From: Henriciella sp. AS95
Lineage (GTDB): Bacteria > Pseudomonadota > Alphaproteobacteria > Caulobacterales > Hyphomonadaceae
Assembly: GCF_038900055.1 (NCBI RefSeq)
Contig: NZ_JBBMQM010000001.1
Span: forward strand, 1,736,001 to 1,800,000
Reading direction: 5' to 3'
Length of the DNA: 64,000 nt
This document shows, piece by piece, positions 1-64,000 of this stretch. Position numbers and translations under genes: made by a program. The notes beneath the pieces were generated by a model, which saw only the letters and a list, made by a program, of their open reading frames with translations, had not been told where the DNA came from and searched no databases. The first letter of the stretch is position 1, and each line of letters opens with the position of its first letter.

Positions 1-1
1 G

Positions 2-439
2 CATTATACCGGTTTGAGCGTTGCGGAGATGACAGGGCTTCGCACCAAGCTCGGCGAGAATGGTGGTAAGCTCAAAGTGGTCAAGAACCGCATTGCCAAA
101 ATTGCCCTTGGTGGCAAAGGTGGCGAAGCGGGGGCAGACCTTTTCAAAGGCCAGGTGGCCATTGCTTATGCAGAAGACCCAACGGTCCCTGCGAAAGCGG
201 CTACCGAATTTGCCAAAGACAATGACAAGCTCAAACTCATCGGCGCCATCATGGGCGATGAGGCGATGGATGCGTCGGGTGTGGAAGCACTCTCGAAACT
301 GCCTTCGCGCGAAGAGCTGATTGCAACTGTTGTTGCCCGTCTCACGGGTCAGGCAAGCCAGATTGCCCAGCGCGTTACAGCGCCAGGTGCTCAGCTTGCG
401 GGTGCGATCAACGTCATTGGCGAGCAGGCAGCGGCCTAG
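2..439 (+). CDS. rplJ: 50S ribosomal protein L10, 5' end missing
   Basis: L10 anchors the L7/L12 stalk to 23S rRNA and is the usual autoregulator of its operon. The frame is open from the window edge (first visible residues HYTGLSVAEM), so the true start lies upstream; the TTG at 14 is internal to the conserved N-terminal domain. Visible landmarks are the basic KNRIAK segment of the RNA-binding domain and the C-terminal helix that docks L7/L12 dimers (GAQLAGAINVIGEQ). About 145 codons are seen, against roughly 170 in the family. It is followed 61 bp later by rplL, the standard pair. Confidence 0.95.
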   Translation, partial: HYTGLSVAEMTGLRTKLGENGGKLKVVKNRIAKIALGGKGGEAGADLFKGQVAIAYAEDPTVPAKAATEFAKDNDKLKLIGAIMGDEAMDASGVEALSKLPSREELIATVVARLTGQASQIAQRVTAPGAQLAGAINVIGEQAAA

Positions 440-500
440 GTCAGAAACTGAACGCAAAACCAGAACACCTCAGAACCTCTAAAGAAAGTCGAATAGACAA

Positions 501-878
501 ATGGCAGATATTGCAAAACTCGGTGACGAACTTCTCGGTCTCACCATTCTCGAAGCCAAAGAGCTCAATGATTACCTCGAAGAGCGTGGCATCAAAGCCG
601 CTGCAGCTGTTGCTGTGGCTGGCCCTGCAGGCGGCGGCGACGCTGCTGCTGCAGCAGAAGAAAAAGACGAATTCGACGTTATCCTGACGGATGGCGGCGA
701 CAAGAAAATCAACGTCATCAAGGTCGTGCGCGAAGTTGTGTCCGGTCTTGGCCTGAAAGAAGCGAAGGACCTCGTCGAGAGCGCTCCGAAGCCGATCAAG
801 GAAGGCGTTTCCAAGGACGAAGCAGAAGAACTCAAGAAGAAGTTCGAAGAAGCTGGCGCCAAGGTCGAAATCAAGTAA
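501..878 (+). CDS. rplL: 50S ribosomal protein L7/L12
   Basis: This is the acidic stalk protein that recruits translational GTPases; the 125-residue length is standard. It shows the N-terminal dimerisation region, an Ala/Gly-rich hinge at about residues 33-53, and the C-terminal factor-binding domain starting at EKDEFDV and ending in KVEIK. It sits between rplJ and rpoB as in most bacteria. Confidence 0.97.
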
Positions 879-939
879 GCCAACAGGCTTGCTTTCACGG
901 AATCGTGTCTGCGCGAGGCGCGATTTTAGTAGATTAAAT

Positions 940-1028
940 GCGCGGCGGGACCTTATTGGTCCTGCCGCGTGCTCGCGTTTCAGGTGGCAAGCTGCCTGAG
1001 ACCTCTTTCGAAAGAGGGGTCCAGCAGC
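940..1028 (+). promoter_or_regulatory. rplL-rpoB intergenic RNA hairpins (attenuator or processing site)
   Basis: Two consecutive stem-loops lie in the leader between rplL and rpoB. The first pairs 941-952 with 958-969 (12 bp with one G-U, loop TTATT). The second is built on CTCTTTC/GAAAGAG at about 1002-1017, with outer GCTG/CAGC pairing. Neither is followed by a T-run, so simple intrinsic termination is unlikely. In Escherichia coli this position holds an attenuator and an RNase III site; the same role here is inference. Confidence 0.5.
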
Positions 1029-1045
1029 AAGAAACGGAACAAAAG

Positions 1046-5173
<4,128 letters not shown>

Positions 5174-5261
5174 GCCGCCGCAGGTGAACCAAGTCGAGTT
5201 GAACTGAGTTTTATCCAGGCCGGGCCTAGCCCGGTCGCACCCCTCCCGAGGAGCGGAAAAT

Positions 5262-8200
5262 ATGCGCCAAGACGTCGCCAGCATCTTCAACAACAACGCC
5301 CCAGCCCCAAGCTTTGAGGCGATCAAGATTTCCATCGCCAGCCCGGAGAAGATCCGGTCCTGGTCCTCCGGCGAGATCAAGAAGCCGGAAACTATCAACT
5401 ACCGGACCTTCAAGCCAGAGCGCGAAGGCCTGTTCTGTGCCCGTATCTTCGGTCCGATCAAGGACTATGAGTGTCTCTGTGGTAAGTATAAGCGCATCAA
5501 GTATCGCGGCATTGTCTGTGAGAAGTGCGGCGTGGAAGTTACCCTTGCCAAGGTTCGCCGTGAGCGCATGGGGCACATCGACCTTGCTGCGCCGGTCGCG
5601 CACATCTGGTTCCTGAAATCGCTTCCTTCCCGCATCTCGACCCTGCTCGACATGGCGCTGAAGGATGTCGAGCGTGTTCTCTATTTTGAGAGCTATGTCG
5701 TCATCGAGCCGGGTCTCACCCCGCTTGAACCGAACCAGCTGCTCACTGAAGAAGAGTACATGGAAGCTCAGGATGAGCACGGCGAAGACAGCTTCACGGC
5801 CATGATTGGTGCAGAAGCCATTCGCGAGCTCCTGCGTGCCCTCGACCTCGATTCGCTCGCAGATCAGCTGCGTGATGACCTCGCAGAGTCGACGTCTGAG
5901 CTGAAAACCAAGAAATACTCCAAGCGTCTGAAAGTCGTCGAGGCTTTCCTCGCCTCCGGGGCCAAGCCGGAGTGGATGATCATGACGATCGTTCCGGTCA
6001 TTCCGCCGGATCTTCGTCCGCTCGTTCCGCTGGACGGTGGCCGTTTCGCGACCTCTGACCTGAACGATCTCTATCGCCGGGTGATCAACCGTAACAACCG
6101 TCTGAAGCGCCTGATGGAGCTTCGCGCGCCGGACATCATTATCCGCAACGAGAAGCGTATGCTTCAGGAGTCCGTTGACGCCCTGTTCGACAATGGCCGC
6201 CGCGGCCGCACGATCACGGGCACCAACAAGCGGCCGCTGAAGTCGCTGTCGGACATGCTGAAAGGCAAGCACGGCCGCTTCCGTCAGAACCTGCTCGGCA
6301 AGCGCGTCGACTATTCTGGCCGTTCGGTCATCGTGGTTGGCCCGAACATGAAGCTTCACGAGTGTGGTCTTCCGAAGAAGATGGCGCTCGAGCTGTTCAA
6401 GCCATTCATCTATGCGCGTCTCGACGCGAAAGGCCTGGCTGGCACCGTCAAGGCGGCCAAGAAGCTCGTTGAGAAAGAAAAGCCGGAAGTCTGGGACATT
6501 CTGGAGGAAGTCATCCGCGAGCACCCGGTTCTGCTGAACCGCGCTCCGACGCTTCACCGTCTCGGTATCCAGGCGTTCGAGCCGAAGCTCATCGAAGGCA
6601 AGGCTATCCAGCTTCACCCGCTCGTCTGTGCAGCGTTCAACGCTGACTTTGACGGTGACCAGATGGCTGTCCACGTTCCGCTCTCGCTGGAAGCCCAGCT
6701 GGAAGCGCGCGTGCTGATGATGTCGACGAACAACATCCTCTCGCCAGCAAACGGCAAGCCGATCATTGTTCCTTCGCAGGACATCATTCTCGGCCTTTAT
6801 TACCTGTCGCTCGACAAGGATGGTGAGCCAGGCGAAGGCATGGCGATTTCTGATGTTGCCGAGCTTGAGCATGCGCTTCACAGCGGCAAACTTTCGCTGC
6901 ACGCCAAAATCAAGGCGCGCTTCGAAGGCGTCGATGAAGAAGGCAAGGAAGAAATTCGTATCATCGATACGACGCCGGGCCGCTACATGATCGCGTCGCT
7001 GCTGCCTAAGATGAAGGGCATGCGTCCTGAGGTCGTCAACGACCTGATGACCAAGAAGGCCATCTCGAAACTGATCGACGAGGTCTATCGGAACTGCGGC
7101 CAGAAGGCGACGGTCATCTTCTGTGACCAGCTTATGGGCCTCGGTTTCAAGGAAGCCTGTAAAGCGGGTATTTCCTTCGGCAAGGACGACATGAAGATCC
7201 CTGCGGCGAAAGCCAAGCTGGTCGAAGAGACGCGCGAGCAGGTGTCTGAATATGAGCGTCAGTATGCTGAAGGTCTCATCACGCGCGGCGAGAAGTACAA
7301 CAAGGTGGTCGACGCCTGGTCGACCTGTACTGACAAGGTCGCTGACGCGATGATGGATGCAGCTGGTGAAGCTGCCATCGACAAGAAGACGGGCCGCATG
7401 GAAGAGACGAACTCCGTCTTCATGATGGCTCACTCCGGTGCTCGCGGTTCCAAGAACCAGATGAAGCAGCTGGCTGGTATGCGCGGCCTGATGGCCAAGC
7501 CGTCCGGTGAGATCATCGAGACGCCGATCGTGTCGAACTTCAAGGAAGGCCTGACCGTTCTTGAATACTTCAACTCGACCCACGGCGCCCGTAAGGGTCT
7601 TGCTGATACGGCTCTGAAAACGGCGAACTCGGGTTATCTGACCCGCCGTCTCGTCGACGTTGCTCAGGACTGTATCGTCAACGAAGACGATTGCGGAACC
7701 GACAAGGGCATCCAGATCGGCGCTGTCATGGAAGGTGCAGACGTGGTTGTTCCACTGTCTGAGCGCATCCTTGGCCGCTCGGTTGGCGAAGATGTGAAGA
7801 ATCCGAAGACCGGTGAGCTCATCTGTCCGGCCAACACCTATGTTGACGAGGCGCTTGCTGCTGCGATTGAAGAAGCAGGTGTGGACGAAATCAAAGTTCG
7901 TTCGCCTTTGACCTGTGAAACCAAGATCGGTGTCTGTGTGGCCTGCTACGGCCGTGACCTTGCTCGCGGTACGATCGTCAACCGTGGTGAAGCCATTGGC
8001 GTCATTGCGGCCCAGTCGATTGGTGAGCCGGGCACACAGCTGACCATGCGGACCTTCCACATTGGTGGTGCTGCAAGTGTTGCAGAAGACAGCTCCGTTG
8101 AGGCGGCGTTTGAGGGAACGATCAAGTTCGAGAACGGCGAGACCGTTACGAAGAAAGACAAGACCCTCGTTGTTGTTGGACGTCAGATGGCCGTCTCGGT

Positions 8201-9458
8201 TGTCGACGGCGACGGCCGCACCCGCCAGACCTTCAAGCCTGGATATGGTACGCGCCTGCACATCAAGGACGGTGCAAAGGTCAAGCCGGGCGACAAGCTC
8301 GCTGACTGGGATCCGTTTGCTCAGCCGCTCGTTTCCGAGATTGCTGGTGTCGCCAAGCTGATCGACGTTGTCGACGGCATGACGGCCCGCGACGAGACCG
8401 ACGAAGCAACGGGCATCTCGTCCCGCGTGATCGTCGACTATCGCGGCAGCAAGGGGAATGACCTTCGTCCATCCGTCCTCATCGTGGACGACAAGGGCGA
8501 AGCCAAGACCCTGCCGAACGGCACCGAGGCTCGCTATCTGCTTTCGCCGGGCGCTATCCTCTCCGTCAATGACGGCGACGAAATCGGACCAGGTGACAGC
8601 TTGGCACGTACCGCGACCGGCGGTGCGAAGACCAAGGATATCACCGGTGGTCTGCCGCGCGTGGCAGAGCTCTTCGAAGCGCGTCGTCCGAAGGACAATG
8701 CTGTCATCGCCGATATCGATGGCCGCGTGTCCTATCTCCGCGACTACAAGAACAAGCGGAAGATCGCGATTATTCCGGAAGAAGAGGGCGCCGAAGCGGT
8801 CGATTATCTCGTACCGAAGAACAAGCGCATCTCGTTCCAGGATGGCGACTTCATCCGCCGCGGTGAGTATCTCGTCGACGGTAACCCGGCGCCTCAGGAT
8901 ATCCTGAGCTCGCTCGGTATCGAAGCGCTGGCCGACTACCTCGTTGACGAGGTTCAGAAGGTCTACCGCCTGCAAGGTGTTCCGATCAACGACAAGCACA
9001 TCGAGGTGATCGTTCGCCAGATGCTGCAGAAGATCGAAATCACCGATCCAGGTACGACGACGCTTCTCAAGGGCGAACATGTCGACCTTATGGAGCTGGA
9101 CGAAGCGAACGCAGCGGTCCGCCGCTCGCGCAAGCAAGACCAGCGCGAAGCAACGGGTGTTCCTGTGCTGCTTGGTATCACCAAGGCATCGCTGCAGACC
9201 CGCAGCTTCATCTCTGCCGCCTCCTTCCAGGAGACGACCCGCGTGCTCACCGAAGCGGCCCTTCAGGGCAAGATGGACACGCTGGAAGGTCTCAAGGAAA
9301 ACGTCATCGTCGGCCGGCTCATTCCGGCTGGTACAGGCGGTGGCATGCGCAACTTCCGCCGCATTGCCGCTCAACGCGACACCAAGCTTCGTGCGAAGCG
9401 TCGTCAGGCGGCCGAGGAGGCAGCAGCTGCGCTACCAGCACCAGACGCAGCAGAGTAA
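5262..9458 (+). CDS. rpoC: DNA-directed RNA polymerase subunit beta'
   Basis: Beta-prime subunit, 1398 residues. The N-terminal zinc site (CLCGKYK ... CEKCGVE, about residues 70-88), the catalytic Mg-binding NADFDGD motif at about 460-466, and the second zinc site (Cys near 812 and [13 protein letters not shown] near 886-898) are all visible. A short Ala-rich tail ends the protein. It starts at an ATG behind a GAGGAGCGG ribosome-binding site and forms the end of the rplJL-rpoBC operon. Confidence 0.98.
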
Positions 9459-9485
9459 GCTGCAGCTGGAGAGGCCCTGATCGCA

Positions 9486-9518
9486 GCCGTCACCGTCGAG
9501 GACACTTGACGGGACGGC
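9486..9518 (+). terminator. stem-loop after rpoC
   Basis: GCCGTC(A)CCGTC at 9486-9497 pairs with GACGGGACGGC at 9508-9518: eleven pairs with one bulged A and a 10-nt loop. It lies 28 bp past the rpoC stop. There is no T-run behind it, so it may terminate weakly, stabilise the 3' end, or act with Rho. Confidence 0.4.
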
Positions 9519-9585
9519 CACAGGGTCTTAACACGCGCCGAACGCTGGCTGAGCCCATTTTAACGATGGTCTCCCGCGGCCCGAT

Positions 9586-9613
9586 TTGAGGTCCCGCAAG
9601 GCTGGCATAGTAC
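9586..9613 (+). promoter_or_regulatory. possible promoter of the str operon
   Basis: TTGAGG (9586-9591) and TAGTAC (9608-9613) are separated by 16 bp in the 254-bp gap between rpoC and rpsL. The -10 match is poor. A promoter is expected here because a new operon starts, but this exact placement is a guess. Confidence 0.25.
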
Positions 9614-9712
9614 GGAATTGATGGTCCGGTGGGTCAGTTCGTGGCCCAACCGGGCTATCTTGGTTTGAACTGGTCCGATGGGGCCACGAGAGAAAGAAGT
9701 CAAAAGGCCCTC

Positions 9713-10084
9713 ATGCCCACGATTCAACAGCTTATTCGCAACCCGCGCAAGCCAAAGCCCGCGCGGTCAAAAACCCCAGCCCTTAAAGGCAATCCGCAGC
9801 GTCGCGGCGTCTGCACGCGCGTCTATACGACGACGCCAAAGAAGCCGAACTCGGCACTTCGTAAAGTGGCAAAGGTTCGCCTGACCACCGGGTTTGAATC
9901 GCTGTGCTACATTCCGGGTGAAGGCCATAACCTGCAGGAGCACTCCGTTGTGCTCATCCGCGGCGGCCGTGTGAAGGACCTTCCAGGTGTGCGCTATCAC
10001 ATCCTGCGTGGTGTCCTCGATACCCAGGGCGTCAAGAACCGTAAGCAACGCCGTTCGCATTACGGCGTGAAGAAACCGAAATAA
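9713..10084 (+). CDS. rpsL: 30S ribosomal protein S12
   Basis: S12, 123 residues, decoding-centre protein. The start is ATG 9713 (MPTIQQL); the frame is open back to 9629, but that extension is not part of the family. The [12 protein letters not shown] and [12 protein letters not shown] motifs that carry streptomycin-resistance positions have the ordinary lysines, so the allele looks wild-type. It is the first gene of rpsL-rpsG-fusA-tuf. Confidence 0.97.
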
Positions 10085-10096
10085 GGGCTGCCAGTC

Positions 10097-10567
10097 ATGT
10101 CACGTCGTCACCGCGCTGAAAAACGTCAGGTCCTTCCGGATCCGAAGTTCAAAGACATTATCATCACCAAGTTCATGAACCAGATCATGCAGGACGGTAA
10201 GAAATCGACCGCCGAGCGTATCGTTTATGGTGCTTTCGACCTTGTTGAAGAAAAAGCAAAAAAAGACCCTGTGGAAGTGTTTCACTCGGCTCTTGAGGCA
10301 ATCTCTCCAGCTGTTGAGGTCCGTTCGCGCCGTGTTGGTGGTGCGACCTATCAGGTTCCTGTCGAAGTGCGCCCAGAGCGCCGTCAGGCTCTTGCGATCC
10401 GCTGGCTCGCATCTGCGGCTGGCTCGCGCAATGAGAACACGATGCGCGAGCGCCTCGCTGGCGAGCTTCTCGATGCATCCCAGGGCCGTGGTACCGCTGT
10501 GAAGAAGCGTGAAGACACGCACCGCATGGCAGAGGCCAACCGCGCCTTCTCTCACTACCGCTGGTAA
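10097..10567 (+). CDS. rpsG: 30S ribosomal protein S7
   Basis: S7 nucleates assembly of the 30S head; the 156-residue length is typical. It opens with [10 protein letters not shown], has the [11 protein letters not shown] motif mid-protein and ends in FSHYRW. It lies 12 bp after rpsL and is co-transcribed with fusA and tuf. Confidence 0.97.
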
Positions 10568-10615
10568 TCCCCACTTTCATCGTTCCTCCCGGAACCAGAC
10601 AACAAAGGTAATCCC

Positions 10616-12736
10616 ATGGCCCGCGAATATCCGCTGGAGCGTTATCGTAATTTTGGCATCATGGCACACATCGATGCCGGTAAAACGACGACGACCGAGC
10701 GCATCCTGTTCTATACCGGCAAGTCTCACAAAATCGGCGAAGTGCACGATGGCGCTGCAACCATGGACTGGATGGAGCAGGAGCAGGAGCGTGGCATCAC
10801 GATTACCTCTGCTGCGACGACCACTTTCTGGGAACGCACCGAGGACGGCTCGTCCGCCCTGTCGCCGAAATACCGCTTCAACATCATCGACACGCCCGGA
10901 CACGTTGACTTCACCATCGAAGTTGAGCGGTCGCTGGCCGTGCTCGACGGTGCTGTCTGTGTTCTCGATGCGAACGCTGGTGTTGAGCCGCAAACCGAAA
11001 CCGTCTGGCGCCAGGCTGACCGTTACAAGGTTCCGCGCATCGTGTTCGTCAACAAGATGGACAAGACCGGCGCTGACTTCTTCAACTGCGTCGCGATGAT
11101 CAAGGACCGGACCGGTGCTCAGCCGGCCCCGATCCAGCTGCCGATCGGTTCGGAAACCGAACTCGAAGGCCATGTTGACCTGGTCACCATGAAGGAATGG
11201 GTCTGGGAAGGCTCTGACCTTGGTGCGAGCTGGCAGCTTCGCGACATTCGCGACAGCCTCAAGGCGAAAGCCGAAGAGATGCGCGCTGAGCTCGTCGAGA
11301 TCGCCGTCGAAATGGACGAAGAAATCATGGAAGCGTATCTGGAAGGCGAAGAGCCCGACGTCGATACGCTGCGCCAGCTGATCCGTAAGGGCACGCTGTC
11401 CATGTCGTTCGTGCCGGTTCTGTGTGGATCTGCGTTCAAGAACAAGGGCGTGCAGCCAATGCTGAACGCTGTCGTCGACTATCTGCCAGGTCCGCTGGAC
11501 GTTCCTGCTTACACCGGCTTCAAACCCGGCGACGAAGAAGAAGTTCGCAACATCAAGCGCCACGCAGACGATGATGAGCCGTTCTCCGGTCTTGCCTTCA
11601 AGATCATGAACGACCCGTTCGTTGGCTCTCTGACATTCCTGCGCATCTACTCCGGTACCGTCTCCAAAGGCGGCTCCATGCTCAACTCTACCAAGGGTAA
11701 GCAGGAGCGTATTGGCCGCATGATGATGATGCACTCGAACAATCGCGAGGAAATCGAAGAAGCCTATGCGGGCGATATCATTGCGCTTGCCGGCCTCAAG
11801 GAAACGACAACCGGTGACACGCTGTGTGACAAGTCCGATCCTGTCGTTCTCGAAACCATGACCTTCCCGGATCCGGTTATCGAGATTGCTGTCGAGCCGA
11901 AATCGAAAGCCGACCAGGAAAAAATGTCCATCGGTCTGCAACGCCTTGCCGCTGAAGACCCGTCCTTCCGCGTGGAAACCGACATTGAGTCCGGTCAGAC
12001 CATCATGAAGGGCATGGGTGAGCTTCACCTCGACATTCTCGTCGACCGTCTGAAGCGCGAGTTCAAGGTTGAGGCGAATATCGGCCAGCCACAGGTGGCT
12101 TACCGTGAAGCGCTCGGCCGTGCGACCGAGATCAACTACACGCACAAGAAGCAGTCGGGTGGTTCAGGTCAGTTCGCTGAGGTCAAGATCCAGTTCGAGC
12201 CGCTTGAAGCCGGATCCGGTTTTGTGTTTGAAAGTGCCATCGTCGGTGGTTCGGTGCCTAAGGAATACATCCCGGGCGTCCAGAAAGGTCTTGAGCAGGC
12301 CAAGGAAAACGGTCTTCTGGCCGGCTATCCTGTGACGGACTTCAAGGCTGTTCTGGTTGACGGCAAGTACCATGACGTTGACTCCTCGGTCCTCGCTTTC
12401 GAAATCGCTGCTCGCGCAGCCTTCCGAGAGCTGAAAGGTCCGGGCGATCCACGCCTCATGGAGCCGATGATGAAGGTCGAGGTTGTGACGCCGGAAGAGT
12501 ATATGGGTGACATCATTGGTGACCTGAACTCACGTCGCGGCCAGATCCAGGGGTCCAATCCGCGCGGCAACGTCGTGGCGATCGGTGCCTTCGTGCCGCT
12601 GGTCAACATGTTCGGTTATGTCGGCAACCTCCGCGGTATGTCGCAAGGCCGGGCGCAGTTCACCATGGTGTTCGACCACTATGCGGAAGTGCCTAAGGCG
12701 GAAGCCCAGAAGATCGTTCAGGATCTGGCAGGGTAA
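10616..12736 (+). CDS. fusA: elongation factor G
   Basis: Translocase GTPase, 706 residues. It shows the P-loop [13 protein letters not shown] near residue 17, the DTPGHVDFT switch II motif and NKMDK guanine specificity, followed by domains II-V. Domain IV has the [10 protein letters not shown] loop that enters the A site. It is the third gene of the str operon. Confidence 0.98.
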
Positions 12737-12752
12737 ACCGGTTCAGCGCCAG

Positions 12753-12769
12753 GCCAGACTTGGTCTGGC
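12753..12769 (+). other. short hairpin between fusA and tuf
   Basis: GCCAGAC and GTCTGGC form a perfect 7-bp stem with a TTG loop in the 80-bp fusA-tuf gap. There is no T-run, so it is more likely a processing or transcript-stability element than a terminator. Confidence 0.3.
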
Positions 12770-12816
12770 GCGGTCAATTGATTGAAGACTTGAGTTTGAA
12801 GTGAAGGAGAGGCCCC

Positions 12817-14007
12817 ATGGCCAAGGAGAAGTTTGAGCGGAACAAGCCGCACGTGAACATTGGCACGATCGGCCATGTTGACCACGGTAAGACGACGCTG
12901 ACGGCAGCGATCACGATGACGATGGCTGAGACCTATGGCGGTGCAGCGAAGTCCTATGCGGACATCGACAATGCGCCGGAAGAGAAGGCACGCGGCATCA
13001 CCATCAACACCGCGCACGTCGAATATGAGACCGAGAGCCGTCACTATGCGCACGTCGACTGCCCGGGCCACGCTGACTATGTGAAGAACATGATCACCGG
13101 TGCGGCCCAGATGGACGGCGCGATCCTGGTTGTGAACGCTGCTGACGGCCCGATGCCGCAGACCCGCGAGCACATCCTTCTGGCTCGCCAGGTTGGCGTT
13201 CCGGCGCTTGTCGTGTTCCTCAACAAGGTTGACCAGGTCGACGATGAAGAGCTTCTCGAACTCGTCGAGATGGAAGTCCGTGAGCTTCTGTCTTCGTATG
13301 ACTTCCCGGGCGACGACATTCCGATCATTGCTGGTTCTGCTCTCGCAGCCGTTGAAGGCCGCGACGAGGCGATCGGCAAGGAGAAGATCATCGAGCTGAT
13401 GAAGGCTGTCGACGATTACATCCCGACGCCAGAGCGTCCGCTGGACAAGCCATTCCTGATGCCGGTCGAGGACGTGTTCTCGATCTCCGGCCGCGGTACG
13501 GTTGTGACCGGCCGTGTTGAGCAGGGCATCATCAAGGTTGGCGAGGAAGTCGAGATTGTCGGCATCCGCGACACCCAGAAGACGACCGTGACCGGCGTTG
13601 AGATGTTCCGCAAGCTGCTCGACCAGGGCCAGGCTGGCGACAATATCGGCGCGCTGATCCGCGGTATCGACCGTGAAGGTGTCGAGCGTGGCCAGGTTCT
13701 TTGTAAGCCAGGCTCGATCACGCCGCACACAACGTTCGAAGCCGAAGCCTACATCCTGACCAAGGAAGAGGGTGGCCGTCACACGCCATTCTTCACCAAT
13801 TACCGTCCGCAGTTCTACTTCCGTACGACGGACGTGACCGGTGTTGTGAAGCTTCCAGCGGACAAGGAAATGGTCCTGCCGGGTGACAATGTGAAAATGG
13901 AAGTCGAGCTCATCGCTCCGATCGCCATGGACCAGGGTCTGCGCTTCGCGATCCGCGAAGGCGGCCGCACCGTCGGTGCCGGCGTCGTCTCCTCGGTGAC
14001 GAAATAA
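12817..14007 (+). CDS. tuf: elongation factor Tu
   Basis: Aminoacyl-tRNA carrier GTPase, 396 residues. It has [10 protein letters not shown] at residues 19-28, [17 protein letters not shown], and the C-terminal domain through to GAGVVSS. The start lies behind a GAAGGAGAGG ribosome-binding site. A strong terminator follows the gene. Whether there is a second tuf copy cannot be told from this window. Confidence 0.98.
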
Positions 14008-14042
14008 GATAAGGCGTCAGGACTGCGAACCCCGCAGCCCTG

Positions 14043-14072
14043 AGCCCGATCCATCGCGATAGCGGGGATCAA
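14043..14072. repeat. direct repeat copy 1 flanking the tuf terminator
   Basis: An AGCCCGATCCATCGC-type unit ending AGCGGGGATCAA. It recurs at 14127-14155 with only a short internal difference (GATAGC against AAAGC). Each copy contains GATCC...GGATC, so it can fold on itself. Confidence 0.6.
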
Positions 14073-14080
14073 AGCATCCA

Positions 14081-14111
14081 GGGCCGCTCCATACCGGAGC
14101 GGCCCTTTTTT
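14081..14111 (+). terminator. intrinsic terminator of the str operon
   Basis: GGGCCGCTCC at 14081-14090 pairs perfectly with GGAGCGGCCC at 14096-14105 (10 bp, loop ATACC) and is followed at once by six T residues. It lies about 75 bp after the tuf stop. Confidence 0.92.
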
Positions 14112-14126
14112 GTTGCGGTCATCTGA

Positions 14127-14155
14127 AGCCCGATCCATCGCAAAGCGGGGATCAA
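14127..14155. repeat. direct repeat copy 2 flanking the tuf terminator
   Basis: Second copy of the unit at 14043-14072, placed between the terminator and the 3' end of cdd. The pair brackets the terminator and may mark a local duplication or a rearrangement point. Confidence 0.6.
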
Positions 14156-14185
14156 TCCAGAATCATCGGCTCTTTTTTGTCGTGA

Positions 14186-14566
14186 TCAGGTCAATTTGAA
14201 TGTCGAAGGCAGCAAATCGCCGAGCGTTGTTTCGACTTCTATCCCGCTATCGCTTGCGAGTTTTACTGTTGTTTCGGAACTGGCAAACTCCGAGAGCCGT
14301 TGCCGACACCCACCGCATGGTGCCACCGGCGTATCAGCTTCGGCATAAATCAACACTTCGAGAATCGCAGAATCACCGGCCGCGACCATCGCCGAAATCG
14401 CCCCGGCCTCAGCGCAGGTGCCTTCCGGGAAGGAAGCGTTCTCGACATTGCAGCCGACATAAATCCCGCCAGCGGCCCGAATAGCCGCGCCGACATGAAA
14501 GTCGGAATAGGGGGCATGGGCGTTTTCGCGCACCTTCCGCGCTGCGTTTAGGAGGTCTTCGCTCAT
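14186..14566 (-). CDS. cdd: cytidine deaminase
   Basis: Zinc-dependent cytidine/deoxycytidine deaminase of the pyrimidine salvage pathway, 126 residues, the usual size of the homotetrameric form. C51-A-E53 and PCGGC (C84, C87) supply the three zinc cysteines and the catalytic Glu; CNVENASFPEGT is the substrate-binding motif. It is encoded against the ribosomal genes and splits the str operon from the S10 operon, which many alphaproteobacteria keep adjacent. Confidence 0.95.
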   Translation of the reverse strand: MSEDLLNAARKVRENAHAPYSDFHVGAAIRAAGGIYVGCNVENASFPEGTCAEAGAISAMVAAGDSAILEVLIYAEADTPVAPCGGCRQRLSEFASSETTVKLASDSGIEVETTLGDLLPSTFKLT

Positions 14567-14784
14567 GCTGATCCTGCTTGTTCTAAGGGTGATTTGAGGA
14601 CGATACGGACATCTGACACGAGCGATGCCATAAAGGGAAGGGGCACGTGGTCGGCCCTGAACTGCAGACCGCTGTAAAGATTCTCACTGGCGGTGTTGAC
14701 GGCCCCGTTCAAATCCCATACACCGCGCCCTTCGAAGGGTCGGCTGTGCCTCGTGTGGCAAACGCTTCCCACCGAAACAGACAT
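14563..14784 (-). CDS. doubtful 73-codon frame overlapping the cdd start
   Basis: This frame ends in a TGA that overlaps the ATG of cdd (ATGA), the arrangement of translationally coupled genes. The product resembles no family I know; its C-terminal half (from [10 protein letters not shown]) has an ordinary residue mix, while the N-terminal part is Arg/His-rich like non-coding translation. It overlaps the region where the S10 operon promoter should be, so it may be chance. Confidence 0.2.
14696..14724 (+). promoter_or_regulatory. candidate promoter and leader of the S10 operon
   Basis: TTGACG (14696-14701) and TACACC (14719-14724) are separated by 17 bp: a strong -35 and a weak -10. The implied leader of about 130 nt before rpsJ contains two self-complementary stretches, CCCTTCGAAGGG near 14729 and GCGCCTAGGCGC at 14821-14832. 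In E. coli the S10 leader is the target of L4 feedback control; the same here is inference. Confidence 0.35.
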
Positions 14785-14860
14785 TTCAGCCGAATGCGTC
14801 AGGGCGCTCCGTTATAGCGTGCGCCTAGGCGCGTCATTCATGTGGACGGGATACCGTACG

Positions 14861-15181
14861 ATGGAAAAACAAAATATCCGGATCAGGCTGAAGGCCTTCG
14901 ATCACCGCGCCCTCGATCTGTCGGCGAAGGAAATCGTGTCGACCGCGAAGCGCACTGGCGCTGACGTGCGCGGCCCGATCCCGCTGCCGACCCGCATCGA
15001 GCGTTTCACTGTGAACCGCTCGCCGCACATCGACAAGAAATCCCGCGATCAGTTCGAGATCCGTACTCACAAACGTATCCTCGATATCGTGGACCCGACC
15101 CCGCAGACGGTTGACGCGCTCATGAAGCTCGACCTGTCAGCTGGTGTCGGCATCGAAATCAAACTTGAGGGAGCGCGCTAA
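14861..15181 (+). CDS. rpsJ: 30S ribosomal protein S10
   Basis: S10, 106 residues from ATG 14861 ([15 protein letters not shown]). The frame is open further upstream, but that part is leader sequence. [18 protein letters not shown] and the C-terminal [12 protein letters not shown] are standard. It is the first gene of the S10 block and ends 1 bp before the rplC start. Confidence 0.96.
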
Positions 15182-15182
15182 G

Positions 15183-15977
15183 ATGGCCCTACCGGCACAA
15201 CGTTCCGGCGTTATTGCCCGCAAGCTGGGCATGACGCGTATCTTCAACGAGAATGGCCGCCACATTCCGGTGACCGTTCTTTCGCTTGATGGCTGTCAGG
15301 TCGTCGGCCTTCGCACTGACGAAGACCGCGAAGTCAGCGTCAATCGCGGCAAGAAAAAAGAAAAAGTCAAAGTCACCCGCAATGATGGCTATTCAGCTGT
15401 TGTGATGGGGGCTGGCGAGGCGAAAGCAAAACGCACGGCAAAGGCCCAGCGCGAAGCGTTCGCCAAGGCTGGTGTTGCTCCAAAGCGCAAGCTCGTTGAG
15501 TTCCGCGTGAATGGCGACCTGCCGGAGGTTGGCGCAGAAGTCGTGGCTGACCATTTCGCCGTCGGCCAGCGTGTAGACGTTGCCGGCGTTTCGCTCGGCC
15601 GCGGTTTCTCCGGTGCGATGAAGCGCTGGAATTTCGGCGGTCTTCGCGCCACGCACGGTGTTTCGATCTCTCACCGTTCGCACGGTTCGACGGGTCAGTG
15701 CCAGGATCCCGGCAAGGTCTTCAAAGGTAAGAAGATGGCCGGTCACTATGGTGTCGATCGCGTCACGGTTCAGAACCTCGAAGTGGTTCGCACCGACGCA
15801 GAGCGCGGGATCATCCTCGTGAAGGGTGCGATCCCGGGTCACGATGGCGCTTACGTGGAAGTTCGCGACGCTGTGAAGAAAGCGCTTCACGCAGATGCGC
15901 CTGCTGCCGGTTCTTTCCGCGCCAAGGGCGGCTCTGAGAAAAAAGTAGAGCCCGAGCAATCGGAGGCTGGTGAATAA
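15183..15977 (+). CDS. rplC: 50S ribosomal protein L3
   Basis: L3, 264 residues from ATG 15183 ([21 protein letters not shown]), near the peptidyl-transferase centre. The family core is clear ([23 protein letters not shown] ends the conserved loop). The protein is longer than the roughly 210-240 residues usual for bacteria because of a charged, low-complexity C-terminal tail rich in Lys and Glu. Its stop overlaps the rplD start (TAATG). Confidence 0.95.
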
Positions 15978-16621
15978 TGGAACTCGCAGTCAAAACTCTC
16001 GACGGTAAGGCGGCTGGCAAAGCGACGGTTGATGAGGCTGTTTTCGGCCTGACCGACATCCGCTCTGACCTGCTTCACCGCACGGTTCGCTGGCAGCTTG
16101 CCAAGCGCCAGGCTGGGACTCACAAGACCCAGTCACGCGATGAAGTGTCCGTCACGACCAAGAAATTCATCCGTCAGAAAGGCTCTGGCGGCGCTCGTCA
16201 CGGTTCGCGCAATGCGCCGATCTTTGTGGGTGGTGCCGTTGCTCACGGACCGCGCGTCCGCAGCCATGCGCACGACCTGCCGAAAAAGATCCGCAAGCTG
16301 GCCCTGGCGCATGCGCTGTCTGCTAAAGTCAAAGACGACGCGCTGATCATTATTGACGACGCCAAGCTTGATGCGGCGAAGACGAAAGAGCTTTCGTCGA
16401 AGTTCAAGGGTCTCGGTGTCGAGAACGCGCTGATTATCGCGGGCTCTGAGGTTGATGAGAACTTCGCAAAAGCGGCTCGTAACATTCCGAACATCGATGT
16501 GCTGCCAGTTGCTGGCCTCAACGTTTATGACATCCTGCGCCGTAAGCAGCTTGTCGTGACCAAGAGTGCTCTTGAGGGCATCGGCGCGCGCTTCGAAGCG
16601 AAAGCCAAGGAAGGGAAATAA
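15977..16621 (+). CDS. rplD: 50S ribosomal protein L4
   Basis: L4, 214 residues, lines the peptide exit tunnel and in enterobacteria represses the S10 operon. The tunnel loop [19 protein letters not shown] is visible. It overlaps rplC by one base and is 3 bp from rplW. Confidence 0.96.
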
Positions 16622-16624
16622 GCC

Positions 16625-16924
16625 ATGGCTGACGTGAAAGCACACAATTACGACACGCTGCTTGCTCCGGTCATCACTGAGAAGTCGACCCTGCTTGCAG
16701 AAGAAAACAAAATCGTTTTCTCCGTTCCGCTGTCCGCCAATAAGAAGGACATCAAGGAAGCGGTTGAAACGCTGTTCAAAGTGGACGTGACCAAGGTCAA
16801 CACGATCAAGGTCAAGGGCAAGACCAAGCGTTTCCGTGGGAAGCTCGGTTTCCGCTCTGACACGAAAAAAGCGATCGTCACCCTGAAAGACGGACAGTCC
16901 GTCGACATCACGACCGGGCTGTAG
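16625..16924 (+). CDS. rplW: 50S ribosomal protein L23
   Basis: L23, 99 residues, docking site at the tunnel exit for trigger factor and SRP. It has the VITEKST motif near the N-terminus and the basic [11 protein letters not shown] loop. Confidence 0.95.
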
Positions 16925-16934
16925 GAGAGCAAGT

Positions 16935-17765
16935 ATGGCACTCAAGACTTTCAATCCGACCTCCCCAGGCCAGCGCCAGCTCGTCATTGTTGACCGCTCG
17001 GAGCTGCACAAGGGACGCCCGGTCAAATCGTTGACCGAAGGTCTCACCAAGTCTGGTGGTCGTAACAACCGTGGCCGCGTTACCGTTCGTGGTATCGGTG
17101 GCGGCGCCAAGCGTCTTTATCGCAAGGTCGACTTCAAGCGTACCCGCTGGGACGTTCCCGCAACGGTTGAGCGCCTCGAATATGACCCGAACCGCACGGC
17201 GTTCATCGCTCTGATCAAGTATCAGGACGGTGATCAGTCCTACATCATCGCGCCGCAGCGTCTGGCTGTCGGTGACACGGTGGTCACTTCGAAGACGGCG
17301 GACATCAAGCCGGGCAACGTTCTTCCACTGAAGAATATTCCTGTCGGTACCATCGTCCACAATGTTGAAATCAAGCCGCAAAAGGGTGGTCAGATTGCCC
17401 GCTCTGCTGGCACCTATGTTCAACTTGTTGGCCGCGATGCTGGCTATGCTCAGGTAAAGCTGTCCTCCGGTGAGCTTCGCATGGTTCCGGATAGCTGCCT
17501 GGCAACGGTCGGCGCAGTGTCCAACCCGGATAACATGAACAAGGTCCTCTCAAAGGCCGGTCGTTCCCGCTACCTCGGCAAGCGTCCGAAGGTTCGCGGT
17601 GTCGCGATGAACCCGGTCGATCACCCGCACGGTGGTGGTGAAGGCAAGTCGTCCGGTGGTCGTCACCCAGTGACACCATGGGGCAAGAAAACCCGCGGTC
17701 CTAAGACCCGCAAGACCCAGGCTTCGGATCGTCTGATCATCCGTCGCCGTAACGCGAAACGCTAG
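16935..17765 (+). CDS. rplB: 50S ribosomal protein L2
   Basis: L2, 276 residues, required for subunit association and peptidyl transfer. It carries [13 protein letters not shown] with the conserved functional His, and the basic tail with TRKTQASD. It follows rplW by 10 bp. Confidence 0.97.
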
Positions 17766-17777
17766 GGAGCGAGAGAT

Positions 17778-18056
17778 ATGCCACGTTCCGTTTGGAAAGG
17801 TCCGTTCGTCGACGGCTATCTGCTCAAGAAGGCAGAAAAAGCTCAGGCTTCCGAGCGCCGTGAGGTCATCAAGACCTGGTCGCGCCGGTCCACCATCATG
17901 CCACAATTCGTGGGCCTGAACTTTCAGGTCCACAATGGCAACAAGTTCGTTCCAGTCCTCGTCACTGAGGAAATGGTTGGTCACAAATTCGGTGAGTTCG
18001 CGCCGACCCGTACGTATTACGGTCATGGCGCAGACAAGAAAGCGAAGAGGAAGTAG
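17778..18056 (+). CDS. rpsS: 30S ribosomal protein S19
   Basis: S19, 92 residues, opening [18 protein letters not shown] and containing [14 protein letters not shown] and [11 protein letters not shown], all typical. Located between rplB and rplV. Confidence 0.97.
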
Positions 18057-18058
18057 CC

Positions 18059-18448
18059 ATGGCTAAGGCAAAGAATCCTCCAAAACAGGCTTCGAACGAG
18101 TCTCGCGCCGTGCTGCGCATGTATCGCTCCAGCCCGCAGAAGCTGAACCTTCTGGCTCAGCAGATTCGCGGTATGCCGATCCAGCGCGCGCTGAACGAGA
18201 TGAAGTTTTCTCGCAAGCGTGCCGCTCAGGATGTTTACAAGGTGCTCTGGTCGGCCATGTCGAACGCAGAGAACAATCACAACCTGGATATCGACAGCCT
18301 GGTCGTCGCTGAAGCCCATGTCGGCAAGAACCTCGTCATGAAGCGTATTCGCGCTCGTGCTCGTGGCCGCGCGGCTCGCATCATGAAACCATTCTCGCAG
18401 CTGACCGTCGTGCTGCGTGACACATCAGCTGAAGCGGAGGCCGCATAA
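18059..18448 (+). CDS. rplV: 50S ribosomal protein L22
   Basis: L22, 129 residues, with its beta-hairpin in the exit tunnel. [19 protein letters not shown] and [12 protein letters not shown] (hairpin) are family signatures. The stop overlaps the rpsC start (ATAATG). Confidence 0.96.
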
Positions 18449-19182
18449 TGGGCCAGAAGATCAATCCCATCGGGTTTCGTCTGGGCGTTAACCGGACCTG
18501 GGATAGCCGTTGGTATGCAGACTCTGCAGACTATGGCCGTCTCGTTCACGAAGACCTGAAAATTCGCAACACGATCAAGGATCAGCTGAAGCAGGCTGGT
18601 ATCTCCCGCATCGTTATCGAGCGTCCGCACAAAAAGTGCATTGTCACGATCCACACCGCCCGTCCGGGCCTTGTGATCGGTAAAAAGGGTGCCGACATCG
18701 AAGTGCTTCGCAAGAAGCTTTCCAAGATGACGGAAGACGAAGTTCGCGTGAACCTCGTCGAGATCCGCAAGCCTGAAATCGATGCGACCCTGGTTGCTGA
18801 AGATATTGCTCGCCAGCTCGAGCGCCGTGGCTCTTTCCGCCGCGCGATGAAGCGGGCGATCCAGAATTCCATGCGCCTCGGCGCGCTTGGTATTCGTGTC
18901 ATGGTGTCCGGCCGTCTCGGCGGCGCAGAGATTGCGCGGACCGAGCAGTATGCAGAAGGCTCCGTCCCGCTGCACACGCTGCGCGCTGATATCGACTATG
19001 GCACCGCCGAAGCAGAGACGACCTATGGCATCATTGGTGTGAAGGTCTGGATCTACAAAGGCGAGATCATGGAGCACGACCCGATGGCGCAGGACAAGAA
19101 GGCCGAAGATTCCGGCCAGGCTCGCGCCCGTTCGACCAACCAGCGTGGACCGGCTTCCGGCCCACAAGGCGCAGGAGCTTAA
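18448..19182 (+). CDS. rpsC: 30S ribosomal protein S3
   Basis: S3, 244 residues, at the mRNA entry channel with helicase function. The [12 protein letters not shown] start, the KH-domain loop (IGKKGADIE) and [11 protein letters not shown] are present, followed by a low-complexity tail ending GPQGAGA. Confidence 0.97.
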
Positions 19183-19185
19183 CCG

Positions 19186-19602
19186 ATGCTGCAGCCAAAA
19201 CGCACTAAATACCGTAAGGCCTTCAAGGGCCGGATTTCGGGTACTGCCAAAGGCGGCTACACGCTGAACTTTGGAAGCTTTGGTCTCAAGGCGCTTGAGC
19301 CTGAGCGGGTTACCGCTCGTCAGATCGAAGCGACCCGCCGTGCCGTGACCCGCGAGATGAAGCGGCAGGGCAAGGTCTGGATCCGCGTGTTCCCGGATAC
19401 GCCGGTCACTGCGAAGCCGATCGAAGTTCGTATGGGTAAAGGTAAGGGCTCGGTTGACCGTTGGGTCGCCCGCGTTGCTCCTGGTCGCATCCTGTTCGAA
19501 ATCGACGGTGTCCCGGATGCCGTTGCTATCCAGGCTCTGAAACTCGGTGCTGCAAAGCTGCCGGTGAAGACCAAAATCATTAAGCGCATTGAGGGGATCT
19601 AG
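19186..19602 (+). CDS. rplP: 50S ribosomal protein L16
   Basis: L16, 138 residues, organises the A-site region of 23S r[14 protein letters not shown] start, RGFG-type core, and [15 protein letters not shown] are characteristic. It lies 3 bp after rpsC. Confidence 0.97.
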
Positions 19603-19604
19603 AG

Positions 19605-19808
19605 ATGAAAATCGCTGATTTGCGTTCGAAGAGCACCGACCAGCTGAAAGATCAGCTCGTCCAGCTCAAGAAAGAACAGTTTAACCTCCGCTTCCAGCAG
19701 GCCACCGGCCAACTGGAAAAAACGGCCCGCATGAAGGAAGTCCGCCGCGATATCGCTCGCGTCAAGACACTCCTTAGCGAACAGGCCAAAGCGGAAGCCG
19801 AGGCGTAG
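19605..19808 (+). CDS. rpmC: 50S ribosomal protein L29
   Basis: L29, 67 residues, near the tunnel exit. It has the two-helix [18 protein letters not shown] motif and is packed tightly between rplP and rpsQ. Confidence 0.95.
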
Positions 19809-19817
19809 GAGAGAGTC

Positions 19818-20063
19818 ATGCCGAAACGCGTAATGGAAGGCGTTGTGGTCTCCACTAAGCAGGACAAGACGGCTGTGGTCCGCGTTGACCGCACCTTCCT
19901 CCATCCTGTGATGAAAAAGATCGTGCGCCGCTCTAAGAAATATCACGCTCACGACGAGGGCAATGTTGCCGTCGAAGGACAGCGCGTCACCATCCAGGAG
20001 TGCCCACCGCGCTCCAAGCTGAAGACGTGGGAGCTGGTTGCTGGAGAAGGGGCTGACTCATGA
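19818..20063 (+). CDS. rpsQ: 30S ribosomal protein S17
   Basis: S17, 81 residues, OB-fold primary binding protein. It begins [12 protein letters not shown] and has [11 protein letters not shown] and [11 protein letters not shown]. It overlaps the start of rplN by 4 bp (ATGA). Confidence 0.95.
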
Positions 20064-20428
20064 TCCAGATGCAATCCAATCTCCGCGTGGCCGACAATTC
20101 CGGCGCGCGCCGCGTCCAGTGCATCAAGGTGCTGGGTGGTGCAGGCCGCCGTTACGCGTCTGTGGGCGACATCATTGTCGTCTCGATCAAGGAAGCGATT
20201 CCGACTGGCCGCGTGAAAAAAGGCGACGTGCGCCGTGCTGTTGTCGTACGCGTCTCGAAAGACATTAACCGCCCCGACGGTTCGACCATTCGTTTCGACA
20301 CCAATGCCGCTGTGCTGGTGAACAACAATGGTGAGCCGATCGGTACCCGTATCTTCGGACCGGTTCCGCGCGAGCTTCGCGCCAAGAACCACATGAAGAT
20401 CGTCTCTCTGGCTCCGGAGGTGCTGTAA
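20060..20428 (+). CDS. rplN: 50S ribosomal protein L14
   Basis: L14, 122 residues, at the subunit interface. [17 protein letters not shown] start and the [11 protein letters not shown] segment near the C-terminus are diagnostic. Confidence 0.97.
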
Positions 20429-20430
20429 CC

Positions 20431-20742
20431 ATGGCTGCCAAAGTGAAAAAAGGTGACCGCGTGATCGTCACGGCGGGCCGCAACAAGGGCGCTCAGGGCG
20501 AAGTGACGAAAGTCCTTCCTGCCGAGAGCCGCGTTGTTGTTCAAGGTGTGAACGTTGTGAAGCGCCACCAGAAACCAGGTCAAATGGACCCGGGTGGCAT
20601 CAAGACGTTCGAAGCGCCGATCCATGTGTCCAACGTGGCACTCATGGACCCGCGTGATGGCAAGCCGACCCGCGTCGGTTTCAAGGTAGACGAGCATGGC
20701 CGCAAGACGCGCTATGCCAAACGTTCTGGCGAGTCGATCTGA
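20431..20742 (+). CDS. rplX: 50S ribosomal protein L24
   Basis: L24, 103 residues, assembly initiator with a KOW motif ([20 protein letters not shown]). The stop overlaps the rplE ATG by one base. Confidence 0.95.
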
Positions 20743-21296
20743 TGTCCAAGAATTACGAACCCCGTCTTAAGACGAAGTACGCTAAAGAGATCCGGACCAA
20801 GCTTCAGGAGCAGTTCAACTACTCCAACGAGATGCAGGTCCCGAAACTCGACAAGGTTGTGATCAACATGGGTGTTGGCGAAGCTGTCGCTGACTCCAAG
20901 AAGATCAAGACGGCGCTTGCCGAGCTCGAAAAGATCTCCGGTCAAAAGCCGGTGCCGACCAAGGCTCGCAAGTCGATCGCCGGCTTCAAGCTGCGCGACG
21001 GCATGGTCATTGGCGCAAAAGTCACGCTCCGCCGTGACCGGATGTTCGAGTTTCTCGACCGTCTGACCAATATGGCCCTGCCACGTGTGAAAGACTTTCG
21101 TGGTCTGAACGGCAAGAGCTTTGACGGCCGTGGCAACTTTGCCATGGGCCTGAAAGAGCAAATCGTTTTCCCGGAAATCAATTATGATGACGTGGAAGAC
21201 ATTCGCGGTATGGACATCATTGTCTGCACCACCGCTAAAACGAACGAAGAAGCCAAGGCGCTGCTAGCGCATTGCGGCTTCCCGTTCCGGAACTAG
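20742..21296 (+). CDS. rplE: 50S ribosomal protein L5
   Basis: L5, 184 residues, binds 5S rRNA and the P-site t[24 protein letters not shown] and LRGRN-type ([14 protein letters not shown]) motifs are present. Slightly longer than E. coli L5 at the N-terminus, as is usual in alphaproteobacteria. Confidence 0.96.
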
Positions 21297-21315
21297 CGCT
21301 TGAGGACGAAACGAT

Positions 21316-21621
21316 ATGGCTAAGAAGAGCGCAATTGAAAAGAACGAAAAGCGTCGTCGGATGGTCGCAAAGTATGCGGCCCGTCGTGCGAAGCTCAAAG
21401 CGATTGCTGTTGACGAAGATGTGCCACTGGAAGAGCGCTTCCAGGCTCGCCTTAAACTGGCTGAGCTTCCGCGCAACTCCGCACCGAACCGCGTTCGTAA
21501 CCGCTGCCAGGTCACAGGCCGTCCGCGTGGTTATTATCGCAAGATGAAAATGTCGCGTATCGCACTTCGCGAACTCGGCTCGCTCGGCATGGTGCCGGGC
21601 CTCGTGAAGTCAAGCTGGTAG
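21316..21621 (+). CDS. rpsN: 30S ribosomal protein S14
   Basis: S14, 101 residues, the long zinc-free type: the usual CxxC pairs are absent and only one Cys ([15 protein letters not shown]) remains. It opens [14 protein letters not shown]. Confidence 0.96.
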
Positions 21622-21636
21622 GAAAGGAGGACCAAG

Positions 21637-22032
21637 ATGAACATTTCCGATCCCCTTGGCGATCTCCTGACCCGTATCCGCAATGCGCAGATGCGTGGCA
21701 TGACGAAGGTTGTCTCGCCGTCTTCCAAACTGCGGATTCGCGTCCTGGACGTGCTGCAGTCTGAAGGCTACATCCGTGGTTACACGGAAGTCGAAAAAGA
21801 CGGTCACAACAACGTCGAGATCGAACTGAAGTATTATGATGGCGCACCTGTCATCTCCGAGATCCGTCGGGTCTCGAAGCCAGGTCGCCGGGTTTATTCG
21901 TCGGTGAATGATCTGCCGCTGGTCCGTAACGGACTGGGTATCTCCATTCTCTCTACGTCCAAGGGTGTCATTTCCGATGCCGTTGCGCGCAATGAGAATG
22001 TGGGCGGCGAAGTTCTCTGCCGGGTATTCTAG
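21637..22032 (+). CDS. rpsH: 30S ribosomal protein S8
   Basis: S8, 131 residues, the 16S-binding protein that represses the spc operon in E. coli. [14 protein letters not shown] start and [14 protein letters not shown] near the C-terminus identify it. A clear AAAGGAGG ribosome-binding site precedes it. Confidence 0.96.
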
Positions 22033-22049
22033 GACGAGGATGAACTGAC

Positions 22050-22661
22050 ATGTCCCGTATTGGAAAACTCCCAATCCCTGTCCCGAACGGCACGACCGTC
22101 ACGGTGAACGGCAACACGATTGAAGCGAAAGGCCCGAAAGGCAACCTTGCGTTTGTGGTGTCTGACCTTGTGGCGGCCGAGCTTAAGGACGGTGAGGTCC
22201 AGATCATGCCACGCGAGAGCTTCGTGAAAGAAGCCAATGCGCGCATCAAGGCAAATGATGAAAAGGGCCGCAAGAAGATGACTTTCGCTGAGGCGCTGGA
22301 CCCTAAAGTCCGCACTCAGTGGGGCACCGCACGTGCGAATGCTGCAAATGTCATCAACGGTGCAGCCAATGGCTTCTCGAAGACGCTTGAACTCGTCGGC
22401 GTTGGTTATCGTGCGCAGATGCAGGGATCTGACCTGAAACTGTCGCTCGGTTACTCGCATGACGTGATCTTCAAAGCCCCGGAAGGCATCACGATTGAAG
22501 CGCCGAAGCCAACTGAAGTGATTGTTTCGGGGGCTGACAAGCAGGCTGTCGGACAGGCTGCAGCTGAAATTCGCCAGTTCCGTAAGCCTGAGCCTTTCAA
22601 AGGCAAGGGTGTGCGCTACCAGGGCGAATATGTCCGCCGCAAGGAAGGCAAGAAGAAGTAA
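22050..22661 (+). CDS. rplF: 50S ribosomal protein L6 with internal insertion
   Basis: L6, 203 residues, against about 177 in most bacteria. The N-terminal domain ([14 protein letters not shown]) and the C-terminal domain ([13 protein letters not shown], then [13 protein letters not shown]) are normal. The extra length is a Lys-rich insertion of about 25 residues at roughly 56-90, between the first beta-domain and the TARAN helix. The reading frame is clean and lies between rpsH and rplR, so this is not a sequencing artefact by appearance. Confidence 0.95.
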
Positions 22662-22666
22662 CCGCC

Positions 22667-23029
22667 ATGAAGACGACACGCGAAAAAGCTACCCGCCGCG
22701 CACAGCGCAACCGCACGAAGCTCCGCAAGCTTGCCTCTGGCAAGCCGCGCCTTTCGGTTGCTCGCTCGCACAAGAATATCTCAGCCCAGATCATCGATGA
22801 TGAGAAGGGTCTGACGGTTGCCGCGGCATCTACGCTCGAAAAGGATCTTCGCGGTAAGCTGAAGTCCACGAGCGACACCGCAGCTGCTCAGCAAATTGGT
22901 GAGCTCATCGCAGAGCGCGCCAAGAAAGCCGGCGTTGAAGACGTCGTCTTCGATCGCGGCAGCTACATGTTCCACGGCCGGGTTAAAGCCCTGGCAGACG
23001 CCGCCCGTGAGGGCGGTCTGAAGTTCTAG
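22667..23029 (+). CDS. rplR: 50S ribosomal protein L18
   Basis: L18, 120 residues, binds 5S rRNA with L5. It has the basic [19 protein letters not shown] start and the [26 protein letters not shown]-terminal signature. Confidence 0.96.
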
Positions 23030-23038
23030 GAGGCCGAT

Positions 23039-23632
23039 ATGGCAGAAGAACAGGGCAGAGGTCGCGGCCGCGGACGCGGACGTCGCGATGACCGAAACGA
23101 AGAACAGAGCGAATTTGTTGACAAGCTCGTCGGCATCAACCGCGTCGCCAAGACGGTGAAGGGTGGTAAGAACTTCGGTTTCGCAGCGCTCGTCGTCGTG
23201 GGTGACCAGAAGGGCCGCGCTGGCTTCGGCAAGGGCAAGGCCCGCGAAGTTCCAGAGGCGATCCGCAAGGCAACTGAAGAAGCCAAGCGCAACATGGTTC
23301 GCGTAGCGCTTCGTGAAGGCCGCACGCTGCATCATGACGGCAAAGGCCGTTGGGGCGCAGGCAAGGTCATCCTTCGCGCAGCGCCTCCGGGTACCGGCGT
23401 GATTGCGGGTGGTCCGATGCGTGCCGTCATGGAAGTCCTTGGCATTCAGGACGTTGTTGGCAAGTCGAACGGCTCGTCCAACCCGTACAACATGGTTCGT
23501 GCAACCTTCGAAGCACTAAAAGAGCAGGCAAGCCCGCGCTCTGTTGCTTCCAAGCGTGGCCTCAAGGTCCAGGATATTGTTGGCCGCCGCACCGATGGTG
23601 CGTCCGAAGCCGGCATTTCCGAGACGGCCTGA
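23039..23632 (+). CDS. rpsE: 30S ribosomal protein S5
   Basis: S5, 197 residues, accuracy and mRNA-entry protein. An Arg/Gly-rich N-terminal extension ([11 protein letters not shown]) precedes the double-stranded RNA-binding domain; [19 protein letters not shown] and [10 protein letters not shown] are standard. Confidence 0.96.
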
Positions 23633-23652
23633 TTTAGAAAAGGGTTCTGATC

Positions 23653-23847
23653 ATGGCAAAGAAGAAGTCAGATACGGTTACGGTTCGCCAGACGGGCAGC
23701 CCGATCCGTCGCAAGCCAGAGCAGCGTCAGACGCTTGTCGGTCTCGGTCTCAACAAGATCGGCCGTGAGCGTGAGCTCGAAGACACCCCGGCCGTGCGTG
23801 GCATGATCGCCAAGGTGTCTCACCTTATTGAAGTCGTAGAAGAGTAG
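23653..23847 (+). CDS. rpmD: 50S ribosomal protein L30
   Basis: L30, 64 residues. [21 protein letters not shown] and the [14 protein letters not shown]-terminus identify it. It lies between rpsE and rplO as in the standard spc order. Confidence 0.94.
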
Positions 23848-23891
23848 GCGTATAGGGGCGACCCTTTGTTACGCCAGTCAGGAATAGACCG

Positions 23892-24371
23892 ATGAAACTC
23901 AACGAACTCTCCCCGAATGCGGGATCGACCCAGAACCGCCATCGCGTGGGCCGCGGCGTCGGCTCCGGCAAGGGCAAGACTGGCGGTCGTGGTGTCAAAG
24001 GCCAGAAAGCACGTTCGGGCGTCGCCCTGAATGGCTTTGAAGGCGGCCAGATGCCGATCTATATGCGTCTGCCGAAGCGAGGCTTCACCGCCCGCAACTC
24101 GAAAGATCATGCCTGGGTCAACCTGGGCCGTCTCACCAAGGCGATTGAAGCGGGCAAGCTGAAAGCCGGCGACATCACCGAAGAGACGCTGATGGAATCG
24201 GGCGTCATTCGCCGCGTGAAAGACGGTGTCCGTCTGCTCGCAAAGGGTGAAGCGCCGAAAAAGGCAAACATCACGGTCACGGGTGCCAGCAAGGCAGCGA
24301 TCGAAGCGATCGAAAAAGCCGGCGGCAAGGTCACTGTGACGGGTCCGGTGGCGGCTGAAAAAGCAGAATAA
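23892..24371 (+). CDS. rplO: 50S ribosomal protein L15
   Basis: L15, 159 residues, central 50S assembly protein. [12 protein letters not shown] start and the Gly/Arg-rich [17 protein letters not shown] stretch are characteristic. The stop codon is inside a small hairpin with a T-run. Confidence 0.96.
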
Positions 24372-24411
24372 TCTGCGGCTTTTTCATCCGAACACCTTCA
24401 CAAACAGCATT

Positions 24412-24438
24412 TCGCCGCCGATGTATTGGCGGCGATTT
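24412..24438 (+). terminator. hairpins between rplO and secY
   Basis: TCGCCGCC (24412-24419) and GGCGGCGA (24428-24435) form a perfect 8-bp stem followed by TTTC. Just upstream, around the rplO stop, GCAGA/TCTGC with flanking A and T runs (24358-24384) can form a second weak terminator-like structure. As secY follows 20 bp later in the same operon, these are more likely partial terminators that lower secY-adk expression relative to ribosomal proteins. Confidence 0.4.
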
Positions 24439-24459
24439 CATTTCCGGTAGGAGGGGCAG

Positions 24460-25824
24460 TTGGCCACAGCCGCAGAGCAAATGGCGCGAAACATGAATTT
24501 CGGCACCTTCGCGAAAGCGAAGGATCTTCAGGCCCGAATCCTGTTCACGCTCTTCATTCTCGTTCTTTTCCGCCTGGGGACGTACATCCCGGTGCCGGGT
24601 GTTGACCCAAGCCAGTTCGAGCAATTCTTCACCCAGCAACAGGGCGGTATGCTCGGTTCGCTGAACATGTTTGCTGGCGGCGCCGTCGAACGGATGAGTG
24701 TGTTTGCACTCAATGTGATGCCATATATTACGGCATCGATTATCATTCAGATGATGACCAGTGCGGTCCCTTCGCTTGAGAAACTCAAGAAGGAAGGCGA
24801 GGCCGGTCGAAAACAGATCAACCAGTACACGCGTTACTTGACCGTCGGCTTCGCCCTGTTCCAGGGGTTTGGCATCGCGATGGGCCTGTCTGGCGTTGCC
24901 TATGAAGGCATTGCGACCTGGTTCTTCGTGCTGACAGCGGTCACCACTTTTGTTGGCGGCACAATGTTCCTGATGTGGATGGGTGAACAGATCACCGCAC
25001 GCGGCATCGGTAATGGCATTTCGCTGATCATCTTTGCAGGCATCATTGCTGAGATGCCGAAAGCTGTCTTCAACATGTTTGCTGGTGGCCGAGAGCAGGG
25101 CGTCAATGTCGTCTTCGTTGCTGCCGTCATTCTGCTCGTTGTCGCACTCGTTCTTTTCATTGTGTTTATCGAACGCTCACAGCGCCGCGTGCTTATCCAG
25201 TATCCGAAACGCCAGGTCGGTAATCAGATGCAGCAGGGCCAAAGCTCTTTCATGCCGCTGAAGATCAACACGTCTGGCGTCATTCCACCGATCTTTGCTA
25301 TTGCAATCCTGATGCTTCCGATGACGGCTGTTGGCCTGTCGGGTGGGAACACGATGGCGGCTGGCGGAGCCGTTGAGCAGGGGCCAGGTATTCTGCAGTG
25401 GTTCGCGCTCCACTTCTCTCCGGGCAGCTGGACCTACATCATCACCTACGGTGTGCTGGTCGCGTTTTTCTGCTTTTTCTATACGTCGATCATGTTCAAT
25501 CCGCAGGAAACCGCCGACAATCTGCGTAAATATGGTGGCTTTGTTCCAGGCATCCGGCCGGGCAAGAACACGGCGGCTTATTTTGACTACGTTCTGACAC
25601 GTCTCACCACGATCGGCGCTGTCTACCTGGTCTTTGTCTGTCTTCTGCCGGAAATTCTGCGGCGATACGTGCCAGAGATTCCTTTCTATATAGGTGGCAC
25701 CTCGCTTCTCATCGTTGTATCCGTTACGATGGATACAGTGACACAGATCCAGTCCCACTTGATCGCGCATCAATATGAAGGGCTGATCAAGAAATCGCGG
25801 CTGGGAGGAAAACGCAGACGATGA
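24460..25824 (+). CDS. secY: preprotein translocase subunit SecY
   Basis: Central channel of the Sec translocon, 454 residues with ten transmembrane helices. The start is TTG 24460: an AGGAGGGG ribosome-binding site ends 5 bp before it, and the product (MATAAEQMARNMNFGTFAKA) has the family N-terminus; ATG 24481 would remove conserved residues. LGTYIPVPGVDP, the plug region with LNVMPYITASIIIQ and the IRPG segment near the C-terminus are present. It overlaps adk by 4 bp (ATGA). Confidence 0.97.
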   Translation: MATAAEQMARNMNFGTFAKAKDLQARILFTLFILVLFRLGTYIPVPGVDPSQFEQFFTQQQGGMLGSLNMFAGGAVERMSVFALNVMPYITASIIIQMMTSAVPSLEKLKKEGEAGRKQINQYTRYLTVGFALFQGFGIAMGLSGVAYEGIATWFFVLTAVTTFVGGTMFLMWMGEQITARGIGNGISLIIFAGIIAEMPKAVFNMFAGGREQGVNVVFVAAVILLVVALVLFIVFIERSQRRVLIQYPKRQVGNQMQQGQSSFMPLKINTSGVIPPIFAIAILMLPMTAVGLSGGNTMAAGGAVEQGPGILQWFALHFSPGSWTYIITYGVLVAFFCFFYTSIMFNPQETADNLRKYGGFVPGIRPGKNTAAYFDYVLTRLTTIGAVYLVFVCLLPEILRRYVPEIPFYIGGTSLLIVVSVTMDTVTQIQSHLIAHQYEGLIKKSRLGGKRRR

Positions 25825-26390
25825 ATTTGATACTGTTCGGACCACCGGCGGCCGGAAAAGGCACGCAGGCGAAACGTCTTGTCGAAGAACATGGCTACAT
25901 TCAGCTTTCGACAGGGGACATGCTTCGTGCCGCTCGCGCTTCGGGGTCTGACCTCGGCAACCGGGTCGCGAAAATCATGGATGAAGGCGGGCTGGTGTCG
26001 GACGAGATCGTCATCGACCTCATCGACGAGCAGCTGTCTGTTCACACCGACGCGCCTGGCTTTATCTATGATGGGTTTCCGCGGACTGTCGGTCAGGCGC
26101 ACGCGCTCGACAATCTACTCAAGTCGCGCGGCTCGCAGGTTGATCGGGTCATTCGTCTCGTGGTCGATGAAGCACAGCTTCTAAAGCGCGTGACCAAGCG
26201 TTTTGAGGAGCAGGGCCGCAAGGATGATAATCCCGAGACTTTCGCTGCGCGTCTTGATAAGTATAATCAGGACACCGCACCTCTGATCCCGCTTTATGCG
26301 GAACGGGGCATCCTTCGCGAAGTCGATGGAATGGCGTCAATTGAAGAGGTTACGCAAGGCGTCGAGAAGGCGCTGAAAGAGACCGTATAA
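25821..26390 (+). CDS. adk: adenylate kinase
   Basis: Converts ATP + AMP to 2 ADP; 189 residues, the short type without a zinc/LID insert. P-loop GPPAAGKGTQAKRL at residues 7-20, STGDMLRAA for AMP binding, and DGFPRTVGQA. Translationally coupled to secY through ATGA. Confidence 0.97.
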   Translation: MNLILFGPPAAGKGTQAKRLVEEHGYIQLSTGDMLRAARASGSDLGNRVAKIMDEGGLVSDEIVIDLIDEQLSVHTDAPGFIYDGFPRTVGQAHALDNLLKSRGSQVDRVIRLVVDEAQLLKRVTKRFEEQGRKDDNPETFAARLDKYNQDTAPLIPLYAERGILREVDGMASIEEVTQGVEKALKETV

Positions 26391-26406
26391 AGCCGCATTT
26401 GACCAG

Positions 26407-26434
26407 TTGACGCGGCGATTTGCGGGTCTATAAC
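26407..26434 (+). promoter_or_regulatory. sigma-70-type promoter of rpsM-rpsK-rpoA-rplQ
   Basis: TTGACG (26407-26412), 16-bp spacer, TATAAC (26429-26434): near-consensus boxes in the 138-bp gap between adk and rpsM. It gives the alpha operon its own transcription start inside the ribosomal block. The leader of about 85 nt can fold, with complementary GCGCGCGAAGCG and CGTTTCGCGC-like segments around 26461-26495. Confidence 0.75.
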
Positions 26435-26528
26435 GACGCACTTCGTTAAGAGGTCGGGTTCGCGCGCGCGAAGCGTTGGTTTTCGTTTCGCGCCGAGCCC
26501 GTTTTTGGCAATTTAGGAGATGAGGCCC

Positions 26529-26897
26529 GTGGCCCGTATTGCAGGTGTAAACATTCCAACGAACAAGCGCGTTGAAATTGCGCTTCGTTACATTCACGGG
26601 ATTGGTCCGGCCAAAGCCCGCGAGATCACTGAAAAGATTGGTATTGAGGGTCATCGCCGTGTCGCTGATCTCACCGATGCCGAAGTGATCCAGATCCGCG
26701 AATCGATCGATTCCGACTATATGGTTGAAGGTGACCTTCGCCGTGAAGTTTCGATGAACATCAAGCGTCTCATGGACCTTGGCTGCTACCGGGGGCTTCG
26801 CCACCGCAAGCGCCTGCCGGTTCGTGGCCAGCGCACCCACACCAATGCTCGCACCCGCAAGGGTCCGGCGAAGCCGATCGCCGGCAAGAAGAAGTAG
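26529..26897 (+). CDS. rpsM: 30S ribosomal protein S13
   Basis: S13, 122 residues from GTG 26529 ([10 protein letters not shown]). An in-frame ATG at 26520 directly abuts the AGGAG ribosome-binding site (26515-26519) and so has no room, while GTG sits at the normal 9-bp distance and gives the family N-terminus. [22 protein letters not shown] is the C-terminal signature. Confidence 0.96.
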
Positions 26898-26909
26898 GAC
26901 TAGACAGAT

Positions 26910-27299
26910 ATGGCTCGTGATACGACCCGCGTTCGCCGCCGCGCCCGCAAGAATATCTCTTCCGGCGTTGCTCATGTGAACTCGAGCTTCAACAACACCA
27001 TGGTGACGATCTCCGACGCGCAGGGAAATACGATTTCCTGGTCTTCGGCCGGTGCCATGGGGTTCAAGGGTTCGCGCAAATCGACTCCTTACGCTGCCCA
27101 GGTGGCCGCAGAGGATGCCGCGAAAAAAGCTCAGGACCACGGCCTTCAAACCATCGAAGTCAACGTTCGTGGACCAGGTTCGGGCCGTGAGAGCGCCCTT
27201 CGTGCGCTGCAGGCTGCTGGCCTGACCATCACATCGATCCGCGACACCACACCAATTCCGCACAATGGATGCCGCCCGCCAAAACGCCGCCGCGTCTAG
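26910..27299 (+). CDS. rpsK: 30S ribosomal protein S11
   Basis: S11, 129 residues, platform protein. [26 protein letters not shown] and the C-terminal [12 protein letters not shown] are typical. Confidence 0.97.
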
Positions 27300-27338
27300 G
27301 CCTGAGCTTCATCCATTAACAGACTAAGGAGGCCGTGA

Positions 27339-28379
27339 ATGGCCGATACCGCGACCAGCGTGAATGACCGTAACTGGAAAGAACTGATCCGCCCAAACCG
27401 TCCAAAGGTTGAAGCGGGCCGCGATCCGCGTCGTCATGCCAAACTCGTCATCGAGCCGCTTGAGCGTGGCTTCGGTACGACGCTCGGCAATGCGCTTCGC
27501 CGCGTGCTTCTGTCGTCCCTTCAGGGCGCAGCGATCACTGGCGTGCAGATTGACGGTGTGGTTCACGAGTTCTCGTCCATTCCGGGCGTTCGCGAAGATG
27601 TCACGACCATCGTTCTGAACCTGAAGCAGATCGCCATCGACATGGTTTCGGACACGCCGAAGCGCATGATCCTGAAGGCAGACGGCAAGGGCGAAGTCAA
27701 AGCTGGCCAGATCGAAACCTCAGGCGACGTGAAGATCCTCAATCCGGATCTGGTCATCTGTACGCTCGATGATGGCGCCTCGGTCCGCATGGAATTCACC
27801 GTTGCCACCGGCAAGGGCTATGTGCCTGCCGATCAGAGCCGTCCGGAAGACGCGCCGATTGGCTTCGTGCCGGTTGACGCAATCTACTCTCCGGTCCGCC
27901 GCGTCGGTTATGCTGTCGAAGACACCCGTGAGGGAACGGTCCTCGATTATGACAAGCTCACGCTGTCAGTCGAAACCGACGGATCGATCACGCCTGAAGA
28001 CGCGGTGGCTTATGCCGCCCGCATCCTTCAGGATCAGCTGCAACTCTTCATCACCTTCGATGAGCCAGAAACCGAATCCTCTTCGTCCAGCGAAGAAACC
28101 GATCTCGGCTTCAATCCGGTTCTTCTCAAGAAGGTCGACGAGCTGGAACTGTCTGTCCGTTCGGCAAACTGCCTGAAGAACGACAACATTGTTTATATTG
28201 GCGACCTCATCCAGAAGTCCGAGGCGGAAATGCTCCGCACCCCGAACTTCGGCCGCAAGTCGCTGAATGAGATCAAGGAAGTGCTCGCTGGAATGGGGCT
28301 GCACCTCGGCATGGAAGTGCCGGATTGGCCACCAGAAGACATCGAAGCGCTTGCCAAGAAATACGACGACCACCTCTAA
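27339..28379 (+). CDS. rpoA: DNA-directed RNA polymerase subunit alpha
   Basis: Alpha subunit, 346 residues. The N-terminal assembly domain has [21 protein letters not shown]; the C-terminal domain (about 255-330), which binds UP elements and activators, has [12 protein letters not shown] and [12 protein letters not shown]. It ends the alpha operon with rplQ. Confidence 0.98.
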
Positions 28380-28412
28380 CCGTCCGCCCGGGAGGGCGCG
28401 CAGGAGACCGAA

Positions 28413-28838
28413 ATGGCCCACGCAATTGCACATCGCAAGCTGAACCGCACCACATCGCACCGCAAGGCGATGTTCGCGAACATGGCAGCGTCGCTCATTG
28501 AGCATGAGCAGATCGTTACGACCCTTCCTAAGGCGAAGGAGCTCAAGCCGATCATGGACAAGCTTGTGACGCTGGCAAAGAAAGGTGATCTCGCCTCTCG
28601 CCGCCGCGCCATTGCGCAGATCCGCAACAAGGAAGCCGTGCAGAAGCTGTTCGACGTCTTTGGCGATCGCTACAAGGATCGCAATGGTGGCTACACCCGA
28701 GTTCTGAAAGCGGGTTTCCGCCATGGCGACAATGCGCCGGTTGCCGTGATCGAACTGGTTGACCGCGATGAAGACGCCAAAGGCGCAAAAGACCGCGCCC
28801 GTCACGAAGCCGAACTTGAGGCGATGGACGAAGAATAG
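28413..28838 (+). CDS. rplQ: 50S ribosomal protein L17
   Basis: L17, 141 residues. [18 protein letters not shown] is diagnostic, with an acidic C-terminal extension after the conserved core. Last gene of the ribosomal block. Confidence 0.96.
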
Positions 28839-28861
28839 TCTGCAGACATAAACAACATCAA

Positions 28862-28892
28862 AGCCTCGTCAGTGATCTGGCGGGGCTTTTTT
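28862..28892 (+). terminator. intrinsic terminator of the alpha operon
   Basis: AGCCTCGTCA (28862-28871) pairs with TGGCGGGGCT (28878-28887) over 10 positions (three G-U), loop GTGATC, followed by a six-T run. It is 24 bp past the rplQ stop. Confidence 0.9.
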
Positions 28893-28964
28893 GTTTGCTC
28901 CCAGGAGCCGTCGGCGCATATCATGCAACCTTAAGGGGTAAGTGGTCTGGGCCCGGGGCACCTC

Positions 28965-30392
28965 ATGAATAGAGCAGATACTCACCGCAAACGTCTGCGC
29001 GTCTACGCCGCTATCTTCATGGGGGCGGGCATTCTGCAGGGTCTGGCCGCGCTGATAATCTTCACTGGTGAGTCTGAGGTAGCGCCCAGTGAGGCGCTCG
29101 GCCATGCCATGGCGGGCTTGATCTATTTTTTCTGCGGACTCATGGCTTGGCACGGCTCGCGCGCTGCATGCCTCGCTATCCTATTCTGGGTCCTGACTTT
29201 CGGACTGGTTGAGATCGTGGTTGAAGGTCTCGACACCAATGCGACCCGTAATGTCATCCAGCTTCTTATCTTTGGCGGTTTGGCTTTGCGTATGTGCGTC
29301 AATGCGTTCCTTTACTGGAGAGCGGTGCATAATGACGAAACGGCGGAGCTTGTCGGCCGGCCTTGGGTCCGCCTGGCGGGGTGGATTGTGGTTCTGCCGA
29401 TATCGGCATTCTTGCTGGTCGGGGTTTTGGCGTCCGTTTTACCGGGTAATGTCAGCTTTAACATCGTGAGCGGGAGCGATATCGATGCTGAACAGTTGGC
29501 ATGGATGCGTCAGGAAAATCTGCTTGATGCCGAAGAGAGACCTCTGCTTTTTTATTCGGACGGTTTTTTCTCCATCAAGGAAGATGGGAACCTGCTGACC
29601 GACAAATATTTGGGATCCTGGTGGCAAGAGTCAGATGGTGAGCTCGTCTCAGCGTGGATCAGGCTCGGCGCGATTTGCAAAGTTGAGCCGTCCGAAGCCA
29701 ATTCGGATTTCCGCCTCAGTGCTTACGCGGCCTATTCTGTCGACGATAGAGAGCCAGTCGTGTTCTGGCTTCCGAAAGGTGATCCGCTGCATCAGGCGTT
29801 CATTGAGCGCATCGGCTACCTCAATGCGCGTCATACAAACGCAGAGCTAAGCACCGCCTGCGAGGAGGGGCGATCGCCGGACTGGTCGCGGGTGGCAAAG
29901 CTAAACGGGTTGCCGGGGGGCGCGATCGAAGCTCATGAAATCTCCCGGTCAATCCTCAACTGGCTGCGCGGGGAAGAGTACTTGCTCACCGGGGAAGAAC
30001 CACTCTGGCTGTCCTCGACCGCAAGTTTTGACCTTGAAGAGGGCGGTGTCCTCATGTCCGATTCCTATTTCGGCGGCTGGTGGCAAGAGAGCGGCGTCAC
30101 AGATTCAGTCTGGTTTGCGCATGGCGGAATCTGTGAGATTGAAATCCTGGCAGAGGAATCGAATGATATCACCACCCGGTACAGAGCTTCAGGGCCGGGC
30201 AACGAAAACTATCTGAGCTTCAGCCTCCCGGCCGGGACCGAGCGAACAGAGCAGCGCATTGCTTTGCTGAGACAGGTGACAAGTGAGCGCCAAACTTCTG
30301 AACAGGCTGAGGCTTGTGCGACCGGCGTGACAAACACCGATGCGGAAGACCGAGATGAAGAGGCGGACTCCGCGCGCGTGATTGACAACTAA
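28965..30392 (+). CDS. membrane protein with a duplicated extracytoplasmic or cytosolic domain, function unknown
   Basis: 475 residues, no family I can name. Residues 12-155 contain four predicted membrane helices (about 13-33, 45-62, 68-87, 96-118) and a fifth at about 138-158. Two copies of a domain follow, at roughly 178-300 and 330-455. Shared landmarks are a WxRxExLL start, an EEPL-type strand, DGNLLTDKYLGSWWQES against GGVLMSDSYFGGWWQES, a GAICKV/GGICEI strand, a WLP/SLP turn and a closing helix ending in ACEEG/ACATG. The repeat resembles small beta-rich PH-like modules (strands plus final helix); that fold is inference. It has an acidic tail and stands alone after the ribosomal terminator. 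Its stop overlaps that of the acyl-CoA dehydrogenase relic on the other strand. Confidence 0.8.
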   Translation: MNRADTHRKRLRVYAAIFMGAGILQGLAALIIFTGESEVAPSEALGHAMAGLIYFFCGLMAWHGSRAACLAILFWVLTFGLVEIVVEGLDTNATRNVIQLLIFGGLALRMCVNAFLYWRAVHNDETAELVGRPWVRLAGWIVVLPISAFLLVGVLASVLPGNVSFNIVSGSDIDAEQLAWMRQENLLDAEERPLLFYSDGFFSIKEDGNLLTDKYLGSWWQESDGELVSAWIRLGAICKVEPSEANSDFRLSAYAAYSVDDREPVVFWLPKGDPLHQAFIERIGYLNARHTNAELSTACEEGRSPDWSRVAKLNGLPGGAIEAHEISRSILNWLRGEEYLLTGEEPLWLSSTASFDLEEGGVLMSDSYFGGWWQESGVTDSVWFAHGGICEIEILAEESNDITTRYRASGPGNENYLSFSLPAGTERTEQRIALLRQVTSERQTSEQAEACATGVTNTDAEDRDEEADSARVIDN

Positions 30393-30576
30393 GACGCCCC
30401 CTGGAGCCCCAGCTGACCCTTGCTCAGAATGTTGCGCTGGATATCGTTTGAGCCAGCATAGATCGAGCCGGCGCGGTCATTGAGATATTTGGCTGATCAG
30501 GCGTCGGGCTGGCGGAATGGAAGTCGCGCACCTCGTCGCGAAACGCTTCTTCAGTTTTTGAAAATTGAAGGTTCAT
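30389..30576 (-). pseudogene. acyl-CoA dehydrogenase relic with most of the gene deleted
   Basis: On the minus strand, a good ribosome-binding site (GGGAGGCG) and ATG at 30576 start MNLQFSKTEEAFRDEVRDFH, a typical acyl-CoA dehydrogenase N-terminus. After a junction at about 30493-30516 the other frame reads AKYLNDRAGSIYAGSNDIQR and continues NILSKGQLGL to a stop at 30389, the C-terminal signature of the same family. Roughly 330 codons are missing between the two ends and the frame is broken, so no enzyme can be made. Confidence 0.8.
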
Positions 30577-30664
30577 GGTCGGCGCCTCCCATGGTGGCAC
30601 ACTACCATTTTCGATCGGAGCTGCGCATTCAAGCCATGAAGTCGCGTCCGGCGCCTGAGCTGGT

Positions 30665-31384
30665 TCAGCGCCAGTGCGTTTTTAAAAGTGTCGCGAACTC
30701 TTCCGCGCGCTCGACAACCGACCAATGTCCGGTGTTGGCATTGCGGTGAAGCGGTACACCTGTTTCGGCGCAGAAGCGCTCAGCGGTTTCGACCGGTACG
30801 AAGGGATCGTCGTCGCCCCAGAAAACCATGCCGCGCTCAGGAAGCTTGTCCAGGCCCTGCGACCATTCTGATGCGACGGTCTTGGCCGAGCGGTAGAGTT
30901 TGAGGATGGCTTTGCGCATGTGCGGCGTCCAGTGTGAGGCTTCCTTGCGAGCCAGGGTGGCAGGCAGTCCCGCTTTGGCCAGCCCGCTGGCGAGACGCGC
31001 TTCACTCGTCAGCGCCATGAACGCTTCGCCGAGCAGTGGGGTCTGAAAGATTTTGGCCGTGCGATGCCATTTATAGTCCTTTTGAGGCAGGGCATTCGCG
31101 ACGGCCCAGCTGCGCACAAGCTCAGGCCGCTGGCATGCCACCCGGATGACCAAAAGTGCGCCCCAGTCATGCCCCACCAGGTCGACAGGCGCGCCGACGG
31201 CCTCAACTTCCTGAATGAGCCAGTTCGAATAGGCTTCTTTCGTGCAGCTGAAGCCCGCTGGGGGAGGGGTGACGAAACCCGGTAAAGCCGGGGCCGAGAC
31301 TGGCCCAGCTGACGGACCGAGCGCCTCGATCAACGGAGCCCACATGGCGGGTGTGTCCGGAACGCCGTGAACAAAGATGCGCAT
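30665..31384 (-). CDS. alpha/beta hydrolase of the haloalkane dehalogenase/epoxide hydrolase type
   Basis: 239 residues from ATG 31384, which has a GGAGG ribosome-binding site; an in-frame start 30 bp upstream is less likely. HGVPDTPAMW forms the oxyanion region, the nucleophile is Asp73 in GHDWG (not Ser), the acid lies in GDDDPFVP and the catalytic His in NTGHWSVVE, so the Asp-Asp-His triad seems complete. Small compared with the 290-330 residues of known dehalogenases, through a short cap. The substrate cannot be told. It is divergent from the downstream oxidoreductase gene and lies upstream of the dehydrogenase relic on the same strand. Confidence 0.75.
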   Translation of the reverse strand: MRIFVHGVPDTPAMWAPLIEALGPSAGPVSAPALPGFVTPPPAGFSCTKEAYSNWLIQEVEAVGAPVDLVGHDWGALLVIRVACQRPELVRSWAVANALPQKDYKWHRTAKIFQTPLLGEAFMALTSEARLASGLAKAGLPATLARKEASHWTPHMRKAILKLYRSAKTVASEWSQGLDKLPERGMVFWGDDDPFVPVETAERFCAETGVPLHRNANTGHWSVVERAEEFATLLKTHWR

Positions 31385-31535
31385 TGCTGATTGCCTCCAG
31401 GCTGCTTGCATCACTTTGAGCCTGCCGGGTCAGAATAACAAGGCGCGCGATTGCGCCTCCTTTACCCGCCGGAATGCTTGCCCTTGATGGGTATCCATTG
31501 GCATTGTGTCCGCATTGATTTGGAGGAGATTTCCC

Positions 31536-32534
31536 ATGAAGACGCCTATCACCGAAATGTTCGGCATCGAGCACCCCATTATCCAGGGGGGCATGCATTA
31601 TGTGGGCTTTGCGGAGATGGCCGCCGCCGTGTCGAACGCTGGCGGCCTTGGCATCATCACTGCGCTGACACAGAAGACCCCCGCCGACCTCGCCAATGAG
31701 ATCGCGCGCTGCCGCGATATGACGGACAAGCCTTTCGGCGTGAACCTCACCTTCCTGCCGTCAGTGAACCCGCCGGACTATCCAGGGTACATCAAGGCGA
31801 TCATCGAAGGCGGTGTCAAAGCGGTTGAAACGGCCGGCAACAATCCAGCTCAGGTTCTGCCGGTCCTCAAGGATGCGGGCATCAATGTCATTCACAAGTG
31901 CACGGCTGTTCGCCACGCCCTGAAGGCGCAGTCCATTGGATGTGACGCAGTTTCCGTTGACGGCTTTGAATGCGGCGGCCACCCGGGCGAAGACGATGTT
32001 CCGAACATGATCCTCCTGCCACGGGCTGCCGATGAGCTTGAGATTCCTTTTGTGTCATCTGGCGGGCAGGCCGATGGGCGCAGCCTCGTCGCATCCCTCG
32101 CCATGGGAGCGTCCGGCATGAATATGGGAACCCGCTTCATCGCCACGAAGGAAGCGCCGGTCCACGAGAATGTGAAGCAGGCGATTGTCGCGGCATCCGA
32201 ATTGGACACGCGTCTGATCATGCGGCCTCTGCGCAATACCGAGCGCGTGCTGAACAATGCTGGGGTCGAGCGTCTTCTTGAGAAGGAAGAGCGGCTCGGT
32301 TCGGACATCAAGTTCGAAGACATCATTGAAGAAGTTGCAGGCGTCTATCCAAAGATCATGTTGAACGGCGAAATGGATGCCGGCGCATGGTCGTGTGGCA
32401 TGGTTGCTGGCCTGATCCACGACATCCCGACCTGTAAGGAACTGATCGACCGGATCATGGCTGAGGCCAATGAGATCATCGAGACGCGCCTGCGCGGTTT
32501 CCTTGGAACGGCTGCTGCCGTACCAGCCGAATAA
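31536..32534 (+). CDS. nitronate monooxygenase-family flavoprotein (NMO/FabK-like)
   Basis: FMN-binding TIM-barrel enzyme, 332 residues from ATG 31536 (GGAGGAG ribosome-binding site). IIQGGMHYVGFAEMAAAVSNAGG is the N-terminal signature, ECGGHPGEDD carries the conserved His, and SSGGQADGRSLVASLAMGA binds the FMN phosphate. Family members oxidise nitronates or reduce enoyl groups on acyl carriers; which applies is not decidable here. Followed 19 bp later by a lipoprotein gene on the same strand. Confidence 0.8.
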   Translation: MKTPITEMFGIEHPIIQGGMHYVGFAEMAAAVSNAGGLGIITALTQKTPADLANEIARCRDMTDKPFGVNLTFLPSVNPPDYPGYIKAIIEGGVKAVETAGNNPAQVLPVLKDAGINVIHKCTAVRHALKAQSIGCDAVSVDGFECGGHPGEDDVPNMILLPRAADELEIPFVSSGGQADGRSLVASLAMGASGMNMGTRFIATKEAPVHENVKQAIVAASELDTRLIMRPLRNTERVLNNAGVERLLEKEERLGSDIKFEDIIEEVAGVYPKIMLNGEMDAGAWSCGMVAGLIHDIPTCKELIDRIMAEANEIIETRLRGFLGTAAAVPAE

Positions 32535-32553
32535 TCGAAGAGGAGGTGCCGCT

Positions 32554-32991
32554 ATGGCTCATATCAAGAGAAGTTGGGCCATAGCGGCTGTTTCACTGGT
32601 CGCGGCCTGCAGCACAGGCAACAGCAGCGACCCCGCATCCATTTGCACGGGTCTGCTCGCTGGCGATCCGGAGGTAGAGAGTGACCTCGCAGATCTTGGT
32701 GCGTCGGTAGAGACCTATTGCGAGTGCTACGCCACCAATATCGATACGCTCGGCGAGGAGGCGCAAACCACCGTCCTGAAGGTCAGCCAGGTCATTGCTG
32801 ATATCCGGAGCGAGCGAAACGTTGGTGTCGAAGGCGCCGCCGGCATCATTGAGGACGACGCAGAGGACGCCAACGCCTCGACCTACGATATTACGAAACC
32901 CGAATTTGAGATCACTGGCCAGTTCGTCGACGGCGTGAGGTTGGTCATGCGGGACAATGACGGCCAGTGTGCGCAGGTGGACATGCGCTGA
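32554..32991 (+). CDS. small lipoprotein, function unknown
   Basis: 145 residues from ATG 32554 behind AGGAGG. The signal peptide ends in a lipobox (LVAAC) at about residue 21. The mature part has three further Cys residues (including YCECYA) and an acidic middle. The stop directly abuts the stop of rnhA on the other strand. Probably co-transcribed with the upstream flavoprotein. Confidence 0.75.
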   Translation: MAHIKRSWAIAAVSLVAACSTGNSSDPASICTGLLAGDPEVESDLADLGASVETYCECYATNIDTLGEEAQTTVLKVSQVIADIRSERNVGVEGAAGIIEDDAEDANASTYDITKPEFEITGQFVDGVRLVMRDNDGQCAQVDMR

Positions 32992-33429
32992 TCAGCGAGC
33001 CTCGGACGCGCCGAGTCTTGCGAGCTCATCGGCGCGTTCATTTCCCTCGTCGCCAGCATGGCCTTTAACCCAGATCCACTGGATGTCGTGACGCTCGCAT
33101 GCGGTCTCAAGCATCTGCCACAAATCCTTGTTTTTTACCGGTTTCTTTGAGGCCGTCTTCCAGCCATTCCGCTTCCATCCATGAATCCATTTGGTCAGGC
33201 CGTCTTTCACATAGGTGGAGTCTGTGTGCAGCTTCACCTTTGATGGCTTCTTCAGCGCGTTCAGCGCTTCGATCGCCGCCATCAGCTCCATGCGATTGTT
33301 CGTGGTGTCTGGCTCTCCGCCATGAAGTTCTCGCTCGTGGTCACCCGCGCGAAGCAATGCGCCCCAGCCGCCCGGGCCTGGGTTTCCGCTGCACGCGCCA
33401 TCGGTCCAGATTTCAATTTGATTCGACAT
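32992..33429 (-). CDS. rnhA: ribonuclease HI
   Basis: Degrades RNA in RNA-DNA hybrids; 145 residues from ATG 33429. The catalytic acids lie in [16 protein letters not shown] (Asp), NRMELMA (Glu), HTDSTYV (Asp) and NERADELAR (Asp); the loop His is in [15 protein letters not shown] start 30 bp upstream is possible but adds an atypical extension. Convergent with the lipoprotein gene. Confidence 0.95.
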
Positions 33430-33471
33430 GCGTTCTCGCTCGCTTGGTTTGATCGTCACGTCAAGCGGCCG

Positions 33472-34059
33472 TCAGAATACGTCTGTGGCAATGTCGGGAA
33501 GCTGTTGTTTTGGCCGCACAATGGCAAGGAAGAGCGCCGCACAGATCAGCCCTGCAATCGCGCCAATCAGCCCGCCGGACAGAAACGCCCCCAGGGTCGC
33601 CGGTCCCGGCATGCCACCGCCGACTAGCCCCGTCGTGCCACCGACAAGTAGTCCGCCCCATATGGCCCCCCAACGATAGTAGGGTCCGTGCTTGCGAATA
33701 CCCCGGCGCGGAAACAGGCCGATAGAGAAGAAGAGGACAATCCAGGTAATCGGCACGACGATGTAAAATAAATACCAGTTGAAGCCCGCTATCATGATCG
33801 CGATGAACGCACCGGCCATAAATCCGTTGCCAGAGCCAAACTGCGATGTCTGCATACCCGCGATCGACATGACTGATCCGAAGGTGAACGCGATGACGGC
33901 GGCGACCAGTGCAACGGTGATTGACGCGGCAATCCCACAGAGGAAACACGCAAGCGCCACGCGCCGGATGCGAATTCGCCCATCCCGATCAGCGCGATAA
34001 TCGTCGTTTCGCTCGTCCCTCGTGCCGACGATCGCCCCGTTGGTGCCGAATTCCGTCAT
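33472..34059 (-). CDS. membrane protein of unknown function
   Basis: 195 residues. A charged N-terminus (many Arg/Asp, residues 13-33) precedes four or five hydrophobic segments: about 35-60, 75-115 (two helices), 130-150 and 155-185, the last rich in GGG/GLVGG glycine motifs. No family recognised. It ends just upstream of rnhA and follows thrB on the same strand with a 90-bp gap. Confidence 0.65.
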   Translation of the reverse strand: MTEFGTNGAIVGTRDERNDDYRADRDGRIRIRRVALACFLCGIAASITVALVAAVIAFTFGSVMSIAGMQTSQFGSGNGFMAGAFIAIMIAGFNWYLFYIVVPITWIVLFFSIGLFPRRGIRKHGPYYRWGAIWGGLLVGGTTGLVGGGMPGPATLGAFLSGGLIGAIAGLICAALFLAIVRPKQQLPDIATDVF

Positions 34060-34148
34060 GATGTCCCTCCACCTGTCCAGCGTTGCACGGCAAGGGTGAC
34101 ATGAAAACCGGTCAATCAGGCAGGGGCTGGTTGAGAGGGCGGCAATTT

Positions 34149-35114
34149 TCAGGCACCATAGTCGCCAGCCGAAACCGCTTTGCGGTGAAAGGCGAGTTTG
34201 TCGGCGTACTCCAGCGGGTTTTTGGGGCGCACCAACGCATCGGCCGGGGTATCAGTCCAGTCGACAAGTCTTGTCAGGAAGAAGCGCAGCGCCGCACCGA
34301 GACACAGCACAGGCAGCGCGTCGCGTTCGGCGGCCTCTAATGGACGAACGCTTTCATATCCCGCGATCAGCGCGGCGCCCTTGGAGTAATTGTACTCGCT
34401 GCCATTCTCGAAGGCCCATGAATTGAGGCAGACGGCAATGTCGTAGGCCAGCACATCGCTACAAGCGAAATAGAAGTCGATGGCGCCTGTAAACTCGTCG
34501 CCAAGAAAGAAGGCGTTGTCGGGGAACAGATCCGCGTGGATCGTGCCGCGGGGAATCTGCAGGCTCTGTGGCTTGGCGTCTGCAATCGCTTTCAGATCAG
34601 ACTTGATGCGCGCGGCGAGGCCGTCTTGCAGGCTGTCTGCTGTTTCGGCGCGTCCACGCCAGAGACCAGGCCAGCTCGCGGGGCCGAGAGAATTTTGCCG
34701 GCGTTGATCAAAGTCCGCCAGGGATGCATGCATGCGTGCGAGACCGGCTCCGAGCGAGCGGCATTGTGGCGCGTTAGGTGATTTTGGAGACAGACCATCC
34801 AGAAAGGTCACGATGACGGCTGGCCGGCCTTCGAGCTGCCTCAGCGCTTCTCCGTCCTTCCCGGCAACGGGGGCAGGGCACGGAAACGATTTCTGGGCAA
34901 GGTGGCGCTTGAGATCGATGAAGTAGGGCAAGTCTTTCGGGTCTGCCCGCCTTTCGAATAGCGTGAGGATGTAGCGGCCTCGGTCAGTCTCCAGATAGTA
35001 GTTCGAATTCTCCACACCCTCGGCAATGCCCTTGAAACTCCGAGCTTCGCCGAGGTCATATTCTTCCAGAAACGAGGCAAGCGCTTCATCGCTTACAGTA
35101 GTGTAGACAGCCAT
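34149..35114 (-). CDS. thrB: homoserine kinase, APH-fold type
   Basis: 321 residues of the aminoglycoside phosphotransferase-like ThrB family, phosphorylating homoserine for threonine synthesis. GVENSNYYLET near residue 33, the catalytic loop HADLFPDNAFF and the metal-binding IDFYFA motif are present. It begins 9 bp after the stop of an MFS transporter gene on the same strand, an unusual partner, and could be co-transcribed with it. Confidence 0.92.
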   Translation of the reverse strand: MAVYTTVSDEALASFLEEYDLGEARSFKGIAEGVENSNYYLETDRGRYILTLFERRADPKDLPYFIDLKRHLAQKSFPCPAPVAGKDGEALRQLEGRPAVIVTFLDGLSPKSPNAPQCRSLGAGLARMHASLADFDQRRQNSLGPASWPGLWRGRAETADSLQDGLAARIKSDLKAIADAKPQSLQIPRGTIHADLFPDNAFFLGDEFTGAIDFYFACSDVLAYDIAVCLNSWAFENGSEYNYSKGAALIAGYESVRPLEAAERDALPVLCLGAALRFFLTRLVDWTDTPADALVRPKNPLEYADKLAFHRKAVSAGDYGA

Positions 35115-35123
35115 AGGGGCCGT

Positions 35124-36626
35124 CTATGCGCTCTTGGCCACCATGTCACGCTGAAGCGTACGACCGGCGAGCAAATAGTGAAGCGCTGCCCACGCATAGA
35201 CACAGGCGAAAATGACGATGGCGTATTGAAGCCCCTTGCTGTCAGCGTGTGTGCACAAGGCGACAGCTTCTGCGCTGAGGTCGGCGGGCACCTTGCAGGC
35301 TTCAATCGACAGACCGAGATCCGACCCGGACAGAATATTGCTCTTGATCAGGCTGGACAGCATGCCTGAAGTGGTGGGTCCGAGCGCGAGGCCGATGAGG
35401 TTGGTGAAAAAGAGTGTGATCGCAACCGATGTGGCGCGCATACGGCTGTCCACGACTCCGCCCGAGACGGCATACATCGGGCCGAGATAGAAGTATTTCA
35501 GCAGCGCCGCGATCATCAATGGCGGCATGGTCAGCCACAGGACGTTTTGCAGGAAGCCGAACACGTAGAGCGGCACGGCGCACGCCATACCAATGGCGGG
35601 CAGCCAGGACAGCGCATTCGGGTGCCGCGATGAAATGCGGTCCGAAATATAGCCGGAGGAGAAGACGCCGATGGCGCCACACAGGCCGAGAATGAGGCTG
35701 TAATAGATCGCCGCCTCGCTAAGAGAAAGCTCATGCGTGCGCACGAAATAAGCAGGAACGAAGTGCCCAATGCCATAGCCAGCGAACGATGCAAGCGCTG
35801 CACCGATCACGACATGAATGTAGGTGGGTTTACGGGCCAGGATGCCAAGAACCTGCGCAAAGCTGGCCGGTTCGAGCTTTACGGCTTCTGGTGGGTCGGT
35901 GTAGCCGCGCGGTGGCTCCTTCATGGTCAGCATGAGAATTGTCGCCAGGATGACGCCCGGTAGGCCCACCAGGATGAAGGCGAGCCGCCAGCCTTCAAGT
36001 GATTGCCAGTCGAGCAGGCCTTGCGCCCAGCCCATTCCCGAGCTGCCAAACATGGCGTGGATGTTCTCGCCGGTCACATAGTCATTGATCCAGCCGCCAG
36101 CGACGCCGGCAATCATGGCACCGAGAGGAACGCCCAGCGCATAGATCGACACAGCCGTCGCCCGGCTTGTGGGCTTGAAATAGTCGGCGATCATTGATTG
36201 AGCCGGCGGCGTACAGCCAGCCTCGCCAATCCCGACGCAGATCCGCAAGACAAACAGCATGATGAAGCTGGTTGCCAGGCCGCACAGGACGGTCATCAGG
36301 CTCCACAAGAGCAGGGAGACGATGATGATCCATTTGCGATTGACGCGTTCTGCAACACGGGCAATCGGGATACCGAGTGTCGTGTAGAGCATCGCAAAAG
36401 CCAGCCCGCCCAGAAGGCCCATGTGCCAGTCTTCGAGTTGGAGGCTTTCCTTGATCGGGTCGTTGAGGATGGCAAGGATCGACCGGTCAATAAAATTGAA
36501 GACGTAGACCAGCAGTAGCGAGCCCAGAATGTAGGCTCGGTATCCGGCGGTCGAATACCCCTCATTTGCGCCGCCAGCGGACGCGCCGCTTACGCCTTCG
36601 CCGACCGTTGGGCCTGAAATTGCCAT
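35124..36626 (-). CDS. MFS transporter, spinster-like, paralog 1
   Basis: Twelve-helix major facilitator, 500 residues from ATG 36626 (GGGAG ribosome-binding site). Landmarks are FNFIDRSILAI in helix 1, GIPIARVAERVNRK as motif A, GEAGCTPPAQSMIADYF in helix 4-5, and KEPPRGYTDP at the central loop. The C-terminus (WAALHYLLAGRTLQRDMVA) is nearly identical to that of paralog 2. The substrate is unknown; lipids, bile-type compounds or organic acids have been suggested for relatives. Followed by thrB. Confidence 0.85.
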   Translation of the reverse strand: MAISGPTVGEGVSGASAGGANEGYSTAGYRAYILGSLLLVYVFNFIDRSILAILNDPIKESLQLEDWHMGLLGGLAFAMLYTTLGIPIARVAERVNRKWIIIVSLLLWSLMTVLCGLATSFIMLFVLRICVGIGEAGCTPPAQSMIADYFKPTSRATAVSIYALGVPLGAMIAGVAGGWINDYVTGENIHAMFGSSGMGWAQGLLDWQSLEGWRLAFILVGLPGVILATILMLTMKEPPRGYTDPPEAVKLEPASFAQVLGILARKPTYIHVVIGAALASFAGYGIGHFVPAYFVRTHELSLSEAAIYYSLILGLCGAIGVFSSGYISDRISSRHPNALSWLPAIGMACAVPLYVFGFLQNVLWLTMPPLMIAALLKYFYLGPMYAVSGGVVDSRMRATSVAITLFFTNLIGLALGPTTSGMLSSLIKSNILSGSDLGLSIEACKVPADLSAEAVALCTHADSKGLQYAIVIFACVYAWAALHYLLAGRTLQRDMVAKSA

Positions 36627-36758
36627 TGTCACTCTCCCAAATTTCCGCTGCATCCTGAATGGTCAGGCAGCGTTATTCGTCGATCCCTTCCGTGCGCATC
36701 ATGCACGCAGTCCCGCCCCCTGTCTCGCAAAACCGGACCCGTTGACGGTTTTTGTTTC

Positions 36759-38237
36759 CTAATCGTTTGCGACCATGTCACGCTGAAGCGTGCGCCCGGC
36801 GAGAAGGTAGTGCAGGGCTGCCCAGCCATAGCCGCAGATGAAGACAATGATCGACCATTGCAGGCCGCGCGCGTCGGCGCTCTTACAGGCAGCGGCCTCA
36901 TTTTCCACCAGGGTGGTGAGGTCTTTACACGCCTCGAGCGTCAGGCCGATGCCGGCGCCATTAATGAACATGGTTTTGAAGAAAGTGGACAAGATCCCGA
37001 TAAGGGGTGGCCCGAGACCATATCCCAGCAGATTGACCACGAAGAGCGTGATGGCGACCGATGTTGCCCGCATGCGGCTGTCAACGACGCCGCCCGCAAT
37101 GGCGTACATTGGTCCAAGGTAGAAATAGTGAAGCGTTGCAGCCGCCATGAGCGGCGGCATTGCGATCCACAGATTGTCCGCAAGATAACCCATCGCATAG
37201 AGGGGGACCGAGAGCCCCATGCCGATCGCGGGCAGCCAGGACAGCGCAGTCGGGTGTCTCATTGACAGCTTGTCCGCGAGAAAGCCTGACAGGAACACGC
37301 CGATGGCGGCCATGAGGCCAATAACGATCCCAAACAGCACGGATGCTGTCTGGATCGTCAGTTCATGCGTCCGGATCAGGAAGGATGTCGTGAACTGGGT
37401 CACGCCATAACCGACGAATGAAGCCAATGTTGCACCGGCAACGATGTGCCAATAGGTCGGCTTCGACATCAGGACTTTCAGGGCCTCGCCAAAGCTCGCC
37501 TTTCCGAGGTTTTGCAGCTTCTGCGGGTCGGTGTAGCCGCGCGGGGGTTCCTTGACGGTGAGCTTCACCAACAAGGCGATGAGCAGGCCCGGCGCGCCGA
37601 CGACCACGAACGCAATTCTCCAGCCGCTGACGTTCGACCAGTCAACGCCGGAGAAAAGGCCCCCGAGACCGATGGATCCGATCCACGCCCCGAAATCCGC
37701 GCCGCTAAGCCCCGCAATCTGTCCGCCGAAGAACGATGCAAGCATGCCTCCCAGCGGCACGCCAAGGGCATAGATTGATACCGCCGTCGCGCGTGATTTC
37801 GGCGTGTAGTAGTCTGCAATGATGGACTGCGCTGGCGGTGTACATCCTGCTTCGCCAATGCTCACGCCCACGCGGAACAGGAAGAGCATGAAGAAGGACA
37901 TCGCAAACCCGCAAATAGCGGTGAAAAATGACCAGAGTGCCACCGAGATGACGATGATCAGAACGCGGTTGTAGCGTTCCGCCGCGCGCGCCAGCGGAAT
38001 GCCCAGAAATGTGTACAGGAAGGCGAAGGCGGGGCCGCCGAGCAAGCCCATCTGCCAGTCTTCCACGCCGAATTCGAGTTTGATCGGCTCGGTTAGAATG
38101 TTGATGATTGTGCGATCAATGAAATTGAAGATGTAGACCGTCAGCAAAGCGCTGAGCACATAGGCCCGGTAACCTTTGGTCCCGTATCCGGTATTGATCG
38201 CAGCCGGGGCTGATGTCTCCTGATCGACAGACGCCAT
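36759..38237 (-). CDS. MFS transporter, spinster-like, paralog 2
   Basis: 492 residues, ATG 38237 behind GGGAGGA. Same architecture and signature loops as its neighbours: FNFIDRTIINI, GIPLARAAERYNR, GEAGCTPPAQSIIADYY, KEPPRGYTDP, and the same C-terminal motif as paralog 1. The 130-bp gap to paralog 1 and about 200 bp to paralog 3 suggest three separate or loosely linked units. A perfect 12-bp palindrome lies 120 bp upstream. Confidence 0.85.
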   Translation of the reverse strand: MASVDQETSAPAAINTGYGTKGYRAYVLSALLTVYIFNFIDRTIINILTEPIKLEFGVEDWQMGLLGGPAFAFLYTFLGIPLARAAERYNRVLIIVISVALWSFFTAICGFAMSFFMLFLFRVGVSIGEAGCTPPAQSIIADYYTPKSRATAVSIYALGVPLGGMLASFFGGQIAGLSGADFGAWIGSIGLGGLFSGVDWSNVSGWRIAFVVVGAPGLLIALLVKLTVKEPPRGYTDPQKLQNLGKASFGEALKVLMSKPTYWHIVAGATLASFVGYGVTQFTTSFLIRTHELTIQTASVLFGIVIGLMAAIGVFLSGFLADKLSMRHPTALSWLPAIGMGLSVPLYAMGYLADNLWIAMPPLMAAATLHYFYLGPMYAIAGGVVDSRMRATSVAITLFVVNLLGYGLGPPLIGILSTFFKTMFINGAGIGLTLEACKDLTTLVENEAAACKSADARGLQWSIIVFICGYGWAALHYLLAGRTLQRDMVAND

Positions 38238-38356
38238 CTCATTCCTCCCTTGGTCGCGCGTCTCACCCTTTGTTTGGATGGCGCTGCTTATTTTGTGTCA
38301 GGAAAGCAAATCGCGAGCGGCTGTACCAGAGCAAATAACCCAATCGCGAAATTAAT

Positions 38357-38368
38357 TTCACATGTGAA
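38357..38368. promoter_or_regulatory. palindrome TTCACATGTGAA, candidate operator
   Basis: Perfect 12-bp inverted repeat in the 204-bp gap upstream of MFS paralog 2, embedded in AT-rich DNA. The size and symmetry suit a TetR/MarR/GntR-type dimer site. No regulator gene is adjacent. Confidence 0.4.
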
Positions 38369-38441
38369 GTATGCGGGTGGAAACATCCCGGACCGCGTTC
38401 AGGCGATCCGGAATGTCCAAGTGTCTGTTCTGTAGCGATGT

Positions 38442-39929
38442 TTACACTTCTGAGGACCAGCGATCCTTCAGGAAGTGGCGTCCCGCCATGAAGAAGCAGA
38501 AGGCCGCGACCAGGAAGAAGCAGGCTGTCGCCGCCATCGATTTGCGAAGGCCATTGCCATATGCATCGCAGAGAGCTGCTCCCGTGCCGTCAGCGGGGTC
38601 CATGCCCGCACAGAGTTGCGGGTTGAAGGTCTGGAACGCTTCGGTCAGTCCGGCAGACGCGATCTCATTGTTCATGAACATGTCTGACATCATGCCGACG
38701 AAGAGCGGCCCGATACCGTTGCCGATCAGGCTGACGAGCAGCAGAAGAACGGCAATCGTGGTCGCTCGCGAGCGTGGGCTCACAATCGATGTGCCGATTG
38801 AGTACTGGGCACCAAGATACGAGTAGTGGCAGAAGGCCGCGATCAGCCAGAGGCCGAAGGTCAGCTCGATTGTTGGGGCAAAGAAGGCCGAGATGTAGGT
38901 CGGCACCGCAATGAGCAGACCAACTGCTGGCAGCCATGCCACGACGGCAGGGAACCGGTCCGTCAGCTTTTCGGATATAAACCCACCAGCAAACGTGCCC
39001 GCTGCAGCAATACCGGCCAGCGGGGCGCCGTACAGTACGGCGGCATCCCGAACGCCGATATCATAGACCCGCTGCAGAAACGGAGCCTGGAAGGTCTGCA
39101 ATCCATAGCCGACGAATGCGACCAGAGCAGCGCCGATGGAGCCCCACCAGAATGTCTTCTTCGCTCCGAATTCCTTGAAAGCTTCAAATATGCCGGCCTT
39201 CTCTATCTTTCTCGAGCTTGGCGGCTCTGTGTAGCCACGCGGCGGTTCCTTGATGGTAAACCAGAGAATGGCCGCGATAATCACGCCCGGCGCACCCACA
39301 ACGATGAAGGCGATTCGCCAGCCGCCCACTTGCGACCAGTCGATGCCGGAGAACAGTCCACCAAGGCCGATCGAGCCGATCCAGGCTCCAAAATCCTCGC
39401 CCTGGATGCCTGCAATCATGCCACCAAAAACCTGAGCAAGAACACCGCCCAGCGTCACGCCCATCGAATAGATGCCAATCGCGTTGGCCCGACTTTTCAC
39501 GGGGAAATAGTCGGTGAGGATCGAGTTGGCGGGCGGCGTACAGCCAGCCTCCCCAACGGCAACGCCTACGCGGAAGATGAGCAGCCACAAGAAGCCGGCG
39601 GCGACACCGCAAAGCGCCGTCATCACCGACCAGATGATGATGCAGAGCGTAATCACCATCACGCGGTTGGAGCGGTCCGCCCACATCGCGATCGGAATGC
39701 CCATGACGGCATAAAACAGAGCGAAAGGAGGTCCCGAGAGGAAGCCAAACTGGCTGTCCGTCAGGCCGAACTCGTTGATGATGGGCTGGGCTACGACCGT
39801 GATCAGTGTGCGGTCGATAAAGTTCAGCGTGTAAATCAGCATGAGGGCGATAAGGACGTAGAATCGATAACCCCTCGATCCGAAGCCTGTAATATGCCCC
39901 TGATGCTGCGCAGCGGTTGTGTCGCTCAT
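38442..39929 (-). CDS. MFS transporter, spinster-like, paralog 3
   Basis: 495 residues from ATG 39929; an in-frame TTG at 39950 lies inside the GAGGAGGAG ribosome-binding site and is not the start. Shared motifs: LNFIDRTLITV, GIPIAMWADRSNR, GEAGCTPPANSILTDYF, KEPPRGYTEP. It is the most divergent of the three; its C-terminal domain lacks the GRTLQRDMVA ending (here GRHFLKDRW). Follows the cyclase-family gene in the same direction. Confidence 0.85.
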   Translation of the reverse strand: MSDTTAAQHQGHITGFGSRGYRFYVLIALMLIYTLNFIDRTLITVVAQPIINEFGLTDSQFGFLSGPPFALFYAVMGIPIAMWADRSNRVMVITLCIIIWSVMTALCGVAAGFLWLLIFRVGVAVGEAGCTPPANSILTDYFPVKSRANAIGIYSMGVTLGGVLAQVFGGMIAGIQGEDFGAWIGSIGLGGLFSGIDWSQVGGWRIAFIVVGAPGVIIAAILWFTIKEPPRGYTEPPSSRKIEKAGIFEAFKEFGAKKTFWWGSIGAALVAFVGYGLQTFQAPFLQRVYDIGVRDAAVLYGAPLAGIAAAGTFAGGFISEKLTDRFPAVVAWLPAVGLLIAVPTYISAFFAPTIELTFGLWLIAAFCHYSYLGAQYSIGTSIVSPRSRATTIAVLLLLVSLIGNGIGPLFVGMMSDMFMNNEIASAGLTEAFQTFNPQLCAGMDPADGTGAALCDAYGNGLRKSMAATACFFLVAAFCFFMAGRHFLKDRWSSEV

Positions 39930-40066
39930 GATGGCAGTTCTCCTCCTCAACGCCTCTCTGGGCGCCCAATTCAGTGTTGTTGACTAACATAACCTCGCTG
40001 GCAACCCTTTACTTGAAAGTGTTGCGGAAACTGCAGTTTACGTTGGTTTCGGCGGATTTCGTGGGG

Positions 40067-41005
40067 TCATCTGATCGCGACAGGGTTGATGATTGCCTGG
40101 ACGGTTCCTTCCAGCTTCGGCACACCCAATGAGAAGAAGAACTCGGTGACCCCATCGGCCGCAAGCTCTTCAGTCACCATGTTTTCCAGGATGTACACGC
40201 CATTCTTCGCCAGGAGCGTCAGGTGGACGTCGAATGGCCGGGTCTCGTTCTCGAAGGGAATAGCCTCAACAGCCCAAGTGTCAGACCCGACCGCGACAAC
40301 CCCGAGATCGGCCAGATACTGGGCACCCTCGACTCCTATGCCTGGCTCGGTTTGTTTCAGCGTATCGTTATCGGCGTTGGCGGCCATATAGCCAGTGTGA
40401 AAGATCACGACGTCGTCAGATTCGATGGTTATACCCGCAGTTTCTACAGCGGCGTCGATTTCGGCGCGATTAAAGGCGGTGCCATCGGGGACCGGATCTG
40501 CTCCGGTCACCTTCGTCATATCGAGCAGGATGCCACGCGTCGCAATCGGGGGCAGGGCATGCGTCCCGAATTGGGTGAGCCCTGCGGGCGTCACGAAATC
40601 AGCGACACTGACGCCATTATAGTATTGGTGGTCGATGCCCATATGGCCCAGCCCGTCGATCTGGCTGCCAATCCCGACCCAGACATCGACGATGTCGTCA
40701 TTGCCGGTGGCGAGATTGGTGCCGAGCGGTGTGCCGGAGCCGTCCGAGAGCTGCAGAATGGTGACGTCATACTCCCGCGGACCATAGGCGGGCGTATCGC
40801 GTCCCGTGGTCATGCCGAGCGCGTAAGTCTTTCCCGTTGTGATCAGCTTTGCAGCCTCGGCCGTTTTTTCAGGCGTCAGATTATTCACTGCGCCTAGCCG
40901 ATCATCCGGTCCATACTTCGACGGGTACCAGTCCGCCGCTTCCTGTCCTGTCGCACATGCCGCAAGTGCCGCTGCGCAGATTGACGCCAAGCCCAGTCTT
41001 GTCAT
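40067..41005 (-). CDS. cyclase/kynurenine-formamidase family lipoprotein
   Basis: 312 residues; residues 1-16 are a lipoprotein signal with Cys17 (LAACAT). The cyclase fold of PF04199 is indicated by WVGIGSQIDGLGHMGID, FGTHALPPI, RGILLDM and VIFHTGY; the classical HxGTHxDxPxH zinc motif is modified (Gln-Ile-Asp-Gly-Leu-Gly-His), as in a large subgroup of the family. Probably a metal-dependent hydrolase anchored in the periplasm; substrate unknown. Confidence 0.75.
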   Translation of the reverse strand: MTRLGLASICAAALAACATGQEAADWYPSKYGPDDRLGAVNNLTPEKTAEAAKLITTGKTYALGMTTGRDTPAYGPREYDVTILQLSDGSGTPLGTNLATGNDDIVDVWVGIGSQIDGLGHMGIDHQYYNGVSVADFVTPAGLTQFGTHALPPIATRGILLDMTKVTGADPVPDGTAFNRAEIDAAVETAGITIESDDVVIFHTGYMAANADNDTLKQTEPGIGVEGAQYLADLGVVAVGSDTWAVEAIPFENETRPFDVHLTLLAKNGVYILENMVTEELAADGVTEFFFSLGVPKLEGTVQAIINPVAIR

Positions 41006-41089
41006 GACCTACCTCCCTTTATTTTGTTGGTTACGACTTTGGCGATGACGCCATGCGCTGTCCAGCAAAACCAGAGCGGGAGGAGGGCG

Positions 41090-42082
41090 TCAGGCGGCCT
41101 TGGAGAGACGGCCTCGACCGTGCGGTTCATCCCAGTCGAGCGCAGGGCCTGCCGGATAGATCCGCGTGGGGTTCACCATGTCATGGCTCTCATAATAGTG
41201 CCGTTTGGCATGCATCTGGTTCACCGTTTCGGCGATGCCGGGCCACTGATAGAGGTCGCGCGCATAGGGCCAGAGGTTCTCATAATCGACGATGCGTCGG
41301 ATATTGCACTTGAAGTGGCCGTGATAGACGAGGTCGAAGCGATACAGCGTCGTCCATAGCCGCCAGTCAGCTTCAGTCGGCGTGTCGCCAGTCAGGAAAC
41401 GCGAGCGCGACAGCTTCTCGTCCAGCCAGTCGAGCGAATCGAAGAGGGGGTGAACCGCGTCTTCATAGGCCTGCTGTGTGGTCGCGAACCCGGATTTGTA
41501 AACGCCATTATTGACCGTGTGGTAGACGCGCTCATTGATCTCGTCGATCTGCTCGCGCTGGTCCTCCGGATAATAGTCTCCAGCTGTTGCACCGACGCCG
41601 TCGAAAGCTGAATTGAACATCCGGATAATATCGGCCGACTCATTGTTGACGATTGTGCCCGTCTTCTTGTCCCAGAGCGTCGGAACGGTGACCCGCCCCG
41701 TATAGTGCGGGTCGGCCTTCAGATAGACCTCATAAAGGAACTTGGACTCAAAAAGCTTGTCGCTGACGATCCCGTCCGCATCGGATTTGAAGGTCCAGCC
41801 ATTCTCGCCCATGAACCAGTGCGTATAGGAGACGTCGACCATCTCCTCGAGACCTTTGAGCTTGCGGAAGATCAGCGCCCTGTGGGCCCAGGGGCAGGCA
41901 TAAGAGACATAGAGATGGTAGCGCCCCGGTTCGGCCTTGAAGCCGCCGTCGCCGGTCGGGCCGGGTGAACCGTCAGCCGTGATCCAGTTGCGGAACTGGC
42001 TCTCATGGCGTTCGAATTTTCCGCCGGTCGAGTCCGTATCGTACCATTTGTCCTGCCAGATTCCGTTGTTCAGTAATCCCAT
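41090..42082 (-). CDS. glutathionyl-hydroquinone reductase-like glutathione transferase (YqjG/ECM4 family)
   Basis: 330 residues from ATG 42082 (GGAGA ribosome-binding site). The catalytic Cys63 is in YACPWAHR, the thioredoxin-fold active site of Xi-class GSTs; VPTLWDKKTGTIVNNES binds glutathione; the C-terminal helical domain (WLDEKLSRSRFLTGD, then ADWRLWTTLYRFD) is complete. These enzymes remove glutathione from glutathionyl-hydroquinones. It precedes the cyclase-like gene on the same strand. Confidence 0.88.
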   Translation of the reverse strand: MGLLNNGIWQDKWYDTDSTGGKFERHESQFRNWITADGSPGPTGDGGFKAEPGRYHLYVSYACPWAHRALIFRKLKGLEEMVDVSYTHWFMGENGWTFKSDADGIVSDKLFESKFLYEVYLKADPHYTGRVTVPTLWDKKTGTIVNNESADIIRMFNSAFDGVGATAGDYYPEDQREQIDEINERVYHTVNNGVYKSGFATTQQAYEDAVHPLFDSLDWLDEKLSRSRFLTGDTPTEADWRLWTTLYRFDLVYHGHFKCNIRRIVDYENLWPYARDLYQWPGIAETVNQMHAKRHYYESHDMVNPTRIYPAGPALDWDEPHGRGRLSKAA

Positions 42083-42166
42083 TTCTTTCTCCGTGACTTT
42101 GCTACCAAACCAACTGGCGGGGCGGCGCAATGTTTCAAGCGGTCAGACTTATTCGTGGCACGCATG

Positions 42167-42198
42167 AAAAAGGCGGCCCGATCACTCGCGCCGCCTTT
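42167..42198 (-). terminator. intrinsic terminator after rtcB
   Basis: On the minus strand AAAGGCGGC (42198-42190) pairs with GCCGCCTTT (42077 side, 42077 replaced by 42177-42169) over 9 bp with a 12-nt loop, followed by TTTTTC. It lies about 30 bp past the rtcB stop. Confidence 0.85.
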
Positions 42199-42229
42199 AT
42201 CGATTCGGTCGTGGGAAGGGGCTCACGTC

Positions 42230-43441
42230 TCACCCTTTCACGCATACGACCTGGCGCAGCGTGTGCACCACGTCGACCAGCGAGGACTGCGCCGCCATCA
42301 CCGCGTCGATGTTCTTGTAGGCCATCGGCGTTTCGTCGACGACGCCGCCATCCTTGCGGCATTCGACGCCTTCTGTGGCCGCGATGTGATCATCCACGGT
42401 GAAACGCTTGCGCGCTTCGGTCCGCGACATGGCCCGTCCGGCCCCGTGCGAGCACGAGCAGAACGAGTCCGCATGGCCCTTTCCGCGCACGATGAAGGAT
42501 TTCGCCCCCATCGAGCCTGGAATGATGCCAAGCTCCCCGTCGCCAGCGCGCACGGCGCCCTTGCGGGTGACCCAGACATCCGCGCCGAAATGGTGTTCCT
42601 TCTCCACATAATTGTGGTGGCAGTTCACCGCGTGCTTGTCCGTCGTGAAGCTCGGGAACGTCTCCCGCAGCGCCATCAGGACGCGCGCCATCATCACCTC
42701 GCGGTTCATCCGGGCATAGTCCTGTGCCCAGCCAACCGCATCGACATAATCGTCGAACAGCGGCTCGCCTTCGACGAAGAAGGCAAGGTCACGGTCCGGC
42801 ACATGATAGCCGAGGACACGCTTTTCGAGCGCGCGGCGGGCCTCCTCAATGAAGTAGGTCCCGATCCGGTTGCCCGTCCCGCGTGAGCCGGAATGCAGCA
42901 TCACCCACACATCGCCCGCCTCATCAAGACAGAGCTCGATGAAGTGGTTGCCGCCGCCCAGCGTGCCGAGCTGCATGGTGTAGGTCTTCGACGCGATTTT
43001 CCCGTGACGCTCACGGATCTTGTCGAACCGCTCCATCAGCTTCGATGCCTTGAGGCGGCTTTCCACGGTCGCCGGCACGTACTTATGGCTTCCGCCCTTG
43101 CCGTTGCCGACCGGGACGGCCCGCTCGATACCGCGCCGGATGCCTTTCAGGCTGTCGGGCAGATGCTCCGCCTTGAGGCTGGTCCGCACCGCCATCATGC
43201 CGCAGCCGATGTCCACGCCGACGGCGGCCGGGATAATGGCGCCCTTGGTCGGGATCACCGAGCCAACGGTTGCGCCGCGCCCGAAATGCACGTCCGGCAT
43301 CACAGCGAGGTGGGAATGGACGAACGGAAGCCCCGCCACATTCTCCAGCTGATCGCGCGCCTTCGATTCGACCGGCACGCCTTTTACCCAGGCCTTGATC
43401 GTCCCGCCGCGTGCGGTCTCGATCACTTCAAAATCACTCAT
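42230..43441 (-). CDS. rtcB: RNA-splicing ligase RtcB
   Basis: GTP-dependent 3'-phosphate/5'-OH RNA ligase, 403 residues. MPDVHFGRGATVGSVIP, GVDIGCGMMAV (metal-binding Asp and Cys) and the guanylation motif SHGAGR with its His at about residue 332 are present. No rtcA, rtcR or archease gene is adjacent. A compact transcription unit with its own terminator (43524-43739) sits directly upstream. Confidence 0.95.
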   Translation of the reverse strand: MSDFEVIETARGGTIKAWVKGVPVESKARDQLENVAGLPFVHSHLAVMPDVHFGRGATVGSVIPTKGAIIPAAVGVDIGCGMMAVRTSLKAEHLPDSLKGIRRGIERAVPVGNGKGGSHKYVPATVESRLKASKLMERFDKIRERHGKIASKTYTMQLGTLGGGNHFIELCLDEAGDVWVMLHSGSRGTGNRIGTYFIEEARRALEKRVLGYHVPDRDLAFFVEGEPLFDDYVDAVGWAQDYARMNREVMMARVLMALRETFPSFTTDKHAVNCHHNYVEKEHHFGADVWVTRKGAVRAGDGELGIIPGSMGAKSFIVRGKGHADSFCSCSHGAGRAMSRTEARKRFTVDDHIAATEGVECRKDGGVVDETPMAYKNIDAVMAAQSSLVDVVHTLRQVVCVKG

Positions 43442-43518
43442 TGGTCTTTCAGCTCAATGTTGAGCTCTCCTTTTTCCAGAGAACCCTCCACGCGGCAGTC
43501 TGATCGGGCGAGAGAAAG

Positions 43519-43551
43519 AAAAAACCCTCCAGGCTGAAGCGCGTGGAGGGT
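43519..43551 (-). terminator. intrinsic terminator upstream of rtcB
   Basis: Read on the minus strand, ACCCTCCA (43551-43544) pairs with TGGAGGGT (43531-43524), 12-nt loop, then a run of six T (43524-43519). It points towards rtcB and ends 78 bp before the rtcB start, so transcripts from upstream would mostly stop here. Confidence 0.85.
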
Positions 43552-43592
43552 GCGTATGAACCGGTTTCCCGGCTGGGCTGTTCGTCAGCCCG

Positions 43593-43679
43593 TCATCCAA
43601 CATCCTCCATAGGCATGGGTTCGCACCCCTGTGGCAGGGCGGCGACATATGCCTTCAGATTAAAGTCGCGCTGCGTCAT
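43593..43679 (-). CDS. 28-codon small ORF with its own promoter and terminator
   Basis: ATG 43679 follows GAGGAG at an ideal 8-bp distance. The peptide runs MTQRDFNLKAYVAALPQG then CEPMPMEDVG and stops at 43593. There is no run of a single amino acid as in classic attenuation leaders. With the promoter at 43711-43739 and terminator at 43519-43551 it forms a complete transcript of about 180 nt. It may be a small protein, a dual-function sRNA, or the leader of rtcB. Confidence 0.4.
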   Translation of the reverse strand: MTQRDFNLKAYVAALPQGCEPMPMEDVG

Positions 43680-43710
43680 TGCCCGCTCCTCGTCGTTAAA
43701 TGAGGGCGGG

Positions 43711-43739
43711 CTAATGACAGGATGTCGCAGGCTGGTCAA
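43711..43739 (-). promoter_or_regulatory. candidate promoter of the small ORF
   Basis: On the minus strand TTGACC (43739-43734), 17-bp spacer, CATTAG (43716-43711). The -35 box is good and the -10 fair; a start near 43704 gives a leader of about 25 nt. Confidence 0.5.
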
Positions 43740-43791
43740 GCGGTGCTGGAAAAGATTTTATCTGAAACCATCCGACTGTGGCACATGAGTC

Positions 43792-43813
43792 ACGCGACCC
43801 GCGCGGGCCGCGT
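43792..43813 (-). terminator. GC-rich hairpin at the helicase stop codon
   Basis: ACGCGGCCCG and CGGGTCGCGT (minus strand) can pair over about nine positions with a tiny loop, directly after the stop of the helicase gene. There is no T-run; a weak or Rho-assisted terminator or a 3'-end stabiliser. Confidence 0.35.
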
Positions 43814-45738
43814 CAGGTCTTCGGCTTTTTCGGCTTCTTGCGCTTGGGAGGCTTGCTAGCCGTAGCGTCGAATCGGTGATCATGTTTCTTCGGCTTGGAG
43901 CGCTTTGGGCGATCACCCGGTGCATTCTTGCTGTCGAATGACGTCGCTTCGCGCGGCTTGCCTGGACCTTCATCCGGAGACCATTCGGCCCGGTGTGGCT
44001 TCGGTTTGGGGCCCTTGCGATGCGGCTTCCTATCGGCTTTGGGAACAATCCGTGCGGTGGAAGGCGCTGAGCGTCCGGGTGGCTGGTCGCCCTCACGCCA
44101 GGCCGTAATCGATTTCTCGATCCGCCCTTCAGGGCCGATAACGGCAAAGAAACTCTCGACGCTGTCGGGTCGCAGCTCGACCCGAGAGTGACTGTCCTCA
44201 ATCCGGATTGCGCCAATCTGGCTGCGGTCCAGACCACCGGATTTGCATAGCATCGGCAACAACCACCGCGCTTCGGCGCCCGACTTGCGTCCAACCGATA
44301 TGTTGATCCAGACGCCATTGTCGAAATCATCGCGCGACTGGCGGGGTTCGCGTCGCTCACGCGCAGCGCGAGGCTCGCGCGGACCTTTTTTGAAATCATT
44401 GTCGCGGCCACGGCCCGTATCTTCGGGCACAGGCATCAGGTCTTCGGGCGCAGAGCGTTTGGCGCGCTGCGACGCCACGAAGGCCGCAGCGACCTGCTCG
44501 GCACCGTGCCGCTCGATGAGCGCAGCGCCCATGGCGAGATCAATGTCGTTCGCTGTTTCCAGCATCAAGGGATGTTCCAACAAACGCTGATCGTCACGCC
44601 GTTCAATGTCGGCCGCGCTCGGTGCATTGGTCCAGTTCGCTTCGACATTCGCATCGGCCAGTAACCGGTCAATCCGGCGACGAGCCTTGAACGGCACAAT
44701 CAGGACGCTGACGCCCTTGCGCCCGGCCCGGCCCGTCCGACCGCTGCGGTGAAGCAGGCTTTCCTTGTTGCTTGGAAGGTCGGCATGAATGACCAGGTCG
44801 AGTTCCGGCAGATCAAGGCCGCGCGCGGCAACATCCGTTGCCACACAGACATTCGCCCGCCCGTCGCGCAGAGCTTGCAGGGCATGCATACGCTCTTTCT
44901 GGCTGAGCTCGCCCGACAGCGCCACGACACTCAGACCGCGATTGTGGAAGCGCGCCAGAAGGTGGTTCACATTCGCGCGGGTCTTGCAGAAGACCAGCGC
45001 ATTGCTCGCCTCATGATAGCGCAGCACATTGATGATCGCGTTTTCCGCGTCGGCAGGTGCTACGACATGCCCGACATATTCGATGTCGATGTGCTGGTCG
45101 GTCTCTGAAATCGTGTTCACGCGAACCGCATCGCGTTGGAAGCTCTGGGCGAGCCGCGCAATCGGCTTCGACACCGTGGCAGAGAAGAGCAGGGTGCGGC
45201 GATCTTCCGGCGCGGCCTTCAGGATAATCTCGAGCTCGTCGCGAAAGCCCATGTCGAGCATTTCGTCGGCTTCATCAAGAACAACGACTTCGATCTGGTC
45301 CAGCGCGAGCGCGCCGCGATTGATATGGTCGACGAGACGCCCTGGCGTGCCGACGACGATATGCGCGCCGCGCGACAGGGCCCGGCGCTCGTCGCGCGCA
45401 TCCATGCCGCCGACACATGAGACGACGGATGCGCCGGCTTTCGCATAGAGCCAGCTGATTTCCCGTTCCACCTGGATCGCCAATTCCCGTGTTGGCGCAA
45501 CGACAAGAGCGCGCGGCGAAGACGCTGCTGGCAGGCGCGCTGCGTCGCCGAGCAGGGCCGGCGCCATTGCGATGCCGAAAGCAACCGTCTTGCCAGAGCC
45601 CGTCTGCGCCGAGACGAGAAGGTCATGGCTGGCGAGGTCAGGATCGAGCATGGCTGACTGTACGGGGGTCAGGCTGTCATAGCCGCGTTCGGCAAGCGCC
45701 TCGCCAAGTGCGGGCGCAACGGCTGTTTGATGAGTCAT
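43813..45738 (-). CDS. DEAD-box ATP-dependent RNA helicase, DeaD/CsdA-like
   Basis: 641 residues. Motifs in order: SAQTGSGKT (I), PTRELAIQV (Ia), TPGRLVDH (Ib), LDEADEML (II), FSATV (III), ARGLD and HRSGRTGRAG (V, VI). A DbpA-type RNA-binding domain lies at about 475-555 (VWINISVGRKSGAEARWL), followed by a Lys/Pro/Arg-rich tail. DeaD relatives remodel rRNA and mRNA in the cold. The 154-bp gap upstream contains GGCCGC/GCGGCC around 45768-45788, a possible leader hairpin. Confidence 0.93.
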   Translation of the reverse strand: MTHQTAVAPALGEALAERGYDSLTPVQSAMLDPDLASHDLLVSAQTGSGKTVAFGIAMAPALLGDAARLPAASSPRALVVAPTRELAIQVEREISWLYAKAGASVVSCVGGMDARDERRALSRGAHIVVGTPGRLVDHINRGALALDQIEVVVLDEADEMLDMGFRDELEIILKAAPEDRRTLLFSATVSKPIARLAQSFQRDAVRVNTISETDQHIDIEYVGHVVAPADAENAIINVLRYHEASNALVFCKTRANVNHLLARFHNRGLSVVALSGELSQKERMHALQALRDGRANVCVATDVAARGLDLPELDLVIHADLPSNKESLLHRSGRTGRAGRKGVSVLIVPFKARRRIDRLLADANVEANWTNAPSAADIERRDDQRLLEHPLMLETANDIDLAMGAALIERHGAEQVAAAFVASQRAKRSAPEDLMPVPEDTGRGRDNDFKKGPREPRAARERREPRQSRDDFDNGVWINISVGRKSGAEARWLLPMLCKSGGLDRSQIGAIRIEDSHSRVELRPDSVESFFAVIGPEGRIEKSITAWREGDQPPGRSAPSTARIVPKADRKPHRKGPKPKPHRAEWSPDEGPGKPREATSFDSKNAPGDRPKRSKPKKHDHRFDATASKPPKRKKPKKPKT

Positions 45739-45892
45739 GAAGGTCGTCTTTCAGGAAACCGTTTGCTGGCCGCTCAGCTCAGGCGGCCTGACGACGGATG
45801 GCATTCACTGCCGCTCCGGTCTGTCGATGTCGCTCCCATAAGCCCATTCTGACAGAAACACCACGTCCTCAGTCACATTTGCTGCGCGAGGT

Positions 45893-46627
45893 TCAGATCA
45901 GGCCTTGGGACCGAAAACTCAGAACGCCGGAACGGGCGGCGATAAGGTGGTCGTGGACGCTAATGTCCAGCGCATCAAGCGCATCGATGATTTCCCGCGT
46001 CATGTCGATATCGGCGCGAGACGGCGTTGGGTCCCCCGATGGGTGATTATGCACAAGGATCAGACTGGAGGCCTGCAGTTCCAGCGCACGTCGCGCGATT
46101 TCGCGCGGATAGACCGGCGCATGATCGACCGTGCCGTGCCCCATGACCTCGTCGGCGATGAGTTGGTTCTTGCGATCGAGGAACAGGACACGGAATTGCT
46201 CGCGGCCTTCATGCTGCATCTCCTGCTTTACATAGGTCTGAAGCGCGGACCAACTTGAAATGACGGTCCTGGCCTGAAGGGTTTCACGGCTCGCGCGAGC
46301 GCCAATTTCAGACGTCGCTTTCAGGTAAGCGGCGACCGTCTCGCCAACACCCGCGACTTTCGTCAGATCGGCCGGCCGGGCTGCCAGAACACCGCTGAGA
46401 GACCCAAATCGCGTTATCAATGCCTTGGAAATCGGCTTCACATCCCGGCGAGGAATGAAGGCGAAGAGCAGCGTCTCCAGCAGTTCGTAATCCTCAAGCG
46501 CACCCGCGCCGCGCTCCACAAGCTTGGTTCGCAGACGCTCTCTGTGGCCTTGCCAGTGCGGCTTGGGTGCTGAGAAGGGCCGGGCACCATCAAGGCCAAG
46601 CAGGGGGGCTTCTTCAACGGAACGCAT
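45893..46627 (-). CDS. radC: RadC-family JAB-domain protein
   Basis: 244 residues from ATG 46627 (TTGGGAG ribosome-binding site). An N-terminal HhH-like region ([12 protein letters not shown]) precedes the JAMM domain with [14 protein letters not shown] metal ligands. The function of RadC is unsettled; it was once linked to repair. The LexA box 22 bp upstream supports SOS control here. It follows map, a common pairing in alphaproteobacteria. Confidence 0.93.
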
Positions 46628-46648
46628 GATCACTCCCAATCAAGGAAT

Positions 46649-46663
46649 GTTCTTTTTATGTTC
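46649..46663. promoter_or_regulatory. LexA (SOS) box in front of radC
   Basis: GTTC-N7-GTTC, the operator recognised by LexA in alphaproteobacteria, with an all T/A spacer. It sits 22 bp upstream of the radC ATG, inside the map-radC gap, so radC should be induced by DNA damage. Confidence 0.8.
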
Positions 46664-46699
46664 CAAGCTCTTGAATGCGTCAACCCCAATGAGGGGCGC

Positions 46700-47521
46700 T
46701 TATTTCTCGACCGTATGCGGCTTGTGCCAGCCCTTCGGTGAGGTCGTGAAGATTTCCACGCCGTCCTCGGTCACGCCGACTGAATGCTCATACTGAGCTG
46801 AAAGCTGGCGGTCGCGCGTGACGGCCGTCCAGCCATCCGGCAGGATCGCCGCATCCTTGCGCCCGATATTCAGCATGGGCTCGATCGTGAAGAACATGCC
46901 AGGCTTCAGTTCCGGGCCGGTTCCAGCGCGGGCTGAATGCACGACATTGGGTTCATCGTGGAAGAGCTGGCCGAGGCCGTGGCCGCAAAAGTCTTCAACG
47001 ACGGACAAACGGTTTTTGGCAGCGATCGATGAGATAGCCGCGCCGATATCACCAAAGCGATTGCCGGGCTTCACGGCCGCAATACCGGCCATCATCGCGT
47101 CATAGGTCACATCCATCAGACGTTCGGCTTTGCGTTTTGGGGACCCGGCCGCGTACATGCGAGAATGGTCGCCGTGCCAGCCGTCCACGATGACGGTGAC
47201 GTCGATATTGGCGATATCGCCATCCTTCAGGGGACGATCTCCGGGAATGCCGTGACAGATGACATGGTTGAGTGAGATGCACGAAGCGTGGCGGTAGCCG
47301 CGATAGCCAATCGTCGCTGATTGCGCGCCGTGATCGTAAACAAATTCGCGGATAAGATTGTCGAGATGGGTTGTCGTGACGCCTGGCTGGACCTCCGGCA
47401 CGAGCATGTCGAGACACTCTGCGACAAGGCGTCCGGCCTTACGCATGCCTTCGAAACCCGCGTCGTCATGAATCCGGATTTCTCCGGTCCGCATTGGCAT
47501 GAGGAGGTCTGCTTCAGTCAT
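46700..47521 (-). CDS. map: methionine aminopeptidase type I
   Basis: Removes the initiator Met from nascent proteins; 273 residues from ATG 47521. The pita-bread metalloprotease ligands are visible: Asp in NIDVTVIVDGWHGD (two), His in CGHGLGQLFHDEP, Glu in IEPMLN and Glu in YEHSVGVTEDG. SLNHVICHGIP carries the substrate His. Confidence 0.95.
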   Translation of the reverse strand: MTEADLLMPMRTGEIRIHDDAGFEGMRKAGRLVAECLDMLVPEVQPGVTTTHLDNLIREFVYDHGAQSATIGYRGYRHASCISLNHVICHGIPGDRPLKDGDIANIDVTVIVDGWHGDHSRMYAAGSPKRKAERLMDVTYDAMMAGIAAVKPGNRFGDIGAAISSIAAKNRLSVVEDFCGHGLGQLFHDEPNVVHSARAGTGPELKPGMFFTIEPMLNIGRKDAAILPDGWTAVTRDRQLSAQYEHSVGVTEDGVEIFTTSPKGWHKPHTVEK

Positions 47522-47744
47522 CAATTCGGCCTTTCATCAGGCGCCAATATGCCATCGCCGGGTTAAAAATTCCACCGGCGCTGTACCGGCGACTGCACTT
47601 TCCCAAAACATGCGTAAGGCCTAGGCTTGCTGGCAAAAGATATGATCGGAGGAAAAGTCATGAATGGGCATGTCGCATAACAGGTGTTTGCGCGGTTTGA
47701 AGCCCGGCCACTGAAGCCGCAGATAGGCCTTTGTTCCAGGCATA

Positions 47745-47771
47745 GAAAAAGCGGAGCTGTGGCGCCCCGCT
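47745..47771 (-). terminator. intrinsic terminator after osmC
   Basis: AGCGGGGC and GCTCCGCT (minus strand; plus positions 47771-47764 and 47757-47750) form an 8-bp stem with one G-U and a six-base loop, followed by five T. It lies 27 bp past the osmC stop. Confidence 0.8.
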
Positions 47772-47797
47772 TCTTCAGATGAGTTGACGTCCCCGCC

Positions 47798-48232
47798 CTA
47801 GGCGAGATTTGCGTCCAGTGTAATTTCGATCGCACCCAGCGCCTTCGACATCGGGCAGCCCTCCTTGGCTTTCGTCGCCAGTTCCTTGAACTTGGCTTCG
47901 TCGATGCCCGGAACCTTGCCTGTTAGTGTCAGCGCGGAGGACTTCACTTCGAAGCCGCCATCGACCTGCTCGACAGTGACGACAGATTTCGCATCAAGGT
48001 CTTCGGCGGGCGTGCGATTATCGGCGAGGAAGTGCGAGAGCTGCATGGCAAAACACCCGGCGTGCGCGGCTGCGAGCAATTCTTCCGGGTTCGTGCCGGA
48101 CTTGCCGCTTTCGTCTTCAAAACGGGCTTTGAAGCTGTACCCGTGGTCTTTCAGGGCGCCGCTTTGTGTATCGATCGTGCCTTTGCCCTCACCAAGTGAA
48201 CCGGACCAATGGGCTGTTGCGTGACGTTTCAT
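47798..48232 (-). CDS. osmC: OsmC/Ohr-family peroxiredoxin, OsmC type
   Basis: 144 residues. The two redox cysteines lie in HAGCFAMQLS (about residue 60) and KEGCPMSKAL (about 125), with the supporting Arg/Glu of the family in NPEELLAAAHA. It reduces organic hydroperoxides. A near-match to the EcfG promoter (GAAAC-N16-CGTT) lies upstream at 48264-48288. Confidence 0.9.
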   Translation of the reverse strand: MKRHATAHWSGSLGEGKGTIDTQSGALKDHGYSFKARFEDESGKSGTNPEELLAAAHAGCFAMQLSHFLADNRTPAEDLDAKSVVTVEQVDGGFEVKSSALTLTGKVPGIDEAKFKELATKAKEGCPMSKALGAIEITLDANLA

Positions 48233-48263
48233 GATATCTCCTGTTGTGGGTTGTCATGAAAAC

Positions 48264-48288
48264 AACGTGGCGCTCGCTCCTAAGTTTC
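48264..48288 (-). promoter_or_regulatory. possible EcfG-type promoter of osmC
   Basis: On the minus strand GAAAC (48288-48284), 16-bp spacer, CGTT (48267-48264). It differs from the consensus by one base in the -35 box. Spacing and distance to the ATG (about 30 bp) fit. Confidence 0.35.
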
Positions 48289-48323
48289 AGGGCGCGGCCC
48301 GGCTCGTCTGCAAATGATCGTGA

Positions 48324-49379
48324 TCAGATCGAGTTGATGAATGAAACGAGCGCCGTATTGACCGCATCAGCCTCTTCCTGCTGCACCCAATGCCCGGTCT
48401 CCGGAAGCAGCGTTACGCCTCTGAAGTCGGTACAGACCTTGCGCATCATTTCATCCAGCTGCTCGGCATTTCTTCCACCGAGGACCACGTCCTGCGCCCC
48501 AGCGATGAATTTCACCGGGATGTCGATCGTCACGCCTTCCAGGTCGGCCGTTGTTTTCCAGTTGCGGTCCAGATTGCGATAATAGTTGATGCCACCCCGG
48601 AAGCCGGCTTTCTCAAATTGCTGGACATAATAATCGAGATCGGCGGCCGTCAGCCATTCCGGGCGCTCTTTCAGCTCGCCCAATCTTGGTATCCACCCGC
48701 CGGCAGACATTTTCGGGTCGGTCACCTTCGGAGGAAAGCGGGGGCTGTCGGGTGAGCGGTAGAGGCGGCTCAGAATCGCCCGGGGATCTGCGTCGAATTC
48801 CGCTTCGGCGACGCCCGGCTCCTGGAAGTAGAGCATGTAATAGAAATTGTCGCCGTAAACCTTGTTCAGAATGGTCGTGGGCGCTGCTGCGCCTCGTCCG
48901 CCATAAGGGACAGAGAGGGCAGTGAGAGACTTGAAGCGGTCTGAATGCATGTGAACGGCGTTCCATGAGACCACTGCGCCCCAGTCATGTCCGACAAGAT
49001 GGGCTTTTTCCTCTCCCATCGCGTCGATGATGCCGACAATATCGCCAGCGAGGTGATGTATGTCGTAATCCGCAATCGCTTCAGGCGCATCGGTGCCGCC
49101 ATAGCCGCGCATGTCTGGCGCCACGACATGGTAACCCGCCTCAGCAAGCGCTTTGATCTGATGGCGCCAGGAATACCAGCTCTCAGGCCAGCCATGGGCC
49201 AGAATGACGAGCGGTCCGTCGCCCATCTCCGCGACCCGCATATTGATCCCGTTGACCGTGATCGTCCGCAAGGTCGGCTCTGCTTCGCTTGCAGCCACAT
49301 GTTGGCAGCTGGCGGAGATCATCGCGGCGGCCGAAATGCCGTAAAGCACATGGCGCCTATGGATTTCTGGTGTTGTCAT
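48324..49379 (-). CDS. exported epoxide hydrolase-like alpha/beta hydrolase
   Basis: 351 residues from ATG 49379 (GGGAGGG ribosome-binding site). The N-terminus RRHVLYGISAAAMISASC looks like a twin-arginine or lipoprotein signal (Cys25). HGWPESWYSW is the oxyanion motif, Asp132 in GHDWG the nucleophile, TGHWVQQEE the catalytic His, and the cap carries candidate Tyr residues (FYYMLYFQEPG; INYYRN) used by epoxide hydrolases. Divergent from the beta-lactamase-fold gene. Confidence 0.85.
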   Translation of the reverse strand: MTTPEIHRRHVLYGISAAAMISASCQHVAASEAEPTLRTITVNGINMRVAEMGDGPLVILAHGWPESWYSWRHQIKALAEAGYHVVAPDMRGYGGTDAPEAIADYDIHHLAGDIVGIIDAMGEEKAHLVGHDWGAVVSWNAVHMHSDRFKSLTALSVPYGGRGAAAPTTILNKVYGDNFYYMLYFQEPGVAEAEFDADPRAILSRLYRSPDSPRFPPKVTDPKMSAGGWIPRLGELKERPEWLTAADLDYYVQQFEKAGFRGGINYYRNLDRNWKTTADLEGVTIDIPVKFIAGAQDVVLGGRNAEQLDEMMRKVCTDFRGVTLLPETGHWVQQEEADAVNTALVSFINSI

Positions 49380-49472
49380 TTCATCCCTCCCAAATGGAGC
49401 TGGCAATCTGCGACCCGCCCAACTTCTTTTGCTTTCGATCTTGCTCAGCGTCCCGCACTAAGTAGATGTAGC

Positions 49473-49482
49473 TGTATATACA
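49473..49482. promoter_or_regulatory. palindrome TGTATATACA in a divergent promoter region
   Basis: Perfect 10-bp palindrome between the divergent genes ending at 49379 and beginning at 49504. It could be an operator shared by both or part of a -10 region. Confidence 0.3.
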
Positions 49483-49503
49483 AAACAAGGGGAGGCTCGG
49501 CTA

Positions 49504-50850
49504 ATGGCCATATCTAATCGCAAATCATTCCTTCTGTCGTGCGCAACATCGCTGGCGTTTCTGGCGACGGCTTGTGCGGCGGCGCCTGCAGGCGGTGAAG
49601 GCGCCGTACAGTCGGCGGCCTGGCCGCCTCTGGGACAGGTTGAAGACGCCAGCGACTTTGATCCTGCCGGTCTCGATGCCCTCGCCGCGGCCATGCAGGG
49701 CTTCGTTGATGACGGCCATGTGATCGGCATGCAGACCTTGCTCGTGAAGGATGGCGAGACCGTCCAGTACGGGCAGTATGGCGTCCGGCACGTCGCCAAT
49801 GACGAGCCTGTCCAGCCAGGGACGATGTATCGCATCTATTCGATGACGAAACCCATCACGGGCGTCGCTTTGATGCAGCTTTATGAAGACGGCGCCTTCG
49901 AGCTCGATGATCCGATCACAAAGTACATTCCGGGGTTTGAAGACCTGCAGGTTCTCGCCGGTACGAACGATGATGGCACACCCAAACTGGAGCCCCTCGA
50001 ACGGCCTGCCACCATGCGGGAGCTGATGAGCCATACGGCCGGCTTTGCATACGGCCTTGGCGGCAATGATTACGCCAATGAGCAATTCCGTGAGCAGGAA
50101 GTGCTCCGTTCGCCAGATCTCGAAACGCTGATCGACAAGGTTTCCGGTATTCCGCTGCTCTATCAGCCGGGTAAGACGTGGTATTATTCGGTGGCCGTCG
50201 ATATTCAGGGTTACCTGGTTGAAAAGCTGTCCGGCATGCCGTTCGGCGAGTATCTCGACGCCAACGTTTTCACGCCGCTCAACATGGATGACACCGGCTT
50301 CTACGTGCCCGAAGAAGAGTATGACCGGCTCGCCGACCTGATGGCCTACTATGAGCCCGCTGGTGGCTTCGTCCCGTCGCGAAGCGAAGGCACGCAGTTT
50401 CGGCAAAGCACGATCCCGTTTGAGTCGGGCGGCGGCGGCCTCGTATCCACGATTGATGATTATGCGCGCTTTTGCCAGATGCTGCTCAATGGCGGTACGT
50501 TGAGCGGAAACAGGGTCATCGATGCCGAAACCATTGCGCTGATGACGACTGACCAGCTGCCGGAAGGGGCCGGCACAGGGTTCGATGGTACGCAGCGTGA
50601 CCCGAACGCTGGTGAGCCGCACAAATTCGGCCTCGACTTTGGTCTCATCACCGACCCGGTCGCCATGAAAAGTCCTGCTGGTCAGGGCACGTTTTACTGG
50701 GGCGGTGCAGCCGGTACATGGTTCTGGATCGACCCGGAAAACGACCTCTTCTTCATCGGTATGATCCAGCGCTTCGGCGCTCTGCCCGGTGAACAAGCTG
50801 ATTTTCGCGGCGAATCGATGCGTCTGATCTATGAGGCGCTTGAAGAATAG
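49504..50850 (+). CDS. serine hydrolase of the beta-lactamase/EstB fold, lipoprotein
   Basis: 448 residues. Signal peptide with lipobox LATAC (Cys24). Catalytic SMTK (Ser113, Lys116) and the Tyr of WYYSVAVD match class C beta-lactamase and esterase VIII motifs; the third motif appears as GAAGTWFWIDP. HTAGFAYG is typical of the family. Probably a periplasmic esterase or peptidase rather than a drug-resistance enzyme. Confidence 0.88.
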   Translation: MAISNRKSFLLSCATSLAFLATACAAAPAGGEGAVQSAAWPPLGQVEDASDFDPAGLDALAAAMQGFVDDGHVIGMQTLLVKDGETVQYGQYGVRHVANDEPVQPGTMYRIYSMTKPITGVALMQLYEDGAFELDDPITKYIPGFEDLQVLAGTNDDGTPKLEPLERPATMRELMSHTAGFAYGLGGNDYANEQFREQEVLRSPDLETLIDKVSGIPLLYQPGKTWYYSVAVDIQGYLVEKLSGMPFGEYLDANVFTPLNMDDTGFYVPEEEYDRLADLMAYYEPAGGFVPSRSEGTQFRQSTIPFESGGGGLVSTIDDYARFCQMLLNGGTLSGNRVIDAETIALMTTDQLPEGAGTGFDGTQRDPNAGEPHKFGLDFGLITDPVAMKSPAGQGTFYWGGAAGTWFWIDPENDLFFIGMIQRFGALPGEQADFRGESMRLIYEALEE

Positions 50851-50874
50851 GGCGGGCGGTAGCAGTTTGCGGCG

Positions 50875-51648
50875 ATGACAGATACAAATCCGACCGCCGC
50901 AATCTGCCTCATCGGCGATGAACTCCTCTCAGGACGCACTCGCGACGTCAATGTTCAACAGATTGCGAGCTTCCTCGCTCCATATGGAATTCCGGTAGAG
51001 GAAGTCCGGATCGTTCCAGACGTTCATGAGCGGATTGGTGAAGCGGTCAACCAGCTTCGCGAACGCTACACTTACGTTTTTACGACCGGTGGTATTGGTC
51101 CGACGCATGACGATATCACGGCTGATGCGATTGCTGGCGCATTCGGTGTCGGGATCGACCATGATCCGGACGTCTTCGCGATGCTGCAGGCGCGCTATGA
51201 TGACATGGAGACGGAATTCACCGAAGCGCGACAGCGAATGGCTCGACTCCCGCATGGCGCAACGCCGATTACCAATCCGGTGTCAGGTGCGCCCGGTTTC
51301 CAGATGGGAAATGTGTTCACGCTGGCAGGCGTGCCATCCATTGTACAAGGCATGTTGGGCGACATCGGCCACCGCCTCCAGCAGGGCACGGTGGTGAAAA
51401 GCGTGACTGTTCGCTCCGCTGGCCTGCGCGAAGGCGATATCGCTGAAAAGCTCGCGGCGCTGGCAGAAGAGGCTGATGGCGTGAGCCTTGGGTCGTATCC
51501 GTGGTTCCGGTCACCCACAGATCACGGCGTCGCCCTTGTGGCCCGGTCCGGCGATCAGGAAAAGCTCACTGCGGCAGAGATGAAACTCGCAGACCTCATT
51601 CGCAGTGTCGGCCAGGAACCAGAGGTCCTTCAGGACGGGGCGACGTGA
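50875..51648 (+). CDS. CinA N-terminal/MoaB-fold domain protein
   Basis: 257 residues with the molybdopterin-binding-like domain: GDELLSGRTRDVN at the start and FTTGGIGPTHDDIT for nucleotide or pterin binding. The C-terminal deamidase domain of full CinA is absent. Relatives act on NMN or ADP-ribose-type substrates or are uncharacterised. Its stop overlaps the GTG start of the next gene (GTGA). Confidence 0.88.
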   Translation: MTDTNPTAAICLIGDELLSGRTRDVNVQQIASFLAPYGIPVEEVRIVPDVHERIGEAVNQLRERYTYVFTTGGIGPTHDDITADAIAGAFGVGIDHDPDVFAMLQARYDDMETEFTEARQRMARLPHGATPITNPVSGAPGFQMGNVFTLAGVPSIVQGMLGDIGHRLQQGTVVKSVTVRSAGLREGDIAEKLAALAEEADGVSLGSYPWFRSPTDHGVALVARSGDQEKLTAAEMKLADLIRSVGQEPEVLQDGAT

Positions 51649-52148
51649 ACCTGATTGTGTCATTCCTGACGCGTACGCCGGTTATCATCGCGGCGTTCGT
51701 CGCCACCATAGTGGTAGGGTGGAGCTTTACGCTGATTATCGCGGCCGTAGACGGTGCGCTTCTGGATACAATCTTGACCGGTGATGAGGCCAGCGCCCGT
51801 CTCGCAGAAATGACCGGCGATCAACGCTATGTGCATTTCATCGGCACGATTGCAAATGACACCCTTTTCCCCATCGCCTATGGCAGCTTTTTTGCCGGGC
51901 TGGCGGCACGTTTCGCGCCTGAGAAATTACGCACCTGGGTCGTTCTGCCGGCGCTTGCAACGGTGATCGTCGATCTGGCGGAAAACACCGTGCAGGCGCT
52001 CGCGCTAAGTGGGACGGCCGACTATTTGGGCTTCAAGGATGTTCTCACGCCCCTCAAATACGGCTTGTTCTATCTCTCGCTGATCCTTGCGCTGGGTTTT
52101 GCGGCACTGGCGTTAGCGCGCTGGCTGGTCCGCAGACTCAATTCATAA
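51645..52148 (+). CDS. membrane protein of unknown function
   Basis: 167 residues from GTG 51645, overlapping the previous stop by 4 bp, which decides the start. Four hydrophobic segments: about 9-30, 64-84, 93-113 and 130-158. An acidic stretch after helix 1 (TGDEASARLAEMTGDQ) is probably periplasmic. No family recognised; coupling to the CinA-domain gene suggests joint expression. Confidence 0.7.
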   Translation: MNLIVSFLTRTPVIIAAFVATIVVGWSFTLIIAAVDGALLDTILTGDEASARLAEMTGDQRYVHFIGTIANDTLFPIAYGSFFAGLAARFAPEKLRTWVVLPALATVIVDLAENTVQALALSGTADYLGFKDVLTPLKYGLFYLSLILALGFAALALARWLVRRLNS

Positions 52149-52178
52149 AATCCACTCTAGAAGTTTCGGAGGAAATCC

Positions 52179-52955
52179 ATGTCTGACCCAATCGTGCTCG
52201 TTGAAAAAGACGGCCCTGTCGCAATCGTCACGCTGAATCGACCGGACGCATTGAATGCGCTGAGCCGCGCATTGCGCCGCGAGATCGTGCAGACCTTTCA
52301 GAAGCTCGCCCAGGATGACGATGTCCGCGTTGCTGTCCTGACGGGTGCCGGTCGAGCGTTTACCGCGGGCGTCGACCTGAAAGAGGCCGGTGAGACCGGC
52401 TTCGCCCTTGGCGTCGATGGCGGCGACATTGATCTTGCCAGAGGGCTGGCTGAGTTCCCGTGGCCAATCATCGGTGCGATCAACGGTTTTGCGATCACGG
52501 GCGGCTTCGAACTCGCCCTCATGTGCGACGTCCTGCTTGCATCCGAGAACGCTAAATTTGCTGATACTCATGCCCGCGTCGGCATCATGCCAGGCTGGGG
52601 ACTGAGCCAGAAGCTGTCACGCATGATCGGCACCAGCCGCGCCAAGGAGCTATCCTTTACAGGAAACTTCCTCGACGCCGACACCGCTGAGCGCTGGGGA
52701 CTCGTCAATCGGGTGTACAAAGCCGACGAGTTGTTGCCGGCAGCGATCAAACTCGCCCATGATATGGCATCTTGTGACGCGGCCATGCTGCGCAAATACA
52801 AGAAAGTCATCGACGAAGGCTTCGCATTAAATTTTGGTGATGCAATGAAGCTCGAAGTCACCCGATCTGCTGAACATGCTGCAGGAGTCACGGCAGATAG
52901 CGTCGAGGCTGCTCGCAAATCCGTGACCGAACGGGGCAGGGGACAGAAAGGTTGA
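52179..52955 (+). CDS. enoyl-CoA hydratase/isomerase family protein
   Basis: 258-residue crotonase. The oxyanion hole is in FTAGVDLKE and GFAITGGFELALMCD, whose Glu111 matches the first catalytic Glu of hydratases. The second Glu position (20 residues on) is His131 (ADTHARVGIMPGWG), a variant seen in many actinobacterial and sphingomonad paralogs. Hydration may be altered or the reaction different. Likely part of acyl-CoA metabolism with the nearby thiolase. Confidence 0.9.
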   Translation: MSDPIVLVEKDGPVAIVTLNRPDALNALSRALRREIVQTFQKLAQDDDVRVAVLTGAGRAFTAGVDLKEAGETGFALGVDGGDIDLARGLAEFPWPIIGAINGFAITGGFELALMCDVLLASENAKFADTHARVGIMPGWGLSQKLSRMIGTSRAKELSFTGNFLDADTAERWGLVNRVYKADELLPAAIKLAHDMASCDAAMLRKYKKVIDEGFALNFGDAMKLEVTRSAEHAAGVTADSVEAARKSVTERGRGQKG

Positions 52956-52976
52956 ACTACGGTAAGCTTCCAGACG

Positions 52977-53007
52977 GGAGCTGAGTGCGTTCAGGGTTTT
53001 CAGCTCC
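52977..53007 (+). terminator. stem-loop after the enoyl-CoA hydratase gene
   Basis: GGAGCTGA (52977-52984) and TCAGCTCC (53000-53007) pair perfectly over 8 bp with a 15-nt loop. There is no T-run; a weak terminator or 3'-end structure. Confidence 0.4.
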
Positions 53008-53038
53008 TGTCCGGAACAGAATGTCAGGAGCCTCCTCA

Positions 53039-53386
53039 ATGTCCCCACGCCACAAATCCCTTCGCCGCATATCGGTTTTCACCGCACCGCTCGTTTTTGC
53101 TTTTCCAGGCTGGTCGCAGATCGCGACCAGCAATGAGGATGGCGCAACGGGCGCCTATTCTTCGGAAGTTGATTCTTCTTTCGTCGCAGAAGGCCGTTTC
53201 GGCCCGCGAACAGCCATCGATGACCTTCGCGCCAATGTTGATCGCGACCGGGAAACCGTCGAACGGATCCGGCTTCAGCAATTGCGCGAATTAAGGCCCG
53301 AGGCTCCAGTTGAAGGCCCGCCCCCACCCCCTGCGGCGGAGGACGGCGATTCGCCGGTTCCAGATTCTGTTCCTGCGCCCGAATAG
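53039..53386 (+). CDS. small exported protein with Pro-rich tail
   Basis: 115 residues from ATG 53039 (AGGAG ribosome-binding site). A basic, then hydrophobic N-terminus ending in GWSQ is a signal peptide. The middle has a short charged helix (DDLRANVDRDRETVERIRLQQ) and the C-terminus is Pro/Glu-rich (EGPPPPPAAEDGD). Function unknown. Confidence 0.6.
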   Translation: MSPRHKSLRRISVFTAPLVFAFPGWSQIATSNEDGATGAYSSEVDSSFVAEGRFGPRTAIDDLRANVDRDRETVERIRLQQLRELRPEAPVEGPPPPPAAEDGDSPVPDSVPAPE

Positions 53387-53396
53387 CGGGTCTCCG

Positions 53397-53421
53397 GGAA
53401 CTGGTCTGCGTAAATCTCGTT
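53397..53421 (+). promoter_or_regulatory. EcfG-type stress promoter
   Basis: GGAAC (53397-53401), 16-bp spacer, CGTT (53418-53421), 34 bp before the ATG of the next gene. An exact match to the alphaproteobacterial general-stress sigma consensus. Confidence 0.75.
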
Positions 53422-53454
53422 GGTTCACAAACAATCTGAACCAAGGAGTTCGCC

Positions 53455-54015
53455 ATGTCCGCCCGTCTGGTCGCTGTATCGCTTTCTGCAATTTCTATTG
53501 CAGTGCCAGCTATCGCGCAGAGCGCCGGTAATGCGAGTGCAGCCTCAGCATTTGATTCGCGGGGCTGGTCGACCGAGACACAGGTCATCCGGTCTGGAAC
53601 GAGCGAGCTTTTGGGCGGCCCGGTCAGGCAACCGGGGGAAATCAGGCTCGCGAACGATACCGGTCCGGATTACTACTATGACCATAAACCGGCCTCAGCT
53701 GGCGTTTATGCGCGCGTGCCGGCAGATCGTAGCGAGACAGACATTTCGCGGGACGCAGATATCCGGCCCGCAGCTATCAAACCGGCGACAGCGTCGGGTA
53801 TCTCTGAACAGGATGATTATGTGCGGCCAGGCACGCAGGTTCAGACGATTTCCGGAACACCTCTCGGCCGAATAGCGCTGGTAGGCCGCGCTCAGTCTGA
53901 CGGGGTAAGGTCGGTCTGGGTACAACCGCCCAATTCCAATAGCGCTCAGATGCTACAGGTGAACATTCGGTCGGTCACTTATAGCGGCGGCGAATTCATC
54001 GCTGTTGCAGGCTGA
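53455..54015 (+). CDS. secreted protein, predicted stress-regulon member
   Basis: 186 residues with a cleavable signal peptide ending in AIAQ. The C-terminal part (GTPLGRIALVGRAQSDGVRSV, then ending in FIAVAG) has the short-strand layout of a PRC-barrel-like domain, which is inference. An exact EcfG promoter stands directly upstream. Function unknown. Confidence 0.7.
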   Translation: MSARLVAVSLSAISIAVPAIAQSAGNASAASAFDSRGWSTETQVIRSGTSELLGGPVRQPGEIRLANDTGPDYYYDHKPASAGVYARVPADRSETDISRDADIRPAAIKPATASGISEQDDYVRPGTQVQTISGTPLGRIALVGRAQSDGVRSVWVQPPNSNSAQMLQVNIRSVTYSGGEFIAVAG

Positions 54016-54101
54016 TTTGTTTACCTCCGCGACGACCTGGCACTTGCAAGCCTGACTGCAATTGAGTGTAGTCCGCTTCAATTATTGGAGGGAATTACAC
54101 T

Positions 54102-55313
54102 ATGAGAGACGTCGTCATCTGTTCGCCGCTTAGGACCGCCGTGGGCGGGTTCGGCGGTAGCTTCCGGGACCTACATGCGCATGAGTTGGCGACAACCGTC
54201 ATTAAGGAGCTGATGGCGCGGACGAATCTGCCAGCAGAAGCCGTTGAGGACTGTGTCTTCGCGCAATGCTATCCTTCCATGGAAGCGCCAGCCTTTGGGC
54301 GCGTGGTCGCTCTTGATTCCGGTCTCACGATAGAAACGGCCGGCATTCAGATTGATCGGCGTTGCGGGTCCGGGCTGCAAGCCGTGATTTATGCGATCAT
54401 GCAGATCGCGACCGGCGCCAGCGATGTAATGATCGCCGGCGGCGCGGAATCGATGTCGAACGCGCCATTCTTTTCAAACAATATGCGTTGGGGCCTGAAA
54501 GGCGACGGGCTCATGCTTTACGATGGGCTTTCTCGTGGTCGCTATACGGCTGGCGGCAAGAACTTCCCTGTGCCGGGTGGAATGATCGAAACGGCAGAAA
54601 ACCTGCGGCGGGACTATGAGATTTCGCGCGAAGACCAGGACAGATTCGCTGTGAACTCTCACAAGAAAGCCGCTGCGGCACAGGCTGCAGGCAAGTTCGA
54701 TCAGGAGATCGTGCCGGTCACTGTGAAGACGCGCAAATCCGAAACCATCGTTGATAAGGACGAGCATATTCGTCCGGACTCCAATTACGAGAAGCTCTCA
54801 ACGCTTCGGCCTATTCGCGGCAAGGTCGACCCAGACGCGACGGTTACGGCAGGAAACGCGTCTGGTCAGAATGATGGCGCCGCCGCTTGCATCGTCTGCA
54901 CTATGGAAGCTGCCGAGAAGTACGGTCTGACGCCGCTTGCCCGCCTTGTGAGCTGGTCGGTCGCCGGCGTCGGCCCTGGCGTGATGGGCATTGGCCCCGT
55001 GCCGTCATCGACGAAAGCGCTCGACCGGGCCGGGCTCAAACTTGCCGATATTGATGTAATCGAGCTGAACGAAGCCTTCGCCTCTCAGGTGCTGGCTTGC
55101 ACCAAGGCGCTCGGTTTCGAAGATGGGGACTATGATCGGCTGAACCCTAACGGGTCCGGTATTTCACTCGGTCACCCGGTCGGATGTACCGGCGTGCGGA
55201 TCCTGACGACCATGCTCTATGAGATGCAGCGTCAGGAAGCGCGTTATGGTCTCGAAACCATGTGCATAGGCGGCGGTCAGGGCTTGGCCGCTGTGTTCGA
55301 ACGAGTATCGTAG
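54102..55313 (+). CDS. thiolase (acetyl-CoA acyltransferase)
   Basis: 403 residues. The nucleophilic Cys88 is in RRCGSGLQAV; NEAFA, GHPVGCTGVR (His) and CIGGGQG (second Cys) complete the active site. Catalyses thiolytic cleavage or condensation of acyl-CoA, in beta-oxidation or acetoacetyl-CoA formation. A GGAGG ribosome-binding site precedes it. Confidence 0.94.
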   Translation: MRDVVICSPLRTAVGGFGGSFRDLHAHELATTVIKELMARTNLPAEAVEDCVFAQCYPSMEAPAFGRVVALDSGLTIETAGIQIDRRCGSGLQAVIYAIMQIATGASDVMIAGGAESMSNAPFFSNNMRWGLKGDGLMLYDGLSRGRYTAGGKNFPVPGGMIETAENLRRDYEISREDQDRFAVNSHKKAAAAQAAGKFDQEIVPVTVKTRKSETIVDKDEHIRPDSNYEKLSTLRPIRGKVDPDATVTAGNASGQNDGAAACIVCTMEAAEKYGLTPLARLVSWSVAGVGPGVMGIGPVPSSTKALDRAGLKLADIDVIELNEAFASQVLACTKALGFEDGDYDRLNPNGSGISLGHPVGCTGVRILTTMLYEMQRQEARYGLETMCIGGGQGLAAVFERVS

Positions 55314-55324
55314 AGGCCGGCTTG

Positions 55325-55353
55325 CGGGCACGAGGCGCTAATCCCCGTGCCCG
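55325..55353. terminator. hairpin between convergent genes
   Basis: CGGGCACG (55325-55332) and CGTGCCCG (55346-55353) form a perfect 8-bp stem between the thiolase and nuclease genes, which converge. No T-run on either side; it may serve both as a weak terminator. Confidence 0.45.
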
Positions 55354-55359
55354 TTCAGG

Positions 55360-56175
55360 TCATTTCCTTTCAAGTTCCGCTGCTTCTGCGAAGGCGTCAT
55401 CAAGATAGGCCGCAAGGCGAATGCCACCTTGAGAAAGGCGCGTCCGGATAATTCCGAGATTGTCATAGACATACTGGTAGGAGAGATCGCGCGCGGTCTC
55501 CGGCGGATACACCTGTTTGCGTAATTCCGCGCTTTCGTCAGCCCAATCGGCCGGACCGGATGCGGCCCAGGCCGTTATGTCTTCAGGCGAAATCTTCGCG
55601 TTCAGCCAATCTGACCATTCGGTGTAGGAGAGCTTCTGGCGATCAATAATTTCGGCATCCCACACAGAATGTAAATTGGTCAGCTCATCGAAGAAGGACA
55701 CGGTGATATCGTTTCCGCCTCGGTCCGACCCATTGCCAGCATGCATGGGCTGCTGCAGGTCGCCAACCAGATGAACAATGAAACGCAATGCCAGCTGCTT
55801 GTCTTCATGGCTCGAATTGGGATCGATCAGCAAGGCGCGGTACTTGGCAAGGGCCGTAACAGCATCGCCCTCTTCTGGTTTAAGAACAGTGGCGTAACTT
55901 TCATTTTCGGGAATGGTAACATAGTGCCATGGGTTGGCTTCGCTGCGCCAGAAGTCGCCAGGGGCGGAACGCATGAAGTCTGGCCAGGTTGATGCTTCGG
56001 CCAATCCTTCGCTGCCGAGGATTTGTTCAACAGCGGCTTTGCTTTCAGGTGATAGGTGACGTTCGGCTATCTCACCGATTACTCTGTGGCCAGTCTTGTC
56101 CCAGGCGCTGGCGGGAAACGTCGCCGAAGCGATAAGTAGCGCGGCAGTAGCAATGCAACGGATTCGTATAATCAA
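55360..56175 (-). CDS. S1/P1-type zinc nuclease, exported
   Basis: 271 residues from TTG 56175, which has GGAGG at 7 bp and starts a signal peptide directly; a GTG 57 bp upstream lacks a site. Cleavage after ASA would expose Trp as residue 1, the zinc ligand required in this family (WDKTGHRVIG). HLVGDLQQPMHAG and NLHSVWDAEII carry the other zinc ligands. Periplasmic single-strand nuclease or 3'-nucleotidase. Confidence 0.88.
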   Translation of the reverse strand: MIIRIRCIATAALLIASATFPASAWDKTGHRVIGEIAERHLSPESKAAVEQILGSEGLAEASTWPDFMRSAPGDFWRSEANPWHYVTIPENESYATVLKPEEGDAVTALAKYRALLIDPNSSHEDKQLALRFIVHLVGDLQQPMHAGNGSDRGGNDITVSFFDELTNLHSVWDAEIIDRQKLSYTEWSDWLNAKISPEDITAWAASGPADWADESAELRKQVYPPETARDLSYQYVYDNLGIIRTRLSQGGIRLAAYLDDAFAEAAELERK

Positions 56176-56330
56176 GGGACAACCTCCAAAAACGCAGATG
56201 GAGGCTTCATTTCTAGACGTTCGGCTCTTCACGTCCAGAAATGCTCAACAGAGGCAATTGCAATAGCTGTGATCCTTCAGGGCTTGTATGGCACGCCCAT
56301 TCCCTTGTATGCGATCGGCTCGCTTTCGCT

Positions 56331-56417
56331 GCGGGCGTGGCGAAATTGGTAAACGCAAGGGACTTAAAATCCCTCGGCCGTATGGCCTTGCCGGTTCAAT
56401 CCCGGCCGCCCGCACCA
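56331..56417 (+). tRNA. tRNA-Leu (anticodon TAA)
   Basis: 87 nt with encoded CCA. The acceptor GCGGGCG (56331-56337) pairs with CGCCCGC (56407-56413). The anticodon stem AGGGA/TCCCT has loop CTTAAAA with anticodon TAA at 56365-56367. A long variable arm and the T-arm CCGG-TTCAATC-CCGG confirm a class II leucine tRNA. Confidence 0.97.
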
Positions 56418-56433
56418 CGCTCGACTTTGTATT

Positions 56434-56757
56434 TTAGGAAATGCGGTCTTCGCCGCGCTCTTCGCGGTCGGCAAAGGCATCAATTTCAGCCCGGCACTCG
56501 GGAATGTTTTCCAGCACTGTAGCGCTGACAATCAACGCAGAATGCACTTCGCCATCTCCCTCAGACAGAGGAAGGGCGTATTCGCCGGTGTCATAGCCGT
56601 AATCAGAAGAAACTGGAATGAGCGGTAGGCCCACTTCACATGCTTGGGTGACCTGAGTGAGTTCGACCTCGGTGAGGGCGACGGACTCGGCGTTAGCAGC
56701 GGCGGCTCCTGTGAAGAGCGCTACGGCGGCTACGAAGAATTTCAAACGTGTATGCAT
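56434..56757 (-). CDS. small secreted protein, predicted stress-regulon member
   Basis: 107 residues; residues 1-23 form a signal peptide ending in ANAES. Two Cys (about 39 and 87) could form a disulphide. The C-terminus is strongly charged (DREERGEDR). It ends 16 bp from the tRNA on the opposite strand. The EcfG promoter at 56798-56822 suggests induction by stress. Function unknown. Confidence 0.65.
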   Translation of the reverse strand: MHTRLKFFVAAVALFTGAAAANAESVALTEVELTQVTQACEVGLPLIPVSSDYGYDTGEYALPLSEGDGEVHSALIVSATVLENIPECRAEIDAFADREERGEDRIS

Positions 56758-56797
56758 GGGATCTCTCCCTTCGCTTTCTGCTGAATTACAAACAAAA

Positions 56798-56822
56798 AAC
56801 GCTGCATGAGCAGGACGGTTCC
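56798..56822 (-). promoter_or_regulatory. EcfG-type stress promoter
   Basis: Minus strand GGAAC (56822-56818), 16-bp spacer, CGTT (56801-56798), about 41 bp before the ATG of the small secreted protein. Confidence 0.75.
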
Positions 56823-56879
56823 GGCGCCGCTGAAAATATGTTTACGAATGCGTAATGAAATTCGGCCCGGGGGCTCGAA

Positions 56880-57536
56880 TCAGGCTGTTCGCAACAGGAT
56901 GAAAACGAACGCTGAATAAAGCGCGGAAAGCGTCACAAATTTTCCAGCGGCAGCCAGCATGAAGGGGCGCAAATCGTTCCAGCTGGTCTCGCGTGCGATT
57001 TCCGACACCTTTCGAGCGACGTCCTGGGTGAGCTCGTCCATCTTGTGGCCGGCGAGGGCGAGCATGATATGCGTTGCGCGGCCGGTCTTGATTTCCCCAG
57101 CCTCGTCGAGGACCTGTTCGAACACGCGCGCGGCGATGGTTTCACCAATCGCCCTCTTGGGGCGCCAGCCATGACCGTGGAGCTTGGAAACAATCAGCCG
57201 ACCGGTCGGAAAAAATACGATTGCATCGCGAATCAGGAAGACGGCCAGCATGACGACGACGATGCCTGAAAAGACAGGGTGCGGGTAAAGGCCAACCCGA
57301 TAGAAAAACCATGCTGCGATCAGCAAGAGCGCCTTGATAAACACGGCCTGCACAAATTGCGTGAGGCTTTCGCGCAGATAATCCTCTGCATGACCGCGAA
57401 TGCGCTGTCGGGCATCCTGCGCGGCCTGCTCAATGAGTGACTGTTTCTTGCGATTTACCGCGCTGTCGATGGCCTTGCGGCCAAGCGTGACGCCTGTCGT
57501 CAGTGCGGAAACGAGTAGGAAGGCTGCTCTCAACAC
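56880..57536 (-). CDS. membrane protein of unknown function near stress genes
   Basis: 218 residues from GTG 57536; the GGAGG ribosome-binding site 7 bp upstream is inside the hairpin at 57541-57564. Hydrophobic segments at about 2-18, 68-110 (two helices) and 195-215. A basic or amphipathic stretch (SAVNRKKQSLIEQAAQDARQR) follows the first helix. No family recognised. Same strand as the YqjD-like pair. Confidence 0.6.
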   Translation of the reverse strand: MLRAAFLLVSALTTGVTLGRKAIDSAVNRKKQSLIEQAAQDARQRIRGHAEDYLRESLTQFVQAVFIKALLLIAAWFFYRVGLYPHPVFSGIVVVMLAVFLIRDAIVFFPTGRLIVSKLHGHGWRPKRAIGETIAARVFEQVLDEAGEIKTGRATHIMLALAGHKMDELTQDVARKVSEIARETSWNDLRPFMLAAAGKFVTLSALYSAFVFILLRTA

Positions 57537-57537
57537 G

Positions 57538-57564
57538 AAAAGCCCTCCGCATGGGCGAAGGGCT
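57538..57564 (-). terminator. hairpin with T-run overlapping a ribosome-binding site
   Basis: Minus-strand AGCCCTTCGC pairs with GCGGAGGGCT over 10 bp (one G-U, loop CCAT), then TTTT. The right arm contains the GGAGG of the following gene, so the structure can both terminate transcription and hide the start site. Confidence 0.6.
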
Positions 57565-57602
57565 CGTCGGTCGGATGAGCCGGCAGCTGGTGCATCACCA
57601 GT

Positions 57603-58001
57603 TTACATCAGTTCGTCGGCGAGTTTTTGCAAGCCTTTAGCTGCCTGCTCGGGATTGGCCACAATGAAATAGCCAGCAGCCAGAGCGGCTGATGCGGCTG
57701 CAATTGGTCTTTTCTCAACCAAAGCCGCAATCGTGTCGAAAGGCAGCTCAGCCAGCATATCGGCTGTCGCATTTTCAAATTGATCGAGCTCTTCCTCGGT
57801 TGATTTACCAGGTTTTATGAAGATGATCGCGCAGATGCATGACAATGTCAGCATGATGCACGCCATAGTGAAACTGCCCCAGATCAACCCAATGGTTGGT
57901 GCCAGAGCGAGCGCGCCAGCGACGCACAGAGCGGAAGCGCCGATGAGGCCAAAAAAAGCCGCACCGACACTCGCTACTATTCTGATTTTGGCTACATCCA
58001 T
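57603..58001 (-). CDS. holin-X/DUF1469-like membrane protein
   Basis: 132 residues from ATG 58001. Two membrane helices at about 9-32 and 37-61, then a cytosolic helix and a short C-terminal hydrophobic segment (AAASAALAAGYFIV). This layout and its partnership with the DUF883-like gene match the phage-holin-like/DUF1469 companions of YqjD proteins; assignment is by pattern only. 12 bp after the upstream gene, so one operon. Confidence 0.6.
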   Translation of the reverse strand: MDVAKIRIVASVGAAFFGLIGASALCVAGALALAPTIGLIWGSFTMACIMLTLSCICAIIFIKPGKSTEEELDQFENATADMLAELPFDTIAALVEKRPIAAASAALAAGYFIVANPEQAAKGLQKLADELM

Positions 58002-58013
58002 CGCCAATTAGTC

Positions 58014-58355
58014 CTATTTGCGGCGCAGGGCTGCAAGAAGGACACCCGTGCCAAACGCAATGCCGACGGAGGTCAGCGGATTGGCGCGGACTTTATCTTC
58101 GAGATAGTCCTTGCCTTTGGTGGCTTCGGATTTCGCCTTATCAAGGTATTCCTTGGATTGCTCGACGCCTTTGTCGAGGCTCTTGGCGGATTGGCCCTTG
58201 ATGTACTTGCTGGAATTGCCAGCCAGTGACTTGACGTCGTCGCGCAGCTGGGAAATGTCAGCTTTCAGTGCATCATAGTCGCTTTTGGCGGCTTCAGCAG
58301 CGTGCTTGATATCAGTATTGCCGTTTTTCTTCTGGGAAGTGGTCGTGATAGCCAT
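58014..58355 (-). CDS. ElaB/YqjD/DUF883-like protein
   Basis: 113 residues from ATG 58355 (GGAGA ribosome-binding site). A long charged helix (DYDALKADISQLRDDVKSLA and on to KDYLEDKVRANP) is followed by a C-terminal membrane segment (LTSVGIAFGTGVLLAAL) ending in RRK. E. coli relatives are stationary-phase, inner-membrane, ribosome-binding proteins. Preceded by a perfect EcfG promoter. Confidence 0.8.
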   Translation of the reverse strand: MAITTTSQKKNGNTDIKHAAEAAKSDYDALKADISQLRDDVKSLAGNSSKYIKGQSAKSLDKGVEQSKEYLDKAKSEATKGKDYLEDKVRANPLTSVGIAFGTGVLLAALRRK

Positions 58356-58387
58356 TCTGCTCTCCATTCGTGTAACTTCGCTTAAAC

Positions 58388-58413
58388 AACGGCGGGGTAG
58401 GCCATAGAGTTCC
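58388..58413 (-). promoter_or_regulatory. EcfG-type stress promoter of the DUF883 operon
   Basis: Minus strand GGAAC (58413-58409), 17-bp spacer, CGTT (58391-58388), 33 bp before the ATG. Exact consensus boxes. Confidence 0.8.
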
Positions 58414-58472
58414 GAAAAATCCTGATAAGGGGAATTTAGGAACCTCCGCCGGGGTCGAGCTTTGAAAAGGGG

Positions 58473-59270
58473 ATGAAAGTGTTCCGGAACAAATTTTCCC
58501 AATATGTGCGCCTGTCCGAAGATGCGTGGACGCCATTCGATGATCTGGATCAGCGCTCAGAAACCTTTGAAGCGGGCGAAGATCTCATCGTGGCCGGGCA
58601 GGACGCCAATGAAGTCTTCGTGCTGCAGGCGGGATGGGCGTTGCGATATCGGCTTCTGGAGGATGGTCGTCGGCAGATTGTGAACTTCATGCTGCCTGGC
58701 GACGTCTTTGATCTGCAATCGCTCTCTGATCTTAAGGCTGATCACACAGTGACCGCGATCACCGATTGCGATGTTACCGTCATTCCGTCCCGCCCCTTTG
58801 TGAAGATGCTCCAGGAATCGTCGCACATCGCGGCCGCTTTCTGGTGGTCGGCGGTTCAGGAGGATTCGATCCTGCGAGAACAGATTGTCCGTATCGGTCG
58901 TCGTTCGGCGCGCGAACGGATTGGTCATATGCTGCTTGAGCTTCACCGACGCTATGCGGGCGCCACAGGTGAAGAAACAGACGAATTGGTCATGCCGGTG
59001 ACTCGCGCCGATATCGCCGATGCCTTGGGTTTAACCCCCGTACACGTGTCGCGCACCATGTCGGCCATGCGCCGGTCGGGGCTTATTGAGGAGGAGCGCG
59101 GATCGATCAGACTGCTTGATCGCGAGCGCCTTTCACGTCTGTCGCATTTCGACACCGATTATCTCCATCTCAAGAAGCTGGACCTGCTGAAAAAGGAGAT
59201 GGCGGCGAATGGAAAAGGTGACGCAGCCGGACTAACTCAGATTAATGCGCGCGAGAAAGAAGCGCCGTAG
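58473..59270 (+). CDS. Crp/Fnr-family transcriptional regulator
   Basis: 265 residues. A cNMP-binding-like beta-roll spans about 20-125 without Cys clusters, so not an oxygen-sensing FNR type. The winged helix (about 185-230) has TRADIADALGLTPVHVSRTM as recognition helix. A 40-residue C-terminal tail, Lys/Leu-rich, exceeds the usual length. First gene of a three-gene unit with the sigma-like protein and the small basic protein. Confidence 0.9.
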   Translation: MKVFRNKFSQYVRLSEDAWTPFDDLDQRSETFEAGEDLIVAGQDANEVFVLQAGWALRYRLLEDGRRQIVNFMLPGDVFDLQSLSDLKADHTVTAITDCDVTVIPSRPFVKMLQESSHIAAAFWWSAVQEDSILREQIVRIGRRSARERIGHMLLELHRRYAGATGEETDELVMPVTRADIADALGLTPVHVSRTMSAMRRSGLIEEERGSIRLLDRERLSRLSHFDTDYLHLKKLDLLKKEMAANGKGDAAGLTQINAREKEAP

Positions 59271-59293
59271 AATCGCGAATTTAAGGATTCGTA

Positions 59294-59743
59294 TTGCAGC
59301 TTTCTATTCCACATTCTTCGGAGCGAGAACCGCTCTTGCGTCGCCTCCGTCGGATGGGCCGGATCCTCACTGGGGATCAGAAAGTTGCCGATAGCGTCTT
59401 GGAAGATGCTTTTGTGCGCGCCAGATCCGCCATTCGGGCGCCGGAGGCGTTCATCGCCGCAACCGATATTTTCAAGCTTGGCTTTGACGCGTTCGATGAC
59501 GCTGTTCACCGCAAGGGCGTGGTCGTTTTGCTGAACCGGGCAGGGGCGCGCGACGGCTCGCTCGGTGAGCGCGTCAATCAGCTCAGCTATGTTGAGCGTG
59601 TCGCGATTGCCTTGCTTTTGATTGAAAATATGAGCCCGAAAGTTGCAGCAATCCTGTCGGGGCGTCCCGCTTCCGTGCTGGAAGAGAGCCTTTCGAGTGC
59701 GATCGAAATTCTAAGTGAAACGAACGAGACTAACGGACTATGA
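59294..59743 (+). CDS. free-standing sigma-like (PhyR-type) domain protein
   Basis: 149 residues from TTG 59294 (AAGGA upstream). Region-2-like DSVLEDAFVRAR and region-4-like YVERVAIALLLIENMSPKVA and VLEESLSSAIEIL align in pattern with the N-terminal half of PhyR (LAPIERQAFLLTALEGF...EELISKAHADIE) rather than with a working sigma. Promoter-binding residues of region 2 look degenerate and there is no receiver domain. It overlaps the next gene by 4 bp (ATGA). It could be a sigma mimic, a decayed sigma, or a constitutive anti-sigma antagonist. Confidence 0.6.
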   Translation: MQLSIPHSSEREPLLRRLRRMGRILTGDQKVADSVLEDAFVRARSAIRAPEAFIAATDIFKLGFDAFDDAVHRKGVVVLLNRAGARDGSLGERVNQLSYVERVAIALLLIENMSPKVAAILSGRPASVLEESLSSAIEILSETNETNGL

Positions 59744-59964
59744 GTAAGGACAGCAGTTTGAGAAAAAGGCTCAAATCCAAGCTGAAAGATATCACCGCCG
59801 ACAAGCCAGAAGCTTCACTCATGCAAGCGTTTGAGGCGCTGGGTGGGGAGATGGCGGAGCCAGACGGCATTGATGCGCTTCCGCCAAAAATCAAAGCGCC
59901 GCGCAGACGAAAGGCGGCGAGAGTGACCGATGATAAACCTGATGGCGAACAGAAGTCTGGCTGA
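59740..59964 (+). CDS. small basic protein coupled to the sigma-like protein
   Basis: 74 residues: a Lys-rich N-terminal helix (RKRLKSKLKDITADKPEASL), a short hydrophobic patch (MQAFEALGG), then Pro/Arg/Lys-rich tail. The ATGA overlap indicates coupled translation. The spacing DIT...KP...LMQAF...L weakly echoes DVT...EPVP...FMNLL of NepR in this window; with so few positions this is only a hint. Confidence 0.5.
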   Translation: MSKDSSLRKRLKSKLKDITADKPEASLMQAFEALGGEMAEPDGIDALPPKIKAPRRRKAARVTDDKPDGEQKSG

Positions 59965-59982
59965 CCCGGCGGCTACTGCTGC

Positions 59983-61209
59983 CTAACTGTCGAATATGCC
60001 TTGGGCGGCAGCGATCGAATTCAGATCCCGCAATGAGTAGAGGTATGCGGCGAGGCGCCAGTCCCCTTCGCATTCTTCGGCGGTCGCCGCCAGCGCATGG
60101 GCTGATGTCAGAAGCCGGTCAGACCACTGAGCTTCATGTTCTTCCGGGGAGACTTTTCGGCCTTTCTGAAAGACGAGCCATTCAAGATAGGATGCGACGA
60201 CGCCTCCTGAATTGAACAAGATGTCTGGCCCGACCGTCACATCGCGGTTCCGCAAGATTTCGTCAGCTGATGACGACACGGCCGCATTGGCGATTTCCAG
60301 AACAAATCTGGCATTCAGCTCGGTCGCATTTCCTTCCGTCACGGCGTCAGAAATCGCTGCCAGACATATGACGTCGGCGGGCACACCAATAATCGCTTCG
60401 GTATCGTCAGTATAATCAAGCGTGCCGTCTGCCTTGGCCTGCAGTACATCGTCTGGATTTAGACCATCCTCGTTTCTAACCATGCCGGTACTGTCCGACA
60501 TCGCGATAATCTTGCATCCAGCCTGCGCGGCTGAGCGAGCAAATTCAGCCCCCGCTTTACCCATGCCCTGAACGGCGATGCGAGACTTTGCCAGATCAAG
60601 ATCCAGATCAGCGGCGAGCTTGTCGAGAATGAAGAAGGCGCCTTTGCCCGTCGCACCCTTGCGCAGGGGAATACCGCCCATGTCTTCCGGTTTTCCAGTG
60701 ACGGCGCCTCGCGCCATACCGTTGGCCTTGTGCCGGATACCGGCAACCATGGCCTCCATGTCATCCGACGTCGTGGCCGTGTCAGGCGCGGCTATGTCGT
60801 TATCCGGTCGCAACACATCCGAAAAAGCCTCACCATAGGTTTCGGCAAGCTGGTAGCGTTCTTTGTCGGTCAGGCCTTCGGCCTCGATGCGGACCGCTCC
60901 CTTCGCGCCGCCGAAGGGCAGATCGAGGAGGGCGCACTTCAATGTCATCAGAAAACCGAGTCGGGACACCTCATCTGAATTCGCACTCGCTGCAAAACGA
61001 ACGCCGCCCTTGGTTGGGCCTTTCAGATTATTGTACCGGCAGCGCCAGGCGCGCGCATATTGGCGTTGCCCATCGTCGCGCCGGATTGTGAGTTCCCGTT
61101 CGATGACTTCATGAGGGAGCGATAGAAGCTTTCGGATGTCTTTCAGGTCAGGATCGGCGTCCACTGCGCGATCTAGTCGTCCGACGGCTTGTTCAAGTAA
61201 TTCTGGCAT
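59983..61209 (-). CDS. glutamate dehydrogenase-family (Glu/Leu/Phe/Val) enzyme
   Basis: 408 residues. GPTKGGVRFA and LMTLKCALLDLPFGGAKGA hold the substrate and catalytic lysines, IAAPDTATTSDDM the usual PDxxT motif, and AVQGMGKAGAEFA the NAD(P) site. Catalyses oxidative deamination of glutamate or a branched amino acid. An exact EcfG promoter is 22 bp upstream, unusual for a metabolic gene. The convergent gene on the plus strand ends 18 bp away. Confidence 0.9.
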   Translation of the reverse strand: MPELLEQAVGRLDRAVDADPDLKDIRKLLSLPHEVIERELTIRRDDGQRQYARAWRCRYNNLKGPTKGGVRFAASANSDEVSRLGFLMTLKCALLDLPFGGAKGAVRIEAEGLTDKERYQLAETYGEAFSDVLRPDNDIAAPDTATTSDDMEAMVAGIRHKANGMARGAVTGKPEDMGGIPLRKGATGKGAFFILDKLAADLDLDLAKSRIAVQGMGKAGAEFARSAAQAGCKIIAMSDSTGMVRNEDGLNPDDVLQAKADGTLDYTDDTEAIIGVPADVICLAAISDAVTEGNATELNARFVLEIANAAVSSSADEILRNRDVTVGPDILFNSGGVVASYLEWLVFQKGRKVSPEEHEAQWSDRLLTSAHALAATAEECEGDWRLAAYLYSLRDLNSIAAAQGIFDS

Positions 61210-61230
61210 GAATGGCCTTCCTATCCGAGC

Positions 61231-61255
61231 AACGTCGCAAGAGAAGGCCGGTTCC
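61231..61255 (-). promoter_or_regulatory. EcfG-type stress promoter of the dehydrogenase gene
   Basis: Minus strand GGAAC (61255-61251), 16-bp spacer, CGTT (61234-61231), 22 bp before the ATG and directly after the phyR stop codon. Confidence 0.8.
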
Positions 61256-61260
61256 GTGTC

Positions 61261-62052
61261 TTACTGGGCCGCAACCTTGCTGTCCGAGGGATGGAAGAAC
61301 AGTGCCTGACCAATCGCCGCCTTCACCGTGTTTTCCTGGAACGGTTTCGGGATGAGATAGGTCGGTTCCGGACGCTCGCCTGTAAGCAGGCGCTCGGGGA
61401 ATGCCGTGATAAAGATGATCGGCACGTCCATTTCCTCGAGAATCTCGTGCGCAGCATCAATGCCGGATGAGTTGTCAGCGAGTTGGATATCGCAAAGGAT
61501 CAGACCCGGAGGGTTGGCGCGCGCCATGGCAACGGCTTCCGTGTGAGTCGTTGCATTACCGGTAACATCGTGGCCAAGCTCTTCGACCAGGCTTTCGAGG
61601 TCAGCTGCAATGACCGGCTCATCTTCGATAATCAGAACCTTGGTCGACAGCGTCGCTTCGATGTCTGCGTGCGCCTTGGAAATGAGTTCCTCAACCTGCT
61701 GCACTGTCTTGCCGAGAATGGTTGCAGCTTCCGAAACCTGAAATCCTTCAAGTGCGGTCAGCAGAAACGCCTGACGTTCAATCGGCGCGAGCGCCTGAAG
61801 ACGTTTTTCCGGGGAAGTGCCCGCATCATCAGCGCGCTCCAGGCGCGCGCCGGTCGAGCCCCAGATGACGTGGAAAAAACGATACAGCGCCTGGCGGGGT
61901 GGCAGGTCGCTGCTGACTTGAGTCGGATCTTCTGCGAGCGCGGTGAGCGATGCGCGTATGTAAGAGTCACCGCTCTCCTGACTACCTGTCAAAGCCCTCG
62001 CATAACGGCGCAGATATGGCAGGTGTGGACCAAATTGTTCGACAAGACTCAT
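61261..62052 (-). CDS. phyR: general stress response regulator PhyR
   Basis: 263 residues: an EcfG-like sigma-mimic domain (1-135) fused to a receiver (138-258). Acidic pocket Glu143-Asp144, phosphoacceptor Asp188 (LCDIQLAD), and the conserved Thr/Lys in FITAF and IPKPF. When phosphorylated it binds NepR and frees EcfG. It is divergent from nepR-ecfG across a 160-bp region. Confidence 0.96.
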   Translation of the reverse strand: MSLVEQFGPHLPYLRRYARALTGSQESGDSYIRASLTALAEDPTQVSSDLPPRQALYRFFHVIWGSTGARLERADDAGTSPEKRLQALAPIERQAFLLTALEGFQVSEAATILGKTVQQVEELISKAHADIEATLSTKVLIIEDEPVIAADLESLVEELGHDVTGNATTHTEAVAMARANPPGLILCDIQLADNSSGIDAAHEILEEMDVPIIFITAFPERLLTGERPEPTYLIPKPFQENTVKAAIGQALFFHPSDSKVAAQ

Positions 62053-62080
62053 AATTACCCTCGTAATCTTTGTTACACCA

Positions 62081-62109
62081 ATAACTTGTCTTCATTAGAA
62101 AGGTTGCAA
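62081..62109 (-). promoter_or_regulatory. possible housekeeping promoter of phyR
   Basis: Minus strand TTGCAA (62109-62104), 17-bp spacer, AGTTAT (62086-62081), about 30 bp before phyR. No EcfG consensus was found on this strand. Confidence 0.3.
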
Positions 62110-62137
62110 GCTTCTGCAGTAATTTTTTGCATTTCCT

Positions 62138-62161
62138 GGAACTTTCTCGTTTCGGCGCGTT
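62138..62161 (+). promoter_or_regulatory. EcfG-type autoregulatory promoter of nepR-ecfG
   Basis: GGAAC (62138-62142), 15-bp spacer, CGTT (62158-62161). Boxes are exact but the spacer is one base shorter than in the other promoters of this window. It lies 54 bp before the assigned nepR ATG. Confidence 0.7.
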
Positions 62162-62214
62162 ATACAGGCATATTATCGATGATGCGGAATTCCATGAATT
62201 ACAAAGCGAGCTAT

Positions 62215-62385
62215 ATGAGTCAGACCAAAAAGCCTGATGCAGATGCGAGCCGTTCGAAGACGATCAGGCAGAAACGTATCGGCGATCAGCTACGCCGTTT
62301 GTACGATGATGTTACAAACGAACCCGTGCCTGATGAGTTCATGAATCTTCTTGAGCAGGCAGACAAATCCTCGAAACAGAAATAG
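62215..62385 (+). CDS. nepR: anti-sigma factor NepR
   Basis: 56 residues from ATG 62215 (MSQTKKPDAD); in-frame ATGs at 62179, 62182 and 62194 would add 7-12 residues and have no better ribosome-binding site. The NepR helices are clear: KRIGDQLRRLYDDVTNEPVP and DEFMNLLEQ. It sequesters EcfG until PhyR~P binds it. 8 bp upstream of ecfG. Confidence 0.93.
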   Translation: MSQTKKPDADASRSKTIRQKRIGDQLRRLYDDVTNEPVPDEFMNLLEQADKSSKQK

Positions 62386-62393
62386 AGATAGTT

Positions 62394-62996
62394 TTGACCC
62401 AGCCGACCATGGATGATCATGCGTTCAAGTCAGAACTTGCTGAACTCATCCCACACCTTCGTGCTTTCGCCCGCAGCCTCTGTGGAAATGCGACTGCTGC
62501 AGACGATCTAGCCCAGGAAGCCATGCTCAAGGCATGGAAAGCCCGCGCCAGCTATCAGGCTGGCACGAATCTGAAAGCCTGGACCTTCACGATTCTGCGC
62601 AACCTTTTCTATTCCGAAAAGCGTCGAAGCTGGCGTCGTCAGCAACTCGACCCGGAAGTTGCAGAAGCAACACTGGTTTCAAACGACGATCCGTCCGCTG
62701 CGATTGAACTCCTGTCCCTCCGCAATGCGTTGGACGAACTGCCTGAAGACCAGCGCGAGGCTCTGATCCTCGTCGGTGCAGGTGGCTTGTCTTATGAGGA
62801 GACCGCAGAAATCTGCGGATGTGCAATCGGCACGATCAAGAGCCGGGTCAGCCGCGCTCGAAAGGCCGTTACTGAAATTCTCGAGGCCAAGATGTCTGGC
62901 CTCGCTGGAGACCATTCGCTTAGTGCCGCGGATGCGTTCGAGGATATTATGAGACAGGCGGACGAGCTATCGCGTGACCTCCCGGCAGACGCCTGA
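62394..62996 (+). CDS. ecfG: general stress ECF sigma factor EcfG
   Basis: 200 residues from TTG 62394, or 195 from ATG 62409; neither has a strong ribosome-binding site. Region 2 (DDLAQEAMLKAWKAR, with FTILRNLFYSEKRR) and region 4 (YEETAEICGCAIGTIKSRVSRAR) are intact. Directs RNA polymerase to GGAAC/CGTT promoters. The following kinase gene probably starts inside its 3' end. Confidence 0.94.
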   Translation: MTQPTMDDHAFKSELAELIPHLRAFARSLCGNATAADDLAQEAMLKAWKARASYQAGTNLKAWTFTILRNLFYSEKRRSWRRQQLDPEVAEATLVSNDDPSAAIELLSLRNALDELPEDQREALILVGAGGLSYEETAEICGCAIGTIKSRVSRARKAVTEILEAKMSGLAGDHSLSAADAFEDIMRQADELSRDLPADA

Positions 62997-64000
62997 GACC
63001 CGCCAGCCCGTTCAGAGAGGGTCGCTTCGCCTGCGATTGTTGTTTACAATCGCAATGGCGTTGACGCCTATTCTGATTTTTGCTGGCTTCCGCACCTATC
63101 TGAACGCACAGGACTCACGGGCCGAACGCCGCGGCCAGCTCGTGGGAATCGCAGATCGCGCGCTCGACGAAATCGAGCAGGTGTTGTCCACGGTCGATAC
63201 GCTGCAGCAGATTTATGCGAGCAATATCGTATCTGGCCAATGCGAGCGGGTCTTCAACGATATCTCTCCACGGGTGCCGCAATTGGCAAACGTCGCCTAT
63301 TTCAATGCTGAGGGCGTCGTAAAGTGTGTGGCGGTTGGCGAAGCCGGTGGCAATACGGCTCAGCCCGGAGCGCTTGAATTGCTACGCGGCGGCCAGAATT
63401 CGGTTCGAACCGATGCCTTCTATGGCCCGCGCAGTCAGGCATGGCTTTTTTCCACACTTCGCCGCGTGGACGATGATGATGGTCAGTTTGCCGGTGCGGT
63501 GTCATTTGCATTGCGAACAGAAGGCATCATTCGCACGCTGCAACTCACCAACCTCCCGACTGACGTCGAGCTCGCTATTTCTGATGGCGAAGGACAGATC
63601 TTTGGCAGTAATCGCTTCGTGGAGCTGCCCGTAAAATGGATCGCTCAGGCGACAGGCGACGAGGATGGCGAGTTGTTTGTCGCAGAAGACAGTGAATTGG
63701 GCTCTCTCGATGTCGTCGTCCGTGCTATTGTGGACGAGCGCATGTACGCGATCATCTCGCGGCCATCGCCCGGCCTTTTCAGTGAATTCACATTAGAGCC
63801 GATTGAAACGGTGGGTATTCCGCTCTTGTCTTTCAGCCTGGCGCTGATCGCGGCCTGGCTTGCTGTGGACGGGCTGGTCCTGAAATGGCTCGCGCGCCTG
63901 CGCCGACTTGCCCTCATCTATGGCGAGGGTCATTACAATTTCCGCATCGGCGAAGAGTTTGAAAACGCGCCCGATGAAATCGCTAATTTCGCGACAACCT
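62974..64000 (+). CDS. membrane sensor histidine kinase, 3' end beyond window
   Basis: Open from GTG 62974, which overlaps the ecfG stop, to the window edge (342 codons). RLRLLFTIAMALTPILIFAGF is helix 1 after a basic start; about 235 residues of extracytoplasmic sensor follow, then helix 2 (LLSFSLALIAAWLAV) and the start of a HAMP-like linker (LRRLALIYGEGHYNFRIGEEF). The kinase core is not visible. By position it is the likely PhyK-type kinase that phosphorylates PhyR. Confidence 0.8.
   Translation, partial: MTSRQTPETRQPVQRGSLRLRLLFTIAMALTPILIFAGFRTYLNAQDSRAERRGQLVGIADRALDEIEQVLSTVDTLQQIYASNIVSGQCERVFNDISPRVPQLANVAYFNAEGVVKCVAVGEAGGNTAQPGALELLRGGQNSVRTDAFYGPRSQAWLFSTLRRVDDDDGQFAGAVSFALRTEGIIRTLQLTNLPTDVELAISDGEGQIFGSNRFVELPVKWIAQATGDEDGELFVAEDSELGSLDVVVRAIVDERMYAIISRPSPGLFSEFTLEPIETVGIPLLSFSLALIAAWLAVDGLVLKWLARLRRLALIYGEGHYNFRIGEEFENAPDEIANFATT

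Follow-up and report, generated by a model that had tools for sequence, protein, structure and literature searches.

The general stress response (GSR) genes phyR, nepR and ecfG of Henriciella sp. AS95 are neighboured by a short gene whose product resembles half of PhyR, and the question raised by this locus is what a sigma-like protein without a receiver domain could do there. In the PhyR switch, NepR is titrated by the sigma-like (SL) domain, whose regions for binding promoter and core are degenerate (PMC8103513; the same switch is described in PMC8999054). According to the available parts of two reports, PhyR usually needs phosphorylation to expose this domain, and binding of NepR to unphosphorylated PhyR is also discussed (PMC8103513, PMC12148442). 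No receiver-less PhyR protein is described in the titles and abstract openings of the open-licence PMC papers listed by literature searches. A natural and conserved SL domain of this type would show sigma mimicry that is run by the amount of protein alone and would provide a natural test of what the PhyR receiver adds. It would also mean that part of the stress circuit may run without phosphorylation and, through its gene unit, it would link the stress switch to a Crp/Fnr regulator.

The window analysed here is a stretch of 64,000 nucleotides from a genome of 3.87 Mb. Between positions 58473 and 59964 it carries, head to tail, the genes for a Crp/Fnr regulator, for a 149-aa protein that we have named SML, and for a 74-aa protein (Table 1). 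The start codon of SML, read directly from the sequence, is TTG and follows the end of the Crp/Fnr gene after 23 bases, and the ATG of the 74-aa reading frame overlaps the SML stop codon (ATGA). From the 74-aa gene it is 1296 bases to the near (3') end of phyR, with a dehydrogenase gene intervening on the opposite strand. The reading frames, their coordinates, the translational coupling and the distance of about 1.3 kb to phyR are as given in the first-pass annotation. No sigma-70-type promoter was found inside the unit, and terminator-like sites in it number 1 versus 1.8 expected. The start of the divergent DUF883-like gene was chosen within a longer ORF (58014-58502).

Table 1. Features of the SML locus, with positions in the 64,000-nucleotide window
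Feature	Position	Strand	Evidence or remark
DUF883-like protein, divergent neighbour, synteny conserved	58014..58355	-	DUF883_C E 4.6e-6, just below cut-off, on the longer ORF
EcfG-promoter-like site GGAAC-N17-CGTT, facing the divergent DUF883 gene	58388..58413	-	Motif match
EcfG-promoter-like site GGAAC-N16-CTTT, imperfect -10	58439..58463	+	Relaxed-form motif match; 34 bases 5' of the Crp/Fnr start
Crp/Fnr-family transcription regulator, at the head of the unit	58473..59270	+	Pfam HTH_Crp_2 and cNMP_binding above cut-off
AAGGA, ribosome-binding-site-like motif	59283..59287	+	Read directly; six bases 5' of the SML TTG
SML, free-standing PhyR-type sigma-like domain (predicted), 149 aa, without receiver	59294..59743	+	NF006623, hhalign, 2lfw profile match; 14 loci
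Putative small partner of SML, 74 aa; predicted to have two short helices, with a variable tail	59740..59964	+	ATGA overlap with SML; 7/8 Henriciella SML loci; leave-one-out profile; helices predicted for a relative (joint model)
Glu/Leu/Phe/Val dehydrogenase, separating the pair from phyR	59983..61209	-	Pfam ELFV_dehydrog; EcfG-like site at 61255(-)
phyR, complete (SL and receiver)	61261..62052	-	NF006623 E 1e-108
nepR, 56 aa	62215..62385	+	PF18557 above cut-off, E 8.9e-16
ecfG-type sigma factor	62394..62996	+	Sigma-70 ECF families

SML had been proposed to be the sigma-mimic half of PhyR lacking the receiver, and this identification stands. Its best match in NCBIfam is the PhyR family NF006623 (E 1.1e-5, residues 15-146, 25.4 bits against a curated cut-off of 240 bits) and its best match in Pfam is PhyR_sigma2 (E 5e-4, residues 13-43, below the curated cut-off). 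A receiver domain with the phospho-acceptor Asp is absent: the reading frame stops at 149 aa and the match to NF006623 at profile position 138 of 258. When a profile of 12 SML sequences was compared with solved structures, the PhyR sigma-like domain 2lfw came out on top (E 7.5e-6; next 0.034). Alignment by hhalign with the PhyR SL domains of the same loci gave a score of 33.0 over 127 columns, and 100 column shuffles scored at most 21.5; the comparison with EcfG scored 31.9, over just 38 columns. With a wider SML set the scores were 42.7 for PhyR (122 columns) versus 36.5 for EcfG (152 columns), placing SML nearer to PhyR by a modest margin. A class-wide profile search gave matches in 109 of 385 genomes, and 29 loci besides our own were retrieved. 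Beyond the own genome, full PhyR proteins take the first six ranks and an ECF factor the seventh; the matches listed from the 29 loci are each either a full PhyR or an ordinary ECF sigma factor, with no further free-standing SL protein among them. The predicted order of helices, three, a loop and four, is broadly that of the published PhyR SL domain (PMC12148442, as far as its available text describes it). That SML is a PhyR-type sigma mimic without a receiver is well supported by these comparisons.

The sigma-like fold, together with the usual layout of a sigma factor and a small co-translated protein, would also fit a working ECF sigma factor with the 74-aa protein as its anti-sigma. We consider this scarcely credible, as the best-matching profiles are those of PhyR and the basic residues are missing where a sigma factor would contact DNA. 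The sigma4 recognition helix holds 0-3 Lys or Arg in the 14 SML sequences, as it does in 22 PhyR sequences (0-3), against 5 in 22 EcfG sequences. In the aligned 2.3/2.4 segment the count is 0-3 in SML against 7 in EcfG (second EcfG and NepR copies were excluded from the residue counts and from the dN/dS estimates below). On the loss of basic residues in these two segments the sigma-factor candidate was rejected, and SML appears to be without the parts needed for acting as one.

A tree was built from 42 rows, comprising the 14 SML, 10 of the 22 local PhyR, 10 of the 22 local EcfG, five distant PhyR and three distant ECF sequences. The SML sequences form a group of their own, apart from PhyR and ECF, with support 96/88 in a tree that carries long-branch warnings and has no sure root. 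Given this separation from all PhyR, SML is probably an ancient lineage of its own, and its origin by recent truncation of the local phyR was rejected. The low similarity to any curated family and the patchy presence within the genus (8 of 29 genomes) might alternatively be read as a functionless remnant of a sigma factor or of PhyR in decay. This is very improbable, since all 14 loci are free of internal stops, their place is conserved, the sequences keep together in the tree, and dN/dS in five pairs amounts to 0.07-0.19, values that are rough because dS (1.8-4.2) is near saturation.

The 14 SML loci are spread over five genera of two families. Within the genus SML is found in the same place in each of the eight genomes, and one genome of another genus has it too. 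The family as a whole counts 12 among 105 genomes, three of them from a further genus. An order-wide search gave 12 of 398 genomes at E 1e-8 (the own included) and adds two of another family. Full PhyR and NepR are above cut-off in all 14 SML genomes, and PhyR, NepR and EcfG lie within the same fetched stretch as SML in nine of the 14 loci, which bears out the location beside the GSR locus. The phyR-nepR-ecfG set was not found in four stretches of 12.9-16 kb around SML (L067, L068, L069, L111), and at a further locus (L019) the contig ends too early to show it. The tie with the Crp/Fnr gene, also claimed in the first-pass annotation, is closer still: in 13 of the 14 loci SML starts 23-96 bases downstream of it on the same strand. 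Conservation of the full three-gene unit could be upheld in part, as the Crp/Fnr-SML pair is kept in those 13 loci and the small gene accompanies it in seven of the eight Henriciella SML loci and was found in none of the other seven SML loci.

That SML is found behind the Crp/Fnr gene in 13 loci versus beside the GSR core in nine could be taken to mean that SML and the small protein form a pair that is insulated from both NepR and EcfG and has a different target, such as the co-encoded Crp/Fnr regulator. We hold this to be quite unlikely. In one Henriciella genome (G020) SML has stayed beside phyR, whereas the Crp/Fnr, dehydrogenase and small genes are missing at that place; no tRNA was found at the rearrangement.

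The Crp/Fnr gene is present in 29 of the 105 family genomes at E<=1e-45, 18 of which have no SML; 14 of these 18 were fetched, namely all six from Henriciella and eight of the 12 from genus g5. In five of the six Henriciella loci the dehydrogenase match starts 7-76 bases behind the Crp/Fnr gene, and in the sixth it is partial. In genus g5 (L076-L083) a small membrane-type ORF with the core RQG stands behind the Crp/Fnr gene in all eight loci read. An ORF similar to the latter comes after SML in L020. In L079 to L082 the main stress locus has a second EcfG-like gene a few kb away, accompanied in L081 and L082 by a NepR-like gene.

The promoters of the unit were searched for the EcfG consensus, which we take to be GGAAC-N16/17-CGTT. 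This motif points toward the DUF883 gene in all of the 25 loci where such a gene was identified. Before the Crp/Fnr gene, at a distance of 33-34 bases, the exact motif is found in nine of 27 loci and at least the relaxed form in 12 (the window included), leaving 15 without any; mononucleotide shuffles give 0.0011 (exact) and 0.0093 (relaxed) per locus. Among the 13 loci with both Crp/Fnr and SML the motif is exact in four and at least relaxed in seven, which again argues against an insulated pair. For the seven Henriciella loci of this type the numbers are three relaxed and none exact. From these counts by locus, SML is likely to be controlled by EcfG in g3 and g8; for the window this is uncertain. 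The window also has EcfG-type motifs at 61255(-), 56822(-) and 58413(-), in front of the dehydrogenase gene, a 107-aa ORF and the DUF883 gene, respectively, so that the cluster around SML looks like part of the stress regulon.

The 74-aa protein had been described as basic and as having a faint NepR-like spacing, and neither detail was confirmed. Its isoelectric point ranges from 4.4 to 11.5 over seven members, so charge is not conserved and basicity is no trait of the family. Homology to NepR did not reach significance in three shuffle tests: against the NepR of the same loci (a profile in which three second NepR copies were kept) 9 of 200 column shuffles were as good; for the core only, 26 of 300 were; and after addition of 14 further NepR copies or paralogues (L161 was excluded for its length) 24 of 300 were. 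PF18557 gave no match at E<=1 at the place of the small protein. The profile check against PhyR, EcfG and NepR that the first-pass annotation had proposed was therefore positive for SML, which matches PhyR best, and negative for the comparison of the small protein with NepR. An odd MAFFT alignment had suggested that the small protein is homologous to the N-terminal helices of SML, but 4 of 100 shuffles were as good, which is no better than for NepR, and the idea was dropped. Among solved structures its profile had no convincing match (best E 0.66).

Judged by sequence conservation the 74-aa gene is nevertheless real and tied to SML in Henriciella. In the seven Henriciella loci that have it the gene overlaps or abuts SML. 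Used as a single query, the 74-aa sequence matched one of 61 genomes, its own, and none of the 60 others. A leave-one-out profile ranked the omitted copy first in seven of seven loci (E 2.3e-5 to 1.1e-10), and the seven-member profile, run against the 105 family genomes, returned its own members at E 9e-19 or better and 0.007 as the next best. The common core is SxLKxxLxxIxxxxPDxxLxxAFxxL, followed by a variable tail. Synonymous sites are saturated in three of four pairs, and dN/dS in the fourth is 0.24. A profile search of the other seven SML loci did not find the small protein (best E 0.12), and because it was found in no more than half of the 14 loci it is not required for SML in general. 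A role as partner of SML in Henriciella is plausible.

A relative of the window locus (L023) has SML and the small gene in one frame, which allowed both to be modelled as a single chain with AlphaFold2, the stop being read as glycine; the alignment comprised four rows of SML only and one further fused row. Mean pLDDT is 72.0 and pTM 0.65 in the best of the five models (all five span 45.4 to 72.0 in pLDDT), and ten-residue blocks average 76-92 over most SML helices. The small part is predicted to form two helices (151-163 and 172-181; blocks 69, 79 and 88). The short linker forces both parts near each other, and the model comes without coordinates or inter-domain error. The SML of the window modelled alone reached a pLDDT of 58.9 and a pTM of 0.45, as a different query and hence no strict control. 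Foldseek placed the sigma or SL chains of 5uxx, 2lfw and 3t0y first and 4cxf sixth for the joint model, all at E 3e-3 or worse. Of these, 5uxx is an RpoE-NepR, 3t0y and 2lfw are PhyR-NepR and 4cxf is a CnrH-CnrY complex. SML alone already matches 3t0y (first) and 5uxx (second), and the matches of the joint model therefore support the fold, not binding. The joint model is suggestive of an SML-small protein pair. The solved complexes 2lfw and 3t0y show, going by their titles, that NepR can be held by an SL domain that lacks a receiver.

We tentatively favour a reading in which SML is a phosphorylation-independent sigma mimic that acts on the stress circuit and, in Henriciella, has the small protein for a ligand. 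SML would be an old receiver-less lineage of PhyR-type mimics behind a Crp/Fnr regulator, perhaps switched on by EcfG. Since it appears to keep the fold for holding a two-helix anti-sigma protein and to have lost parts for sigma activity, it would titrate NepR or a NepR paralogue by its amount and not by phosphorylation, and in this way prolong the general stress response or set its threshold. In Henriciella the co-translated two-helix protein would be a dedicated ligand of SML, bound in the same kind of groove, and may keep SML silent or hand it over, as NepR does on PhyR. A bolder version, which we regard as speculative, is a phosphorylation-free partner switch on top of the alphaproteobacterial general stress response, in which the free amount of SML is set by a co-translated antagonist other than NepR, i.e. 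an anti-anti-anti-sigma factor. The analysis establishes the sequence family with its conservation, gene order and selection, the loss of sigma residues, and that the small protein is tied to SML; we infer that EcfG drives expression, that SML binds the small protein and NepR, and which way the effect goes.

That no small protein was found at seven SML loci, and that SML is retained beside phyR in G020 with the Crp/Fnr, small and dehydrogenase genes missing there, would fit direct binding of NepR by SML. SML would then be an always-active anti-anti-sigma factor with positive feedback, and the small protein would have a separate role, e.g. aiding the folding of SML or marking it for proteolysis. 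We consider this rather unlikely: the small gene is found only together with SML, overlapping or abutting it, and the two helices of its product are fairly confident in the joint model.

Under the favoured reading of SML as a mimic with its own ligand, the pair resembles known systems in part. With the SL domain of PhyR, SML shares the overall helix order, the loss of the DNA-binding residues of sigma factors and, in nine of 14 loci, the adjoining nepR-ecfG genes. It differs from PhyR in lacking a receiver, and hence phosphorylation control through one, in its separate group in the tree, and in an identity of only 24-28% between the SML of the window and the local PhyR. The small protein is like NepR and its paralogues in size, in its two short helices and low-confidence tail (as modelled), and in being encoded beside a sigma-like protein, but homology is not significant and it is without a VPDEF-type motif and a PF18557 match. 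It may be an independently derived ligand of anti-sigma type. Pairs of an ECF sigma factor and a class II anti-sigma domain are also related in form, as 4cxf (CnrH-CnrY) and 5uxx (RpoE-NepR) are among the Foldseek matches of the joint model; unlike the ECF sigma factors of CnrH-CnrY and EcfG-NepR, SML is without the basic residues expected for DNA contact. In Rhodobacter sphaeroides a Crp-Fnr gene adjoins phyR on its downstream side and a 68-aa protein with 25% identity to NepR is encoded in the nepR position, whereas a receiver-less sigma-like protein is not mentioned for that locus in the available part of the report (PMC5830050).

In Methylobacterium extorquens PhyR is bound by two of the three NepR homologues, and two-hybrid assays showed binding to an EcfG for none of the three (from the available part of PMC4814048). 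The genome studied here has a second PhyR (C1:391724-392440) and a second NepR (C1:3251587-3251679), both above the family cut-off. Henriciella genomes with and without SML contain another NepR-like family, whose core is AFxxAMSxGLK (L152, L156-L160), and a tie of this family to SML was rejected on that distribution. With a single NepR paralogue as query, no NepR-like match at E 1e-4 was obtained in 15 of the 29 genus genomes, and part of the genus may have a different stress locus or no such locus.

Finally, the C-terminal tail of the EcfG-type protein, AADAFEDIMRQADELS, looks by eye like helix 2 of NepR, VPDEFMNLLEQAD, and the same is seen in its relatives; this is perhaps a self-mimic. A NepR-like extension of EcfG, at the N-terminus, is mentioned in the available part of PMC4814048.
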